Of a stretch of 64,000 nucleotides of DNA, positions 1 through 64,000 are shown piece after piece. This DNA is from Cedecea neteri (lineage in GTDB: Bacteria > Pseudomonadota > Gammaproteobacteria > Enterobacterales > Enterobacteriaceae). The translations under genes were made by a program, and so were the position numbers. The notes under the pieces are model-generated. The model did not search any database. It saw nothing but the letters and a program-made list of their open reading frames with translations, and was not told the origin of the DNA. Numbering within the stretch: position 1 is the first letter of the stretch; each line of letters begins with the position of its first letter. The DNA lies in contig NZ_CP009451.1 of the NCBI RefSeq assembly GCF_000757825.1, forward strand, positions 1,612,001 to 1,676,000, given 5' to 3'.

Positions 1-1143
1 ATTGGCGTCTTTCTTACCGCTGTCCTTGTACTCCACAAAGAGGGTCGCCATCGGCTTGCCGATGTTGTCTTTGGTGAAGTTAGACATGATGTTACCGCCA
101 GCGCTGTCCAGGGAAATGTTTACCTGTGGCTGGTTGTATTCATCCATGCTGGAGGTGGAGTCAGTGATGTGGTCACCGGTCAGAATCACGCGCTTGTACA
201 GCACAACCGGCTGGCCTTCGCGAGTCGGCTTCACTTCGGAGTCACCCGGCACACGGCCAGAGGCTGCAGCACTTGCATCCACATTGGTGTTAACCAGACG
301 GAATTCCAGCGTAGCGGTCGCACCCAGGATTTCTTTTGCGCGAGCGGTGTCCTGAATACCAGGCAGCTCAACCACGATACGGTCAGCACCCTGACGCTGA
401 ACCAGCGGTTCGGCTACGCCAAGCTGGTTAACACGGTTACGCAGGATATTGATGTTCTGCTGTACCGCATATTCACGCGCTTCGCTCAGGCGAGCATCGC
501 TCATCACGGCACGCAGCGTGTTGCTTCCCTGGTTCGAGAACACCAGGTCACGGTGACGAGTAGAGAGATAATCTCTTGCAGAGTCGCGCGAGCCAGCGTC
601 ACGGAAGACAATGTCTACGCCGTAATTGTCCGCTTTGCGCACGTTAGTGTAGGCAATGCCCTTATCACGCAGATCGCTGCGCAGGCCATCGATATTTTGT
701 TCCTGGAGTTTGCCAAGCGCTGTGTCCATATCCACTTCCATCAGGAAGTGAACGCCACCGCGCAGGTCAAGGCCGAGTTTCATCGGATTTGCGCCGATAG
801 TCGACATCCAGCGTGGGGTAGCGGGAGCAAGGTTAAGCGCCACGACATAGTTGTCGCCCAGCACGCTCATCAGCGCTTCACGCGCGCGGAGCTGGGTATC
901 AGTAGAGTCGAAGCGAGCGAGAATAGCGCCCTCTTCCAGCGCCACAGACTTAGCGGTAATTTTTTCTTGTTTTAAGGTGTTTTCGACCTGGATCAGCGTT
1001 TGTTCACTGGCGGCGGCACCGCGCACGCCAGTTAATTGAACGGCCGGATCCTCACCATACAGGTTGGGAAGCGCATACAGCAGACCAATCGCAAGCACGA
1101 CGATCAGCATGATGTACTTCCACAAAGGATAACGGTTTAACAC
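1..1143 (-). CDS. secD: SecD, protein translocase subunit (partial, N-terminal part only)
   Basis: SecD is an inner-membrane subunit of SecDF-YajC, which uses the proton gradient to help pull exported proteins through SecYEG. The gene runs off the left edge, so only the first 381 codons are present out of about 615 in the E. coli protein. The start is GTG at 1143: translation from there begins with MLNRYPLWKY, as in E. coli SecD, followed by one membrane segment (about residues 9-27). The overlapping ATG at 1145 is out of frame. The visible part covers the first transmembrane helix and most of the periplasmic P1 domain, including the DLRGGVHF motif typical of SecD. It lies 27 bp downstream of yajC in the conserved queA-tgt-yajC-secD order. 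Confidence 0.97.
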   Translation of the reverse strand, partial: MLNRYPLWKYIMLIVVLAIGLLYALPNLYGEDPAVQLTGVRGAAASEQTLIQVENTLKQEKITAKSVALEEGAILARFDSTDTQLRAREALMSVLGDNYVVALNLAPATPRWMSTIGANPMKLGLDLRGGVHFLMEVDMDTALGKLQEQNIDGLRSDLRDKGIAYTNVRKADNYGVDIVFRDAGSRDSARDYLSTRHRDLVFSNQGSNTLRAVMSDARLSEAREYAVQQNINILRNRVNQLGVAEPLVQRQGADRIVVELPGIQDTARAKEILGATATLEFRLVNTNVDASAAASGRVPGDSEVKPTREGQPVVLYKRVILTGDHITDSTSSMDEYNQPQVNISLDSAGGNIMSNFTKDNIGKPMATLFVEYKDSGKKDAN

Positions 1144-1170
1144 ATTTAGTTCCCTTAGGGAAAACGAAAA

Positions 1171-1503
1171 TTACAGCGCCTTCATGGTGCCTTTCGGCAG
1201 AACGGCAGCTACGAAATCACGCTTAATAACCACTTCGGTAGTGTCGTTCAGCGCGATAACAACATAGCCTGTTTCAGCTACTTTGGTCACGCGGCCAACC
1301 AGGCCACCGTTGGTCAGCACTTCATCGCCTTTAGCGATAGAGTCCATCAGTTTTTTATGCTCTTTGGTACGCTTTTGCTGCGGACGCAGGATCATAAAAT
1401 AGAAAATCAGGCCGAAGACCACCAACATTGGAATCAAAGTCCATTGACTCTGTCCTGGAGCAGCACCCGCAGAAGCGACAGCATCAGAAATGAAAAAGCT
1501 CAT
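1171..1503 (-). CDS. yajC: YajC, SecDF-associated translocase subunit
   Basis: A 110-residue protein with a single transmembrane segment at about residues 22-39, followed by the basic stretch RPQQKRTKEHKK and a small beta-rich cytoplasmic domain. This is the full usual length and layout of YajC, which copurifies with SecD and SecF. It sits between tgt and secD on the same strand with short gaps (21 and 27 bp), so cotranscription is likely. No odd features were seen. Confidence 0.97.
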   Translation of the reverse strand: MSFFISDAVASAGAAPGQSQWTLIPMLVVFGLIFYFMILRPQQKRTKEHKKLMDSIAKGDEVLTNGGLVGRVTKVAETGYVVIALNDTTEVVIKRDFVAAVLPKGTMKAL

Positions 1504-1524
1504 TAAAATTCCCTCATTATTTAA

Positions 1525-2709
<1,185 letters not shown>

Positions 2710-2737
2710 TCACGGCGGAATAAGCTGGGGTGGGTTA

Positions 2738-2879
2738 CCCTCACCCCGGCCCTCTCCCTGGAAGGGAGATGGGAAAAAAATAAGACCTGTGTAGTCCCCT
2801 CTCCCCCCTGGGGAGAGGGGGGAAAAATATGACCTGTATAGTCCCCTCTCCCCCCTGGGGAGAGGGTTAGGGTGAGGGG
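2738..2879. repeat. Composite palindromic repeat, copy A (between queA and tgt)
   Basis: GC-rich block bounded by CCCTCACCCC at the left and GGGTGAGGGG at the right, with internal hairpins of the form CCCTCTCCC-loop-GGGAGAGGG. The middle contains a 47-bp tandem duplication (units starting at 2784 and 2831), each unit holding one complete hairpin. Three related blocks lie elsewhere in the window (7443, 17524 and 25466). An intact copy of the IS110 target found at 17601/18806 is present at 2744-2758 (core CT at 2752-2753). The repeat lies inside what is normally a single transcript, so it would be transcribed with queA-tgt. Confidence 0.85.
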
Positions 2880-2882
2880 CAA

Positions 2883-3953
2883 TCACTCCCCGGGGCGTTC
2901 GTTAATCGCCTGCGGATTGCAGGTAATAAACATCGCATCGCCGTAGCTAAAGAAGCGGTATTCTGCCTTCACCGCCTCGTGGTAGGCGTGCATTGTGTTT
3001 TTGTATCCGGCAAACGCGGAGACCAGCATAATCAGCGTAGACTCTGGCAGGTGGAAATTCGTCACCAGCGCGTCGACAACTTTGTACTGATAGCCCGGAT
3101 AGATAAAGATTTGGGTATCGCCGAAGAACGGCTCGATCGGATCGTTTTTAGACGCCTGAGCGGCGCTTTCCAGAGAACGTACCGACGTCGTCCCTACGGC
3201 AATAACGCGGTTACCGCGTGCTTTGCAGGCCAGCACCGCGTCCACAACATCCTGAGGCACTTCGGCATACTCAGAGTGCATAATATGGTCTTCAATGCTG
3301 TCCACGCGCACCGGCTGGAACGTCCCCGCGCCAACGTGCAGCGTGACGAACGCCATATCTATGCCTTTATTACGCAGTTTTTCCAGCAGCGGCTCGTCAA
3401 AGTGCAGGCCCGCCGTCGGCGCAGCAACGGCACCCGGCTTCTGGCTATAAACCGTTTGATAAAGCTCGCGGTCTGCCTCTTCATCAGGGCGGTCGATATA
3501 CGGCGGCAGCGGCATATGGCCGATACTATTCAAAATATCCAGCACCGCACGCTCGTCGTTAAACTCGACTTCAAACAGCGCATCGTGGCGCGCAACCATG
3601 GTGGCGTGTACGCTTTCATCATCGCCCAGCAGCAGTTCAGCGCCGGGTTTTGGCGCTTTAGAAGCGCGAATATGTGCCAGAATGCGTTTATCATCCAGCA
3701 TGCGCTCGACCAGCACTTCAATCTTACCGCCGCTGGCTTTACGGCCAAACAGGCGGGCCGGGATAACGCGGGTGTTATTGAACACCAGCAGGTCACCGGG
3801 GTTGAGCTTGTCGAGTAAATCGGTGAAAGTGCCATGCGTCAGCGCGCCCGTCGGCCCGTCCAGAGACAGCAAACGACAGCTGCTGCGCTCGGCTTGCGGA
3901 TAATGAGCAATCAGGGATTCAGGCAGTTCAAAGGAAAAATCAGCAACGCGCAT
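2883..3953 (-). CDS. queA: S-adenosylmethionine:tRNA ribosyltransferase-isomerase
   Basis: Transfers and isomerises the ribose of S-adenosylmethionine onto preQ1-tRNA to give epoxyqueuosine. The 356 residues match the E. coli length. The N-terminus [20 protein letters not shown] and internal [11 protein letters not shown] and TAGLHFDE motifs are diagnostic of QueA. It starts the queA-tgt-yajC-secD unit and diverges from acpH across about 114 bp. The stop codon lies only 4 bp from repeat block A. Confidence 0.98.
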
Positions 3954-4067
3954 GGTATAGCACTCAGACTTAAAAACAGGCGGCTTAGTCTAGTGGCAGG
4001 GGGCTTTCCCTGCAACACGTTTACCCCGCTCAGGCCGTTTTAAAGCCATAAATGGAATAACTATTCG

Positions 4068-4649
4068 ATGAATTTTCTCGCCCACCTGCATCTTGCCCAT
4101 CTGGCCCAAAGTTCCCTGCTGGGAAATTTGCTGGCGGATTTCGTGCGCGGCAGCCCGGACGACAGCTTTTCGCCCGAGGTCGTGGCCGGCATTTATATGC
4201 ATCGCCGGGTGGACGCCCTCACGGACGGCCTGCCGGAGGTCGCTCTGGCCCGAGGCTGGTTCGGCCCCAAAACGCGGCGCGTTTCGCCTATTTCGCTGGA
4301 CGTTATGTGGGACCACTTCCTGTCACGCCACTGGGATAAGGTCTGCCCGGATATCGAGCTTGAGGATTTTGTCGCCTATGCACGCGGGCAAATTGAGCCC
4401 TGGCTTGCCGACACGCCGCCGCGTTTCATTAACCTCAATAACTATTTATGGCGTGAACGCTGGCTGGAGCGTTACCGGGAAATGAGCTTTATTGCTAATG
4501 TTCTCAACGGGATGGCAAGCCGTAGACCAAAGCTCGACGCATTGCGAGACTCCTGGCACGATCTCGATGCCCATTATGACCAACTGGAGGAACTGTTCTG
4601 GCAGTTCTATCCGCGCATGATGGCGATGGCGGAACAAAAAAGTTTGTGA
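4068..4649 (+). CDS. acpH: ACP phosphodiesterase (acyl carrier protein hydrolyase)
   Basis: Removes the 4'-phosphopantetheine prosthetic group from holo-acyl carrier protein. The 193 residues are the full length of E. coli AcpH (YajB). The N-terminus [21 protein letters not shown] and the MHRRVD and [12 protein letters not shown] motifs, rich in probable metal-binding His and Asp, are typical of the family. It is divergent from queA as in E. coli and Salmonella. A weak hairpin (4678-4697) follows about 30 bp after the stop. Confidence 0.95.
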
Positions 4650-4849
4650 TCGTTCTCGGTTCACGTTACAACAACTTGCCCTTTTCAGAAAAAGGGCTAT
4701 CTTGGTTACCGGCATCAACATAAGCGTCTTTTTGATAGCCAAAACCTATCTGATTGATTGGCAAGATGCCATTGAGCTACATGGAATGGAGCCCCTATAC
4801 TCCCCCCGTTGCGTTAACATTCACTTTAACAAAATTAACAGGAGTACAT

Positions 4850-5452
4850 ATGGTCCTGGTTACTCGTCCAGCCCCTGACTTTACCGCTGCTGCCGTTCTG
4901 GGCAATGGCGAAATCGTTGAAAACTTCAACTTCAAAAAACACACCAACGGTAAAGCTACCGTGGTCTTCTTCTGGCCGATGGACTTCACCTTCGTGTGCC
5001 CGTCTGAACTGATCGCGTTCGACAAGCGTTACGAAGAATTCCAGAAGCGCGGCGTAGAAGTCGTTGGTGTATCTTTTGACTCCGAGTTCGTACACAACGC
5101 ATGGCGTAAAACCCCGGTTGATAAAGGCGGCATCGGTGAAGTGAAATACGCGATGGTGGCTGACATCAAACGTGAAATTCAGAAAGCCTACGGTATTGAA
5201 CATCCGGAAGCTGGCGTTGCACTGCGCGGCTCCTTCCTGATCGACAAAGCCGGTATCGTTCGCCACCAGGTGGTTAACGACCTGCCGCTGGGCCGTAACA
5301 TCGACGAAATGCTGCGTATGGTTGACGCGCTGCAGTTCCACGAAGAGCACGGCGAAGTGTGCCCGGCTCAGTGGGAAAAAGGGAAAGAAGGCATGAACGC
5401 GTCTCCGGACGGCGTGGCCAAGTACCTGAGCGAGAACGTTGCTAAGCTGTAA
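4850..5452 (+). CDS. tsaA: Typical 2-Cys peroxiredoxin (TsaA/AhpC family)
   Basis: Thiol peroxidase that reduces hydrogen peroxide and alkyl hydroperoxides. The peroxidatic cysteine is Cys50 in FTFVCPSEL and the resolving cysteine is Cys171 in GEVCPAQW; the peroxiredoxin Pro/Thr context is intact. I start it at ATG 4850, which has a strong AGGAG 5 bases upstream. A longer in-frame start at 4754 would add 32 residues absent from the family. The length is then 200 residues. It lies between acpH and malZ, as tsaA does in Salmonella; E. coli K-12 lacks it here. A strong terminator follows. Confidence 0.95.
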   Translation: MVLVTRPAPDFTAAAVLGNGEIVENFNFKKHTNGKATVVFFWPMDFTFVCPSELIAFDKRYEEFQKRGVEVVGVSFDSEFVHNAWRKTPVDKGGIGEVKYAMVADIKREIQKAYGIEHPEAGVALRGSFLIDKAGIVRHQVVNDLPLGRNIDEMLRMVDALQFHEEHGEVCPAQWEKGKEGMNASPDGVAKYLSENVAKL

Positions 5453-5471
5453 TCGCTAAGCAAGTTCGAAG

Positions 5472-5500
5472 AAAGGCCGCGAATGCGGCCTTTTTTGTTT
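5472..5500 (+). terminator. Rho-independent terminator of the peroxiredoxin gene
   Basis: A 9-bp GC-rich stem, AAAGGCCGC / GCGGCCTTT with a GAAT loop, is followed by a T-run (TTTTTTGTTTTTG). It lies 19 bp after the peroxiredoxin stop and just before the convergent malZ end. Confidence 0.9.
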
Positions 5501-5508
5501 TTGTCTGC

Positions 5509-7326
5509 CTACAGGCTCCGCCACACGGAGGCAGAAACCGCCGGCAGCGTCAATTCGCGGTTATCAAGCCCGGCTTCGCCTTCGAGCTGCGTCCAGGCCC
5601 TGCCGCTGAGCAGCGCATCCCACGGCAGCGTCACGGTAATCGCCTCGCCGCGGTTAATCGCCACCAATACGCGTTCATTCTGGTAGACGCGAGCAAACAC
5701 CACCGCATCGCCTTCGGCATAGACAACCCGGCAGCCGCCCTGGCGTAACGCCCGGCTTTGCTTACGCAGTTTGCCTAAACGCTGATAGAGCGCCAGCAGG
5801 TCTACATCCTGATCCCGCTGATTCCACGGGAATGGCTTGCGGCAGAAAGGATCGTTGTTACCATCGAGTCCCACCTCATCACCGTAGTAAATACAGGGCA
5901 CGCCGGGCCAGGCGTACAGCCAGATAACGGCCAGCGGCATCCGGGCAACGTCTTTGCCGAGAATCGACTTAAAGCGGGCGGTATCATGACTGTCGAGCTG
6001 GTTAAACATCCGCAGTTGCTGCTGATGGGAAAGCCCCGAACGATACTCTTCCATCCACGCCATGCAGGCCTGCGCGTCAATGCTCTGCGGCTCGTAAGAG
6101 ATATCGGTATTCGCCAAAAATCCCCACAGCGGGAAAGTAAAACCGCGATAGTTCATGGCGGCGTCTTCGGTATCAGCCTGCAGCCACTGGCGGGCGTCGC
6201 CGAAGTGTTCACCCAGGACGTAAGCATTCGCTTTTGTTTCTTTTGCTGCCTGGGTAATGCCGCCGACGTGCTGCAGGTTGTTTTTCGCCCCGCCCGCTTC
6301 GCCCAGCATATGCACAACGTCCAGACGCCAGCCGTCAATGCCCCACGGCTCGCGCAGCCAGTGCCGCACAATACTTTGCTCGCCGCGATAGATTTCATCC
6401 ACCAGCGTAGCCGAGCGATAGTCCAGCTTCGGCAGGCTTGAATAGCCCAGCCAGTCCAGCGCAAACCCCTCGTCGGAGAAGCTGTACCAGTCGCGCCACG
6501 GTGACTGCGGATTGTGGCAGGCGCCGCGGTCGCTACTCTGATGCCTGTCAAACCAGGCATGCGTATCGCCGCTGTGGTTAAAGACGCCGTCCAGCATCAG
6601 CTTCATCCCCTGCCTGCGCGTATTTTCCCGCAGCCGCAGGAAAGCGGCGTTACCGCCAAACTGCTCGTCCACCTGCCGGTAATCCTGAGTGTCGTACTTA
6701 TGCACGCTGGGCGCGGTAAAAATAGGATTCAGATAAAGCGCCGTCACGCCAAGCTTTTTCAGGTACGGCAGCTTCTCGCTGATACCGTCGAGATCGCCCC
6801 CGTAAAAGGTCGATCCTCCCGCTTCCCCGGTTAACGGCTGGTCCCATTCACGCCGAACGATGTCCTGCCCTGCCGCATGATGAAAATAAACGTTGTTCTG
6901 AGCCGGCTGGCGATTTGATCCTCGTGCAAAACGATCCGGGAAGATCTGATAAAACACCTGATCCTGCACCCAGTCAGGGCCGGTATCAGGCGTATCAAAA
7001 GCAAACTGTTCCAGGCGAGCCGGCGGCGTTTTCCGCAGGCCCTGGGGCGTATACCAGCGCTGCCGGTCCTGCCAGAGCAGTTTAAAACTGTAGCGGCGGC
7101 GCGGCTGCCCTTCGGAGGTATCAAGAGTCACCTTCCAGGCAACAACGCCCTCCAGGGGAGCGTGTTTCTGACGCGTCATGGCCAGGGAAATCTCTTCGTT
7201 ATCTTTTTCGCCGCGCAGAACCACTTTTTCCGGCAGGTCATCTCCCGCCAGCCACAGCGTTATGGTCAGGCTTTGCTCACGCTTCTGAAGAAACGGCGCC
7301 ACCGGAAGGTGCCAGGCATTCAACAT
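5509..7326 (-). CDS. malZ: Maltodextrin glucosidase
   Basis: Cytoplasmic GH13 enzyme releasing glucose from the reducing end of maltodextrins. The chosen start is ATG 7326, giving [12 protein letters not shown] as in E. coli MalZ and 605 residues; an upstream in-frame ATG would add 22 unrelated residues. The GH13 motifs are all present: [18 protein letters not shown] (nucleophile Asp), VLGEHFGDA (acid/base Glu) and LDSHDTARF (transition-state Asp). Two near-consensus MalT boxes lie 80-103 bp upstream, which fits its membership in the maltose regulon. Confidence 0.97.
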
Positions 7327-7406
7327 AGTAACTTTCCCATCGCTTAAAAATGACGCCACCTTGCCACAGCATAAGGCTTTATCACTCATCATTGAGGGTT
7401 AATTTT

Positions 7407-7429
7407 GGGGAGGATGGGAGGGGTGGAGG
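7407..7429 (+). promoter_or_regulatory. Two candidate MalT boxes upstream of malZ
   Basis: GGGGAGGATG (7407-7416) and GGGGTGGAGG (7420-7429) each differ by one base from the MalT consensus GGGGA(T/G)GAGG. They are direct repeats 13 bp apart, 80-103 bp before the malZ start. The neighbourhood is G-rich because of the nearby repeat block, so chance matches are possible. Confidence 0.45.
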
Positions 7430-7442
7430 CGAGGATAATTTG

Positions 7443-7534
7443 TCCCCTCACCCCGCCCCTCTCCCCAAAGGGGCGAGGGAGAAAAACGAGGGAGGTGAAT
7501 GCTATTTGTCCCCTCTTCCTTTCAGGAAGAGAGG
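7443..7534. repeat. Composite palindromic repeat, copy B (between proY and malZ)
   Basis: Starts CCCCTCACCCCGCCCCTCTCCCC and continues with a second unit, CCTCTTCC-TTTCA-GGAAGAGAGG. It has the same two-hairpin architecture as the blocks at 2738, 17524 and 25466, but is more diverged. It ends 10 bp before the proY stop codon and does not contain the intact IS110 target sequence. Confidence 0.75.
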
Positions 7535-7544
7535 CAAAAATCGA

Positions 7545-8903
7545 TTACTGCGCGTTCACCCGGCGCTTAACAAGCCAGCCGATAAGCAGCAGCACAATCC
7601 AGCCGCAGCCCACGTACAGCGAAATACGGGTTTCCGGATGGTAGCCAATCAGCGCGATGATAAACACCAGGAACACCAGGCCAACAACCGTGGTTGCAAC
7701 GCCGCCGGGAATAGGGAACTTCAGCGCTTTCGCCTCTTCCGGCGACAGGCGGCGGCGGAAGGCAATTTGCGACAGCAGGATCATTATCCACACCCACACG
7801 GTGGCAAAGGTCGCCAGGGAAGCAATCACCAGGAAGACGTTATCCGGCATGATGTAGTTCAGGTAAACCGCCAGCAGCAGCGCACAGGCCATCACCACGA
7901 CGGTGACCCACGGAATACCGTTGCGAGAGGTTTTGGCGAACACTTTAGGCGCGCTGCCCTGCTCGGCCATGCCGTGCAGCATGCGGCCCACACCGAACAC
8001 ATCGCTGTTAATCGCCGAAAGAGAAGCGGTGATAACCACAAAATTCAGAATACCGGCCGCGGCGGTAATGCCCATATGCTGGAAGGTCATCACAAACGGG
8101 CTGCCTTCGGTGCCCACCTGGTTCCACGGATAGATGGACATGATGACGAACAGCGTGCCCACATAAAACACCAGAATACGCAGCGGGACGGAGTTGATGG
8201 CGCGCGGAATAGACTTCTGCGGATCTTTCGCTTCGCCTGCCGTGATGCCGATAATCTCAATCCCGCCGTAGGCAAACATCACCATCTGCAGCGACATTAT
8301 CATCCCGAGCCAGCCGTTGCTGAAGAAGCCGCCGTTGCTCCACAGGTTATGGATACCGGTCGCCTGGCCGCCGTTGCCAATCCCCCAAACGATAATGCCG
8401 ATCCCGGCAATAATCATGATGATGATGGTGGCCACCTTGAAGAACGAGAACCAGAACTCCAGCTCGCCGAATACCTTCACGCTCATCAGGTTGATGGCGC
8501 TGATAATAAGCACCACGCTCAGCACCCAGACCCAGTGCGGCACCGCCGGGAACCAGATGCCCATATAGATCCCAAAGGCGGTCACGTCGGCGATGGCAAC
8601 AATCAATATTTCAAAGCAGTAGGTCCAGCCGGTGATATAACCTGCCAGTGGCCCCAGGTAGTCCTGGGCATAACGTGAAAACGAGCTGGCCGCAGGGTTG
8701 TGCACCGACATTTCGCCCAGCGCGCGCATGATGATGTAGGCCGCCACGCCGCCGATAATATACGCCAGCAGCACGCTCGGCCCCGCCATTTTGATGGCGT
8801 CCGCCGAACCGTAAAACAGCCCTGTTCCAATCGCCGACCCCAGCGCCATAAATCGAATGTGCCGGGTGCTCAAACCGCGCTTGAGCTTGTTGGTGTTTTC
8901 CAT
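7545..8903 (-). CDS. proY: Proline-specific permease ProY
   Basis: Amino-acid/polyamine/organocation (APC) family transporter, mostly hydrophobic with about 12 membrane segments. ATG 8903 gives [20 protein letters not shown], which aligns with the E. coli ProY N-terminus, and a 452-residue protein. An upstream in-frame ATG at 8966 lies across the brnQ terminator and is unlikely. The family signature [16 protein letters not shown] is near the N-terminus. It is downstream of brnQ and upstream of malZ on the same strand, as in E. coli. Proline specificity is inferred from the ortholog. Confidence 0.93.
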
Positions 8904-8927
8904 TAATCCAGTACCACGCTTTACAAT

Positions 8928-8957
8928 AAAAAAACCACGGAGGACGACTCCGTGGTT
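8928..8957 (-). terminator. Rho-independent terminator of brnQ
   Basis: A perfect 10-bp stem, AACCACGGAG (8933-8942) / CTCCGTGGTT (8948-8957), with a GACGA loop. Read on the minus strand it is followed by a run of seven T. It separates brnQ (stop at 8975) from proY (start 8903). Confidence 0.92.
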
Positions 8958-8974
8958 ACATAGCAATCAAAAAC

Positions 8975-10294
8975 TTAGTGGGCGGCGGAGGTCACCTGGC
9001 GCCCTGCTGCTTTGTCCCAGATAGCGGTGATAACCACCATCGCGACGGTCGGCAGCAGCCAGGCAAGTCCCTGATCCGCCAGCGGCAGTTTCGCCGCCCA
9101 GCCAGGCAGCACGTCGCTGATGGCCGAAGCTTTAACGCCGTCAATCATACCAAACAGCAGGCTTATCAGCATCGCCGGCGCAATAACGCGGGTGGAATTG
9201 TTCCACCACGGACGAGTAAAGCTCAGCACCACAAGTGCGATACATGGCGGATAGATTGCCGTCAGCACCGGGATAGAGATCTGAATCAGATGGCTCAGGC
9301 CCAGGTTGGATACAATCATCGAGAACAGACCGAGGATAAACACCAGCGAGCGATAAGAGAGCGGCAGATACTGGCTAAAGAACTCCGCGCAGGCACAGGT
9401 CAGGCCAACGGCAGTGACCAGGCAGGCCAGGAAAATCAGCGCCGCGAGGAAGAAGCTTCCTGCCCCACCAAAGGTATGAGCGACATAGGCGTGCAGAATA
9501 GCCGCACCGTTGGCTTTCTGATCGACCAGGTTCGCGCTATCGGACCCCAGGTGGAACAGCGCCAGGTAGATAACCGTCAGGCCGATACCGGCAATCAAAC
9601 CCGCCCAAATCGTGTAGCGGGTCAGCAGGCGAGATTCGGTCACGCCACGGGAGCGGGCGGCATTAACGATAACAATCCCGAACACCAGCGAAGCCAGGGT
9701 ATCCATCGTCAGGTAGCCGTTCACAAAGCCGTTAGAAAACGCCGCATTCTGGTAGGCTTCAGTGGCGGTGCTCAGGCCACCGGCAGGCCACAGAATCGCA
9801 CCTGCGGACAGGATCAGCAGCGCGATGATTTTCACCGGCGCCAGCACGTGGCCCACGGTATCCAGCAGCTTGCCGGGATAAAGAGAAATGCCGATCACCA
9901 GCGCAAAGTACACCAGGCTGTAGATAAACAGCGGCATATCGCCCATGCCTGTCAGCGGAGCAATCCCCACTTCAAAAGAAACGGTGGTGGTACGCGGCGT
10001 GGCAAACAGAGGCCCTACGGCCAGGTAGCAGACGGTTGCCAGCAAAATGCCGGCACGGCGGCCAATCGGCGAGCTGAGGCTATCAATACCCCCGCCCACG
10101 CGTGCGATCGCCACGATAGTCAGAACAGGTAAACCTACTGCGGTCACCAGGAAGCCAAGCGCCGCCGTCCAGACGTGCTCGCCAGCCTGTAAGCCGACCA
10201 TAGGAGGAAAAATGATGTTGCCCGCGCCCACAAACAGCGCAAAGGTCATAAAGCCCAGAGCGATGATGTCACGAGATTTCAAATGATAGGTCAT
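8975..10294 (-). CDS. brnQ: Branched-chain amino acid transport system II carrier BrnQ
   Basis: Sodium-coupled inner-membrane permease for leucine, isoleucine and valine (LIV-II). The 439 residues equal the E. coli length. The N-terminus [20 protein letters not shown] and the [16 protein letters not shown] loop are typical. About 12 hydrophobic segments can be seen. It has its own terminator, and 426 bp separate it from phoR, so it is probably expressed from its own promoter. Confidence 0.97.
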
Positions 10295-10667
10295 AAAATA
10301 AAGCAGCCTGTGGATGTGTGGTGTTGAAAATGCTCAAATTTTTAAACCGAGGTTCAGTCCAGATAACGTTCGGTAAAAACGCGGCTATTACCGGTAACGA
10401 CAGCGGAATATGCTTCTCCAGATCGGTGGCGAAGAATAGTTAGTCGAATTACCACTCAATTTCAGTCGGTCTGGTAATAACAGGGGGGCAATTAAAACGC
10501 TTATAGCGTTTGAAGACAAGAAGGGATCGGGAAACCAGAAATATATCCTTTATAAATACGCATAACCAGTGAATAAAGTTGATTATACGCTTTTGTTATG
10601 GCTTATCATTCGGACAAAAAAGCATCAATTCGATATTCATCACTTAACGAGTGGTGAAAATACGCAC
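10295..10667. other. Intergenic region upstream of brnQ
   Basis: 373 bp without a convincing gene. It must hold the brnQ promoter (minus strand). It contains a small palindrome, AAACGC-TTATA-GCGTTT around 10496-10512, and an AT-rich stretch at 10540-10610. No riboswitch, leader peptide or regulator site could be recognised. Confidence 0.6.
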
Positions 10668-10689
10668 AAAAAAGGCCAGAAAACTGGCC
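10668..10689 (-). terminator. Rho-independent terminator of phoBR
   Basis: Stem GGCCAG-TTTT-CTGGCC followed by TTTTTT on the minus strand, 32-53 bp after the phoR stop. Confidence 0.9.
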
Positions 10690-10720
10690 TGTGGAAAGCG
10701 GACTTGACGGTTATGGCAAG

Positions 10721-12028
10721 TTAATGTGCAACCGCCGCAGAATCATGAGCAATCAGGCGTTCTGGCAGAATAAACGAAAACGTCGATCCCTGCCCCGGCT
10801 GGCTTTCGATCTCCAGCCGCGCATCATGGTGGCTAAGGGCATGCTTAACGATAGCCAGCCCAAGCCCGCTGCCGCCCGTCTGGCGAGAGCGCGCCTTATC
10901 GACCCGGTAAAAGCGCTCGGTCAGGCGAGGAAGATGCTCGGCGGAAATTCCAGGCCCGGTATCCCTGACGCTAAACGCCACGCCGTGGGGCAGCTTGCGC
11001 CAGGTGACCGTAATTTGGGTCCCGGCCGGCGTGTGATTTACGGCGTTATACACCAGGTTCGAGATAGCGCTGCGAAGCTGCTCCTCGTTGCCGTAAACCT
11101 GAAGCCCAGGCTCGACGTTAAAAGTGAGCGTTTGCTTCTGCTGGCTTAGCGTTTGCGCCTCGCGCTCCACCACGCGCAGCATCAGCGGCACGTCGATTTT
11201 TTCGTTCATCGAAATCGCCGGTGCAGCCTCAATCCTCGATAAGGTGAGCAGCTGTTTGACCAGCCCTTCCATACGCGACGTTTGCTCACGCATGGTATGC
11301 AACGCTTTGTCCTTGAGCGGCCCTTCCAGCGCCTGATCCTGCATCATCTCCAGATAACCCTGTAACACGGTCAGCGGGGTGCGCAGCTCGTGGCTGACGT
11401 TGGCAAAGAAGTTACGGCGAGCGCCTTCAAGCTGGTGCATCTGCGTGACGTCACGCGCCACCATCAGCCACTGCCCGTCGGCATAAGGCATCACGCGGAA
11501 CTCAAGATGACGGCCGTTGTTCAGCACCAGCGTCAGCGGGCGGCCGAACTGCTGCTTCGCTACGTATTGAGTGAATTCAGGGTAACGCAGAAGGTTGAGA
11601 ATATTTTGGCCGCTGTCGTCGGGCCAGCGCAGGCCAAGCAGCTGCTGCGCCAGGCCGTTACACCAAAAAATAGTGCCTTCTTCGGTGGTCAGCACCACCG
11701 CATCTGGCAGTGATTCCGCACCGCTGCGGAACCGCTTGATAAGGTTGCCCAGCTCCTTACGGCGCTTTTTATTACGCAGCTGCATCTGGTGCAGCCCGTA
11801 AAGCAAAGGCTCCCAGCTTCCCCGCCCGGGCGGCGGGGTCATGCTGCGGTCAACCCACAGCCACCAGGAGAGACGAAGTAAATTCCAGAAATGCCAGCTT
11901 AACAGGGCGGTCACTGCCGCCAGTAAGAACCACGGCAGATGGCCAAAAATCAATCCGAGAATCGCCGCCGGTAAACAACAGAGCATCAGCTCCAGTACCA
12001 GCCTTTTCCATGACAGCCGTTCCAGCAC
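10721..12028 (-). CDS. phoR: PhoR, phosphate regulon sensor histidine kinase
   Basis: Inner-membrane kinase that phosphorylates PhoB when the Pst transporter signals low phosphate. The 435 residues contain two N-terminal membrane helices (about 9-27 and 30-60), a basic linker, a PAS domain (about 100-195), and a HisKA domain with phospho-acceptor His213 in [14 protein letters not shown] (same number as E. coli). The ATPase domain follows, with the N box [10 protein letters not shown] and DTGPGIS and [13 protein letters not shown] motifs. It lies 22 bp downstream of phoB in one operon. Confidence 0.98.
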
Positions 12029-12050
12029 GCGTCACGCTCCTGTCAGCATA

Positions 12051-12740
12051 TTAAAAACGGGTTGAAAAGCGATAACCCGTGCCGCGAACTGTTTGCACCA
12101 TTTTGTCATGACCACTTGTTTCCAGAGCTTTACGCAGACGGCGAATATGCACGTCTACGGTACGGTCTTCAACGTAAACGTTAGTCCCCCACACGTTATT
12201 AAGCAGCTGTTCACGGCTGTAAACGCGCTCCGGGTGGGTCATAAAGAAGTGTAACAGCTTAAATTCGGTTGGCCCCATGTCGAGCGGATCTTCACCGGTC
12301 ATCACGCGGTGCGATGAAGGGTCAAGGCTCAGGCCCTGCATCTCAATCACCTCTTCCACCGCCATCGGTGAAATACGGCGCATCACGGCTTTGATACGTG
12401 CCACCAGCTCTTTCGGGGAGAACGGCTTGGTGATGTAGTCGTCGGCACCGACCTCAAGACCGCGGACGCGATCTTCTTCTTCGCCGCGGGCGGTCAGCAT
12501 CATCACCGGGATCTCGCGAGTTAATGCTTCACGCTTCAGGTGCTTGATGAACTGGATCCCCGAACCACCTGGCAGCATCCAGTCCAGCAGGATCAGATCG
12601 GGGAAAGGTTCAATCAGCAGGTTAACCGCGCTGTCATAATCTTCCGCCTCTACCGACTGGAAGCCATTTTGCTCGAGCACAAAGCTCACCATTTCACGAA
12701 TCGGAGCTTCATCTTCTACGACTAAAATGCGTCTCGCCAT
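12051..12740 (-). CDS. phoB: PhoB, phosphate regulon response regulator
   Basis: OmpR-family activator of the Pho regulon. The 229 residues hold a receiver domain with phospho-acceptor Asp53 (LILLDWML), acidic residues near position 10 and Lys in [10 protein letters not shown], then a winged-helix DNA-binding domain. It heads phoBR and is preceded by a three-unit Pho box, consistent with positive autoregulation. Divergent from sbcDC, as in E. coli. Confidence 0.98.
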
Positions 12741-12790
12741 GATTTACCCTGTTGAAAAGAGACCATCTCTTATTAATTGTGCGCCAGTAT

Positions 12791-12819
12791 GCGTCAGATT
12801 TGTGACAGATTTATGAAAA
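12791..12819 (-). promoter_or_regulatory. Pho box upstream of phoB
   Basis: On the minus strand: TTTTCAT-AAAT-CTGTCAC-AAAT-CTGACGC, three 7-bp units spaced by 4-bp AT tracts. This is the PhoB-binding arrangement (consensus unit CTGTCAT). It is 51-79 bp before the phoB start. Confidence 0.88.
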
Positions 12820-12939
12820 AGATTACGGCCAGATATTTCACCTTTTTGAATTATGACAGCCCCAGATTTTTGCTGACGGTTACGCTTCTGACTCAATAGC
12901 TTATAATCGGTCATTCGCCTCTTTGCCATGGGACAGGTT

Positions 12940-14157
12940 ATGCGCATTCTCCACACTTCAGACTGGCACCTCGGCCAAAACTTCTATACCAAAAGCCGGG
13001 CTTCTGAACACCAGGCCTTTCTCGACTGGTTGATAAACGCCGCGCTCGAACATCAGGTGGAGGCGATTATTGTCGCGGGGGATATCTTTGATACCGGCTC
13101 ACCGCCGAGCTACGCCCGCGAAATGTATAACCGCTTTGTGGTGCAGCTGCAGGCCACCGGCTGCCAGCTCGTGGTGCTGGCGGGTAACCACGATTCCGTT
13201 GCCACGCTCAACGAATCCCGCGAGCTGCTGGCCTGTCTGAATACCCGAGTGATTGCCAGCGCACGCCACAACAAAGACGAGCAGGCGCTGGTCCTTAATC
13301 AAAAAGACGGCACGCCAGGCGCTATCCTTTGCCCCATTCCTTTCCTGCGCCCCCGCGACATTCAAAGCAGCCAGGCCGGACTGTCTGGCCATGAGAAACA
13401 GCGTTCTTTAATGGAAGCCATCAGCGAACATTATCAGCACTGCTATGAGGCCGCCGTTGCCCTGCGCGGAGACAGGCCGCTGCCGATTATCGCCACCGGG
13501 CACCTGACTACCGTTGGCGTAACAAAATCTGACGCGGTTCGCGACATTTATATCGGCACGTTGGACGCTTTCCCGGCGCAGCACTTCCCGCCAGCCGACT
13601 ACATCGCGCTCGGGCATATTCATCGCGCGCAGAAAATCGGCGGCAGCGAGCATATTCGCTACAGCGGTTCGCCTATTCCGCTGAGTTTCGACGAAACCGG
13701 CAAAGCAAAAAGTGTGTTTCTCGTAGAGTTTAGCGGTGCGGCGCTGGCAAGCGTCGAACCTCTGGAGGTACCCATCAGCCAGCCGCTGGCCATCGTCAAA
13801 GGTTCGCTGCGTGAAATTGAGCAGCAGCTTGAGCAGTGGCGAAATGCGCCGGCTGAGCCGAAAGTCTGGCTGGATATCGAAATCGCCACCGATGAATATC
13901 TGCACGATATGCAGCGCCAGGTCCAGGCGCTTACCGACGAACTGCCGGTCGAAGTCGTCCTGCTGCGCCGCAGCCGCGAACAGCGCGAGCGGGTCATTGC
14001 CAGCCAGCATAAAGAGACGCTGAGCGAGTTAAGCGTTGAAGAAGTTTTTGAGCGACGGCTGAGCCAGGAAGAGACCAGCGACGAGCGTGCCGCACGGTTA
14101 AGAACGCTGTTTGCACAAACCCTTTCAGACTTGCACCAGCAGGAGGAACAGGCATGA
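12940..14157 (+). CDS. sbcD: SbcD, nuclease subunit of SbcCD
   Basis: Mre11-family Mn-dependent nuclease that, with SbcC, opens hairpins and trims blocked DNA ends. The metallophosphoesterase motifs [21 protein letters not shown] and GHIHRAQ are intact. I start at ATG 12940 ([13 protein letters not shown], as in E. coli), 405 residues. An in-frame ATG four codons earlier overlaps the purine-rich GGGACAGG that probably serves as ribosome-binding site. The stop overlaps the sbcC start by 4 bp (ATGA), so the subunits are translationally coupled. Confidence 0.97.
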
Positions 14158-17100
14158 AAATCTTAAGCCTGCGGTTAAAAAACATAAACTCCCTGAAAGG
14201 CGAATGGAAAATTGATTTCACCCAGGAGCCCTTCGCCAGCAACGGACTGTTCGCTATCACCGGCCCGACGGGCGCGGGCAAAACCACCCTGCTCGACGCA
14301 ATTTGCCTGGCGCTGTACCACAAAACGCCGCGCCTCAGCACCGTTTCTCAGTCGCAAAACGACCTGATGACCAGGGACACCGCTGAGTGCCTGGCCGAAG
14401 TGGAGTTCGAGGTCAAAGGCGTTGGCTACCGGGCTTTCTGGAGCCAGAACCGCGCCCGTAACGCGGCAAATGGCAACCTTCAGGCGCCGCGCGTGGAGCT
14501 GGCCCAAATCAGCGACGGCAAAATCCTCGCGGATAAAATTAAAGACAAGCTTGAGATTGTCGCCTCGCTTACCGGGCTGGACTACGACCGCTTCACCCGC
14601 TCGATGATGCTCTCCCAGGGGCAGTTCGCCGCCTTTTTAAACGCCGACGCCAACGACCGCGCCTCGCTGCTTGAGGAGCTGACCGGCACCGAAATCTACG
14701 GCACCGTGTCTGCGGCGGTCTTTGAAAATCATAAGCAAATCAAAAGCCGGCTTGAAAACCTGCTGGCCCAGGCTTCAGGCGTTGCGCTATTGAATGAGGA
14801 GCAGCAACAGCAGCTTACGCAGAGTTTGCAGGCGCTTACTTTTGAAGAAAAAAAGCTGTCGGACGAACAGCAGCAACAACAGCAACATCAGCACTGGCTC
14901 AGCCAGCGTGCCCGGCTCGCCGCCGACAAAGAGCAGAAGCTGCAGGCGCTGAACGGTGCCAGTCAGGCCCTTAAAGACGCGGAGCCGATGCTGGCGAAGC
15001 TGACCCGCGCCCTGCCTGCCGAAAAACTGCGGCCTCACTGGCAGCGGTTGCAGGAAAAGCAGCAGACGTTAAGGCAAAACGGCGAAGCCGCAGAGAAAGT
15101 GAATACCCGCTTACAGCAGCTCACCGTTCGTCGTCAGCAAACCCGCCTGTTAGCCGCCGGGCAGGCTCAAAAGCTTCAGTCAGAAGCACAGCTGGTACAG
15201 GAATGGCTCACCGCCAATGACCGCTATCGCCTGTTAGCCGCCGAGCTGACGGGCTGGCGCATGGCGTTTACGCAGCAGCAGCGTGATGAAAGACAGCTGG
15301 CTGAGCTCCAGCAGACGCTGCAGGCCAGCCAGCAAAAGCTGCAGGCGCTGCCGGAGCCGACGCTTAGCCTTTCTCCTGATGAAGTGAGCGCTCATTTACA
15401 GCGAATGCTGGCAACCCGGCCTGCTCGCCAGCAGTTGGCCGCCCTGCAGCCACAGTTCGCCACGCTGGAGAAACGTAAAGCCGAGCAGCAGCGGGAGCTT
15501 GCCGAGCTGGATAAACTGATTGCCGGGCGTGACGCTGAGCTCAGCCAAAAACGTCAGCAATACAAAGACAAACGCCAGCATGAGGCCGATCTGGAAAAAG
15601 TCGTCGAGCAGGAAAGGCGCATTCAAAGCCTTGAAGCTGAGCGTGCGCTTTTACAACCGGATTCCCCGTGCCCGCTTTGCGGCTCAACCCAACATCCCGC
15701 CGTAGAAGCCTATAAAACGCTGGAGCCGGGCGAGAACCAGCAGCGTCTTGCCGCCCTTAAGCAAGAGGTCGCCAAACTCGCGGAGCTTGGCTTCGCCCTG
15801 AAAGGTCAGCTTGATACCCAACGCCAACAGCGCGAAAAACTGGTGCAGGTAAGCCCCGCGCTGCAGGAAGAGGAAGCCTCTCTGTCCGCCCGCTGGCAGC
15901 AGCAGTGTGCAGAAGCAGGTATCGCTTTAACGCCGCAGGACGATCTCACCGCCTGGCTTAACGAGCAGGAACAGCGTGAACAGCAGCTGCGCCAGCTAGG
16001 CGAGCGTCAGGCGCTGGAGGTGCAGTTTCAACGCGACAGCCAGCAGCATGAAAAGCTGAGTGCCGACTTTATGGTACAGCGCACGTCTCTACAGGCAACG
16101 CTGGAGCGGGTCGGTCTTGTGCGCCCCGAGCCGGGAGAAGAGCAAAACTGGCTCGAAGCTCGTCAAAAAGAATCCCTGCAATGGCAGCAACAGCAGGACA
16201 AGCTGCCGCAGCTTCACCAGCAGCTTTCCAGCCTTGAGATGCTGCTCTCCAATCTAATGGACGACGGCTCAACGCCGCCGCCGTTGGAGGCAAACGAGCG
16301 CCAGGCTGCGCTGCAAAACTGGCAGACGCTGCATAACGACTGCAACCTGCTCGAAGGACAGCGTCAGTCCCTGCAAGAACAGCTGAAGCAAAGTGAAAGA
16401 GAAGCCACGGCGGCACAGGAGCAGTTCAGCAATGCGCTCTCGGCCAGCCAGTTCAGCGACGAAGCCGACTTCCGAAGCGCGCTGCTGGAAGAGGCCGGGC
16501 GACTTGAGCTTGAGCAACGTAAGCAGCAGCTGGAACGCCAACAGCAGCAACAGACTACGCTGCTGGAACAGGCTGAAAGCGCGCTGGCTCAGCATCTCTC
16601 AGGGCGGCCAGAAACCCTGAGCGAAGAGACCGAAGTCAGCATGCTGGATGAACGTATCGCAGCGCTTACTCTCCAGCTGCGCGAAAACGCCTCTCGCCAG
16701 GGGCAAATCACCCAGCAACTGCGTCATGACGAGGAAAATCGGGTTCGCCAGCAGGCGCTGATGCAGGAGATCAAAGCGTGTGAGGCGCAGGCGGAAGACT
16801 GGGGCTACCTCAATTCGCTCATCGGCTCCAAAGAAGGGGATAAATTCCGTAAATTCGCCCAGGGGCTGACGCTGGATAATCTGGTCTGGCTGGCAAACAA
16901 TCAGCTTAACCGCCTGCACGGGCGCTACCTGCTTCAGCGCAAAGACAACGAAGCGCTCGAGCTGCAGGTGGTGGATACCTGGCAGGCAGATGCGGTGCGG
17001 GATACACGCACGCTCTCCGGCGGAGAAAGTTTCCTGGTGAGTCTGGCGCTGGCGCTCGCGTTATCCGATTTGGTTAGCCATAAAACCCGCATTGACTCCC

Positions 17101-17309
17101 TGTTTCTGGATGAAGGTTTTGGCACCCTCGATGCGCAGACGCTGGATACCGCGCTCGACGCGCTGGATACGCTGAACGCCAGCGGCAAAACTATCGGCGT
17201 CATCAGCCACGTTGAGGCGATGAAAGAGCGGATCCCGGTGCAAATTAAGGTGAAGAAGATCAACGGCCTGGGCGTGAGCCGACTGGATAAAGTTTTTGCA
17301 GTGGATTGA
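14154..17309 (+). CDS. sbcC: SbcC, ATPase subunit of SbcCD
   Basis: Rad50-like SMC-family ATPase. The 1051 residues show the N-terminal Walker [12 protein letters not shown], a very long Gln/Glu/Leu-rich coiled coil, the zinc-hook CPLC at Cys506-Cys509, a returning coiled coil, and the C-terminal signature [15 protein letters not shown] with Walker [13 protein letters not shown]. Together with SbcD it forms the complex that limits palindrome stability. In E. coli araJ lies next; here it is replaced by hairpins, a repeat block and an IS element. Confidence 0.97.
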
Positions 17310-17404
17310 GCTTGACCCTGGCTCACTCCCAGGGAAGTGTCTGGTCGTCACAAATACGCTTATGAAGGATCGGCTAAGGTTCCGTTCACTTCCAGCCCTG
17401 GGTC

Positions 17405-17457
17405 GGCTGAGATGCGTTTCCGACGCTCTCAGCCTCCGGCCGTTCCCGACGGCCGGA
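17405..17457. other. Two back-to-back hairpins downstream of sbcC
   Basis: Hairpin 1: GGCTGAGATGCG (17405-17416) with CGCTCTCAGCC (17424-17434), one bulged T. Hairpin 2 begins at the very next base: TCCGGCCGT-TCCCG-ACGGCCGGA (17435-17457), a perfect 9-bp stem. Neither is followed by a T-run, so this is not a standard terminator. The rest of the 313-bp sbcC-IS interval holds no gene that I can support and no recognisable araJ remnant. Confidence 0.6.
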
Positions 17458-17622
17458 CCCTGGCCAGTCGGAGAGAAAACGAGGCGATTTAAGCCGGAAC
17501 CGTGCCTCGCTTCATATTTTTACTCTCACCCTAACCCTCTCCCTGAAAGGGAGAGGGAAAAAAGAATGTTCTCTATCGGCTGTTTCCCCCCTCTCCCTCT
17601 GGGAGAGATACCGTCTTGTCGG

Positions 17623-18582
17623 TTATCCGGCAAGCGGTATTTCAGCGTTAAATTCACGCCCTGATTTCACCACCCCATAAGCCAGCTGTAGCAGCTTTCT
17701 CATTCCTGCACACACGCGTTCTTTGCCTGTCTTCCCCCTGCTCGCCATCCGGGTCATCAGGTCTTTCACCACTTCATTACATCTTCCCGCCACTACCGTA
17801 GGCATATACAGCACGCTACGCAGCTCACGGCTCCCCACTTTTGACAACCTGCTCTTTCCCTTCCACATCCCGGACTCACAACGTCGTGGGTTCAGCCCTG
17901 CATAAGCCACCAGAGCCTTACTGCTCCTGAACCGCCTCAGGTTTCCTGCGAAGGCCAGAAGACTCGTACTCAGCACATCTCCCACTCCCGGGATACTCTC
18001 CAGCAGCGCTTTGTCTTTTCTCAGGTCCGGGTCATCATCAATGTGCTGTCTGATTTTCTTTTTGGTTTCTTTTATCAGTTCATCCAGCGTGGCGATGTGC
18101 TCTTTTAACGAGCCAGTGATGACCTCATCTGCGGCCTCCAGCCTGTTCTCTTCCATCTGACGCATCTCTTCAAGATTTTTAAGATGCCGCACCAGCGCGG
18201 TCAGCTGTCGCTGGCTGAGAGGAGCCGGATGCCATTGGGCTGGCTGATACAGGGCACAATACCTTGCTATCAGGGCGGCATCGCTTTTATCCGTTTTGTT
18301 TCGGGTCAGTTCGGTGTTACTGAAGGCATGAATGCGGGCAGGGTTTTCCAGGCTGACGCGATAGCCGCCATCGGACAATGCCGTGGCGAGTTCCGTGCTG
18401 TAGCTGCCCGTCGCTTCCATACAGACATGACAGTCCCCAAAGCGGGTCAGCCAGTGAATAAACTCACGACATCCCGCAGGCGTGTTAGCAAACTTTTTAG
18501 TTTTGTATTTCTGACCAGGCAGCAGGACAGCGACATCAAATTTTAGCTTAGCAATATCAACGCCGACAGAAGTGAGGGTCAT
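17623..18582 (-). CDS. IS110-family DEDD transposase/recombinase
   Basis: 319 residues. The RuvC-like N-terminal domain carries Asp9 (VGVDIAK), Glu56 (CMEATGSY), Asp98 and Asp101 (NKTDKSDA). The C-terminal Tnp domain has SIPGVGDVLS, YAGLNPRRCESG and LSKVGSRELRSVLYMP, with Ser247 in the position of the catalytic serine of IS621. Length and sequence resemble the IS621 recombinase, which is guided by a bridge RNA. ATG 18582 has GGAGA 5 bases upstream. No frameshift or stop is present, so the enzyme is probably active. Confidence 0.96.
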   Translation of the reverse strand: MTLTSVGVDIAKLKFDVAVLLPGQKYKTKKFANTPAGCREFIHWLTRFGDCHVCMEATGSYSTELATALSDGGYRVSLENPARIHAFSNTELTRNKTDKSDAALIARYCALYQPAQWHPAPLSQRQLTALVRHLKNLEEMRQMEENRLEAADEVITGSLKEHIATLDELIKETKKKIRQHIDDDPDLRKDKALLESIPGVGDVLSTSLLAFAGNLRRFRSSKALVAYAGLNPRRCESGMWKGKSRLSKVGSRELRSVLYMPTVVAGRCNEVVKDLMTRMASRGKTGKERVCAGMRKLLQLAYGVVKSGREFNAEIPLAG

Positions 18583-18610
18583 CTGATTCTCCGTAACCTT
18601 ATGAATATTA

Positions 18611-18794
18611 TCGCCAGACCATCCTTATATGTGGGTGCTCAGAGGCACAGGATACCGTTCGGTCTTGAGGCGACAGGGAATAAGGTTGCCGGGGCATAAT
18701 CTCTCCCACGGGCTTGGAAGCACCAGGGCCAGGGGATGCTCACCGGCAACCTCCCGATGATCAGTCGGGGATCTTCCCCGCACTGGCGGGGAAG
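18611..18794 (-). ncRNA. Putative bridge RNA of the IS110 element
   Basis: The transposase-strand leader folds into three parts. (1) 5' hairpin CTTCCCCGC-CAGT-GCGGGGAAG (18794 to 18773). (2) A target loop closed by the 9-bp stem GGTTGCCGG/CCGGCAACC (18751-18743 with 18692-18684). (3) A donor loop closed by TCGCC..AGACC/GGTCTGGCGA (18673-18661 with 18620-18611), with inner hairpin GTGC-CTCTGA-GCAC. Loop 2 contains CCCTGGCCCT (18734-18725), matching the left target half plus core with one G-U-compatible change, and TGGGAGAG (18708-18701), complementary to the core plus right half. Loop 3 contains ACGGTATC and ATATAAG, matching the element's own right and left ends. About 184 nt, close to the known IS621 RNA. 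Transcription is inferred. Confidence 0.82.
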
Positions 18795-18826
18795 TTCAAG
18801 ACATAAGGGCCGGGGTGAGGGGCGAT

Positions 18827-19738
18827 TTACTTCTCCAGAGGCCACAACCACGCCGCACCGCGAACGCCGCTGGAATCGCCGTGTACCGCCTTGCGAATCG
18901 GCGTTTCGCACTCGCCGCCAAACACCCACGGCTTAATCAGCTGGGGCACCGTCCGGTATAAACGTTCCACGTTACTCATTCCTCCGCCCAGCACGATCGC
19001 ATCCGGATCCAAAATATTCACGATATGCGCCAGCGACTTCGCCAGACGAGTCTCGTAGCGGCTGATGGCCAGCTCGGCCAGCGGATCCTGCTGCTCGGCC
19101 AGGCTAATGATCTCATGCCCTTTCAGCGTTTTTCCGCTCAGGCGCTGGTAGTCGGTGCCGAAGCCGGTGCCGGAAATAAAGGTCTCAATACATCCCTTCT
19201 TGCCGCAATAGCACGGTACTTCTTCCCGGAAACGCAGTTCGTCTTCGTCCATCCACGGCAGCGGGTTATGCCCCCACTCGCCCGCCGTGCCGTTGCCGCC
19301 AATCAGGCTGCGGCCATTAATCGCCACGCCCGCCCCGCAGCCGGTACCGACGATCACCGCAAAGACGATCTGTGCGCCAGCAGCGGCACCGTCGATAGCT
19401 TCCGAAACGGCCAGGCAGTTGGCGTCGTTAGCCAGCCTGACTTCTCGCTTCAGCGCCAGGCTGAGATCCTTATCAAACGGCTGTCCGTTAAGCCAGGTTG
19501 AGTTCGCATTCTTCACGACTCGGGTATAAGGGGAAATCGACCCCGGGATCCCAAGCCCTACCGTACCGGTCTCGCCCGTGGCTTCTTCCGCCAGCCGCAC
19601 CAGCTCAACAATGTTTTTGATAGTGGCCTGGTAGTCATTTTTAGGCGTTGGCAAACGGTGGCGGTAGAGCTGTTTCCCGTCGTCTGCCAGCGCAATCACT
19701 TCTGTTTTAGTCCCACCGAGATCGATACCTATGCGCAC
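18827..19738 (-). CDS. mak: Fructokinase Mak (ROK family)
   Basis: ATP-dependent sugar kinase phosphorylating fructose (manno(fructo)kinase). The 303 residues begin [17 protein letters not shown] with the phosphate-binding DLGGTKT loop. They contain the catalytic-region [11 protein letters not shown], and the ROK zinc-binding motif (GHNPLP, then [15 protein letters not shown]) is intact. It ends 19 bp from the IS110 insertion. In E. coli araJ would be next; it is not here. Divergent from rdgC. Confidence 0.96.
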
Positions 19739-19863
19739 AAGAGCTTCCTCATTTGGTGATAATTATCAACAACATAAAATGCAGCGTAAGCAAAGGCAAT
19801 GAAACGAGGCCGTCAATTCGTTATCATGCCCGCTGCGTTTAACTGACAACCTGGGACAGAATC

Positions 19864-20775
19864 ATGCTGTGGTTTAAAAATTTAATGGTTTACCGTTTAA
19901 GCCGTGACATCACGCTGACGGCGGATGCAATGGAAAAACAGTTAGCCGCCTTCACCTTCACCCCTTGCGGCAGCCAGGACATGGCTAAAACCGGCTGGGT
20001 GTCGCCGATGGGCTCGCACAGCGATGCATTAACCCATGTTGCCAACGGCCAGATTGTGATTTGCGCCCGTAAAGAAGAAAAAATTCTGCCGGCCCCGGTC
20101 ATCAAACAGGCTCTGGAAGCCAAAATCAATAAGCTTGAAGCAGAGCAGGCCCGCAAGCTGAAAAAGACCGAAAAAGACGCCCTGAAAGACGAAGTCCTGC
20201 ACTCCCTGCTGCCGCGCGCTTTCAGCCGTTTTAGCCAGACGATGATGTGGGTAGATACGGTCAACGGCCTGATCATGATCGACTGCGCCAGCGCCAAAAA
20301 AGCGGAAGACACGCTGGCACTGCTGCGTAAAAGCCTGGGTTCGCTGCCGGTGGTACCGCTGGCGCTGGAAAACCCTATCGAGCTGACCCTTACCGAGTGG
20401 GTGCGTTCGGGAGATGTTCCGGCAGGTTTTGCGCTGATGGACGAAGCTGAACTCAAGGCTATCCTTGAAGGCGGCGGCGTGATCCGCTGCAAGCAGCAGG
20501 AGCTGGTGTGCGACGAAATCGCGGCGCACATTGAAACCGGCAAAGTGGTCACCAGGCTGGCGCTGGACTGGCAGGAGCGTATTCAGTTCGTACTGGCCGA
20601 CGACGGCTCGATCAAACGCCTGAAGTTTGCCGATATCCTGCGCGAACAGAACGACGATATCGACCGGGAAGATTTTGGCGGACGTTTCGATGCCGATTTC
20701 ATCCTGATGACCGGTGAACTGTCGGCGCTGGTGACTAACCTGGTAGAAGCGCTGGGCGGCGAAGCGCAGCGTTAA
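19864..20775 (+). CDS. rdgC: RdgC, recombination-associated DNA-binding protein
   Basis: Ring-shaped nucleoid-associated protein that binds DNA without sequence preference and restrains RecA. The 303 residues are full family length with the N-terminus [16 protein letters not shown] and the conserved segment MLWFKNL...[18 protein letters not shown]. Preceded by CTGGGACAGAATC as the probable translation signal. Divergent from mak. Confidence 0.97.
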
Positions 20776-20798
20776 TTAAGCGGCTGAGTCGTGAGAGA

Positions 20799-20825
20799 TA
20801 GCCCCTCGCCGTAAACGAGGGGCTA
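20799..20825. repeat. Inverted repeat between rdgC and ppnP
   Basis: TAGCCCCTCG-CCGTAAA-CGAGGGGCTA, a perfect 10-bp stem in the gap between these convergent genes. On the plus strand it is followed by A's rather than T's, and on the minus strand the T-run precedes it, so it is not a canonical terminator in either direction. It may still act as a 3'-end barrier. Confidence 0.5.
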
Positions 20826-20835
20826 AAAAATTCAG

Positions 20836-21189
<354 letters not shown>

Positions 21190-21211
21190 TCACGCAAATT
21201 GTTAATTCCGT

Positions 21212-21889
21212 TCAGATAAGCAATTCTGCCGCTAATCTGGCGACCAGCACGTTGGATAAAAGTACCGGCACATCCAGCTGCTTTTGCAGTAAATCCCGGT
21301 GCTTTTGATGGTAGCCAAGGCAGTCCAGCACCAGAACATCCGCCCCGTCCGCCATCAGCTTTCTTCCGGCCTCAAGCAAGTCGGCTTCGCTGCCGTGCAC
21401 CGGATTCGCGAGAGCATAAAGCGGGGGATGGGTCAGCTTGCGCCACTTCAGCTCCTGAAACTTAATCATGTCGGCGACCGGCAGGATAATCCCCACCTGA
21501 TGACCGTCCACAATCGAAGCCACCAGCGGCGGAATAATACGCTCAGGCTCCAGCAGAATCGCGTTACGGGCGCTAAGCCCTGTCAGCGGCATGGTGCTCA
21601 TCAGCAGAATAACTTCGTAGCCCTGATTATCCAGCTGTTCGATGATGCCCTGCATCGCAACGGAGATTTTGTCGCGCCCGACCGAAGTAATGGTGTTGTC
21701 CGCCAGCAAAGTGAGCAAAGACTCTTCTCCGGGCGAAGGGGAAAACTGGCGCCGGACCTCATCAGGAGAGAGGTTGCCCAGCAGGCTTACCTGCGAGATT
21801 TGTTGCTCAGAGATATGTTCGGTTAAAAATGGCAAAACCTCACTCACTGACACTTTGCCGACGGTGAGAATGGCTACAGTTGGTTTCAT
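21212..21889 (-). CDS. aroM: AroM family protein
   Basis: 225 residues, the length of E. coli AroM, a protein of unknown biochemical role coexpressed with aroL. It starts MKPTVAILTVGKVSVSEVLPFL. The overall pattern (hydrophobic strands, a conserved LDCLGYH near the C-terminus) resembles Asp/Glu racemase-like folds, but the activity is not known. It follows yaiA and aroL on the same strand, after a 249-bp gap holding no recognisable gene. Confidence 0.93.
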   Translation of the reverse strand: MKPTVAILTVGKVSVSEVLPFLTEHISEQQISQVSLLGNLSPDEVRRQFSPSPGEESLLTLLADNTITSVGRDKISVAMQGIIEQLDNQGYEVILLMSTMPLTGLSARNAILLEPERIIPPLVASIVDGHQVGIILPVADMIKFQELKWRKLTHPPLYALANPVHGSEADLLEAGRKLMADGADVLVLDCLGYHQKHRDLLQKQLDVPVLLSNVLVARLAAELLI

Positions 21890-22138
21890 GCTTCGCTCCG
21901 CTATTACTCAGTCACCGCCCTTTTCGCTGCACTGCTCCACGTCCGCTATGAAATAACTCCGCCGGGGTCGATCGTTTTTTGCTCGCCGTAATCCGCAGCA
22001 TACAACCAGAGTGATATCGAAATCCTTAACGAAACATCAACTACTGTGCAACATCTCTGAATAGATATATTTTAAGTAAATTAACGAGATAAAAGTTTCT
22101 CTGATCAAAGATGAAACACCAACGTCTGCAGCCATCGA

Positions 22139-22330
22139 TCAGGATTTCTGCGGATCTTCATAGCGCTGTTTTGCGTCCAGCGCTTCCTGATGCGTTTCGT
22201 GTTCGCTTATCAGCGTGTCCTGATGAGGGTGATCCGCCCGCAGCTGGTACCCGGTGACGGTTGAACCCGGCACGCCTTTCTGCACTTCGACAATTCGGGC
22301 TTCACGGGGGTAAGGAGGTTGAGTTGCCAT
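22139..22330 (-). CDS. yaiA: YaiA family small protein
   Basis: 63 residues ([19 protein letters not shown]...), the same length as E. coli YaiA and clearly homologous along its length ([36 protein letters not shown]). Function unknown; no membrane segment or signal peptide. It lies 40 bp downstream of aroL and is probably in its transcript, so it shares the aromatic-amino-acid regulation. Confidence 0.92.
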
Positions 22331-22370
22331 CGCTCGTCCTTATTTCTTATGGATGAGCGTTAAGTATAGG

Positions 22371-22895
22371 CTAACTGGCGCGGGCCATTTGTAATGCGCT
22401 GAGGATAGCTTCCACCACCGCATCCGGGGGACAGGTTGCGTCCACAATGTGACGGGCAACCTGGCGGTACAGCCCTTCTCGAGCGGCCAGCACATCCACG
22501 ATTTCATCGGTGACGCCTTTTCCAGTCAGGGTTGGGCGCTGATCTTCCTCCGGAGAAGCATTCAGGCGTGAAGCCAGGACCTGCGCCGGAGCGTGCAGCC
22601 AAATGGTAATGCCGTTTTCCTGCATAAACTGACGATTGCTGTCTGCCAGCACCATGCCGCCGCCGGTGGCCACAACGGTCGCCGGCGCCGTCACCCGCTG
22701 AAGCGCATCAGACTCACGGGCACGGAACCCTTCCCAGCCCTCTTCGGCCACAATCTCCGCCACGCTTTTTCCGGTGTGGGTCAGCAGAAAACTATCGGTA
22801 TCGACAAATGCATAACCCAGCGTTCTCGCCAGAGCCTGACCGACGGTCGTCTTGCCACAGCCGCGCGCGCCGACCAAGAAAAGGGGTTGAGTCAT
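22371..22895 (-). CDS. aroL: Shikimate kinase II
   Basis: Phosphorylates shikimate in the common aromatic pathway. The 174 residues carry the P-loop [14 protein letters not shown], the shikimate-binding FVDTDSF, the ATGGGMVL glycine turn and a lid region around [13 protein letters not shown]. It heads the aroL-yaiA-aroM group. TyrR- and TrpR-like operator sequences lie 68-112 bp upstream, as for E. coli aroL. Confidence 0.97.
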
Positions 22896-22962
22896 CAGGG
22901 ATAATCCTCGGAAGTGCAGGCCTCAGGCCAGTAGGGATAAAAGCAGGAAACAGAACGCGATA

Positions 22963-22980
22963 ATACCATCAAACTAGTAC
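22963..22980 (-). promoter_or_regulatory. Candidate TrpR operator upstream of aroL
   Basis: Minus strand GTACTAGTTTGATGGTAT. The half GTACTAGT matches the TrpR operator half-site exactly; the other half is degenerate. aroL is a known TrpR/TyrR target in E. coli. Confidence 0.6.
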
Positions 22981-22989
22981 GCAACAAAA

Positions 22990-23007
22990 CGTAAACTTAT
23001 AGTTACA
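22990..23007 (-). promoter_or_regulatory. Candidate TyrR box upstream of aroL
   Basis: Minus strand TGTAAC-TATAAG-TTTACG, five of six matches in each half of the TyrR consensus TGTAAA-N6-TTTACA. About 95-112 bp before the aroL start. The rest of the 350-bp gap to the next gene (22896-23245) shows no other gene. Confidence 0.65.
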
Positions 23008-23245
23008 ATCACAATTTATACCACAAAGAAGCCAGTAATAACGGCCTTAACTGGAGGTTAATAAGTGTAAACTAAATCCACCACCCGCCAGCAGCGTCAC
23101 AATACTTTAAACGCCAGGCCAATGACAACCCTTAATCTGAGATTCGGTAACACATTTATGGTTAGCTTTACGATTAAGGCGTTTCACCTACGCTCAAGTT
23201 GATCCAGACTCGTTTTAAGACTTCATCATGACAGAGGTATGAACC

Positions 23246-24007
23246 ATGCAATCTGAAGAGCAGCGTCTTATCGACGGGCTTTTTGACCGTCTGAAACAGG
23301 CCGAGAGCCAAAGTACCACCCGGGATGCGGCCGCAGAACAGCGGATTGCGCAACACCTCAGCCAGCAGCCAGGTGCCGCCTACTACATGGCGCAGACGAT
23401 CCTTATCCAGGAAGCGGCCATGAAACAGCTGAACGGTAAAATTCAGGAGCTGGAAGCGAAAGTCACCGAACTTGAACAGAAGTCTCGCCAGCAGCAGAGC
23501 AGCGGCGGTTTTTTGGCCGGATTATTCGGCGGCAGCAGCAACAGCAATAATAGCTCTCGCGGTTCCGACCCGATTCCGGGCAGCCAGAACTATGGCACAT
23601 CAGCCGCACCGGGCTACGGCGCACCTCAAAGCGGGTACGGTGCTCCTGCCGGCTATGGTGCACCACAGGCGGCACCTGCGAGCGCTCCGCGTGCCGGAGG
23701 CGGCTTCCTGTCAGGTGCGCTGCAAACCGCTGCGGGCGTAGCCGGGGGCGTTGTGGTGGCAGAAATGCTGACCAGCATGTTCCACCGCAGCCAGCCGGAA
23801 GAGATCGTGAATATCATCAACGAGCCGGCTCCGACCTTCGACAATAGCTCGTTTGATTCAGTCAACGACTACAGCCAGGTCGACGACCGCCAGTTCCAGA
23901 ATCAGGGCGGCTGGCAGTCACAGGACAACGCTAACGACAACACCGGCTTCGGGAACGATGATTTCGGTGGTGACGATTACGGCGACGACGACGACAGCTT
24001 TATTTAA
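23246..24007 (+). CDS. DUF2076 domain protein with acidic tail
   Basis: 253 residues, function unknown. Residues 1-80 form the DUF2076 region ([20 protein letters not shown]), predicted helical and ending in a short coiled coil. A Ser/Asn linker follows, then a Gly-Tyr-Ala-Pro repeat stretch (about 117-140). Next come a glycine-rich hydrophobic segment, [19 protein letters not shown] (about 151-169), and a highly acidic tail rich in Asp and Gly. No signal peptide is visible. ATG 23246 has AGAGG 9 bases upstream. The stop overlaps the convergent yaiI stop by 4 bp. Confidence 0.88.
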
Positions 24008-24465
24008 GACTTCTGCGCCCGCGCGACCATCAGCAGCCACTTTTCGAGTTCATTGGCAAACAGCTGGCGGTCGCGCTGGTTCAGGCTATCCGGCCCGCCG
24101 GTTTGTACGCCGCTGGCGCGCAGGGTATCCATAAAGTCACGCATCGTCAGGCGTTCACGAATGGTTGCTGGCGTGTAAAGCTCGCCCCGGGGGTTCAACG
24201 CAATGGCCCCTTTCTCAAGCACGTCCGCCGCCAGCGGAATATCGGCGGTGATCACCAGATCGTTTTTCTCGCAGCGACGAACAATTTCGTTGTCCGCCAC
24301 GTCAAACCCCGAGGCAACCTGAAGGCTGCGAATAAAGCGCGATGGCGGCGTTTTCATCCCCTGGTTTGCGACCAGCGTGACCATCACCTGAGCGCGATCG
24401 GCCGCGCGAAAAAGGACCTCTTTTATCACTTTTGGACACGCATCGGCATCCACCCAAATTTGCAT
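24004..24465 (-). CDS. yaiI: YaiI/YqxD family protein (DUF188)
   Basis: 153 residues from ATG 24465 ([11 protein letters not shown]), matching the 152-residue E. coli YaiI; the in-frame start at 24525 adds 20 unrelated residues. The conserved acidic motifs [17 protein letters not shown] and [11 protein letters not shown] are characteristic of the PIN-like DUF188 family, suggesting a nuclease-type fold, but no activity is established. Tail-to-tail with the DUF2076 gene and divergent from proC. Confidence 0.93.
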
Positions 24466-24644
24466 TATGGCTCCTGACTGTCGGTGGGAATGGGGCGATT
24501 TTGCCGTGCTTTTGCCGAATGGCAAAATTTATCTGTTTCAGCCCCCCGACCGTACCTCGTTGAGTGCAAACGTAGCCTAAGCGGTAAAAAGCGCGTTAAG
24601 CTATCACCATCAGATAACAAAACACATCACCATGGAGTAATGCT

Positions 24645-25454
24645 ATGGATAAGAAAATTGGCTTTATTGGCTGCGGTAACATGGGCAAAGCGATCCTTGG
24701 CGGCCTGATTTCCAGCGGCCTGGTGCCGGCGGGCAATATCTGGGTTTATACCCCGTCGCCGGACAAGGTGCAGGCATTATGCGAAGAATACGGCATTAAT
24801 CCGGCGCAGAGCGCGCAGGAAGTCGCGCAGATAGCCGACATCGTTTTTGGCGCGGTGAAGCCAAACATCATGCTGAAAGTGCTGAGCGAAGTGAATTCCG
24901 AGCTGAATAAAGACAGCGTTGTTATCTCCATTGCCGCAGGCATTACCCTGGAAACCCTCGCCAAAGTGCTGGGCCACGACCGCAAGATTATCCGTGCAAT
25001 GCCGAATACCCCGGCGCTGGTGAATGCAGGCATGACGTCGGTGACGCCAAACGCGCTGGTCACGCCTGAAGATATTGCCGATGCGGTAAGCATTTTCCGC
25101 AGCTTTGGCCAGGCGGAAGTGGTAAGCGAAGCGATGATCCATCCGGTGGTGGGCGTCAGCGGTTCAGCGCCGGCTTACGTCTTTATGTTTATCGAAGCCA
25201 TGGCCGACGCCGCCGTGCTGGGCGGTATGCCGCGTAAACAGGCCTATCAGTTTGCCGCTCAGGCGGTGATGGGCTCGGCGAAAATGGTGCTGGAAACCGG
25301 GAAGCATCCGGGCGAGCTGAAAGACATGGTTTGCTCCCCTGGCGGCACCACCATTGAGGCAGTCAAAGTGCTGGAAGAGAAAGGCTTCCGCGCTGCCGTG
25401 ATGGAAGCGATGGTGAAGTGTATGGCGAAGTCGGAGCTGCTCGGGAAGTCCTGA
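24645..25454 (+). CDS. proC: Pyrroline-5-carboxylate reductase
   Basis: Last step of proline synthesis, NADPH-dependent reduction of pyrroline-5-carboxylate. The 269 residues equal the E. coli length. They begin with the nucleotide-binding IGFIGCGNMGKAILGG and carry the P5CR signature near the C-terminus (CSPGGTTIEAVKVLEEKGFRAAVMEAM). In E. coli adrA/dgcC follows; here a repeat block and psiF follow directly. Confidence 0.98.
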   Translation: MDKKIGFIGCGNMGKAILGGLISSGLVPAGNIWVYTPSPDKVQALCEEYGINPAQSAQEVAQIADIVFGAVKPNIMLKVLSEVNSELNKDSVVISIAAGITLETLAKVLGHDRKIIRAMPNTPALVNAGMTSVTPNALVTPEDIADAVSIFRSFGQAEVVSEAMIHPVVGVSGSAPAYVFMFIEAMADAAVLGGMPRKQAYQFAAQAVMGSAKMVLETGKHPGELKDMVCSPGGTTIEAVKVLEEKGFRAAVMEAMVKCMAKSELLGKS

Positions 25455-25465
25455 TTCTGGAATAG

Positions 25466-25567
25466 CCCCTCACCCTACCCCTCTCCCCACAGGGGAGAGG
25501 GAATTGGATCGAGCATCAATCTTCGATTTTCCCCCTCTCCCTTTCAGGGAGAGGGCCGGGGTGAGGG
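25466..25567. repeat. Composite palindromic repeat, copy D (between proC and psiF)
   Basis: Starts CCCCTCACCCTACCCCTCTCCCC and ends CCCCCTCTCCC-TTTCA-GGGAGAGGGCCGGGGTGAGGG: two hairpins bounded by CCCTCACCC and GGGTGAGGG. It contains an intact, unoccupied IS110 target at 25547-25561 (core AG at 25552-25553 on the plus strand). It lies between two convergent genes. Confidence 0.85.
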
Positions 25568-25581
25568 TCATTAAAAACGAC

Positions 25582-25893
25582 TTACTTTTTCTTCAAACAG
25601 TTGCTCATAAAGGTTTTTCTGGCGTCGCCCTTCAGCGATTGCTTCGCGGCATCCGCATTACAATCCTTCATTTTTTGCTGCTGAGGCGTCAGGGTTTTCC
25701 CTGCCGCGGCAGGCGCTTCCCCTTTCAGACAGCTGCTCATATAGCTCTTACGCTGATCCCCTTTCAGGGACTGCGATGCCGCCTGCTGATTACAGCTCGT
25801 CATGCGCTGCTGCTGCGGCGTCATCGTTTTATCCGCCGCCGTTGCCGACCCAACCAGCCCTACCAGTAACACCGCTAATAATGAAAATTTCAT
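25582..25893 (-). CDS. psiF: PsiF family phosphate-starvation protein
   Basis: 103 residues with an N-terminal signal peptide (MKFSLLAVLLVGLVGSATAA), so probably periplasmic. The mature part is two tandem PsiF repeats, each with Thr-Pro-Gln-Gln-Gln, a Cys before Asn-x-x-Ala, a Ser-Leu-Lys-Gly-Asp and a Met-Ser-x-Cys-Leu-Lys. Function unknown. It lies downstream of phoA on the same strand, separated by a terminator, so part of its expression probably comes from PhoB-driven readthrough. Confidence 0.94.
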   Translation of the reverse strand: MKFSLLAVLLVGLVGSATAADKTMTPQQQRMTSCNQQAASQSLKGDQRKSYMSSCLKGEAPAAAGKTLTPQQQKMKDCNADAAKQSLKGDARKTFMSNCLKKK

Positions 25894-25938
25894 ACCTTAT
25901 TCCTTTTTTATAGTGACGATTAAAGCCTGGCCTAAGGC

Positions 25939-25971
25939 AAAAAAAATGCGACGTTTCCGCCGCATTTTTTT
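25939..25971 (-). terminator. Terminator between phoA and psiF
   Basis: AAAAAAAATGCG (25939-25950) and CGCATTTTTTT (25961-25971) form a stem flanked by A/T runs that can work in both orientations. Read on the minus strand it follows the phoA stop by 25 bp. Confidence 0.82.
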
Positions 25972-25995
25972 CTCACCTGTTACGTCTGTACACCT

Positions 25996-27414
25996 TTATT
26001 CCAGCGCCATCGCCGATTTCATGGTGTAGAACAGATCGGTCTGGTCAGTCAGCCCCACCACGTTTGCCGCATGTGGGCCATAGGCCGCCACGCGCAGCTG
26101 GGTGCCGGTGTGCTCCTGAGATTCTCCCTCGGAGTTACCGTAACTAATGACCATCACTGAGCCATCTTTAGTATTTAGCGCCTGAGTCAGGCCTGGAGCT
26201 TTAGTGTCCGGAGCCACAATCTGGCTGGAGTGGGCATGATCCGCCGTCACGATGACCAGGGTATTGCCGTCCTTACGGGCAAACTCGAGCGCTTTCTGCA
26301 CGGCTTCGTCGAGATCGACCGTCTCGCCAATCTGCCCGCAAGGGTTAGCGGCGTGATCCTGTTTATCGATAGAAGCGCCTTCAACCTGCAGGAAGAAGCC
26401 TTTTTCGTTGCCTTTAAGCAGATCGATAGCTTTTTCAGTCATCTGCGCCAGGGTCGGCACGCTGCTGTCGCGCTTTGGATTTTCCGTACAGGTCACCGCT
26501 GGCTGGTCAATATTGCCATGGTAGGTTGCCTTCGGGCCTTCCCAGCGCACCGGCATATTGCCGTCCGCGAACATGCCAATGAGCGGTTTCTGCTGGTTGG
26601 CGACGGTCACCGCCGCAAGACCTGCCGCGTTATCTACCCACTGATAACCACGGGCATCCGCCTGCTCGCGCAGCGTTTTGCCGTTCCACTCTCCGGCTTT
26701 CGCCACTTCGCTGAAGGTTTTTGCTCCGCCGCCAAGCGTGACGTCGGCTCGGGTATTCAGCAGTTGCTCGGTAATGGAGCCTTTGCCGCCGTTCTCCAGC
26801 GCGTTGGTCGAGCATTTTTCACTGGTCGCGCTCGGGCCATAGCATTTACGCCCGGTGACGTGGGAAACCAGTGCGGCAGGCGTCGCATCCTGAATTTCAG
26901 CCGTTGAAACGTTCCCCGTGGCCTTCCCGGCGGCCTTCGCCAGCTCGAGAATGGTCACGTGGTCTTTTCCGTCAACGTCCACGCCCAGCGCGCCGTTGTA
27001 GGTTTTTACGCCGGTACTCCACGCCGTGGCGGAGGCCGCAGAATCGGTCACGTAATCCGGCTTTTTCGTTTTCTTGTCTAAAGAATAATGGGTGTATTGC
27101 CCGGTGAGCGGTAACGCATCAATTCCCTTAAAGAAGCCACCGGCCCCTTCGGCATAGTTTCGGGCGGCGGTTATTTCCGAATCGCCCATTCCGTCACCGA
27201 TCAGCAGAATAATGTTTTTTGCCGTTTTATTGTTTAACGAGGCGCGAATAGCTTCTGTCCGATCGCCGGTAATACGGCGGGCGCCACCCGGCTGAGTTAA
27301 ATCTCCCTGAGCGGCGCGATTTTCCAGAGGGGATGATGATGTTTCTTGTGATTGTGATGGGGTGCTGGCAAGCAGCAAAGGCAGCAGGCTGGCGATAATT
27401 ACGCTCTGTTTCAC
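25996..27414 (-). CDS. phoA: Alkaline phosphatase PhoA
   Basis: Periplasmic phosphomonoesterase of the Pho regulon. The 472 residues start with a signal peptide (about residues 1-22). The catalytic serine is Ser125 of the precursor in [12 protein letters not shown]. The metal ligands sit in [26 protein letters not shown] and [10 protein letters not shown]. Four cysteines for the two usual disulfides are visible ([13 protein letters not shown], and AVTC with ANPC). A PhoB box lies 65-82 bp upstream. Confidence 0.98.
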
Positions 27415-27478
27415 TTTATTTTCTCCATGTAGTAACTACTGAATATAAATAAAAACAGAGCGAGTATAAAAATGACTT

Positions 27479-27496
27479 ATGACACTAATATGACAG
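27479..27496 (-). promoter_or_regulatory. Pho box upstream of phoA
   Basis: Minus strand CTGTCAT-ATTA-GTGTCAT, two 7-bp units with a 4-bp spacer; the first is a perfect consensus unit. A TATACT -10-like element follows about 12 bp downstream. Confidence 0.9.
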
Positions 27497-27507
27497 CAAA
27501 ATTTGAT

Positions 27508-27768
27508 TCAACTACGGGGATGGATAAGGAGCTTTTTTAAATATTGACGGAGTAATTCGGTATCCTGGACGGGCACTGCGGTCTTTGGGGAGGCATCATC
27601 TAACGCCCCTTCAATACTGGCAACTAATGCCGAACGTTCGCCTTGTTCAAGCCGTCTCAATAAGGCCGTCACCACTATTTCCAGGGCTTCCACCTGAGCG
27701 ACCAGCTCTTTTGACTCTTCTTCCTTTTCGGCGAGTTTAACCAATAACTCTGCAATAAGATTTTTCAT
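27508..27768 (-). CDS. iraP: IraP, anti-adaptor stabilising RpoS
   Basis: Binds RssB and so blocks ClpXP degradation of sigma-S, notably in phosphate starvation. ATG 27768 gives [30 protein letters not shown], the same N-terminus and length (86 residues) as E. coli IraP; a start 13 codons earlier is not supported by homology. The N-terminal half is a coiled coil; the C-terminal [17 protein letters not shown] is conserved. It sits just upstream of phoA, as in E. coli. Confidence 0.93.
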
Positions 27769-28043
27769 TTTCTCAGTCCCTGCGGGGTTAGGATATGACG
27801 TTAACACTCAGATCCACCCGAGAGCAATATGCCGGGTTAAATATGTGCGGAACAGCAAATAGCGGCAGGCTTAAAACGATTCAGTCTGATAATAATCCCG
27901 GAGGCGAATTTTTCGCACTACAAAAAAAGAATAATGGAATATTATTCGCTAAGTCACAGGCTGCTGAGCGAATGAAAAATAAGTCGACATCAATTTTCAT
28001 ATTTCACGCATTAATATAGCCAGCCGCCGCAAAAAAACGGCTC

Positions 28044-29261
28044 TCAGGTTTTTCTGTCGAGTATCTGCTGCCGGGCATTTTTCCGTTTAAGAGCAGCGGC
28101 AAGCTGCCAGACATTGAGCAGCACAACCACGGCGGTTGCCGCAAAAACGTAACGAAAACCGGCCATTGCGGACACACCTGCCCCCATTAAAGGCCCGGCG
28201 ACGTTCCCTAAATACATAAACGACTGGTTATACCCGAAGATGCGCCCGGTCACCTGGTCACTACAGTATTTCAGCAGCAGCGTTTGCACCGCTGGCAGCA
28301 TGGCTCCGTCGGCAAAGCCCAGCATAAAACGCAATATTCCAAGCTGCACCGGAGAGGTCACAAAGGACATTGCCAGGAATAACACCACCGCGCAGCACAG
28401 CGTCGCCATCAAAATACGTTCGGTGCCAATGCGGTCGCCCAGTTTGCCAAGTTTTGGCGCAGCAAACAGCGCGGAAATCCCCGGCAAGGCGGCGATAAAC
28501 CCGCTCATAAAAGCGATGTTAAGGCTGTCCGGGGAAAGCTGTTTAATAAACAGCGCCAGGATAGGCCCAATCGAGCCGTTGCAGAGCTGAATCACCAGCG
28601 TGGTAATAAACAGGCTGAAAATAAGCCAGGGATAAGGCAGCGTGGCAAACACCTCCTTTCCGGTCAGGCGCTCATCCTTGCTGATTTTAGGCCGTGCGCC
28701 CTCTTTAATCAGCAGCAGCGTCACCAGGAAACTGACCATCAGCAGGCCGGCGGTGGCAAAGAAAACCGGCCGGAGCCCCAAGTGGTCAGCCATAAAACCG
28801 CCCAGCAGCGGGCCCACGATCACGCCGCTGATTTGCCCGGTAGATAACGTGCTGATGGCCCAGCCGCTGCGCTCACGCGGAACCTGCGAAGCAATCAGCG
28901 CCATGGCATTAGGGATATAGCCTGAGGTCAAGCCCATCACCGCCCGCAGCAGGAACAGCTGCCAGACGTTGGTGGCAAAAGCCTGCAGCAGAATAGCCAC
29001 TGCCATGCCGAAGGAGGCGCGGAGCAGCATCAGCTTGCGCCCTTTACGGTCGGCCAGGCTGCCCCACATCGGAGAGACAATTGCCGAGACTAAAAACGTG
29101 ACGCTGAAGGTGAGGCCGGACCAAAGGGAGAGTGCTTCGTGGGAGGTGACGCCGAGTTGCTCAACGTAGAGCGGAAGAAAAGGCAAAATCTGGCTGATCG
29201 CAAGGCCGGTAAAGAAGCAGCCGAACCAGACTGAAATGAGGTTAACCTTCCAGGACTCCAT
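28044..29261 (-). CDS. MFS drug efflux protein, MdtG-like
   Basis: Major facilitator superfamily (DHA1) exporter with about 12 membrane segments. It is related throughout to E. coli MdtG: LPFLPLYVEQLGV, SPMWGSLADRKGRKLML (MFS loop 2-3 motif), LRAVMGLTSGYIPNAMALIASQVPRERSGWA, GRIFGYNQSFMYLGNVAGPLMGA. It is probably a paralog, because MdtG is encoded elsewhere in related genomes. I start at ATG 29261 (405 residues); a TTG at 29276 is an alternative. Neither has a strong ribosome site. Substrates are unknown. Confidence 0.85.
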   Translation of the reverse strand: MESWKVNLISVWFGCFFTGLAISQILPFLPLYVEQLGVTSHEALSLWSGLTFSVTFLVSAIVSPMWGSLADRKGRKLMLLRASFGMAVAILLQAFATNVWQLFLLRAVMGLTSGYIPNAMALIASQVPRERSGWAISTLSTGQISGVIVGPLLGGFMADHLGLRPVFFATAGLLMVSFLVTLLLIKEGARPKISKDERLTGKEVFATLPYPWLIFSLFITTLVIQLCNGSIGPILALFIKQLSPDSLNIAFMSGFIAALPGISALFAAPKLGKLGDRIGTERILMATLCCAVVLFLAMSFVTSPVQLGILRFMLGFADGAMLPAVQTLLLKYCSDQVTGRIFGYNQSFMYLGNVAGPLMGAGVSAMAGFRYVFAATAVVVLLNVWQLAAALKRKNARQQILDRKT

Positions 29262-29491
29262 AGCGCGCTTTTTCAAAGGGGATGCAACCAGACAGAACGA
29301 TTTCTGGAAAGCTTATCACACTAATGAATAGTGCCGTCAGCACGCCGGGCATACCATTACGATATGGAAATGATTGCTTACTAAAGCACATATCCTGCCC
29401 CACCGGGCCTGTTGATGCAGGAACCACATGAATCCCCGTTATGAGCGTGCTATGTTGTCCACTTTCGTAAAGTGATGGGTGGATTAAAGGC

Positions 29492-30592
29492 ATGGCAAAA
29501 CTGCGGGTTGGTATCGTGTTTGGTGGGAAATCGGCAGAACACGAGGTGTCGCTGCAGTCGGCAAAAAATATCGTCGACGCCATTGATAAGTCGAAATTTG
29601 ATGTGGTGCTGCTGGGGATTGATAAACAGGGCCAGTGGCATATCAACGATGCGTCCAGCTACCTGCTGAACGCCAATAATCCGGCGCTTATCGCCCTGAA
29701 CCGGTCAGAGAAGAACGTGGCGCTGGTTCCAGGCCAGACCGAGCATCAGCTTATTGAAGCTAACGGCGCGGAACAGCTTTCTCAGGTCGACGTGATTTTC
29801 CCGATTGTGCACGGCACGCTGGGTGAAGACGGTTCCCTGCAGGGCATGCTGCGCGTCGCTAATCTGCCGTTTGTTGGCTCGGGCGTGCTGGGCTCAGCGG
29901 TGAGTATGGATAAGGACATTGCCAAACGCCTGCTGCGTGACGCGGGTCTGAACGTGGCGCCATTCATTACGCTGACGCGCGCTAACCGTGCAAAAATCAG
30001 CTTCGCCGAGGTAGAAAAACAGCTCGGCCTGCCGCTGTTTGTTAAGCCAGCCAACCAGGGCTCCTCCGTCGGCGTTAGCAAAGCCAATAGCGAAGAGCAG
30101 TATCACGCGGCGGTGGCGTTAGCCTTTGAGTTTGACCATAAAGTGGTGGTCGAGACCGGCATTAAAGGCCGTGAAATCGAATGTGCGGTGTTGGGGAACG
30201 ATTACCCGCAGGCCAGCACCTGCGGCGAGATCGTGGTCAACAGCGAGTTTTACTCCTACGACACCAAGTACATCGATGAGCAGGCCGCGAAGGTGGTCGT
30301 CCCTGCGGTGCTTGACGCAGACGTTAACGATAAGATTCGTAAAATTGCGGTTCGCGCTTATCAGGCGCTGGAGTGCAGCGGCATGGCCCGCGTTGACGTC
30401 TTCCTGACCGAAAACAACGAAGTTATCATCAACGAGATCAATACGCTGCCGGGCTTCACCAACATCAGCATGTATCCCAAGCTGTGGCAGGCCAGCGGCA
30501 TCAGCTATCAGGAACTGATCACCCGCCTGATTGAGCTTGCCCTTGAGCGCCACCAGCAGGATTGTGCGCTGAAAAGCTCCATCACTTCGTAA
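29492..30592 (+). CDS. ddlA: D-alanine-D-alanine ligase A
   Basis: Cytoplasmic ATP-grasp enzyme joining two D-alanines for peptidoglycan precursor synthesis. The 366 residues begin [23 protein letters not shown] and contain the two Ddl signatures, [14 protein letters not shown] and the C-terminal region around [19 protein letters not shown]. Length and context (iraP side, yaiZ convergent) match E. coli DdlA. Confidence 0.97.
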
Positions 30593-30595
30593 CGC

Positions 30596-30808
30596 TTAAG
30601 GCTCCGCCGTTTCCGACTCTTCCCGGGGGCGGCGGATAATAAAGCCTGCCAGCCAGAAACAAATCACCCAGGTCACCAGCCCCACCGCATAATTCTGCCA
30701 GCCCGTCGTTTCCAGCCCCATCAGGCCAATCACGCCGTTAAGAATAAAAATCAGCCCTATCGCCACCGCATAGTAGTGCCAGTCACGACGCATTTTCAGG
30801 GTTAACAT
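30596..30808 (-). CDS. yaiZ: YaiZ, small inner-membrane protein (DUF2754)
   Basis: 70 residues with two hydrophobic helices (about 12-30 and 40-58) and the conserved RRDWHYYAVAIGLIFILNG and GWQNYAVGLVTWVICFWLAG. ATG 30808 fits the 70-residue E. coli YaiZ; the longer in-frame version has no support. Function unknown. Its stop is 3 bp from that of the convergent ddlA. Confidence 0.9.
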   Translation of the reverse strand: MLTLKMRRDWHYYAVAIGLIFILNGVIGLMGLETTGWQNYAVGLVTWVICFWLAGFIIRRPREESETAEP

Positions 30809-31080
30809 AGCCGCCTCACGCATTGAGAAATAAACCTGCCGGCATTGTCGCACATCAGCGGCAGGGAAACGCGCTGTTGCCGCAGGCTCGGCTAGCATAA
30901 TGTTAATAAAATTTCCGTTAAGTTACAAAAATGTGAAGTTAAGCAAAAAACGCAAAACCAGGAGGATTCTGCCCCACAAATTACCAGCAATCTGATATTG
31001 ACAACGCTTATGACCTGCCAAAATCCGCGCTATGGGGAGTCACACATTTGATTCGCATTACGCTTTTACGGGAGGTCATG

Positions 31081-31419
31081 ATGGCTGATGTTTCATTCTC
31101 GAAAGCCGTTATTCCGGCAACTCGGGTAATAATGACGACAAAAACGGAAGGGTCGGTGCCCGGCAACGTTGCCTACGCGCTGTTCGTTCTGTTTTGCTTC
31201 TGGGTTGCCACCCAAATGCTGAATCTTATCGTTCAGGCTCCCGGCGTGCTGGAATACCTGGCCCAAAGCAACGATGCCAGCCGCCCACGCATTGAGATGG
31301 GCCTGGCGGTCAGCACCATTTTTGGACTCATTCCTTTCCTGCTGGGCGCGCTGACTATTGGCATCGTCGCCCTGGCGCTACGCCTGCGGCACCGCCGCAA
31401 CTCAGCCTGGTTTTACTGA
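31081..31419 (+). CDS. yaiY: YaiY, inner-membrane protein (DUF2755)
   Basis: 112 residues from the second of two adjacent ATGs (31081), which has GGGAGG 6 bases upstream; the first ATG (31078) is too close to that site. Two membrane segments flank a loop (VAYALFVLFCFWVATQMLNL and IFGLIPFLLGALTIGIVALA). It is homologous to E. coli YaiY but 10 residues longer in the N-terminal part. Function unknown. Confidence 0.88.
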   Translation: MADVSFSKAVIPATRVIMTTKTEGSVPGNVAYALFVLFCFWVATQMLNLIVQAPGVLEYLAQSNDASRPRIEMGLAVSTIFGLIPFLLGALTIGIVALALRLRHRRNSAWFY

Positions 31420-31422
31420 GTC

Positions 31423-31449
31423 AAAAGGCGGAAGTCTTCAGACTCCGCC
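31423..31449 (-). terminator. Hairpin terminator of yaiW
   Basis: Interrupted inverted repeat GGCGG-AGTCT / AGACT-CCGCC (31427-31449) followed on the minus strand by TTTT. It lies 10 bp beyond the yaiW stop, in the gap between the convergent yaiY and yaiW. Confidence 0.55.
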
Positions 31450-31458
31450 CGCTCCGGC

Positions 31459-32562
31459 TTAGCGCTGCATACAGCTCGCCCGTCTATCGTCCACCCGTTT
31501 TGCAAACCAGGCCGTGGTCAGATTGCGGGTAATTTTCGGGCTTTCAAGCGTGATGCCGGGCAGCACCTCTTTCGGCAACGGCTGACCCGCCTTTTTCTCC
31601 GCTATCGCAAAGACCTGCTTGTAGAGGCTGGTTTTTTCAAACCCAATGCTGTCCCCTTTTTGCAGCGCCCGGCGAATTTCGCTGTCGCTCATATCCAGCT
31701 GTTTTGACAGCTTGCGCACCGCCATCTCGGTACTGCTCGGCTTGTCGCTGGTATAGAGGATCAGGTCCCCGTCCAATGCCAGCTTCACGCCCGCCGCGCG
31801 GCTGACCGCGCTCTGGAAGGCAGCGTTTCGGCTGGCGTACCAGCCCGCATTGTAGTCGGCAAAGCGATAAAGAGGTTGGCTGTAGTTAGCCGGATAATTC
31901 AGCAGATGGTAGGTGCCAAACCAAAGCCCACCGCGGCGGGTGAAGACCTCCTGGCGCACGGAGCCTTCCATCTTCCACGGATAGCCGTCGGTATGCTTCT
32001 CGGCAAAGGCCACGCTGACCTGCATCGTGCCGCCGGTTCGCACCGGGTTAAAGCTGCCGAACAGCTTCTGCCCCATCGGCACCATCGTCAGGAAGTCGTC
32101 AAAAATGGCGCTAAGCTGCCCTTCGGTTTTGACGTTATCCAGCCTTTCGCTGTAGCTCTTGCCGTTGGGGGAATTAATGCGCAGTGCGGTATGCACCAGC
32201 AGCGGTGGAATGTGCATTTTCTCGGCGCGGCGGTCTATCTCTTTCCAGGCGATTTTATTCAACCCCGGCACCGCCGGGTCAGCCTGCAGATTGGACTCCT
32301 GTAACGCCACGGCCAGTACGGAACAGATGTTCTCTTCGTTCGGCTCAAGGTTTTGGCTTTTTAAGGTCGTCAGCAGGTCTTTTGCCAGGCCCGCCCTATC
32401 CTTTACCCCTTCCGGGATTTTCCGCCGGGCAACGGTTTCGATATCTATTGGCTTAGCTGCCGCGGTCGTAGTAGAGGCCGGCGTGCTGCCTTTGGTTGTA
32501 CACCCAGTCAATACCAACAAGGCTCCCAGAGAGAGCGCCATCAATCCATGCTGCCTGTTCAA
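31459..32562 (-). CDS. yaiW: YaiW, surface-associated lipoprotein (DUF1615)
   Basis: 367 residues starting with a lipoprotein signal peptide; the lipobox LVLTGC places the lipidated cysteine at Cys21. The body matches E. coli YaiW (ESNLQADPAVPGLNKIAWKEIDRRAE, FGSFNPVRTGGTMQVSVAFAEKH, RRGGLWFGTYHLLNYPA). YaiW is an outer-membrane lipoprotein linked with SbmA-dependent entry of proline-rich peptides in E. coli. The start is TTG 32562 with GAGGA upstream. In E. coli yaiW directly follows sbmA; here it follows a LysR gene by 10 bp. Confidence 0.93.
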   Translation of the reverse strand: MNRQHGLMALSLGALLVLTGCTTKGSTPASTTTAAAKPIDIETVARRKIPEGVKDRAGLAKDLLTTLKSQNLEPNEENICSVLAVALQESNLQADPAVPGLNKIAWKEIDRRAEKMHIPPLLVHTALRINSPNGKSYSERLDNVKTEGQLSAIFDDFLTMVPMGQKLFGSFNPVRTGGTMQVSVAFAEKHTDGYPWKMEGSVRQEVFTRRGGLWFGTYHLLNYPANYSQPLYRFADYNAGWYASRNAAFQSAVSRAAGVKLALDGDLILYTSDKPSSTEMAVRKLSKQLDMSDSEIRRALQKGDSIGFEKTSLYKQVFAIAEKKAGQPLPKEVLPGITLESPKITRNLTTAWFAKRVDDRRASCMQR

Positions 32563-32572
32563 TAAGTCATCC

Positions 32573-33472
32573 TCATAACGTTTCGTTGTGATTATTTTTC
32601 AGGGCCAGACGAACCCAGGCCTTAACGGCCCCCTGAGTTTCATCGCGACGGCTTAACAATAGCAATTCAGCCGTCAGTCGCCGATCGGAAATTGGCTGAT
32701 AAACCAGGTGCGGGATAGCCATGTGGGTAAAAGAATGCGGCAGCAGCGCAATGCCAAAACCGGAGGCCACCATTGCCAGTGCGCCAAGCGTGCTGGATGC
32801 GCGGTATAGCGGCTCGGGGACTTCACTGCCCCACCGCTCCCGAACCTGCTCCAGGGCTTCGTCGCCCTCGCCGGCGGCGAACTGAATATGAGGAACCTGC
32901 GCCAGCATCTCAAGCGTGATCCGCTTTTCGGCCGCCAGCGGGCTGCCTTCGGCCACCGCAACCATCATCGGCCATTCCGCAATTTTAACCGCCTCAATAT
33001 CTTCGGCAAGCTCGCCCATCAGCGGCGTATAAGCTACGTCGACAGCCCGCTGCCTGAGCGCCTCACCGAGCGCGAGGGGTGACATTTCCTGAAGCTGAAG
33101 CTCGACCTTCGGCAGAAGCCGGCGAAAAGCGCGAACGTCGTTCATCAAGCACCCGGAAACCACGGCGTTACCGGCAAAGCCAATTCTCACCAGGCCGGTT
33201 TCGCCCCGCAGCGCTCTCTGAACTATATTTTTAGCGTGCTCGGCCTGTTCAAGCGTGCGTCTCGCCTCCGGCAGCAGCAATCTTCCCGCTTCCGTTAGCT
33301 CGACCTTACGGCTGGTGCGCGTAAACAGCGGCCCGCCTACTTCGTCTTCCAGCGTGCGAATCTGCATACTTAGCGCGGGCTGGACAATGTGCAGCCGCGC
33401 GGCGGCCTGGCCAAAATGACCGGTTTCGGCCAGCGTCACGAAGTAGCGAAGGTGTCTTAATTCCATGCTCAT
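32573..33472 (-). CDS. LysR-family transcriptional regulator
   Basis: 299 residues: N-terminal helix-turn-helix (ELRHLRYFVTLAETGHFGQAAARLHIVQPALSMQIRTLE), linker helix, and a periplasmic-binding-like effector domain. It is most like the BenM/CatM/HcaR type judged by the FAGNAV and QLQEMSP segments. ATG 33472 or ATG 33466 could be the start. It is divergent from a SnoaL-like gene across 98 bp containing a palindrome, so that gene is the likely target. It ends 10 bp before yaiW on the same strand. Confidence 0.92.
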   Translation of the reverse strand: MSMELRHLRYFVTLAETGHFGQAAARLHIVQPALSMQIRTLEDEVGGPLFTRTSRKVELTEAGRLLLPEARRTLEQAEHAKNIVQRALRGETGLVRIGFAGNAVVSGCLMNDVRAFRRLLPKVELQLQEMSPLALGEALRQRAVDVAYTPLMGELAEDIEAVKIAEWPMMVAVAEGSPLAAEKRITLEMLAQVPHIQFAAGEGDEALEQVRERWGSEVPEPLYRASSTLGALAMVASGFGIALLPHSFTHMAIPHLVYQPISDRRLTAELLLLSRRDETQGAVKAWVRLALKNNHNETL

Positions 33473-33487
33473 CAGCCATCAATTTTA

Positions 33488-33500
33488 ATGATTGAATCAT
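33488..33500. promoter_or_regulatory. Palindrome ATGATTGAATCAT, candidate LysR operator
   Basis: Perfect 6-1-6 palindrome in the 98-bp gap between the divergent lysR and SnoaL-like genes. It has the T-N11-A form expected for LysR-type binding sites and is close to the lysR start (33472). Confidence 0.5.
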
Positions 33501-33543
33501 CATATCAATATATTTCATTTATCAATAACGCGGAGCAACAATG

Positions 33544-33566
33544 GGCTCCTTACCTTGACAGGAGCC
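33544..33566 (+). promoter_or_regulatory. Hairpin enclosing the ribosome-binding site of the SnoaL-like gene
   Basis: GGCTCCT (33544-33550), loop TACCTTGAC, AGGAGCC (33560-33566): a perfect 7-bp stem. The AGGAG in its 3' arm is the Shine-Dalgarno site, 6 bases before ATG 33571. In the folded leader the site would be hidden. Confidence 0.55.
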
Positions 33567-33570
33567 TTAT

Positions 33571-34155
33571 ATGAACAGTGACTATTTGCAGGACCGCCTC
33601 GCCATTAACGACTTAATCAACGGCTGGATGCACCGGGATCTTGCCCAGTGGGACAAGCTATCTGCGCTCTTCTACCCGGAAGGCACTATCGAAGTCACCT
33701 GGTTTGAGGGCCTTGCCAGCGAATTTATCCAGGGCTCGATGCGGATGGGCAAGTCCGACATCAGCACCAAACACCTGATTGGTACGCCGGTCGTCAGCTT
33801 CAATAGCGCACAAGACAAGGCGATCTCTGAAACCAACGCCATGATTATTGGCCAAAACCACAGGTTAGAAATGGGCGCCACCTGCCATAACCGTTTCTAT
33901 GACATGCTGGAAAAACGCCAGGGCGTCTGGCGAATTCTGCGCCGCCAGGTGGTTTACGATTTTGGCTCATTCGACTTCCCGTTTGGCCCGGTGGACATTG
34001 ATAAAGAGGCGGCAAAACGCTACCCGGCAGCCTACGCCCCCCTCGCATATCTGCTGGAAAAATCAGGTTTTCCTGTACAGCGCGTGTTTGCAACGCAAGG
34101 CTCAGACCTCGAAATTGCGATGAAAAAAGAGGCCCAGTCCTGGCTGGTTGGCTGA
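33571..34155 (+). CDS. SnoaL-like / NTF2-fold protein
   Basis: 194 residues. The N-terminal two thirds have the pattern of SnoaL_4-type NTF2-like proteins (DRLAINDLINGWMHRDLAQWDKLSALFYPEG, then TCHNRFYDMLEKRQGVWRILRRQVVYDFG), a fold used by small-molecule isomerases, dehydratases and ring-hydroxylating-oxygenase beta subunits. No signal peptide. The substrate is unknown. Divergent from a LysR gene that probably controls it; the marR-emrAB operon starts downstream from its own promoter. Confidence 0.85.
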   Translation: MNSDYLQDRLAINDLINGWMHRDLAQWDKLSALFYPEGTIEVTWFEGLASEFIQGSMRMGKSDISTKHLIGTPVVSFNSAQDKAISETNAMIIGQNHRLEMGATCHNRFYDMLEKRQGVWRILRRQVVYDFGSFDFPFGPVDIDKEAAKRYPAAYAPLAYLLEKSGFPVQRVFATQGSDLEIAMKKEAQSWLVG

Positions 34156-34183
34156 CAAAACGTGCTCTCATCCTGACATAACG

Positions 34184-34212
34184 TTGACAATTAGATGCCT
34201 GGTCAGTAATTT
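34184..34212 (+). promoter_or_regulatory. Promoter of the marR-emrAB-type operon
   Basis: TTGACA (34184-34189), 17-bp spacer, TAATTT (34207-34212): near-consensus sigma-70 promoter 30 bp before the marR start. Confidence 0.75.
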
Positions 34213-34235
34213 CATTTGCAACTACTGACCAGGCA
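34196..34235 (+). promoter_or_regulatory. 13-bp inverted-repeat operator overlapping the marR promoter
   Basis: TGCCTGGTCAGTA (34196-34208) and its exact reverse complement TACTGACCAGGCA (34223-34235), separated by 14 bp. It spans the spacer, the -10 element and the start of the transcript, an arrangement expected for autorepression by the adjacent MarR protein. Confidence 0.8.
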
Positions 34236-34241
34236 AATATC

Positions 34242-34697
34242 ATGAGTAACTCTACGGGTATCCCTCCTTCTAAACTGCACCTTGGCCTGCTGATTCACCT
34301 GTCGAACCAGTTCAAAGACCAGCTCATTACCCAGTATTTTTCGCCGATGGGCATTACCGGTGCGCAATTTAAAGTCTTGATAAGTATCTTTAAGGGCTTC
34401 AACAGCCCGGTTGAAGTCAGCAAAAATCTGGTGATGGATACCGGCGCCATGAGCCGCATGCTTGAACGAATGGTGAAGCGAGATCTGATCGTGCGAAACG
34501 TGAATCCCGAAGATAAACGTCAGGTGATTCTGGCGCTGACCGAGAAAGGGCAAGAGCTATGCGAAGCTTTCCAGAACGACGCGCTGGCGTCGATTATCGG
34601 CACCCTTACCGAGCGCCTGACGCCTGAAGAATCAAAGCAGCTCAATGAACTGCTAATCAAAATGCTGCCGGATGAGATCACCGAGCGCCACCTCTGA
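34242..34697 (+). CDS. MarR-family transcriptional regulator
   Basis: 151 residues with the winged-helix core typical of MarR (GITGAQFKVLISIFKGFNSPVEVSKNLVMDTGAMSRMLERMVKRDLIVRNVNPEDKRQVILALTEKG). It is the first gene of an operon with an EmrA-like and an EmrB-like gene, the classic arrangement in which a MarR protein represses its efflux pump until it binds a drug or phenolic compound. The operator described above is probably its binding site. The inducer is unknown. Confidence 0.94.
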   Translation: MSNSTGIPPSKLHLGLLIHLSNQFKDQLITQYFSPMGITGAQFKVLISIFKGFNSPVEVSKNLVMDTGAMSRMLERMVKRDLIVRNVNPEDKRQVILALTEKGQELCEAFQNDALASIIGTLTERLTPEESKQLNELLIKMLPDEITERHL

Positions 34698-34721
34698 GCT
34701 TTCTGATTAAGGCCACAAAAA

Positions 34722-35900
34722 ATGCAAACCTCTACCGAGCAGGTTGAACGCGCGCCGGGCAAACGCAAGCGTAACTTCGCCATCTTTCTCATCATCCTGT
34801 TGCTCATCGGCGCAGGCTGCGTGGCGTGGTACATGCTCTACGCGCGCTACTACGAAACAACCGACGACGCTTACGTCAACGGCAACCAGGTCACGCTGAC
34901 GCCGCAAATCGGCGGGACGGTGACTCAGGTCAGCGTCGATGAAGGCGACTATGTCGAAAAAGGCCAGCCGCTGGTGCAGCTTGATCCAAGCGATACCGAA
35001 ATTGCGCTCCAGCAGGCGGAAGCCAACCTTGCCAACACCGTGCGCCAGGTACGCGGGCTTTACAGCACCGCGGACAACTACCGTGCCCAGGTTGCCGCGA
35101 AGCAGGTTGCGCTGCAAACCGCGCAAAGCGACTACGCTCGCCGCCAGAAAATCTTTGCCACCGGCGCGATTGCCGCTGAAGACTTGTCCCACTACCGCGA
35201 TGCGGTCACCAGCGCGCAGAGCGACCTGGTCGCCGCCCAGCAGGCATTGCGCACTAACCTCGCAATGGTGGATGACACGGTCATCGACAGCCATCCGGAA
35301 ATTAAAAGCGCCGTGGCCACGCTGCGCCAGCGCTTCCTCGACAACGCGCGCAGCACCATCGTCGCGCCGGTGAGCGGATTTGTCGCTAAGCGCGCCGTTC
35401 AGCTGGGCATGCGCGTCGATTCCGGCACTACCCTGCTGGCGATTGTGCCGCTGGACCAGGTGTGGGTTGACGCCAACTTCAAAGAGAGCCAGATGCAGGC
35501 CATGCGCCTGGGGCAGAAAGTAACGCTGACCGCCGATCTCTACGGCGACGACGTGGAATACCAGGGCACCATTGAAAGCCTCGGCATCGGCACCGGCAGC
35601 GCCTTCTCGCTGTTACCGGCCCAGAACGCCAGCGGCAACTGGATCAAAATCGTGCAGCGCCTGCCGGTCCGCATCACGCTTGACCCGCATGACATGCAGA
35701 AGCACCCGCTTCGCGTAGGGCTGTCGATGTTTGCTCGCGTGGATATCCGCAATGCTGACGGCCACCTGCTGCCGCAAAAGACCGTCGCCGCACCGCGCTT
35801 CACCACCGACGTTTACCAGAACGCGCTGGACGAAGCCGACAAGCTGGTCACCAAAATCCTTCATGACAACAGCCAGCCGGTAGCGTCAGGCAACCGCTAA
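34722..35900 (+). CDS. EmrA-like membrane fusion protein (HlyD family)
   Basis: 392 residues: short cytoplasmic N-terminus, one membrane helix (about 18-40), then the periplasmic barrel-lipoyl-coiled-coil layout of EmrA (YVNGNQVTLTPQIGGTVTQVSVDEGDYVEKGQPLVQLDPSD; STIVAPVSGFVAKRAVQLGMRV). It would link the EmrB-like pump to an outer-membrane channel such as TolC. Related to but probably distinct from chromosomal EmrA; located 24 bp after marR and 10 bp before the pump gene. Confidence 0.93.
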   Translation: MQTSTEQVERAPGKRKRNFAIFLIILLLIGAGCVAWYMLYARYYETTDDAYVNGNQVTLTPQIGGTVTQVSVDEGDYVEKGQPLVQLDPSDTEIALQQAEANLANTVRQVRGLYSTADNYRAQVAAKQVALQTAQSDYARRQKIFATGAIAAEDLSHYRDAVTSAQSDLVAAQQALRTNLAMVDDTVIDSHPEIKSAVATLRQRFLDNARSTIVAPVSGFVAKRAVQLGMRVDSGTTLLAIVPLDQVWVDANFKESQMQAMRLGQKVTLTADLYGDDVEYQGTIESLGIGTGSAFSLLPAQNASGNWIKIVQRLPVRITLDPHDMQKHPLRVGLSMFARVDIRNADGHLLPQKTVAAPRFTTDVYQNALDEADKLVTKILHDNSQPVASGNR

Positions 35901-35910
35901 GAGAGTCGTT

Positions 35911-37446
35911 ATGCAAGATAAGGCGGCGTTTACGCCCCCCAGCCTGCTGCTGGCGACCATCGCGCTGTCGCTGGCCACCTTTATGCAGGTGCTGGACTCC
36001 ACCATCGCTAACGTGGCGCTGCCGACGATCGCCGGTAACCTCGGCGTCAGCGCCGATCAGGGCACCTGGGTTATCACCTCGTTCGCGGTGTGTAACGCCA
36101 TTGCCCTGCCGCTGACCGGCTGGTTTACCCGCCGGTTTGGGCAGCTCAAACTGTTCGTCGGGTCGGTGGCGCTGTTTACCCTCACCTCGTTCCTGTGCGG
36201 TTTTGCCCACAGCATGACCGAGCTGATTATCTTCCGTGCGCTGCAGGGCTTTTTCGCCGGGCCGATGTTCCCGATGTGCCAGACGCTGCTGCTGATAATC
36301 TTCCCGTCCAGCAAGCGAAGTATGGCGCTGGCGCTGCTGTCGATGGTAACGGTTGTCGCGCCGATTGTCGGGCCGATCACCGGGGGCTGGATAACCGATA
36401 ACTATTCCTGGCCGTGGATCTTCTACATCAACGTGCCGATCGGGATCTTTGCCGCCATCGTGGTGTGGGCGCAGCTGCGTGAACGCGAAGAGACCACCAC
36501 CATCGCCCCAATCGACTACATCGGCATTGCGCTGCTGGTGCTCGGCGTCGGGCTGCTTCAGGTGGTGCTGGACAAGGGGAACGATCTCGACTGGTTTGCC
36601 TCGCCGGAAATCATCACCATGTCGGTTATCTCGGCCGTTTCGCTGGTATCGTTTGTCATTTGGGAACTGGGTGAGCGCCACCCAATCGTTAACCTGCGGC
36701 TGTTCGCCGACCGTAACTTTGCCATCGGCACATTGTCGCTGACGCTGGGGTACGCGGCGTTCTTCGCCATCAACATTATTCTGCCGCAGTGGCTGCAGAC
36801 CCAGATGGGCTATACCGCTATTTGGGCCGGTCTTGCCGCCGCGCCGATGGGCGTATTGCCGCTGCTGCTGACGCCGATTGTCGGGCGCTACGCCAACCAG
36901 GTGGATATGCGCCTGCTGGCCACGCTGTCGTTCCTGACCATGGGCGCTTCGTGCCTGCTGCGCGCGCAGTTTAATACCAGCGTGGATTTCCGCACTATTG
37001 CCGAAGTGCAGCTGTTCATGGGGATTGGCGTGGCGTTCTTCTTCATGCCGATAACCACCATTGTGCTGTCGAACCTGCACGGCGTTGAAGTCGCAGAAGG
37101 CTCTGGCCTGGCAACCTTCTTCCGCGTGCTCGGCGGGTCGTTTGCTTCTTCGCTGACCACCTGGATTTGGTCCCGCCGCGAGGTTTACCACCACGCCAAC
37201 CTGACGGAAAGCGTGTCGGCCTATAACCCTTCGGCGATGGATTATCTGCATAAGATGGGCGGCGCTACGCAGCAGCACCTCGCCGTGGTGGATAAAACCA
37301 TCGAACAGCAGGCCTATATGATGTCGACCATCGACTACTTCTGGCTGCTGGGCTGGGGCTTTATGGCGCTGATTGTGGTGATTTGGTTTGCCCGTCCGCC
37401 GTTTATACGGGCAGGCGCACCGGGGGCCCCTTCCGCAGGGCACTAA
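35911..37446 (+). CDS. EmrB-like MFS efflux pump (DHA2 family)
   Basis: 511 residues with about 14 membrane segments. The DHA2/EmrB signatures are clear: MQVLDSTIANVALPTIAGNLG, ADQGTWVITSFAVCNAIALPLTGW, GPITGGWITDNYSWPWIFYINVPIG. It would form a tripartite pump with the EmrA-like protein upstream and export hydrophobic compounds by proton antiport. Last gene of the marR operon, followed by a strong terminator. Substrates are unknown. Confidence 0.94.
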   Translation: MQDKAAFTPPSLLLATIALSLATFMQVLDSTIANVALPTIAGNLGVSADQGTWVITSFAVCNAIALPLTGWFTRRFGQLKLFVGSVALFTLTSFLCGFAHSMTELIIFRALQGFFAGPMFPMCQTLLLIIFPSSKRSMALALLSMVTVVAPIVGPITGGWITDNYSWPWIFYINVPIGIFAAIVVWAQLREREETTTIAPIDYIGIALLVLGVGLLQVVLDKGNDLDWFASPEIITMSVISAVSLVSFVIWELGERHPIVNLRLFADRNFAIGTLSLTLGYAAFFAINIILPQWLQTQMGYTAIWAGLAAAPMGVLPLLLTPIVGRYANQVDMRLLATLSFLTMGASCLLRAQFNTSVDFRTIAEVQLFMGIGVAFFFMPITTIVLSNLHGVEVAEGSGLATFFRVLGGSFASSLTTWIWSRREVYHHANLTESVSAYNPSAMDYLHKMGGATQQHLAVVDKTIEQQAYMMSTIDYFWLLGWGFMALIVVIWFARPPFIRAGAPGAPSAGH

Positions 37447-37450
37447 TCAA

Positions 37451-37485
37451 AAAAGGGATGGCATTACGCCATCCCTTTTCTTTTT
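37451..37485. terminator. Terminator between the efflux operon and sbmA
   Basis: 12-bp stem AAAAGGGATGGC / GCCATCCCTTTT (37451-37462, 37468-37479) with loop ATTAC, followed by CTTTTT on the plus strand. The A-run on the other side lets it serve the convergent sbmA too. Confidence 0.9.
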
Positions 37486-37488
37486 GCC

Positions 37489-38706
37489 TTAGACGGCTTC
37501 TTCGGTACCCGGCACCGGCACATCCTGCAGCGTGCGCTCGAAGCTGCGCAGACGTTTGTAGATAGACATCAGCTCAACCAGCGTGGTCCAGGAACTGATC
37601 AGATACTGGAACGAGCCGCGTACCTGGCCAAAAGCGTTGGTTATCTGCTGCATCAGGCCCAGGGTAATTGCACCTGCGGCGATCGAAGGGAACAGCAGGA
37701 ACAGGCCAAACACATTGTCTATCTGGAGGTAAAGGATGCGCACGATGTTGAAATAGGTGTAGTGGAAGTAGAGCCGGAAGTAGTTATGTCGAACGTCGCC
37801 AAACAGCGCTTTCACCGTTGGCGGAGTCGCGCGACTGGCGTCATCTTCCCCGTAAACCAGCTCTTTACGGTAGGCGGCCTCCACTTTCTGGTTATTAAAC
37901 TGCAGTCCCGGCAGCTTTATCCCGACCGCAGCCAGCAGGCCGGTTCCCATCAGCGACCAGATAATCGCCGCAATTACCAGGCCATAAGGCACCGCGCCAA
38001 CAATCGGCAATTCTTTAACGTGTGGAGACAGCGCGACAAGAATAGGCAAGAAGGCAATCAGGGTCATCACCGACTGCAGCAGGCTCACGCCCATATCCTC
38101 AAGCGTGGAGGCAAAGCGCATGGTGTCTTCCTGCACACGCTGGGCCGCCCCTTCGATATGGCGCAGCTTCTGCCAGTTTTCCATATAGTAGTCGTTCATC
38201 GCGGTGCGCCAGCGGAAGACGTAGTGGCTGATAAAGAAGCTATTCAGCACGCCGACGGTGACATAAATAAGAGCAATGCCGAGGAATACGCCGGTTTCGC
38301 TATAGAACCGCTGCAAAGGGACTTTATTTGGGGAAGCCAACGCGGTTTGGATAAGGTCAAAGAACGGGGCATACCAGGCGTTAATCGCCACGCCCAGCTC
38401 AACCATAAACCAGGTCACAAAGACGATCAGCGACGAGCCGAGAATCGACCAACGTTGCCAGGGATGTGGGCTCACCAACGCCCACACACCGGCAAAAAGC
38501 CCGACACAGACAGCGTAAAAAACATAAAAAACAAATGCTTTTAGCGTCCAGAAGCGTGCCGCGCTAATGGGGATTTGCTGGCTGGCGCCCGCAAGGTTTT
38601 CTAACCACAGGCCGCCGCCGGCCTGCCAAAATATGATTGCGAGTAGTCCCCATAGTGCCGCCGAAAGAAAAAACAGCTTCGGCGACGGGAAGAAAGATTT
38701 AAACAT
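37489..38706 (-). CDS. sbmA: SbmA, peptide transporter
   Basis: Proton-driven inner-membrane importer of microcin B17, microcin J25, bleomycin and proline-rich antimicrobial peptides in E. coli. The 405 residues are full length, with the conserved start [19 protein letters not shown] and the long hydrophobic BacA/SbmA domain ([40 protein letters not shown]). AGGAG precedes ATG 38706. The partner gene yaiW, adjacent in E. coli, is about 4.9 kb away here. Confidence 0.97.
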
Positions 38707-38815
38707 TACAGCACTCCTGATACGACTTTTTGTTGTTATATCTGCTGGTTATAGCGAACGTTCTACGATAATGCTTGCTGAATGTTGTATCAAGGAGTGA
38801 GAGGGTTTACATAAC

Positions 38816-39340
38816 TTAGCGCCAGCCGTTGAGAATGGCCGAGGTCGTTTTCACCGCCAGCGTATTGCCCGGAATCGACAAATTAGCCCAAACCTCGTTG
38901 TGGTGCTGAATAAGCGCTTCGGCGCTTACCGACGCGCGGTCAGCCGTAGTGTGGGCATCGCTGGCAACCGTAATCGCATAGCCCCGGCTGACGCCGTTTT
39001 TGACGGTGGTATCCACGCAGTAATCCGTGGCGCAGCCGCACACCACCAGCTCATTGATTTCATTTTGTTTTAACAAAGAATCCAGCGTAGTGCGGTAGAA
39101 AGCATCGCAGGCCGTTTTGGTCACATACAGCGCCCCTGCCGGGCGATGCAGTTCGGGAATAATGTCGAACGCCTGGCTGCCTGGTTGAAGCTCCGCCTCG
39201 TGATGCTGGATAAAAATCACTTTTTCCGCCGCATCAATAAGTTGATTAATTCTGGCGGCGGTTTGTTCGCGAGCCCGGCGGGGGGACGCCAGAACGCCGT
39301 TTTGCATATCGATAACCATCACAACGCGGGGTGCAGGCAT
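38816..39340 (-). CDS. Isochorismatase-family cysteine hydrolase
   Basis: 174 residues. The family catalytic triad can be placed at Asp11 (VIDMQNGV), Lys75 (YVTKTACDAF) and Cys108 (CATDYCVDTT). A cis-peptide region, CGCATDYCV, is conserved. Such enzymes hydrolyse amides such as nicotinamide, ureidoacrylate or N-carbamoyl compounds; the substrate here cannot be read from sequence. AAGGAGA precedes ATG 39340. It lies between lpxP and sbmA on the same strand. Confidence 0.92.
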   Translation of the reverse strand: MPAPRVVMVIDMQNGVLASPRRAREQTAARINQLIDAAEKVIFIQHHEAELQPGSQAFDIIPELHRPAGALYVTKTACDAFYRTTLDSLLKQNEINELVVCGCATDYCVDTTVKNGVSRGYAITVASDAHTTADRASVSAEALIQHHNEVWANLSIPGNTLAVKTTSAILNGWR

Positions 39341-39393
39341 GCTGACTCTCCTTAGATTTAAGAAGGAAAAAGCGTAGCATACCTGCCGGAAGA

Positions 39394-40320
39394 TTAAATC
39401 GTGTAGAGCCCGGCATGGCCGAACGGCCGGGTTTTAAAGCGGCGATGCAGCCACAGATACTGCTCCGGCGCGCGCATGATTTCGTGCTCAATCTTGCGGT
39501 TCACGTAGGCCGCGGCGGCCTGCTCATCTTCGGCCGGATAGTCACAAAATTCAGGCTCAATAACCAGTTGATAACCGGAGCCCCCGGGCTTACGAATCAA
39601 AACCGTGGTCAGAATGGCGGGTTTTGCCAGGCGAGCAATGGTAAAGGTGCCGTTGGTTGTCGCGGCCTCCTGAACGGCAAAGAATGGTGCAAAGGAACTG
39701 CCTTTCGGGCCGTAATCCTGGTCAGGGGCAAACCACACCGCCTCACCGGATTTCAGCGCCTTCACCATCCCTTTCAGATTGCGCCTGTCGAGCATCGCTT
39801 TGTTGGAACGCGAACGCCCGCGAGTCTGCACGTACTCCATCACCTTGTTATTGTGCGGGCGGTACATTGCCATCATCGGGCGGCACAGCCCCATGACGCG
39901 CCCGCCGAGCTCCAGCGACATAAAATGCACGCCGATAACCATCACGCCCTTGCCTTTGTCGCAGGCGGCGTTGATGTGCTCGAGGCCGCGGACGTCAAAC
40001 CACTTGCGCACGCGTTCATCTGACCAGAACCAGGCCATGCCGGTTTCAATCAGCCCCATACCGAGCGAGCCGAAATTTTTCTGAACGATCATCTCGACCT
40101 GCGCCTCAGTGTAATGAGGGAAGCAAAGATGCAGGTTTTGACGGGCAATGGTGACCCGGCGCTTCAGGAAACGCATGGAGAAACGACCAATGAGGTCGCC
40201 CATCTTCATCAATACCGGATACGGAAGCTGCACCCACAGCCAAAGCACACCCAGTCCAAACCAGGTCAACCAGTAGCGAGGGTGTAAAAGACATTTATAA
40301 AACAGCGGCTTATTTGACAT
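39394..40320 (-). CDS. lpxP: Lipid A acyltransferase, LpxP/LpxL type
   Basis: 308-residue HtrB/MsbB-family enzyme that adds a secondary acyl chain to lipid A at the inner membrane. One N-terminal membrane helix (HPRYWLTWFGLGVLWLWVQLPYPVL) is followed by the catalytic H-x4-E motif, HFMSLE. The segment VGVHFMSLELGGRVMGLCRPMMAMYRPHNN matches E. coli LpxP (cold-induced palmitoleoyl transferase) better than LpxL (IHFLTLELGARQFG). The location next to ampH/sbmA is not that of lpxP in E. coli, so a paralog is possible. Confidence 0.85.
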   Translation of the reverse strand: MSNKPLFYKCLLHPRYWLTWFGLGVLWLWVQLPYPVLMKMGDLIGRFSMRFLKRRVTIARQNLHLCFPHYTEAQVEMIVQKNFGSLGMGLIETGMAWFWSDERVRKWFDVRGLEHINAACDKGKGVMVIGVHFMSLELGGRVMGLCRPMMAMYRPHNNKVMEYVQTRGRSRSNKAMLDRRNLKGMVKALKSGEAVWFAPDQDYGPKGSSFAPFFAVQEAATTNGTFTIARLAKPAILTTVLIRKPGGSGYQLVIEPEFCDYPAEDEQAAAAYVNRKIEHEIMRAPEQYLWLHRRFKTRPFGHAGLYTI

Positions 40321-40731
40321 ATTAACTTCTTAATGCGAGAGGGTTATGTATCGCATAAAGAACTCAATCAGTAGCGGTACGCCTTGGGCTATAACTAAGA
40401 TGCTGCGTAAGGAAAATAGTTGCAGCGACGCAATAAATAACAGGCAGGATAATACGCATTTTTTGCTAAAGCAGCGTAGTGAAATTGTCAGTTTTTCTTC
40501 TTATTTAAGATCTTTCTTTACGGTCAAAGCGCGCAGTCAGCAGGACCGACGAACAAACAGACAAAAAATGCTGCATGAAGCCCCGGCTGACAAAGTTTTG
40601 TACGCCATCTGGTGATGTAACGCACGGTTACGCTTTTCATGCCACAAACGCTGAATTGACGCTTTGCATAAGGGCGCAGAGTAGTATAAATACCTGCAAT
40701 ACCGCTTTATTTTTCTAACTGGATTTTTGCG
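40321..40731. other. Intergenic region between lpxP and ampH
   Basis: 411 bp holding the divergent promoters. AT-rich near lpxP. No coding region with homology or good translation signals, and no recognisable operator. The long upstream region of an LpxP-type gene would be compatible with a cold-shock leader, but I see no specific motif. Confidence 0.55.
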
Positions 40732-41889
40732 TTGAAAACTCGTCTCCCTCGTCTTCTTATGCTGGCCGCAGCCCTGCTTCCAGCGCTTAGTTTTGCGCAA
40801 CCATCACCGGCGCCAGAATTCGCCGCCGACGTGGTCGATCGCTACGCAAACCACATCTACTACGGCAGCGGTGCGACCGGGATGGCCATCGTAGTCATTG
40901 ACGGCAACCAGCGGGTGTTTCGCAGCTTCGGCGATACCCGACCGGGCAATAACGTTCGCCCGCAGCTGGATTCGGTGATTCGCATCGCCTCCCTGACAAA
41001 GCTAATGACCAGCGAAATGCTGGTTAAAATGCTCGATCAGGGAAAAGTCCAGCTTAACGATCCGCTCAGCAAGTATGCACCTCCCGGCGCGCGCGTGCCG
41101 ACCTTTAACGGCCAGCCGATCACGCTGGTTAACCTTGCCACCCACACCAGCTCTCTGCCGCGCGAACAGCCCGGCGGCGTAGCGCACCGCACGGTGTTTA
41201 CCTGGCCAACGCGAGATCAGCGCTGGAACTGGCTCTCACAGGCTACGCTGAAGGCCGCGCCGGGCACCGTCGCCGCCTATTCAAACCTGGCGTTTGACCT
41301 GCTGGCCGATGCCCTGTCTCGCGCAACCGGTAGGCCTTACGCAGATCTGTTCGATGAGCAGATTGCCCGCCCGTTGGGCATGAAAGACACCACCTTTACC
41401 CCTTCGCCAGACCAGTGCAAACGCCTGATGATCGCCGAGAAAGGGGCCAGCCCGTGCGATAATACGCTGGCGGCCGTCGGCAGCGGCGGCGTCTATTCCA
41501 CGCCGGGAGATATGATGCGCTGGATGCAGCAATTCCTCTCCTCCGACTTCCATCATCGCGGGAATCAGGCCGACAGAATGCAAACCCTGATTTATCAGCG
41601 CAGCCAGCTGCATAAGGTTATTGGCATGGACGTGCCGGGCAAAGCCGATGCACTGGGCATGGGCTGGGTGTGGATGTCGCCGAAAGAGGGCCGCCCGGGC
41701 ATTATTCAGAAAACCGGCGGCGGCGGTGGCTTCATCACCTACATGGCGATGGTGCCGCAAAATAACGTGGGCGTTTTCGTGGTGGTTACGCGCTCGCCGC
41801 TAACCCGCTTCGTCAACATGAGCGACGGCGTGAACGATTTGGTCACCGAGCTAAGCGGCAGTGCAGTCCCGGTGACGCCAGCATCCTGA
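40732..41889 (+). CDS. ampH: AmpH, penicillin-binding protein / DD-peptidase
   Basis: Periplasmic class C beta-lactamase-like enzyme with DD-carboxypeptidase and endopeptidase activity in E. coli. The 385 residues start at TTG 40732, as no ATG occurs before the signal peptide (residues 1-22, ending SFAQ). Active-site motifs: Ser87-x-x-Lys90 (SLTK), YSN (in AAYSNLAFDLL) and KTGGGGGF. The long conserved block PGNNVRPQLDSVIRIASLTKLMTSEMLVKMLDQGK is AmpH-specific. A GC-rich inverted repeat (41896-41923) follows the stop and overlaps the end of the convergent gene. Confidence 0.96.
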   Translation: MKTRLPRLLMLAAALLPALSFAQPSPAPEFAADVVDRYANHIYYGSGATGMAIVVIDGNQRVFRSFGDTRPGNNVRPQLDSVIRIASLTKLMTSEMLVKMLDQGKVQLNDPLSKYAPPGARVPTFNGQPITLVNLATHTSSLPREQPGGVAHRTVFTWPTRDQRWNWLSQATLKAAPGTVAAYSNLAFDLLADALSRATGRPYADLFDEQIARPLGMKDTTFTPSPDQCKRLMIAEKGASPCDNTLAAVGSGGVYSTPGDMMRWMQQFLSSDFHHRGNQADRMQTLIYQRSQLHKVIGMDVPGKADALGMGWVWMSPKEGRPGIIQKTGGGGGFITYMAMVPQNNVGVFVVVTRSPLTRFVNMSDGVNDLVTELSGSAVPVTPAS

Positions 41890-41905
41890 AGCCTGAGCGC
41901 GGCGT

Positions 41906-42928
41906 TTAGTTTACCGCCGCGCTATTCTTACGGCGTTTCTTATCGACATACATCAGCGTATCCGCCTCGCGTAGCGCATCGTCCGGGGTGGTGATCGCGG
42001 GATTAATGGCGATAGCGCCGATGCTTGGCCCGGCATAGTCAATCACGCAGGATTTTAGCTGATACTCTCCGCTCAGCAGCGCTGACAATCTGTTACGAAA
42101 GGCGGTCGCCGCGCGCAAAGCTTCGCTGTATTCCGTCGGCCCTGCCCCGGCGACGATAAACTCATCCCCGCCAATTCGGCCCAGAATCTCATCGCCCCTC
42201 ACGCCCTCTTTGAGCCGCTTGCCGATCGCGCAAAGGAAATCGTCTCCGGTTTCATGGCCGTGCATATCGTTTATCTGCTTAAATCCGTCGAGATCGGCAA
42301 ACGCCACCAGCACGTAGCGGGCGTCGTCTTTGGCTCGGGAGAACAGGCGAGGAAGTTGATCGAAGACCGCACGGCGGTTAGGCAGCCCGGTGAGATCGTC
42401 GGTGTAGCTGGCGGTGGTCAGTGCGACGTTGGCCTGCTGCAGCTTCTTCATCAGCTGCTCATTTTGGATCTGCTGGGCAATCAGTTGAGAAAACAGCTGC
42501 AACACTTGTTCACTATGATCGGTGAGGATGCGCTGTTCGGAACTGGCGGCGCACAGCGTGCCGTAGAGCGAGCCATCGGCAAGCGTCACGGGCGTGCTGA
42601 CGTAGGTCACAATCCCCAGCGCCTTTGCCGCTTCAGAATCCCCCCAAACGCTCGCCACATCGCAGGTATAGCGACGGCCTTCGTCCAACGCGCGTTTGCA
42701 CAACGTGTCTTCCCAGGGAACGGAGAGCCCCTCGGGGATATTCATCGCCTTCGTATTGCGGGAAAAAACAATATGCTGCTGGCTGCCCTCCGCGTCGATG
42801 CGGGTCAGGTAGGTGGATTCCATATTGGTCACCAGCTCCAGCATCTCCAACAGCTGTCTGACCAAACCTTCCAGGGTATATTCGGCGTCTAAGGCGGTGG
42901 AGATACGCTCAATTAGATTATCAATCAT
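41906..42928 (-). CDS. GAF-GGDEF diguanylate cyclase, DgcP-like
   Basis: 340 residues: an N-terminal GAF domain (about 15-160) and a C-terminal GGDEF domain (about 175-335). The active-site motif RIGGDEF is intact, so cyclic-di-GMP synthesis is likely. Domain order and length match E. coli DgcP (YeaP), with shared blocks LVRQLLEMLE, STPVTLADGSLYGTLCAASSE and DDLTGLPNRRAVF. The inhibitory-site position upstream of GGDEF reads RGDE instead of RxxD. ATG 42928 aligns with the DgcP start; GTG 42931 is possible. Confidence 0.9.
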   Translation of the reverse strand: MIDNLIERISTALDAEYTLEGLVRQLLEMLELVTNMESTYLTRIDAEGSQQHIVFSRNTKAMNIPEGLSVPWEDTLCKRALDEGRRYTCDVASVWGDSEAAKALGIVTYVSTPVTLADGSLYGTLCAASSEQRILTDHSEQVLQLFSQLIAQQIQNEQLMKKLQQANVALTTASYTDDLTGLPNRRAVFDQLPRLFSRAKDDARYVLVAFADLDGFKQINDMHGHETGDDFLCAIGKRLKEGVRGDEILGRIGGDEFIVAGAGPTEYSEALRAATAFRNRLSALLSGEYQLKSCVIDYAGPSIGAIAINPAITTPDDALREADTLMYVDKKRRKNSAAVN

Positions 42929-43061
42929 CACACTGAAATACCTTTATCGGTGGTGCAGACTTACGCCCGGAAGCGCACTTTTTACCCTATCACAACGGTA
43001 ACTTCTACCCACCAAAATATGATATTTCTGTCGACAATTAAACCTTGCAAAATGTAGAGCT

Positions 43062-43964
43062 TTAGCGCGAATGCAGCTTACCTCGGGAATCCAAAGAGAT
43101 AAGCACCACGGAAGAGATAATCAGCAGCGATCCCAGCCAGTCCGGCAGCGTAAAGCTAATCCCCAGCAGCAATACCGACAGCAGCGCGCTGCTTAACGGC
43201 TCCGCGCAGCTGAGAATACTGGCCTTTGCCCCACCAATCATTTGCGCGCCGGTCAGATAGAGGCTGAAGGTAATAGCCGTGCCCACGATGACCAGGTAGA
43301 AAAAGGCCAGCAGCGTGCCGCCGCTCGTGGTAAAACTGCCTGGCTGGCTGGCGTAAAACGGCAGCAGTGCCGCGCCGCCCAGCAGCATGCTCCAGCCGAC
43401 TATCGGTAACGTGCCGTAGCGGGAGATAAGCTTCGAGGGGTACGTCGTGTAAAACGCTGCGGCAAACGCGGAGGCAATCCCCCAAAACAGCGCGCTGCCC
43501 GAGATGGTAATCGACGCAGGGTTGCCGTGAGTCACCAGCACAAAGGTCCCGATGAGCGAGGTTCCGATCGCCGCATAAACCAGCTTGCCGGAGCGCTTTT
43601 TACGCACGAAGGCAAACCAGGCCACGATAATGGTTGGCGAGAGGAACTGCAGGACCGTGGCGGTTGCGGCGTTGGACTGCTCGATGGTCAGCAGGAAGGT
43701 CAACTGCACCGTTAACGCGCCGCAAAGGGTAAAAATCAGCAGAGAAATCAGGTCTTCACGCAGCTTAAACACGGCGAAGATTTTGTCCCCGTGCATAAAC
43801 GACAGCATCAGCAGGATCAGGCCGGAAAACAGCAGCCGCAGCATGGTCAGCGACGCCGAGGAAATATGGCTCTGCTCCATAATGTATTGCGCACACACCC
43901 CGGAGCTTCCCCACAGCACCGCCGCAAACAACACATACAGCATCCCTTTCCGACTAACGCTCAT
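43062..43964 (-). CDS. EamA/DMT-family transporter, YicL-like
   Basis: 300 residues with ten hydrophobic segments arranged as two EamA repeats. Strong similarity to E. coli YicL, an uncharacterised putative exporter: [88 protein letters not shown] 43964 is preferred over the preceding GTG by homology. Substrate unknown. Confidence 0.9.
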
Positions 43965-44070
43965 CACCCTGCCCTTTCAAACTTCCGCTTAATTTAGGCC
44001 AGCATGATAGCGTAAATCCAGGAGGATAAGGTGCCGGACATCACTGTCACCCACGTCCGGCACAGCAAAA

Positions 44071-45606
44071 TTAACTGCCGTAGACGTTAATCGCGCTGGT
44101 TAAGCGCCGCGCACGTTGATTAAGATTTTCAACGACCGCGCCTGCCTGCACCACCATGTCGGCATTGTTCTGCGTCATGGTACTTATTTGCTCCACCGAA
44201 TGGTTAATAAGCCCAAGCGCGCTGGTCTGCTCGCGGGTCGCATCGCCAATTTCTCTTATCAACCCAGCCATCCTGACTATCTCTTCTGCCATTTCGCTGA
44301 TGTGCTTTTCCGCACTTTTCACTTCGGCAACGCCCGAGCTGACGCTGGCTGCGTTACGATCGATCAGCGTTTTAATTTCTTTCGCCGCCGAGGCGGAATG
44401 CTGTGCCAGGTTACGGACTTCAGCGGCCACCACCGCAAAACCCCGCCCGGAAACGCCTGCTCTGGCCGCCTCCACCGCAGCATTCAGCGCGAGGATGTTA
44501 GTCTGGAAAGCAATTTTGTCGATAACGCTGATTATCTCGACGATATGCTCGCTGGCCTCCGCCATCGACTCCATCATCGTCAGCGTGCGTTTCATCATCT
44601 GCTCGCCCTCCAGCGCACTTTGGCTGGCCCTGTCTGCCATTTGCGACGTCTGCGCGGCAGAATCCGCCGTCTGCTCGACCGCGCCGGAGATCTCCTCAAT
44701 GGCCGCCGCCGTCTGCTGCAGCTGGGCGTAGGTTTCATCGGTACGTTCGCTCATCGCCCGGCTGCTACCTGCCAGCTGCTGGCTTATCCCGCCGATGCCG
44801 CTGACCTGGCCGCCTACATCATCCACCAGCGAGCGCAGATTAAGCCCCGACTGGTTTACCAGACGCATCATCAGGCCTATCTCATCCACGCGATTAAGCT
44901 GAATCAGCCCGGTTTTTTGCCCGGAGACAATTCTCTGCATTTGCCGGACGATGGTTTTTACCGGCCTGATAATTTGCTGCTGGAGAAAGCTCCCCAGCGC
45001 GGCAAGCAGCAAAACGGTCAGCGCCGCCTGCCCGCCGCTGTTCAAATGCGCCAGCGGCATCACGCCAACGGCCAGCGCTAACGTAACCAGCGCCCCGAAG
45101 AGCCGTTGAGACAATGAAAGGCGCTGAAAGAGCGACAGCACGCTTTTCCAGCCGCGACGGATAACCAGCCCTTTAAAGAAGCGCAGGTGCCCGGCACGTT
45201 TCTCTCTGACGGCCTGATATAGCGCTTCGCTTGCCGCCACTTCCTCTCGCTCCGGCACCGTTCGCACCGAAATATACCCGGTCAGTTCGCCGTCATGGTA
45301 AACCGGGGTCACGTTCGCACGGACCCAGTAAAAATCACCATTTTTCCGCCGATTTTTAACCATCCCCGTCCAGCTGTCTCCCTGCTGTAAAGTGGCCCAC
45401 ATATCGGCAAACGCCTCGGGCGGCATATCGGGATGACGAATAAGATTGTGCGCCTCGCCCATTAACTCTTGTTCGGTAAAACCACAGGCTTTAATAAAAG
45501 CAGAATTGGCATAAGTAATATGGCTGCGAATATCGGTGGTCGACATCAAAGCCTCTCCGTCCCTGAGAAGATGCTCCTGCTGCGTAACAGGGTTGTTAAC
45601 TCTCAT
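44071..45606 (-). CDS. PAS-domain methyl-accepting receptor, Aer-like
   Basis: 511 residues: PAS domain (about 20-115), hydrophobic membrane anchor (about 165-215), HAMP-like segment, and a complete signalling domain with hairpin tip EIISVIDKIAFQTNILALNAAVEAARAG. The FAD-binding residues of E. coli Aer are kept with the same numbering (Asn34, Arg57, His58, Asp60), so it probably senses redox state for aerotaxis. The C-terminus lacks the NWETF-type CheR tether. An inverted repeat, GTGCCGGAC / GTCCGGCAC (44031-44063), lies downstream. Confidence 0.92.
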   Translation of the reverse strand: MRVNNPVTQQEHLLRDGEALMSTTDIRSHITYANSAFIKACGFTEQELMGEAHNLIRHPDMPPEAFADMWATLQQGDSWTGMVKNRRKNGDFYWVRANVTPVYHDGELTGYISVRTVPEREEVAASEALYQAVREKRAGHLRFFKGLVIRRGWKSVLSLFQRLSLSQRLFGALVTLALAVGVMPLAHLNSGGQAALTVLLLAALGSFLQQQIIRPVKTIVRQMQRIVSGQKTGLIQLNRVDEIGLMMRLVNQSGLNLRSLVDDVGGQVSGIGGISQQLAGSSRAMSERTDETYAQLQQTAAAIEEISGAVEQTADSAAQTSQMADRASQSALEGEQMMKRTLTMMESMAEASEHIVEIISVIDKIAFQTNILALNAAVEAARAGVSGRGFAVVAAEVRNLAQHSASAAKEIKTLIDRNAASVSSGVAEVKSAEKHISEMAEEIVRMAGLIREIGDATREQTSALGLINHSVEQISTMTQNNADMVVQAGAVVENLNQRARRLTSAINVYGS

Positions 45607-45879
45607 ATAAATCCCAAGCTGTAAAAGAGAAGAGTGCCAGCGAGCGTGGCAAAAGGTATGCGATGTTGTTATTTATTGGCGCGATGCGCTGCAGTGTGCG
45701 GCGATATATTCTGCCGAATGAGGTAAATAAGAAAGGACTATTTGATAAGCGGCGAAAATGAAAATTAATTTGTCATTAACTTAGGCGTTAATTGTAAAAG
45801 TGCTGTAGTTTATTTTGTTATGGCAGAAAGATTCTATTTCCCAAAGGGAAATTAAGCGCTCTTTTTAAATTTAAGATAA
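45607..45879. other. Intergenic region upstream of the Aer-like gene
   Basis: About 270 bp, AT-rich, presumably carrying the promoter of the Aer-like gene. I looked for a flagellar sigma-28 promoter: GCCAATAA resembles its -10 element, but no matching -35 lies at the right spacing. No gene seen. Confidence 0.5.
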
Positions 45880-45914
45880 ATAACGCCAACCCTATTAAAA
45901 ACCGTTGGCGTTAT
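45880..45914 (-). terminator. Terminator of pheP
   Basis: 11-bp stem ATAACGCCAAC (45880-45890) / GTTGGCGTTAT (45904-45914) with a 13-base loop, followed by a T-rich stretch on the minus strand. It lies 10 bp past the pheP stop. Confidence 0.75.
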
Positions 45915-45923
45915 TGTTGGACT

Positions 45924-47318
45924 TTAGCTGGCTTTACGGCGCAGCAGCTTAAAGGCGACAAACAGGAACACTATCCAGGCCGGCAGCAGCATCGCAGACA
46001 GACGCATACCGTCGATGGTACACATCAGCCCCAGCACCATCATCATAAAGGCAATACACAGATAGTTGCCGAACGGGTACAGCAGCGCCCTGAAGCTGGT
46101 TTCATGCCCCTGGCTGCGCATTGCCCGACGGAACTTAATGTGCGCCAGCGAGATCATGATCCAGTTCAGCAGCAGGGTCGCCACCACCAGCGCCATCAGC
46201 AGACCAAAGGCCTCATGCGGCAGCAGGTAGTTTAAAACGACAACCAGCGAAGTGATTGCGCCAGACAGCAGCAGCGAATTCACCGGCACGCCGCCACGGC
46301 TGACTTTCGCCAGGAATTTTGGCGCATTACGCTGCACGGACAGCCCGAACAGCATGCGGCTGTTGGAATACACGCCGCTGTTATAAACGGACAGCGAAGC
46401 CACCAGAATCACGAAGTTGAGCGCCGAGGCAACCACATTACTGTTCAGCTCGTGGAAAATCATCACGAACGGGCTGCTGCTGGACTTAATTTCCAGCCAC
46501 GGATAGAGCGAAAGCAGCACCACCAGCGAGCCGATATAAAACAGCAGAATACGGTAAACCACCTGATTAACCGCCTTCGGGATGGTGGTTTGCGGCGAGC
46601 GCGCTTCCGCCGCCGTAATGCCGATAAGCTCCAGGCCACCGAACGAGAACATGATCACCGCCAGCGACAGAATCAGCCCGTGCCAGCCCGTGGCGAGGAA
46701 GCCGCCGTGCTGCCAGAGGTTGCTGACGCTCGCCCGTTCTCCGCCGTGGCCGGAGGCCAGCAGCCAGATACCGAAGCCAATCATGCCGACAATCGCCAGC
46801 ACCTTAATGAGCGCAAACCAGAACTCCATCTCGCCATACAGGCGCACGTTCACCAGGTTCGCGGCGTTAATCACCACGAAGAACAGGGCCACCCACGTCC
46901 AGGTCGGCACGTCCGGGAACCAGTACTGCATATAAATGCCGCCGGCGGTCAGTTCCGCCATGCCGACCAGCACGAACATCACCCAGTAGTTCCAGCCGGA
47001 CAGGAACCCGGCGAAAGGCCCCCAGTACTTATAGGCAAAATGGGAAAACGAACCAGAAACCGGCTCTTCAACCACCATTTCACCAAGCTGACGCATGATC
47101 AGAAACGCGATCATCCCCGCCACGCCGTAGCCCAGCAGTACGGCAGGCCCCGCCATTTGGATCGCCGGGCCAATGCCGAGAAAAAGTCCGGTGCCAATCG
47201 CGCCGCCCAGCGCAATCAGCTGAATATGGCGGTTCTGCAACCCGCGCTGTAATTGATGGCCATCCTCCGGCCCCGCATTCTGGCCCTGTGGCTCAGATGC
47301 GACTGACGTGTTTTTCAC
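45924..47318 (-). CDS. pheP: Phenylalanine transporter PheP
   Basis: APC-family permease, 464 residues, about 12 membrane helices. Near-identical blocks to E. coli PheP: LQNRHIQLIALGGAIGTGLFLGIGPAIQMAGPAVLLGYGVAG and EEPVSGSFSHFAYKYWGPFAGFLSGWNYWVMFVLVGMAELTAGGIYMQYWFPDVP. The start is GTG 47318 with GGAGCAGG upstream. Its own terminator makes it a single-gene unit. It is not next to ybdG as in E. coli. Confidence 0.93.
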   Translation of the reverse strand: MKNTSVASEPQGQNAGPEDGHQLQRGLQNRHIQLIALGGAIGTGLFLGIGPAIQMAGPAVLLGYGVAGMIAFLIMRQLGEMVVEEPVSGSFSHFAYKYWGPFAGFLSGWNYWVMFVLVGMAELTAGGIYMQYWFPDVPTWTWVALFFVVINAANLVNVRLYGEMEFWFALIKVLAIVGMIGFGIWLLASGHGGERASVSNLWQHGGFLATGWHGLILSLAVIMFSFGGLELIGITAAEARSPQTTIPKAVNQVVYRILLFYIGSLVVLLSLYPWLEIKSSSSPFVMIFHELNSNVVASALNFVILVASLSVYNSGVYSNSRMLFGLSVQRNAPKFLAKVSRGGVPVNSLLLSGAITSLVVVLNYLLPHEAFGLLMALVVATLLLNWIMISLAHIKFRRAMRSQGHETSFRALLYPFGNYLCIAFMMMVLGLMCTIDGMRLSAMLLPAWIVFLFVAFKLLRRKAS

Positions 47319-47584
47319 GCCCTGCTCCTTTGTGATTTGTCAAAGGGGCACCTTTTAACATTTGGCGTCGGGAGTGGCAAGGAATGGTTACACTTCGAAA
47401 ATCCCCCACCAGGAATGTTATGCAGGCTCCTGGGCGAAAATCAGCTTCAGCACAAATCATTCTCTTCCCCCGCGCAAAGGAACAAATCGCTATAAGGCAT
47501 AGCATTTCGTTGTTAGACAGTGACAATTCCGGCTTTTATCTTTCGTCATGATTTGTAAATTTTACAGCAAAAAATCTTGAGGGA

Positions 47585-49294
47585 ATGCTATTGGCCAGGT
47601 TACTTGACGCATTACAAACAAAACCCACGCGCTTTCGCCTGGCATTACAGGCAGCCCTGATTAGCAGCGTGGTGGTTTTCTCCGGCGCAGCAACAGCCGA
47701 TGACATTTTAAAAGAAGGCATCACGCCCGCCACCGACGCGAGCCAGATCCCTGCCACCGCTAAGCTTCGCAAAGACACGGTTGTGGCCGGGATCTCTGAA
47801 CCACAGGGCATCTTTAACCCTTACTTCTTCGTTAACGGCTGGGATGAAAACGTCACCAACGTCATTTTCTCGCGCCTGATTGACTGGGACAGCCACGGCA
47901 ACCTGGTGCCAGGCCTCGCCGAAAGCTGGAAAGTCAGCCCGGACGGCAAGGTCTACACCATCAAGCTGCGCCCTGACCTGACCTTTAGCGACGGCTCTCC
48001 GCTGACCGCCGAAGACGTCGCGTTCACCCTCACCGTGCTGTATGACCCGAAATATGACGGCGATACCGACATTACGCTGGCCAACATTGCCGGCGGCGCA
48101 GATTACAAAGCCGGGAAAGCCGACCGCGTCAGCGGCCTGAAGGTTATTGACCCGCTTACGCTGCAGGTCACCACCACCCAACCGGGCGCAACCACGCTGG
48201 GCAAGATTGGCGGCCCGGTGCTGTCGAAAGCTTACTACGGCAAAGGCTACCAGCCCGGCAACCTGGATTACCTGCGTACCCTGCACGGTAAACCGCTGGG
48301 CAACGGTCCTTATGTTTACGATAAGTACATTCCGGGGCAGGAAATTCGCTTCCACGCCAACACCCATTTCTACCGCGGCACGCCGCCAACGCCGCGCTTT
48401 ATCTACCGCGTGACTAACCCGTCCACCAACTTCCAGCTGTTCCAGACCGGCGAGACGGATTACGACGCCTTTACCTCACGCCCGGACGATATTGAACAGC
48501 TGAAACTGCTGGGCTTCGCCAATATCAACCTTTACGGCTCCAGCGACTACAGCAAGGTTGAATTCAACGTTCGTCGCCCGGCGCTGCAGGACGTAAAAGT
48601 CCGCCAGGCACTGATCTACGGCCTGGATCGCCAGAAGCTGATCGACGTGGTTTACCAGGGCTACGGCACTGTCGCCAACGAACCGATCTCGCCGATCTCC
48701 TGGGCCTATAACCCGGAAGGCGTAAATCCGTATAAATTCGATCCTACGCAAGCGAAAAAGCTGCTGGATGAAGCGGGCTGGAAACCAGGCCCGGACGGCA
48801 TCCGCGTGAAGGACGGCAAACGTCTGGAACTGACGCTGCTGGCGAGCAAAAAAGTGCTGAACGACGCACTGATCCCGATCGCTAAAGAGAACTGGCAGCA
48901 AATCGGCGTGCTGCTGAAGCCGCAGGTCGTCGACTTCAACGCCCTGATGGCACAGCGTAAAGCGGGCAACTACGATCTGGCCTCCTTCAGCACCAGCACG
49001 CTGAACGATCCGCACGACGGCGTCTGGGACTTCTACAGCAATGAAGCGAAGGCCTCCGGCTACAGCAATGCGCAGGTCGATAAGCTGATAAACGACGGCA
49101 ACGCCACGCTGGATGAAGAGAAGCGTAAAGCTATCTACCACGAGCTGTATAAGGTGCTGGCTGCGGATCCACCGGCGATTCTGCTCGGCAACCGCAAAAT
49201 ACTGTCCGCCAGCAGCGCCCGCGTCACCGGCTTTAAGCCGGACATCTACAACGGCCTGACCGGCAGCCTGCCGGATGTGAAAATCGTTAAGTAA
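47585..49294 (+). CDS. Peptide-type ABC transporter substrate-binding protein (SBP family 5)
   Basis: 569 residues with an N-terminal signal sequence (hydrophobic core about 20-36, cleavage near ATADD). The family 5 pattern is clear: NVIFSRLIDWDSHGNLVPGLAESWKVSPDGKVYTIKLRPDLTFSDGSPLTAEDVAF, then the C-terminal lobe VRQALIYGLDRQKLIDVVYQG. It heads a five-gene operon encoding a complete OppA/DppA-type importer. Ligand unknown (peptides, glutathione or metal chelates are possible). The 266 bp upstream show no clear operator. Confidence 0.92.
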   Translation: MLLARLLDALQTKPTRFRLALQAALISSVVVFSGAATADDILKEGITPATDASQIPATAKLRKDTVVAGISEPQGIFNPYFFVNGWDENVTNVIFSRLIDWDSHGNLVPGLAESWKVSPDGKVYTIKLRPDLTFSDGSPLTAEDVAFTLTVLYDPKYDGDTDITLANIAGGADYKAGKADRVSGLKVIDPLTLQVTTTQPGATTLGKIGGPVLSKAYYGKGYQPGNLDYLRTLHGKPLGNGPYVYDKYIPGQEIRFHANTHFYRGTPPTPRFIYRVTNPSTNFQLFQTGETDYDAFTSRPDDIEQLKLLGFANINLYGSSDYSKVEFNVRRPALQDVKVRQALIYGLDRQKLIDVVYQGYGTVANEPISPISWAYNPEGVNPYKFDPTQAKKLLDEAGWKPGPDGIRVKDGKRLELTLLASKKVLNDALIPIAKENWQQIGVLLKPQVVDFNALMAQRKAGNYDLASFSTSTLNDPHDGVWDFYSNEAKASGYSNAQVDKLINDGNATLDEEKRKAIYHELYKVLAADPPAILLGNRKILSASSARVTGFKPDIYNGLTGSLPDVKIVK

Positions 49295-49347
49295 TGCAGT
49301 AAACCTCGCCGCCGCCCTTTTACCGGGGCGGCGGCAGTGAGAACGTA

Positions 49348-50307
49348 ATGAAAAATTTTATTCTGCGTCGCCTGCTACAAACCCTGCCGATGCTGCTGCT
49401 CGCCTCGTTTATTATCTTTATGCTGTTCGCGAAAACGCCCGGCGACTTTATCGACGGGAATATTACGCTGACCGCCGCCCGCGTCGCCGAGCTAAAGGCT
49501 ATTTACGGCCTCGACCAGCCGCTGTTCACCCGCTATATCCACTGGCTTGGTCAGCTCATGACCGGCGACTTAGGCTTCTCTTTGCAATACCAGATCCCGG
49601 TCAGCCAGCTGCTAAACCAGTACATCTGGAACTCTTTCCTGCTGGCCTCCATCGCGCTGGTGTTTTACTGGGGCATTGGCCTGGCGGTGGGCATTGTCTC
49701 GGCCATGAAGCCCAACTCGCTGTTTGACCACCTGGTGAGCGTGCTGGTGTTCGCCGCCATGTCTTTCCCGACCTTTTTCCTCTGCCTGTTGCTTATCAAA
49801 TGGTTCGCGGTGGATCTGCACTGGCTACCGGTCGGCGGCATGACCAATACCGGCAGCGACGCAACCGGCTGGGCCTACGTCGTGCAGGTTGCCGCCCACC
49901 TTGTGCTGCCCGTCCTCGCCCTGGTGATGCTGCAGGCTGGCAGCCTGACGCGCTATTTCCGCGCCAGCATGCTGGACGTAGTAAAGATGGACTTTATCCG
50001 CACCGCCCGCGCCAAAGGGCTGCGCGAGCGTACCGTTATCCTCAAACACGCCCTGCGCAACGCGCTGCTACCGATCATCACCCTGCTGGGCTTTGAGCTG
50101 CCGGGGCTGTTTTCAGGCGCGATCATTACCGAAAAAGTCTTTAACTGGCCGGGCGCGGGCCACATTCATATTGATTCACTCGCCGCCCGTGATTACCCGG
50201 TGCTGATGGGCTTCACGCTGTTTCTGGCGGTGCTGACGATCCTCGGCAACCTGATTGCCGATGTGCTTTACGCGTGGGCCGACCCGCGCATTCGTGTGAG
50301 GTCGTGA
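49348..50307 (+). CDS. ABC transporter permease, DppB/OppB type
   Basis: 319 residues, six membrane segments, with the permease coupling loop DVVKMDFIRTARAKGLRERTVILKHALRNALLPIITLLGFELPGLFSGAIITEKVFNWPG (EAA motif region). First permease of the importer; its TGA overlaps the next start by 1 bp (TGATG). Confidence 0.94.
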   Translation: MKNFILRRLLQTLPMLLLASFIIFMLFAKTPGDFIDGNITLTAARVAELKAIYGLDQPLFTRYIHWLGQLMTGDLGFSLQYQIPVSQLLNQYIWNSFLLASIALVFYWGIGLAVGIVSAMKPNSLFDHLVSVLVFAAMSFPTFFLCLLLIKWFAVDLHWLPVGGMTNTGSDATGWAYVVQVAAHLVLPVLALVMLQAGSLTRYFRASMLDVVKMDFIRTARAKGLRERTVILKHALRNALLPIITLLGFELPGLFSGAIITEKVFNWPGAGHIHIDSLAARDYPVLMGFTLFLAVLTILGNLIADVLYAWADPRIRVRS

Positions 50308-51254
50308 TGTTAAGCTCTCTGTTTTCTACCAATCGCCGCCTGCGCAAGGCGGAAATCCCGGCGCTGGCGCAGGTCACGCCTTCGCCGTGGCGTCAGGCCT
50401 GGCAGGCGCTGAGGCGCAACCATCTGGCGATGTTGTGCCTGATTTTGCTGATGGTGATGGCGGTATGGTGCGCGTTTGGGCCGCTCTGGTCGCCGTGGAA
50501 AGACGACGCCACCGACGCGCTGATGATCAACAAACCGCCGGGCGAAGTGCACTGGCTGGGCACCGACTTCCTCGGGCGTGACGTCTACACCCGCCTGCTG
50601 CTTGCCGGGCGCATCTCGTTAATCATCGGCCTGTTGACCATGCTGCTATCGGTCACCCTCGGCTACCTGCTCGGCGCGGTTTCCGGCTACCTGGGCGGCT
50701 GGACCGACAAACTGATTATGCGCCTGGCAGATCTGGTGATGACCATTCCCAGCCTGCCGCTGCTGATCGTCGCGGGCGCGATGCTGTCGGAGCTCGACTT
50801 CTCGCCGGACTCGCGTATTTACATGGTGGTCATCATGCTGAGCCTGCTGGAGTGGCCGAAGCTGGCGCGACTGGTGCGCGGGCAAATCCTTTCTCTGCGC
50901 GAACGCGACTTTATGCTGGCAACTCGCGTGCTGGGCCTATCCGCCCGCCGTCGCCTGTTCGGCCACCTGCTGCCGAACACCATTCCAATTCTGGTGGTCA
51001 TGGCCACCATGGCGGTGGCCAACGCCATTCTGATGGAGTCGGCGCTGAGCTACCTGGGCCTCGGCGTCGTGCCGCCTACCCCTTCCTGGGGCAATATGAT
51101 GGACAGCGCCAACAGCCTGATCGACTTCCAGCGCCGCCCGTGGTTATGGATGCCGCCGGGAATAGCCATTTTTATCACCGTGATCGCGATTAACGTGCTG
51201 GGCGACGGCCTGCGCGATGCGCTGGATCCGAAAATGAAGCGAGGCGTGAAATGA
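50307..51254 (+). CDS. ABC transporter permease, DppC/OppC type
   Basis: 315 residues from ATG 50307, which overlaps the previous stop. N-terminal OppC_N segment (WRQAWQALRRNHLAMLCLILLMVMAV), the typical HWLGTDFLGRDVYTRLLLAGRISL motif and the coupling loop SLRERDFMLATRVLGLSARRRLFGHLLPNTIP. Its end overlaps the next gene by 4 bp (ATGA). Confidence 0.94.
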   Translation: MLSSLFSTNRRLRKAEIPALAQVTPSPWRQAWQALRRNHLAMLCLILLMVMAVWCAFGPLWSPWKDDATDALMINKPPGEVHWLGTDFLGRDVYTRLLLAGRISLIIGLLTMLLSVTLGYLLGAVSGYLGGWTDKLIMRLADLVMTIPSLPLLIVAGAMLSELDFSPDSRIYMVVIMLSLLEWPKLARLVRGQILSLRERDFMLATRVLGLSARRRLFGHLLPNTIPILVVMATMAVANAILMESALSYLGLGVVPPTPSWGNMMDSANSLIDFQRRPWLWMPPGIAIFITVIAINVLGDGLRDALDPKMKRGVK

Positions 51255-52231
51255 GCGAAGCGCTGATTGAGTTTAACAACCTCTCCCTCTCCTTCGCCGG
51301 AGAGCAGGGCCGCGTGCGCGCCGTGCAGGACGTATCGTTTACCGTTCATGCCGGGCAAACCGTTGGCGTCGTCGGGGAGTCCGGCTGCGGCAAAAGCGTG
51401 ACCGCCATGTCGCTGATGGGTTTACTCCCTCCACAGGCCGCGCGGATTGACGGCGGCGAGATCCTCTTTCAGGGCAAGAACCTGCTCGGCCTTAAGCCTG
51501 CGCAAATGGCAGATTTACGCGGCAACGAGCTGGCAATGATTTTCCAGGAGCCGATGACCGCCCTGAATCCGGTGCTGACCATCGGCGATCAGCTTTGTGA
51601 GCCGCCGATCCGTCATCGCGGAGAAACGCCGAAAGCCGCCTGGAACCTCGCGACACAAATGCTGACCGACGTCGGGCTGGCGCGAGCGGAGAGCCTGATG
51701 GCCAGCTATCCGCATCAGCTCTCCGGCGGCATGCTGCAACGGGTAATGATCGCCATGGCGCTGAGCTGCCGGCCAAAACTGCTGATCGCCGATGAGCCCA
51801 CCACGGCGCTGGACGTGACCGTTCAGGCTCAAATCCTCCGCCTGCTGCGGGATCAGGCGCGCCAGCACCACATGGCGCTGATGCTGATCACCCACGATCT
51901 CGGCGTTATCGCCCAAATGGCGGAGCACGTCGTGGTGATGTATGCCGGGCGCATCGTCGAACAAGGGCCAACGGCTGACGTGCTCCGCCATCCGCTGCAC
52001 CCGTATACCAAAGGGCTGATCGCTTCCCGGCCGGTGCCCGGCGAGCGCCGCCGCAGGCTCTATTCTATCCCCGGCCAGGTCCCCGATTTGGCTGCCCTGC
52101 CGCCTTACTGCGCCTTTACCGATCGCTGCGAGCACGCCACCGATCGCTGCCGCCAGGGCATTCCGGCGCTGCTCGGCCAGCGGCGTCAGGCCGCCTGTTT
52201 CTACAGCGAGTTAGTGGAGTCCGCATCGTGA
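51251..52231 (+). CDS. ABC transporter ATP-binding protein, DppD/OppD type
   Basis: 326 residues. Walker [12 protein letters not shown]-loop [10 protein letters not shown], signature [15 protein letters not shown], Walker [13 protein letters not shown] and the C-terminal oligopeptide/dipeptide module with a Cys-rich segment ([16 protein letters not shown]) that in this subfamily can bind an iron-sulfur cluster. It overlaps both neighbours by 4 bp, so translation is coupled. Confidence 0.94.
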
Positions 52232-53193
52232 ACAATCAGTACGTTATTGAAGTCGAAGGACTCAAAAAACACTTCCCGCTACGTGACGGGCTGTTCGGCC
52301 AGCAAACCGGCGAGCTTCGCGCGGTCGACGGCGTCAGCTTTAACATTCGTCAGGGCACGATTTTCGGCCTGGTAGGCGAGTCCGGCAGCGGGAAAACCAC
52401 CGTTGGGCGCACCCTGCTCGGCCTGTATGACAAAACCGCCGGCAGCGTGAAATATCGCGGCAAGGAGCTAAGCGAGCTGAGCGCCAAAGAGTCGCGGGCG
52501 CTGCGGCCTAAAATTCAGCTCGTCTTTCAGGATCCCTACAGCTCGCTAAACCCGCGCATCCGTGTAGGAGACGCCATCGGCGAGGCGATGCTGGAGCACA
52601 AGCTTTGCACCCGCGCCGAGCTGCGGGATAACGTGTTGGAAGTAATGAAGATTTGCGGCCTTTCGCCTCAGCATTACAACCGCTTCCCGCACGAGTTCTC
52701 CGGCGGCCAGCGCCAGCGCATTGGCATCGCCCGTGCGCTGATCCTTAACCCCGATTTTATTATCGCGGATGAACCGATTTCGGCGCTCGACGTTTCCATT
52801 CAGGCGCAGATCATCAATCTGTTTTCCGATCTGCGCGACGAACGCGGCGTGACGTTCCTGTTTATCTCGCACGATCTCGGCGTGGTGGAACACCTGTGCG
52901 ACGACGTGGCGGTCATGTACCTCGGCCAACTGGTGGAAACCGCCAGCCGCGACGTACTATTCAGCCAGCCGCTGCACCCGTATACCCAGGCACTGCTGGC
53001 CGCGGTCCCGACGCTGGATCCAAACAGCGAGCCGGTGGCCGCTATTCAGGGCGAAATCCCCGATCCTTCTCACCCGCCTTCCGGCTGCCGCTTCTCCTCG
53101 CGCTGCCCGCTGGTGACCGACCGCTGCCGCCAGGAAGTCCCCGTGCTGCGTGAAGTGGGCCACGCTCACCGCGTCGCGTGCCATTTGGTTTAG
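52228..53193 (+). CDS. ABC transporter ATP-binding protein, DppF/OppF type
   Basis: 321 residues from GTG 52228. Walker A GESGSGKTTVGR, Q-loop FQDPYSSLNPRIRVGD, signature FSGGQRQRIGIARAL, Walker B FIIADEPISALD, and the C-terminal SRCPLVTDRCRQEVP cysteine segment. Last gene of the importer operon; it ends 9 bp from the convergent siderophore operon with no visible terminator between them. Confidence 0.94.
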   Translation: MNNQYVIEVEGLKKHFPLRDGLFGQQTGELRAVDGVSFNIRQGTIFGLVGESGSGKTTVGRTLLGLYDKTAGSVKYRGKELSELSAKESRALRPKIQLVFQDPYSSLNPRIRVGDAIGEAMLEHKLCTRAELRDNVLEVMKICGLSPQHYNRFPHEFSGGQRQRIGIARALILNPDFIIADEPISALDVSIQAQIINLFSDLRDERGVTFLFISHDLGVVEHLCDDVAVMYLGQLVETASRDVLFSQPLHPYTQALLAAVPTLDPNSEPVAAIQGEIPDPSHPPSGCRFSSRCPLVTDRCRQEVPVLREVGHAHRVACHLV

Positions 53194-53202
53194 ATCCACG
53201 AT

Positions 53203-54822
53203 TCAGGCAGACAGCGGCCTGACCACGCTGTCTGCCACCACTTTCCCGGACTCCAGCTTAATTAGCCTGTCCGCCAGCGGGAAATAGCGGTCGTCGTGGG
53301 TAATGGCGAGCACCGTTTTGCCCTCCGCTTTTAACATTGGCAGCAGCACCTTGTAGAACACCTCTTTAAAGCCGGGATCCTGGTCCGCCGCCCACTCGTC
53401 AAACAGATAGAAAGGCCGGTTTTCCAGCCAGGCCTGCAGCAGCGCGAGGCGTTTACGCTGCCCCTGGGAAAGCGCGGTTGTCGAAAAACGCCCGTCGCGG
53501 AAGGCCACTTTGTGGTCGAGCTTCAGCAGATGCAGCAGCTTATTCACCTGGTCCACCGTGCGCTCATGCACGTTGTCCACGTCATCAAACAGGAAGAAGT
53601 CATTGAACACCACGGCGAAGTGCTGGCGGTAGATTTCACGCTGCTCCGCCGTAACCTGCATACCGTTAAGCCTGATTTCACCGCCGTCCGGCGGGTAAAG
53701 GCCAACCAGCAAATTCGCCAGCGTGGTTTTCCCGCTGCCGTTGCCGCCCACCAGAAAGACCAGCTCGCCCCGGGTGAAGCAAAGATTGAGCGGCCCGAGG
53801 GTAAAACGTTCCCCCTCCTCGCCCTGATATTCGTAGCGAATGTCCGTCAGCTCGAGGCTGTCGAACTGTGGCGGCCTTTTCAGCGGCAGCAGCTTTTCCT
53901 GCGGCAGGTCGGCTTTAAGCTGGGCGATTCGCTGGAGCGCGATGCGGGCGCTGGTCAGCGTTGGCAAGGCCGAGAGCACGCCTTCTACCGGCACAATCAT
54001 GTACAGAAAAATCATCGTGTAGCCGGTCATCACCGCCGGGCTAAGCGCCAGGGACTCCCGCAGCCAATAAAGCACCACGCCGATAAACGCGAAGAACAGC
54101 ACGCTGCCCCAGCTTTTTGCCAGGCCGTAAAACACGTAGCCCCGCGTGCGTTCGAGGCGAACCGCTTCGATATTTTCGCTCAGCGGCCCGTCGACGAAAT
54201 GCCGCCTGCGCGGTGGGTTAAGGCGAAACTCACGTCCGCCGTCGAACAGTTTCTTGCACTGGGCAATCAGCGTATCTTCCCGCTGCCGTGAGCTGCGCAG
54301 CAGCCCCAGCGCTTTGCCGTGGGCGGCGCGATAGCCCATTGCCCCCAGGCCTAGCACCAGCAGCGCCAGCAGCAAAACCTGCCACGACAGCGTGCCGAGG
54401 TAGATCAGGCAGCCGACAATCGCCGCCCCATAGATAAGCAGCCCCGGCAGGCTGACGAAAAAGACCACCAGCGTGTCGAGATCCTGCGTCAGAATAGACA
54501 CCGCCTTTGCCATGCCGGTTTTCTCCAGCTGTGCCCAGGCGGTTTGGCTGACGTGATTCACTACGTCTTTACGCAAGGTCGCCTTCACCTTTTGCCCGAG
54601 CCACATAAACAGCGTTTCAGCCAGCACGCGAGTGGTGAGCATCAGCGCGGCAAGAAGCACAAACTTCAGCGCCACATCGGCCAGCCCATCGGGCGGCAGC
54701 GTCAGGCTATGGTTGATCACCGCCAGCAGCGAGGCGTTGCTGAGCCCGCTGACCACGCTGGCAAAGGCAGCCAGTGCCAGCCAGCCGCCCACCAGGCGGA
54801 ACAGCATCATTAACAGAGACAT
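53203..54822 (-). CDS. ABC transporter of the cyclic-peptide/siderophore export family (SyrD/PvdE/YojI-like)
   Basis: 539 residues with fused domains: an N-terminal six-helix membrane domain (about 1-300) and a C-terminal ATPase domain with Walker A GGNGSGKTTLANLL, signature-region LSQGQRKRLALLQAW and Walker B YLFDEWAADQDP. The WAADQDP form is typical of the YojI/PvdE group of exporters. It is the last gene of an operon for ferric-siderophore uptake that has no FhuC-type ATPase. It may export or handle a siderophore after uptake; that role is an inference. Confidence 0.9.
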   Translation of the reverse strand: MSLLMMLFRLVGGWLALAAFASVVSGLSNASLLAVINHSLTLPPDGLADVALKFVLLAALMLTTRVLAETLFMWLGQKVKATLRKDVVNHVSQTAWAQLEKTGMAKAVSILTQDLDTLVVFFVSLPGLLIYGAAIVGCLIYLGTLSWQVLLLALLVLGLGAMGYRAAHGKALGLLRSSRQREDTLIAQCKKLFDGGREFRLNPPRRRHFVDGPLSENIEAVRLERTRGYVFYGLAKSWGSVLFFAFIGVVLYWLRESLALSPAVMTGYTMIFLYMIVPVEGVLSALPTLTSARIALQRIAQLKADLPQEKLLPLKRPPQFDSLELTDIRYEYQGEEGERFTLGPLNLCFTRGELVFLVGGNGSGKTTLANLLVGLYPPDGGEIRLNGMQVTAEQREIYRQHFAVVFNDFFLFDDVDNVHERTVDQVNKLLHLLKLDHKVAFRDGRFSTTALSQGQRKRLALLQAWLENRPFYLFDEWAADQDPGFKEVFYKVLLPMLKAEGKTVLAITHDDRYFPLADRLIKLESGKVVADSVVRPLSA

Positions 54823-54855
54823 TGTTGCTTCCTTTTCGACATTACTCTCCCGGCG

Positions 54856-56838
54856 CTATTGTTGATGTGTATGCGCCCGGCTACGGATCAGCGGCCATAC
54901 CAGCAGCGGTACGCCGACCAGCGACGCCACCAGCCCCACGGGCAGCTGACGCGGATAAAGAAAATTGCGGCCCATCCAGTCCGCCAGCACCATAATCAGC
55001 GCGGACAGCAGCGCGGCGGTGAACAGCTGCGCCATCGGGCGTTTTGCCCCCATCTTGCGCGCCAGGTGCGGCCCCAGCAGCCCGACAAACGACACCGGGC
55101 CGACGATCAGCGTGGCAAGCCCGGTCATCAAGGCGGCCAGCGCCAGCACGCTAATCCTCGCTTTCGCCACGTTCACGCCTAGCGAGCCGCTCACCTGCCC
55201 GAGGGGCAACAGCAGCAGCCAGCGTTTGCAGAGTGGAGAAAGCGCAAGCAGCACCAGCATGGCGAAGAACACGCCGATGGCGATGCCGTTGTTGACGTAG
55301 TAAGTGCTGCCGGTCATCAGCTGCAGCAGCATTGAGCTGGCCTGCCGGTTATTGAGCATCACGATGCTGGCGATGGCCTGGAACAGCGCATTCAGCGCCA
55401 GGCCGTTCAGCAGCACCCGCTGCGGGTTAAAGGCGCTCTGGCGGCTGCTCCACAGCGTCACCAGCAGGCTAATTAATGCCCCGGAGGCGCTGCTGAGGAT
55501 CATCAGTCCCGTGCCTCCGGCAGGAAACAGCAGCAGAAACGCCGTCACGCCCATGGCCGCCCCGCCGCCGATGCCGAGGATCTCCGGGCTTGCCAGCGGG
55601 TTGCCGCTGACGCGCTGCATCAGCACGCCCGCCGCGGCTAACAAGGCTCCGGCGCTTAATGCCGCCAGCAGCCGCGGGAGCCGCATCGGCAGCAGAGCGT
55701 GCTGTTCCGCAAGCGTCGTCCAGTGCCAGCCGTGCAGCCCCTGCCCGACAAACAGCGACAGCACGATAGCCACCAGCAGCAGCGCAAAGGCCATGCCCGC
55801 CGGGAAGCGCCCGCCACCCGCCTCGCCTTCCCAGGCCGAAGGCGTGGTGTCCAGCACCTGATGCCGGGCTTTAGAGGCCAGCAGGATCAGCAGCGGCCCG
55901 CCGGTTAAGGCGGTTAGCATGCCGACGGGCAGCAGTTGCCCGTCCAGCAGCGTAATGCGACTCACGCAAAGGTCGGTGAACCACAGCAAGCCGGCGCCGA
56001 TAAGCAGCGAATGGCAGAGCATTTGCCGCGTGGTTCGCGCCCCACCTGACCGGGCCAGGTGCGGTGCGGCGAGGCCGATAAAACCAATCACCCCGACGCT
56101 ATTAATGATGAAAGCGCTCATCACTAAAGCCAGCGCCATCGCCGCCGAACGGATCAGCAGCGGAGAAGCACCTAAGCTGCTCACCATCGCCTCCGGCAGC
56201 CTGAGCAGCGCCAGCGGGCGAAGCAACAACAGCAATGCCAGCAAACACAGCCCCAGCCAGGGCAGGATCGTCGTCACGCCGCCCCAGTCCTGCTGCGCCA
56301 GCGAGCCGCCGCCCCACATCAGCACCGACAGCAGAAAACGATCGTTGATTACCGCCATGATCATCGTCAGCGAGCCACACCACAGGTTGACCAGCATCCC
56401 CGCCTGAATCATCACCAGCGGCGACAGGCGCTGCCGCCACGCAAGCAGCAGAACCAGCAGCAAAGCGGCAAGTTCCCCGGTAATCACCACGCCGGTGCGC
56501 GCCGTTAGCAGCGTGGCCGGGAACCACATCGAAGCCACGCCTAAAGCCAGCGTCGCACCGGAGGTCATGCCGAGGGTAATCGGCTCCGCCAGCGGATTGC
56601 GCAGCGCCCGCTGCATCAGCCAGCCGCAAATCGCCAGCCCCGCGCCGCCGAGCCACGCCATCACCTGCTGCGGGAACCACATGGAATGCAGGATCACCGC
56701 CTGCGCATCCGGCATCTGCGAGCTGAACAGCACGCTCAGGCCGTGAACAAGCCCGCCGTGCTGCGCCACGATCAGGCTTGCCGCCCAGAGTGCGGCTATC
56801 AGCAGCCAGGAAGCCGTCGTTTTTCCCGTCTCAGCCAC
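54856..56838 (-). CDS. fhuB: FhuB-like Fe(3+)-hydroxamate permease
   Basis: 660 residues made of two consecutive FecCD-type halves (about 1-325 and 340-655), the double-length layout characteristic of FhuB. Each half contains the coupling motif GFIGLAAPHLAR or SFVGLLGPHLAR, and an LRNPLAEP or GNPLASPEILG segment. It would carry ferric hydroxamates across the inner membrane with the FhuD-like protein encoded just upstream (8-bp overlap). The cognate ATPase is not encoded here. It may be a second copy beside a standard fhuCDB locus. Confidence 0.9.
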   Translation of the reverse strand: MAETGKTTASWLLIAALWAASLIVAQHGGLVHGLSVLFSSQMPDAQAVILHSMWFPQQVMAWLGGAGLAICGWLMQRALRNPLAEPITLGMTSGATLALGVASMWFPATLLTARTGVVITGELAALLLVLLLAWRQRLSPLVMIQAGMLVNLWCGSLTMIMAVINDRFLLSVLMWGGGSLAQQDWGGVTTILPWLGLCLLALLLLLRPLALLRLPEAMVSSLGASPLLIRSAAMALALVMSAFIINSVGVIGFIGLAAPHLARSGGARTTRQMLCHSLLIGAGLLWFTDLCVSRITLLDGQLLPVGMLTALTGGPLLILLASKARHQVLDTTPSAWEGEAGGGRFPAGMAFALLLVAIVLSLFVGQGLHGWHWTTLAEQHALLPMRLPRLLAALSAGALLAAAGVLMQRVSGNPLASPEILGIGGGAAMGVTAFLLLFPAGGTGLMILSSASGALISLLVTLWSSRQSAFNPQRVLLNGLALNALFQAIASIVMLNNRQASSMLLQLMTGSTYYVNNGIAIGVFFAMLVLLALSPLCKRWLLLLPLGQVSGSLGVNVAKARISVLALAALMTGLATLIVGPVSFVGLLGPHLARKMGAKRPMAQLFTAALLSALIMVLADWMGRNFLYPRQLPVGLVASLVGVPLLVWPLIRSRAHTHQQ

Positions 56839-57691
56839 GTTGCCACCCCGTCACAATTTGCCCCAGCGCTTCGGCTATACGTGTCGCCGTCACCAGCGCG
56901 CCGCCGGAATTGAATTTTTGCGCAGGGAAAGCCAGCTGAGGCTGAAAAGTGAGCGGCAGGCGCTGCCACAGCAATGAACTTTGCCAGCGCTGAATCAGCG
57001 GCAGCTGGCCATCTTCCGGCAGCAGAATCAGCCCGGCATCTTCTGCACCGATGCGCGCCAGCTCGACCATCGCTTCTCCCTGGGAATTAACGCCGCCTTG
57101 CCAGGCATTACGGAACCCGCAGCGGATTAAGACATCTCCCACAAGGCTGCCTGCGCCGTACAGCCGCATATGCAGGGCGTCTATCGGCGTGGCGATCAGT
57201 AGCGGGCGTCGATAAGCTTCAGCCGCTGCTCGGGCACGAAGCGCGGCCTGTTCAAAGGCCGCCAATACCGCACGCGCCTGAGGTGCACGCTGCAGGACGG
57301 TAGACAGCTTATTGAGGGCGATTTGCCATTCGGCGAGGCTGCCGGTTGGCAGGGTAAGCGTCGGCGCGATGCGCTCCAACTGGGGCTTGAGCAGCGCATG
57401 GCCTGGGGTGATCGCCATAAGATCGGGCTTCAGCGCGTACAGCGTTTCGAGGTTCGGCTGAAACAGCAGGCCAATATCCACCACGCTGGCGGGCAGTTCC
57501 GGGGTGCCAATCAGCTTACGGTACCAGTCGGGAGCAGAAACCGACTGCGGCGTGACGCCGAGCGCCAGAATCAGCTCGGTCAGCCCCCAGTCGAGCACGG
57601 CCACGCGCTGCGGAGGACCTGAAACGGCACCAGCCGCCCCGATAAACGGGGCAGCCAGCGCAAGGGTTAGTAAACGTCTGCGGGAGAGCAT
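56831..57691 (-). CDS. FhuD-like periplasmic siderophore-binding protein
   Basis: 286 residues. The N-terminus MLSRRRLLTLALAAPFIGAAGA has a twin-arginine-type signal similar to FhuD (SRRRLLTAMALSP). The body follows the FhuD/BtuF fold: RVAVLDWGLTELILALGV, PASVVDIGLLFQPNLETLYALKPDLM, PLLIATPIDALHMRLYGAGSLVGDVL. It binds ferric hydroxamates and hands them to the FhuB-like permease. It lies 4 bp after the receptor gene and overlaps fhuB by 8 bp. Confidence 0.9.
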   Translation of the reverse strand: MLSRRRLLTLALAAPFIGAAGAVSGPPQRVAVLDWGLTELILALGVTPQSVSAPDWYRKLIGTPELPASVVDIGLLFQPNLETLYALKPDLMAITPGHALLKPQLERIAPTLTLPTGSLAEWQIALNKLSTVLQRAPQARAVLAAFEQAALRARAAAEAYRRPLLIATPIDALHMRLYGAGSLVGDVLIRCGFRNAWQGGVNSQGEAMVELARIGAEDAGLILLPEDGQLPLIQRWQSSLLWQRLPLTFQPQLAFPAQKFNSGGALVTATRIAEALGQIVTGWQRG

Positions 57692-57695
57692 TCGC

Positions 57696-59828
57696 TTACC
57701 ACTGGTAGCTTAACGTGGCCACGTACTGACGCTTAACCGCGTACTCACAGCCGTTGTTCTGGCAGGCGGCGAGGTAAGTTTTGTTCGTCAGGTTGGCGGC
57801 GTTAAGCGCGAGCTGCCACTGGCGGTACTGCCAGCCAATGCGGGCGTCATACACCGTGGCTCCAGGCACCTGCAGCGAGTTGTCGGTCGTGGCATAGCTT
57901 GGGCCGACGTAACGCACGCCGCCGCCGAGGGAGAAGCCGTCCAGCGGGCCGCTGAACGCGTACTGGCTCCAGAGTTTAGCCAGGTTGCGTGAAATCCCCG
58001 TGGGGTGTTTGCCTTCGCTGCCGTCGTTCGCTTTCAGCACTTCCGGGTCGGTCAGCGAGTAAGAAGCAAGGATCTGCCAGGCTGGCGTAACGTTAATTTT
58101 TCCTTCCAGCTCGATCCCTCGGGAGCGGATCTCGCCGGTCTGCACGCTGTAGTTAACGTGATCGGGATCCGGCGTGGCGACGTTAGTCTGGCGCAGATCG
58201 AACAGCGCAAGCGTAAACAGCGCGTCCATCCCAACCGGATCGTATTTCAGCCCGACTTCGGTCTGCTTGCCTTTGGTTGGCTTAAACGCGTTACCGTTAA
58301 AGTCGGTGCCGGCGCCTGGCACGAACGAGGTCGAATAGCTGATGTATGGCGCAATGCCGTTATCAAAGTGGTACAGCAGCCCCGCGCGGCCGGTTGTCGC
58401 GTAGTCGTTGCGAGTCTGGTGAGTGTCGTTCAGCAGGTTGGTGGCTTTGGTTTGCGCGCTGTCGTAGCGCCCCGCCAGGCTCATCACCCAGTTGTCCAGC
58501 GCCAGCTGATCCTGCAGGTAAAGCCCCGTTTGATCCATCGTCGAATGGCTGCTGCTGGTGAACTCAGGCACTTCAACCGGCGTGCTGTAGTCCGGGTGGA
58601 GGTAATTCAGCGGCGAAGCGTCGCCGTAGCCCGCCCGGCTGCGCACCGAAGAGTGCATCACGTCCACGCCAAGCAGCGCGGTGTGCGACACCGGGCCGGT
58701 ATCGAAACGGAATTCAGCCTGGTTATCCGCCGCAAAGTTACTCATCGTCTCGGTGAGGTTCATGGAGTAACGGTCCACCAGCGGCTGGGTCGCGTAGGTG
58801 CCGAACGGGTACACCATGCGGTAATCCGCGCTGCTGCTGCTGTAGCGGACGTTCTGGCGCAGGGTGACGCTGTCGTTCAGCTCGGTGCGGAACTGGTAGC
58901 CGATGCTGCCCTGCCTGCGGGTGTAGGAGTCAAATCCAGGCTGGCCGCCGTAGAAATCTGTGCCGATGTGACCGTTCGGGTTGTTCACCAGCGTGCCCTT
59001 CATCGGCAGCATATTGTAGAAGCCGGTATCGGGGTCCTGGCGCAGCTGCGCCAGCAGCGTCAGGCTGGTGCGGTCGTTCGGCTGCCAGGTGACGGACGGC
59101 GCAATATCGTAGTGCTGGTAGCGGGTGTGATCGACCTGGGTTTTGGTATCGAAGAAGGTGCCCGCCACGCGGCCGAGCCACTCTTTGCTGTCGGTCAGCG
59201 GGCCGGTGACGTCAAAACCGGTACCGAACTGGCTGTTATTCCCGGCGCTGACGTAAACCTGGCCGCCCGGCTGGGCCTGCGGCGTTTTGCTGACGAGGTT
59301 CACCACGCCGCCAGGGTTCGCCTGGCCGTAAAGCACCGAAGCGGGTCCTTTGACCACTTCAATGCGGGAGAGCAGGAACGGGTCCCACGCCGGGCGGCTC
59401 CACCAGGCTTCACGCGGCAGGCGCAGGCCGTCCAGATATTCGTCGGCCTCAAAGCCGCGCACCATGATGGTATCAAAGCGGGTATCCGGCCCTGCGCTTT
59501 CGGAAGAAATGCCCGCCACATAGCGCAGCGTCTCCGGAATGTTCTTTGCCGCCATGGCCGCGATTTGCGCCTGGGTCACCACCGAAATACTCTGCGGCGT
59601 GCGGCTAATCAGCGAGCTGGATTTGGTGCCCGCCACCGCCTCATGCGCCACAATGCTGGTTTCATCTTCCTGGCCGGAAGAAGAAGGTGCCGTGGCCGTA
59701 ACGACCATCGTGCCATCCTGCGTAGCAGGCTTGTCCGCTGCCTGGGCAAAGCCCGCGCACGCCGCAAAGACTGCACAACTTAACGCCTTTAAAGGCATGT
59801 TCCCGTTTACCCATCCGCCCTGTTTCAT
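57696..59828 (-). CDS. TonB-dependent siderophore receptor (FhuA/FoxA-type)
   Basis: Outer-membrane receptor of 710 residues (700 if ATG 59798 is used). Signal peptide ending AGFAQAA, TonB box DGTMVVTATA, plug domain (RTPQSISVVTQAQIAAMAAKNIPETLRYVAGI...RGFEADEYLDGLRLP...VLYGQANPGGVVNLVSKTP), then a 22-strand barrel ending in the aromatic terminus YVATLSYQW. A near-C-terminal pair of cysteines (AACQNNGCEY) is as in ferrichrome-type receptors. The hydroxamate partners downstream suggest a ferrichrome/ferrioxamine-like ligand. A Fur-like box lies 32-50 bp upstream. Confidence 0.92.
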   Translation of the reverse strand: MKQGGWVNGNMPLKALSCAVFAACAGFAQAADKPATQDGTMVVTATAPSSSGQEDETSIVAHEAVAGTKSSSLISRTPQSISVVTQAQIAAMAAKNIPETLRYVAGISSESAGPDTRFDTIMVRGFEADEYLDGLRLPREAWWSRPAWDPFLLSRIEVVKGPASVLYGQANPGGVVNLVSKTPQAQPGGQVYVSAGNNSQFGTGFDVTGPLTDSKEWLGRVAGTFFDTKTQVDHTRYQHYDIAPSVTWQPNDRTSLTLLAQLRQDPDTGFYNMLPMKGTLVNNPNGHIGTDFYGGQPGFDSYTRRQGSIGYQFRTELNDSVTLRQNVRYSSSSADYRMVYPFGTYATQPLVDRYSMNLTETMSNFAADNQAEFRFDTGPVSHTALLGVDVMHSSVRSRAGYGDASPLNYLHPDYSTPVEVPEFTSSSHSTMDQTGLYLQDQLALDNWVMSLAGRYDSAQTKATNLLNDTHQTRNDYATTGRAGLLYHFDNGIAPYISYSTSFVPGAGTDFNGNAFKPTKGKQTEVGLKYDPVGMDALFTLALFDLRQTNVATPDPDHVNYSVQTGEIRSRGIELEGKINVTPAWQILASYSLTDPEVLKANDGSEGKHPTGISRNLAKLWSQYAFSGPLDGFSLGGGVRYVGPSYATTDNSLQVPGATVYDARIGWQYRQWQLALNAANLTNKTYLAACQNNGCEYAVKRQYVATLSYQW

Positions 59829-59859
59829 ATCGACCGTATCATGTTATAAGAAGAGGATC

Positions 59860-59878
59860 GAAATGATAATTATTCACC
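59860..59878 (-). promoter_or_regulatory. Candidate Fur box upstream of the siderophore receptor
   Basis: Plus-strand GAAATGATAATTATTCACC, centred on the near-palindrome TGATAAT-T-ATTCA, resembles the Fur consensus GATAATGATAATCATTATC. It lies in the 180-bp gap between the receptor and the divergent AraC regulator and could repress both under iron sufficiency. Confidence 0.65.
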
Positions 59879-60008
59879 TTTAAAAGAGAAGAGCACCCGT
59901 GGCAGAATAGCGCGATCGGATGGAGAGATATCGCAAAGCGGACAGAGATTGTCTTAACGCGCTACTGCGTCATGAAATGGCGAGAATCGGACGAACGGCA
60001 GGCAACAG

Positions 60009-60773
60009 ATGATAAAGCAAGGCACACAGCAGAGTCCGCAGGAAGCGTTGCTGGAAGTACGAGAACTCCATTATAGCGCAGGAAGCCAGGAACCGTTTCA
60101 CGCCCACGAACAGGGCCAGCTGATTTACCCGGTCAGCGGCGTGGCGAAGATCCGCAGCGAGCAAAACGTCTGGGTCGTCGCCCCCGGCCACGCGCTCTGG
60201 CTGCCGGGGCGCCTGCCGCACGGCTTAGAGGCCATCGGCAAAGTGGTGACCCACAACCTGTACATGACGCCTGCAGCCTCGGCCGCGTTCAGCCGCCACA
60301 GCCGCAGCCTGGCCGTCACGCCGCTGTTTCAGTCCCTCACCGTGGCGGGGCTGGAAAAGCCAGCCGACCCTCAGCGCCTCTGGCTGCTGCATGACCTGCT
60401 GCACAACGAACTGCTGCGCCTGCAGGACATCGCCCTGTGCCACATCACCCTACCCCACGACCGCCGCATTCGCCAGCTTTGCGACGCGCTGTGCAGCGAC
60501 CTTTCCCAGCGCGAAACCCTCGCCTGGTGGGGCAAGCGGGTTGGTGCGAGCGAAAGAACCCTGTCGCGGCTGTTCCGGGAAGAGACGCAGCTCAGTTTTA
60601 CCGAATGGCGGCAGCAGATGCACCTGGTGGAAGCCGTCTGCCATCTTGCACGCGGCACCACCATCAGCACGCTCTCCAGCACGCTCGGCTACGCCAGCAG
60701 CAGCGCGTTTATCGCTATGTTCCGGAAAAAGCTGGGCGTTTCTCCGCAGAGGTATATTGGCCGCTATCTCTGA
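60009..60773 (+). CDS. AraC-family transcriptional regulator with cupin domain
   Basis: 254 residues: an N-terminal cupin-type sensor (HEQGQLIYPVSGVAKIRSEQNVWVVAPGHALWLPGRLPH) and a C-terminal double helix-turn-helix (RTLSRLFREETQLSFTEWRQQMHLVEAVCHLARGTTISTLSSTLGYASSSAFIAMFRKKLGVSPQRY). Layout resembles NimR-type regulators. It is divergent from the siderophore operon and may control it, perhaps in response to the imported siderophore; the position is the only evidence. Confidence 0.92.
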   Translation: MIKQGTQQSPQEALLEVRELHYSAGSQEPFHAHEQGQLIYPVSGVAKIRSEQNVWVVAPGHALWLPGRLPHGLEAIGKVVTHNLYMTPAASAAFSRHSRSLAVTPLFQSLTVAGLEKPADPQRLWLLHDLLHNELLRLQDIALCHITLPHDRRIRQLCDALCSDLSQRETLAWWGKRVGASERTLSRLFREETQLSFTEWRQQMHLVEAVCHLARGTTISTLSSTLGYASSSAFIAMFRKKLGVSPQRYIGRYL

Positions 60774-60837
60774 CACGGCTTTTACAATCCTGTTCCTTCG
60801 GCGATAATCAGCGTTTGCGCCCCGGACCGGAACAACC

Positions 60838-62460
60838 ATGAGCGACACGAAGCCCCCGCAAACAACGGCCAAACGCCCGATGAAACTCAGCACCTCGGTG
60901 ACGCTGATGCTGTGCGCCGTCATCGGCTCGGTGCTGCTTGTGGTCTATGCGCTGTATTTTATTCAGATAAGCAACGCCACCCGCAGCGGCCTGAAAGACA
61001 CCGCGCTGGCGGTGGCGAGAACCCTGGCCGACGACCCGACCATCAAATACGGCCTGACGCAGCCGCACGGCAAAGACATTATTCCACCGGTCGCCACCCG
61101 CGTGCAGGAACGTAACGATCTGCTGTTCGTGGTGGTGACCGACATGAACGGCATCCGCTTTTCGCACCCTCAGCCCGGCAATATTGGCTCCCATTTTATC
61201 GGTGATGACATTTTCCCGGCCCTGGAAGGCAAAGAGAACGTCTCGATCAACCACGGCGTGCTGGCAGAGGCTTTACGCGTATTTACCCCGGTTTATGACG
61301 AGCAGCATAAGCAGATTGGCGTGGTGGCCATCGGTATTTCGCTCAGCAAAGTGGACGAGCAGATCAGCAAAAGCCGCTGGAGCGTGCTCTGGACGGTGTT
61401 GTTCAGCGCCCTGTTCGGCTCGCTCGGCACCTGGGTGCTGGTGCGCGTGCTGAAGCGCATTCTGTTCGGCTTCGAACCGTATGAAATTTCCGCGCTGTTC
61501 GAGCAGCGCCAGGCGATGCTTCAGTCCGTTAAAGAGGGCATTATCGCCGTTGACCGCGAGGGCCGGGTAACGCTCATCAACCACGCGGCGCGCAAGCTGC
61601 TGCTCTCCCCGGACGATTTCCGCCTCGGCAAAACCGTGCCGCCGGGGCCGCTGGTGGCGACGCTGTGCGAAGTGCTCCACACCGGCACGTCAATTCAGGA
61701 CAGGCAAATCATCAGCTACGGCCGGCTGGTATTGTGTAATGCCGTGCCAATTCGTATAAATAACCAGGTGATCGGCGCCATCAGCACCTTCCGCGATAAA
61801 ACGGAAATCAATTTGTTGACCCAGCGTGTAGACGGCATGGTGAATTATGTCGACGCGCTGCGCGAGCGCTCACACGAGTTTATGAACAAGCTGCACGTGA
61901 TCCTCGGCCTGCTGCAGCTTAAGCATTACGACAAGCTTGAAGAGTACATTCTGCAAACCGCGAGCAATTACCAGACGGAAATTGGCACGCTGCAGAGCAA
62001 AATTAAGTCGCCGGTGATTGCCGGGTTCCTGATTGGCAAGATTAACCGCGCGCGTGAAGCGGGCCATCACCTGGCGCTTGCAGAGGAATGCCAGTTGCCG
62101 GACAACCCGAACGAGCTGCAGGTGATGGCGCTGATTACCGCGCTGGGCAACCTGATAGAAAACGCGCTGGACGCGATGAGCGGCCAGCCTGACGGCGAAG
62201 TCGGCGTCCTGCTGCATTACCAGAACGGCGTGCTGAGCGTCGAAGTGAGCGACGACGGGCCGGGCATCGAGCCGGACCATATTCAGTCTATTTTTGACAA
62301 AGGCTACTCCACCAAAGGCGAGCAGCGTGGCGTAGGCCTGTTCCTCGCCCGGCAGCAGATTGAGCGGCTTGGCGGCAGTATTCAGGTGGAGTCAGAACCC
62401 GGCGTCTTCACCCAATTCTTTGTGCAGTTACCCTGGGATAGTGAAAGGAACAATGCGTGA
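60838..62460 (+). CDS. dcuS: DcuS, C4-dicarboxylate sensor histidine kinase
   Basis: 540 residues: two membrane helices (about 22-42 and 182-202) around a periplasmic PAS/PDC domain, a cytoplasmic PAS domain, a HisKA-like segment with probable phospho-acceptor His346 (RERSHEFMNKLHVILGL), and an ATPase domain (NLIENALDAM, DDGPGIEPD, GVGLFLARQQ). The fumarate-binding residues of E. coli DcuS, Arg107, His110, Phe120 and Arg147, are all present with the same numbers. Overlaps dcuR by 4 bp. The usual partner dcuB is not in the window. Confidence 0.95.
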   Translation: MSDTKPPQTTAKRPMKLSTSVTLMLCAVIGSVLLVVYALYFIQISNATRSGLKDTALAVARTLADDPTIKYGLTQPHGKDIIPPVATRVQERNDLLFVVVTDMNGIRFSHPQPGNIGSHFIGDDIFPALEGKENVSINHGVLAEALRVFTPVYDEQHKQIGVVAIGISLSKVDEQISKSRWSVLWTVLFSALFGSLGTWVLVRVLKRILFGFEPYEISALFEQRQAMLQSVKEGIIAVDREGRVTLINHAARKLLLSPDDFRLGKTVPPGPLVATLCEVLHTGTSIQDRQIISYGRLVLCNAVPIRINNQVIGAISTFRDKTEINLLTQRVDGMVNYVDALRERSHEFMNKLHVILGLLQLKHYDKLEEYILQTASNYQTEIGTLQSKIKSPVIAGFLIGKINRAREAGHHLALAEECQLPDNPNELQVMALITALGNLIENALDAMSGQPDGEVGVLLHYQNGVLSVEVSDDGPGIEPDHIQSIFDKGYSTKGEQRGVGLFLARQQIERLGGSIQVESEPGVFTQFFVQLPWDSERNNA

Positions 62461-63176
62461 TTAATGTCTTAATTGTTGATGATGATGCGATGGTCGCGGA
62501 GCTTAACCGCGCCTACGTCAGCCAAATCCCGGGCTTTAGCTGCTGCGGTTCCGCCTCCACGCTGAAACAGGCGCGGGAGATGGTCAGCAACCCGGAGTTA
62601 AAAATAGATTTAATTCTGCTGGATGTGTATATGCAGCAGGATAACGGCCTGGATCTGCTGCCTACGCTGCGTGAAGCGGGGCAAACCATCGACGTGATCG
62701 TTATCTCGTCGGCGGCCGACGCGGCCACCATCCAGAAGTCGATGCACTACGGCGTGGTCGATTATCTGATTAAACCGTTCCAGTTCCCGCGCTTTGAAGA
62801 GGCGCTAACCAACTGGCGCGAGAAGAAAAACCTGATGGGCACCCATAAGTATTATGAGCAGGCTGACGTCGACCGTCTGCTGCACGGTGGCTCGCCGGTG
62901 GTGGCGGACGCCAAGCGCCTGCCGAAGGGGCTGACGCCGCAAACGCTGCGCACCATTTGCCAGTGGATCGACACGCACCCAACGGAAGAGTTCTCCACCG
63001 ACGAGCTGGCGGCGGCGGTGAATATCTCTCGCGTGTCATGCCGTAAGTATTTGATCTGGCTCGCACAGATTAATATTCTGTTCACCAGCATTCACTACGG
63101 CATGACCGGCCGCCCGGTTTACCGCTACCGCCTGCAGGTTGAGCAGCTTGGCCTGCTTAAGCAGTACTGCCAGTAA
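62457..63176 (+). CDS. dcuR: DcuR, C4-dicarboxylate response regulator
   Basis: 239 residues, same length as E. coli DcuR. Receiver domain with phospho-acceptor Asp56 (LILLDVYMQQD) and conserved KPFQFPRF, then the CitB-type helix-turn-helix output domain (TDELAAAVNISRVSCRKYLIWLAQINILFTSIHYG). The start is GTG 62457, overlapping the dcuS stop. It activates dicarboxylate transport and fumarate respiration genes in E. coli. Its 3' end overlaps the convergent apbE gene by 20 bp. Confidence 0.95.
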   Translation: MINVLIVDDDAMVAELNRAYVSQIPGFSCCGSASTLKQAREMVSNPELKIDLILLDVYMQQDNGLDLLPTLREAGQTIDVIVISSAADAATIQKSMHYGVVDYLIKPFQFPRFEEALTNWREKKNLMGTHKYYEQADVDRLLHGGSPVVADAKRLPKGLTPQTLRTICQWIDTHPTEEFSTDELAAAVNISRVSCRKYLIWLAQINILFTSIHYGMTGRPVYRYRLQVEQLGLLKQYCQ

Positions 63177-64000
63177 TCAGTTGGTAGCCGTCAGCCAGTA
63201 ACGTAAAGCGGAACTGGCTGGCGGAAGAGAGAATAATCTCTCGCCTTTTGGTCACAAAAATCGCCTCGATATCGGGGCGATTTGCCAACACCGCACAGCC
63301 TTTTTCTACGCCCATGCCATAAATCAACGTGGTCCAGATATCCCCGTCTATGGAGTCGGTGGAAACGATCGTCACGCTATCAAGATCGTTGTCCAGCGGG
63401 TAGCCGGTACGCGGATCGAGAATGTGGTGATAGCGTTTGCCATCCAGTTCGAAATAGCGCTCGTAAACGCCGGACGTCACCACCGACTTGTTTGCCACCT
63501 CAATCACGCCCAGCATCTCGTCGGGGCCGCTAAACGGCTTTTTCAGGCCAATGGACCAGCCGCCTTCCGGCGAGCCCAGGGTCTGCACGTTGCCCCCGAG
63601 ATTAATCAGCCCCTGCTCCACGCCCTGGCGCTTCAGGAAGTCACGTACGCGGTCGGCAATATAGCCCTTGGCTATCGCGCCCAGATCGATTTCCATGCCG
63701 GTATGCGCCAGATAAACGCTGCCTTCGGCTTCGTCCAGCACCACCTGATGCGGCTGCGTGCGCGGCAGCAGCGCGGCAATATCCTGCTCCGGCGGGACGC
63801 TGTCGCCCTTGAAGCCAATCTTCCAGCGTTTCACCAGCGGGCCGATGGCCAGATTAAAGATACTGTCGGGAAACAGGCTGGCGGCTTTCGCGCACTTAAT
63901 AAGCTCAAACACCGGGCGGCTGACGGTGACCGGGTGCCTGCCCGCGGCGTGATTAATGCTCATCACCTGGGATTCGGCCCGGTTAACGGTCAGGAGGTCT
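63157..64000 (-). CDS. ApbE-family FAD:protein FMN transferase (partial)
   Basis: The frame is open from the stop at 63157 to the window end, so the start is missing. At least 281 residues are visible, with the ApbE hallmarks: an early SxxNHAAG region, a catalytic-core segment GAIAKGYIADRVRDFL, INLGGNVQTLGSPEGGWSIGLKKP, SVVTSGVYERYFELDGKRYHHILDPRTGYP, and the metal-site SIDGDIWTTLIYGMG. Such enzymes attach FMN to a threonine in partner proteins such as NqrB/C, RnfG or soluble fumarate reductases. The neighbouring DcuSR suggests a fumarate-linked partner beyond the edge. Confidence 0.92.
   Translation of the reverse strand, partial: DLLTVNRAESQVMSINHAAGRHPVTVSRPVFELIKCAKAASLFPDSIFNLAIGPLVKRWKIGFKGDSVPPEQDIAALLPRTQPHQVVLDEAEGSVYLAHTGMEIDLGAIAKGYIADRVRDFLKRQGVEQGLINLGGNVQTLGSPEGGWSIGLKKPFSGPDEMLGVIEVANKSVVTSGVYERYFELDGKRYHHILDPRTGYPLDNDLDSVTIVSTDSIDGDIWTTLIYGMGVEKGCAVLANRPDIEAIFVTKRREIILSSASQFRFTLLADGYQLITGSTA

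Follow-up and report, generated by a model that had tools for sequence, protein, structure and literature searches.

An IS110 element in the genome of Cedecea neteri interrupts a palindromic repeat, and the question is whether the leader of its transposase gene is a bridge RNA that directs the element to this repeat and, if so, how one RNA can address a repeat whose sequence varies between sites. The element was studied in a window of 64,000 nucleotides, which is the whole stretch of DNA analysed; the coordinates below refer to this window, and all features of the element are on its minus strand. We consider it highly probable (about 0.88) that the leader is a bridge RNA of the IS110 group which targets CACCC-YRR-CC/CT/CTCCC, and that its left guide can pair with every variant of the repeat by means of wobble.

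The element and its copies

The element (17606..18807) is flanked on each side by a CT core that is counted in these coordinates, although one of the two cores belongs to the target; its ends were obtained from a comparison of the 14 copies and their flanking sequences. The open reading frame at 17623..18582 encodes a transposase or bridge recombinase of 319 amino acids, as judged from profile matches and solved relatives. It matches PF01548 with 96.7 bits and PF02371 with 82 bits, both above the cut-off; these are the IS110 family domains (DEDD RuvC-like and Transposase_20). By sequence, the only solved relatives are ISCro4 and IS621. Residues D9, E56, D98, D101 and S237, a D-E-D-D set plus serine, are unchanged across 14 relatives and correspond, as judged by eye from an alignment, to D11, E60, D102, D105 and S241 of IS621 if the deposited chain is shifted by two residues. 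The non-coding ends are 223 nt on the left and 15 nt on the right, which is the layout of the IS110 group; in the IS1111 group the RNA is located downstream of the gene within a long right end, an arrangement that a right end of 15 nt does not fit. Across the joined ends the sequence TTGCCG-17-TATCTT is a weak promoter match (8 of 12 bases, a value also reached by two other spacings or places there), as compared to 7 bases for the best match on the integrated left side.

The genome that contains the window (G000, one contig of 4.88 Mb) harbors 14 copies of the element. The other 13 differ from the window copy (L007) by 0 to 3 bases in the leader and by 0 to 4 in the coding region, and the presence of near-identical copies at 14 places suggests recent activity. 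Genomes and plasmids of E. coli, searched for near matches with records of the window's own genome possibly excluded, yielded none, and the leader had no match in seven other genomes of the genus. Relatives are named in Cedecea sp. NFIX57 (96%) and Enterobacter sp. SA197 (82%). A single-protein scan of viral contigs found four relatives at 32-33%. Rfam gave four matches up to E 1, all far under the gathering scores and all on the repeat at 17527-17611.

Fold and covariation of the predicted bridge RNA

The predicted bridge RNA is about 184 nt long (18611..18794) and was delimited by its fold and by stem covariation. It would start with a 5' stem-loop (18773..18794) of nine pairs, five of which show two-sided changes and in which 90% of the cells are paired. 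This is followed by a second hairpin with the loop CUGAUCA (18753..18770), recognized from alignments and covariation, and by the target-binding loop (18684..18751), with a closing stem formed by 18743-18751 and 18684-18692 for which 10 pairs were counted, six with two-sided changes. The donor-binding loop (18611..18673) has a stem formed by 18661-18673 and 18611-18620 and an inner hairpin at 18635-18648. The minus strand of 18612-18794 has a predicted folding energy of -79.3 kcal/mol (z -3.65), a value that none of 200 shuffles attained. In the minimum-energy fold the first loop is partly closed, because part of the left guide forms pairs that reach over the inner hairpin in the direction of the right guide.

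A structure in the style of IS621 was applied to nine related leaders (alignment A2), and 94.3% of the 371 stem cells pair. Sliding the partners by 1-3 columns lowers this to 32.5-45.0%, a comparison that favours the unslid version because the structure had been derived from the window's own sequence. Two-sided changes occur in 14 of 42 pairs of these leaders (mean of shuffles 8.1, one of 500 as high) and in 35 cells (mean of shuffles 11.7, none of 500 as high), while the number of additional pair types stands out less, as 35 of 500 shuffles reach it. RNAalifold applied to 15 relatives (alignment A3) found two-sided changes in 25 of 40 pairs. The program also predicts pairs between the end of the right donor guide and the first five bases of the sequence formed by core and left end, and in one of these pairs G-C replaces A-U in four of the 15 sequences, a case of donor-guide covariation that was found unprompted. 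At the level of sequence, stem covariation is established by these comparisons. The 5' stem-loop and the two large internal loops of the IS110 group are conserved as structure, and the layout of a 5' hairpin plus two loops, which the sequence-only reading had proposed with covariation as its check, is upheld by stems that covary among relatives.

Two details of the predicted RNA lie outside the guides. The loop of the hairpin at 18753-18770 reads CTGATCA in all 15 aligned leaders, from Enterobacterales as well as Pseudomonas-like hosts, and this hairpin might be a binding element for the transposase. Position 18715 (-133), inside the inner hairpin of the target loop, is the sole base in the predicted RNA that varies among the 14 copies; it is A in L002 and in the window copy and G in the other 12.

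Predicted guides of the window element

The spacing of the guides follows the published IS621 numbering (PMC11208160, PMC11208158). The left target guide, CCUGGCC followed by the core CU, is located at 18725..18733, and a C at 18734 provides a tenth match, so that the segment CCCUGGCCCU lies at 18725-18734 on the minus strand as the sequence-only reading had placed it. The same applies to the right target guide GGGAGAG (18701..18707), to the left donor guide ACGGUAUC (18651..18658), which indeed equals the right end plus the first core base, and to the letters AUAUAAG, found inside the right donor guide ACAUAUAAG (18624..18632) that would pair with the core plus left end CTTATGT. The target guides match the left bottom strand and the right top strand including the core, and the donor guides match the element's own ends, as expected of the IS110 group. 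The four guides stand in the leader in the published IS621 order, just as had been claimed.

Two of the earlier assignments had to be revised. The right target guide had been given as the 8-nt segment UGGGAGAG, which includes 18708, and is better described as the 7-nt GGGAGAG: it reads CTCTCCC, with 7/7 matches in 13 of the 14 copies and one C-to-T change in L013. The next target base is A, T or C in 7, 4 and 3 of the 14 copies, and the IS621 numbering has a linker U at this place, which rules out the longer guide. For the right donor guide, a contiguous AUAUAAG with one G-U pair had been suggested. We replace this with the discontiguous reading 5'-AC[AU]AUAAG, in which two nucleotides are flipped out and all pairs are Watson-Crick as in the IS621 scheme, with no need for a G-U pair.

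Insertion sites

Comparison of the 14 flanks gave ...CCC-Y-R-R-CC + CT + TATGTCTT... for the left junction and ...ACGGTAT + CT + CTCCC for the right junction. In the window, the left core CT is at 18806-18807 and the right core at 17606-17607, and the interrupted repeat supplies the left target half CCCGGCC (18808..18814) and the right target half CTCCC (17601..17605). All 14 copies are found within one type of palindromic repeat, at CCC-Y-R-R-CC/CT/CTC and in one orientation relative to the repeat. This use of guide-matching sites, read from the junctions, agrees with the earlier proposal that the element is programmed for the palindromic repeat in which it sits. Copies L002, L003, L006 and L013 have a longer similar flank in common, so the 14 places are distinct but their surroundings are not all unrelated. 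On the left side of the occupied sites, positions -8 to -6 are C in all 14, -5 is C in 10 and T in 4, -4 is G in 8 and A in 6, -3 is G in 11 and A in 3, and -2 and -1 are C throughout, followed by an invariant CT core. On the right side, positions 10-14 read C, T, C, C (T in one of 14) and C, and position 15 is A in 7, T in 4 and C in 3.

There are 147 occurrences of the intact repeat CACCCYRRCCCTCTCCC in the genome and none of a reversed control pattern. With any base allowed at the three variable positions 158 sites are found, only 11 of which are non-YRR. Since non-YRR sites are this rare, the location of 14 of 14 copies at YRR sites, which would occur by chance with a probability of about 0.36 by our own arithmetic, is no test of wobble. 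Among the first 100 of the 147 sites the variants are TAA (41), CGG (32), CAG (12), CGA (5), TGA and CAA (3 each), and TAG and TGG (2 each). Further copies of the repeat are seen in the window at 2738-2878, 7445, 17523 and 25467-25567, often as inverted pairs; they amount to six matches with at most three mismatches as compared to 0.01 expected by chance.

Guides and targets in related elements

Structural spacing was used to locate left guides in 163 loci, which include the 14 copies of the window's genome; a candidate was present in 104 loci and absent from 59. The spacing rule was passed by 86 of the 104 loci, corresponding to 37 distinct guides. Each left guide is the best match among on average 2.6 stretches allowed by the spacing, and the wrong-target control went through the identical procedure. 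The mean number of matching positions, out of 7, is 6.2 for the 37 guides on their own target and 2.9 on the targets of other elements (n=1328). Matches to the own target were 7/7 for 18 guides, 6 for 11, 5 for six and 4 for two; thus 6 or 7 of 7 was reached by 29 of 37 guides on their own target and in 36 of 1328 trials on a wrong one. For the right guide, agreement with the core is complete (28 of 28 guides); the following positions agree in 23 of 28 (position 10), 24 of 29 (position 11), 17 of 31 (position 12) and 14 of 34 (each of positions 13 and 14). On the donor side, where right ends were assigned by pattern for the 32 elements tested, the left donor guide matches the right end at 8/8 in 22 elements and at 7/8 in four, and failed or was not found in six; the first five bases of the left end have an exact complement on the expected side in 29 of 42. 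Matching of guides to targets is demonstrated in these sequence comparisons.

An informative relative is found in a genome of another genus (G337). Its transposase is 80% identical to that of the window element, and its six copies carry the guide CCUAACC and sit at CAA (twice) and TAA (four times). The two elements have the repeat family, the right guide and the U at -5 in common, whereas the G337 guide has AA instead of GG at -4/-3, which matches the YAA-rich repeat population of this genome (among the first 100 of 262 sites CAA 48, TAA 41, CAG 7, CGA 3 and TAG 1; YAA 89). These homologous copies are at guide-matching sites, as the sequence-only reading implied: a left guide that differs at two positions goes with correspondingly different sites. 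Six other genomes of the genus of G337 gave no transposase match at E 1e-80; one of them (G078) contains a truncated copy. A truncated relative in Serratia silvae (L112) has the guide UCUAACC at the target TCTAACC, and T at -7 is rare, with 1 of 34 sites in Serratia silvae, one site in the window's genome and five in G337.

Some relatives occur in genomes of 2.8-4.3 Mb (G069, G104, G147 and G107) with many intact and broken IS110 copies, and proteins of this group carry names of insect endosymbionts (Regiella, Fukatsuia, Arsenophonus). In G147, the full copy at each of two loci (L154 and L157) is directly preceded by 85-88 nt of that element's left end, a stub that stops at the left target guide. 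The guide-coding DNA of this element equals the left target half plus core, and our guess is that the stub reflects insertion at guide-coding DNA followed by tandem collapse.

Proposed wobble at the polymorphic positions

The left guide CCUGGCC of the window element is identical to none of the 14 targets, but each target differs at only one or two positions and all differences are of the wobble type. The U of the guide faces C or T at -5 and the G residues face G or A at -4 and -3; for a guide that pairs with the bottom strand, the substitutions at these positions keep a pair (rU-dG, rG-dT). The variant on the right side of L013, T versus a guide G, is also of the wobble type. The 'one G-U-compatible change' of the sequence-only reading is thus present but not isolated, as all three polymorphic target positions face wobble-capable guide bases. 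We infer that wobble pairing is the physical cause of this pattern; U, G and G against Y, R and R would then allow one guide to address 147 of the 158 repeat sites in the genome through rU-dG and rG-dT pairs.

The mismatches of the left guides in the relatives were classified for 36 guides with at most two mismatches. They comprise 15 wobble cases, one reverse transition and 13 transversions, as compared to 66, 43 and 128 for equally good matches to wrong targets. The ratio of wobble to reverse changes, 15:1 (12 guides versus one) against 66:43 in the control, corresponds to a probability of about 0.004 by our own arithmetic, uncorrected for ancestry. The tally omits guide L171, with three mismatches, and copies with more than two mismatches (3/6 for GTATAGC, 1/6 for TTGCGCC and 1/3 for ATCCGGG); the 15 wobble cases include the U at -5 common to the window element and G337, as well as G069, where three of four copies are possibly at one duplicated site. 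Inspection by eye indicated that the script chose the wrong stretch for L187, the right one matching 7/7, and that L086 is doubtful; without these two the counts become 14, 1 and 10. For the right guide the numbers of wobble, reverse and transversion mismatches are 11, 6 and 47 at positions 10-14 and 4, 0 and 6 at positions 10-11.

Coverage of the repeat population depends on the number of wobbles allowed. With wobble, UGG has the widest coverage of a 100-site sample from the window's genome (92 YRR sites plus 8 listed non-YRR sites), reaching 92 of 100 sites, and the next best guide reaches 53. With at most one wobble, UGG reaches 36 and UAG 50, so that UGG is not the best. In G337, UGG would reach 100 of 100 sites versus 89 of 100 for the actual UAA, and with at most one wobble the values are 89 for UAA and 1 for UGG; UAA is thus the better guide in G337 only if wobbles carry a cost. 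In the window's genome, sites with fewer wobbles were not significantly preferred (9 of 14 occupied sites versus 39 of 100, p 0.088).

Proposed mechanism and alternative explanations

By analogy with IS621, for which the steps from circle to insertion have been demonstrated (PMC11208160, PMC11208158), the excised circle would make the RNA, which would bind the transposase. The target would be bound by the first loop and the ends of the element itself by the second, and insertion would follow from recombination at CT.

That the leader is merely a structured 5' untranslated region or a terminator of the transposase gene could account for the strong structure of this strand, but is hardly credible given that all four guide segments follow the published order and that two of them track the element's own ends across relatives. 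Site choice by the transposase itself or by the hairpin shape of the repeat, with the guide likeness being incidental, would suit a palindromic repeat that contains all 14 insertions. We regard this as very improbable, because the 37 guides, whose targets are unrelated, vary in step with these targets, matched changes of guide and target are seen in G337 and in the Serratia element L112, and IS621 was retargeted by changing the guides alone (PMC11208160, PMC11208158).

A more serious alternative accepts the bridge RNA and attributes U, G and G to accident or ancestry: the guide would once have matched TGG, with one or two mismatches generally being tolerated. Tolerance of this kind finds support in the transversion mismatches of the relatives (13 position/base cases); moreover, the U at -5 is common to G337 and L112 and may be inherited, and TGG sites do exist (the two among the first 100 noted above). 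On the other hand, none of the 14 copies is at a TGG site, and wobble cases outnumber reverse changes far more than in the control. In addition, the published work on IS621 reports that its guide ATCGGGC led to 129 of 173 insertion sites with ATCAGGC and only two exact ones, which was ascribed to rG:dT (PMC11208160, PMC11208158). Accident or ancestry remains a plausible account, though a somewhat less likely one. The reading that IS110 guides are selected as wobble-degenerate readers, with U or G at polymorphic positions in the orientation that pairs with both variants, one RNA for a whole polymorphic repeat family and retuning per repeat population (UGG for YRR, UAA for YAA), has in our estimate close to an even chance of being correct; selection is, like the wobble pairing itself, inferred.

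Bridge RNAs are under development as tools for DNA rearrangement. Together with the sister element and its different guide, the 14 natural insertions made with one guide amount to a test, set up by nature, of the non-Watson-Crick pairs that are tolerated and of the places where this is so. If true, a wobble rule should predict natural target ranges and off-targets of the tools better than mismatch counts, and would account for the ability of a 9-nt guide to exploit repeats that vary within their family. Taken as data on the reading of a polymorphic repeat by bridge-RNA guides, the results should be of moderate to good interest.

Comparison with known systems

The element adds a new member to a known family, and a guide that is wobble-tuned to a polymorphic host repeat seems to be undescribed in the literature searched: the open-licence literature other than bioRxiv yielded no paper on wobble in guides of IS110 bridge RNAs or seekRNAs. 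One guide wobble is already published for IS621. By sequence score the closest solved transposase is that of ISCro4 (PDB 9t56). ISEc21 resembles the window element in being of the IS110 type with an upstream non-coding region that makes a target-selecting RNA (seekRNA); as described, it differs in its 74-nt target-matching RNA and in a target inside IS3-family transposase genes, with no palindromic repeat (PMC11187229).

The closest overall parallel is IS621 from E. coli, also of the IS110 group, with a protein that can be aligned over nearly the whole length. In the extracts of the IS621 papers (PMC11208160, PMC11208158) we find the same CT core, an RNA upstream of the gene with a 5' stem-loop, target loop and donor loop, a left guide of 7+2 nt, an 8-nt left donor guide and a discontiguous right donor guide. 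The hairpin at 18753-18770 is absent from the IS621 features named there. Both elements have a palindromic repeat as target and an rG:dT wobble, predicted in the case of the window element, at the same left-target position, the IS621 structure containing such a pair at the site that corresponds to -4; the IS621 study describes a low tolerance for mismatches with one wobble exception. The two systems differ in the repeat that is used, in the right guide, which is matched over 4 nt in IS621 and over 7 nt in the window element, and in the number of wobble-facing guide positions, one in IS621 and three in the element described here.
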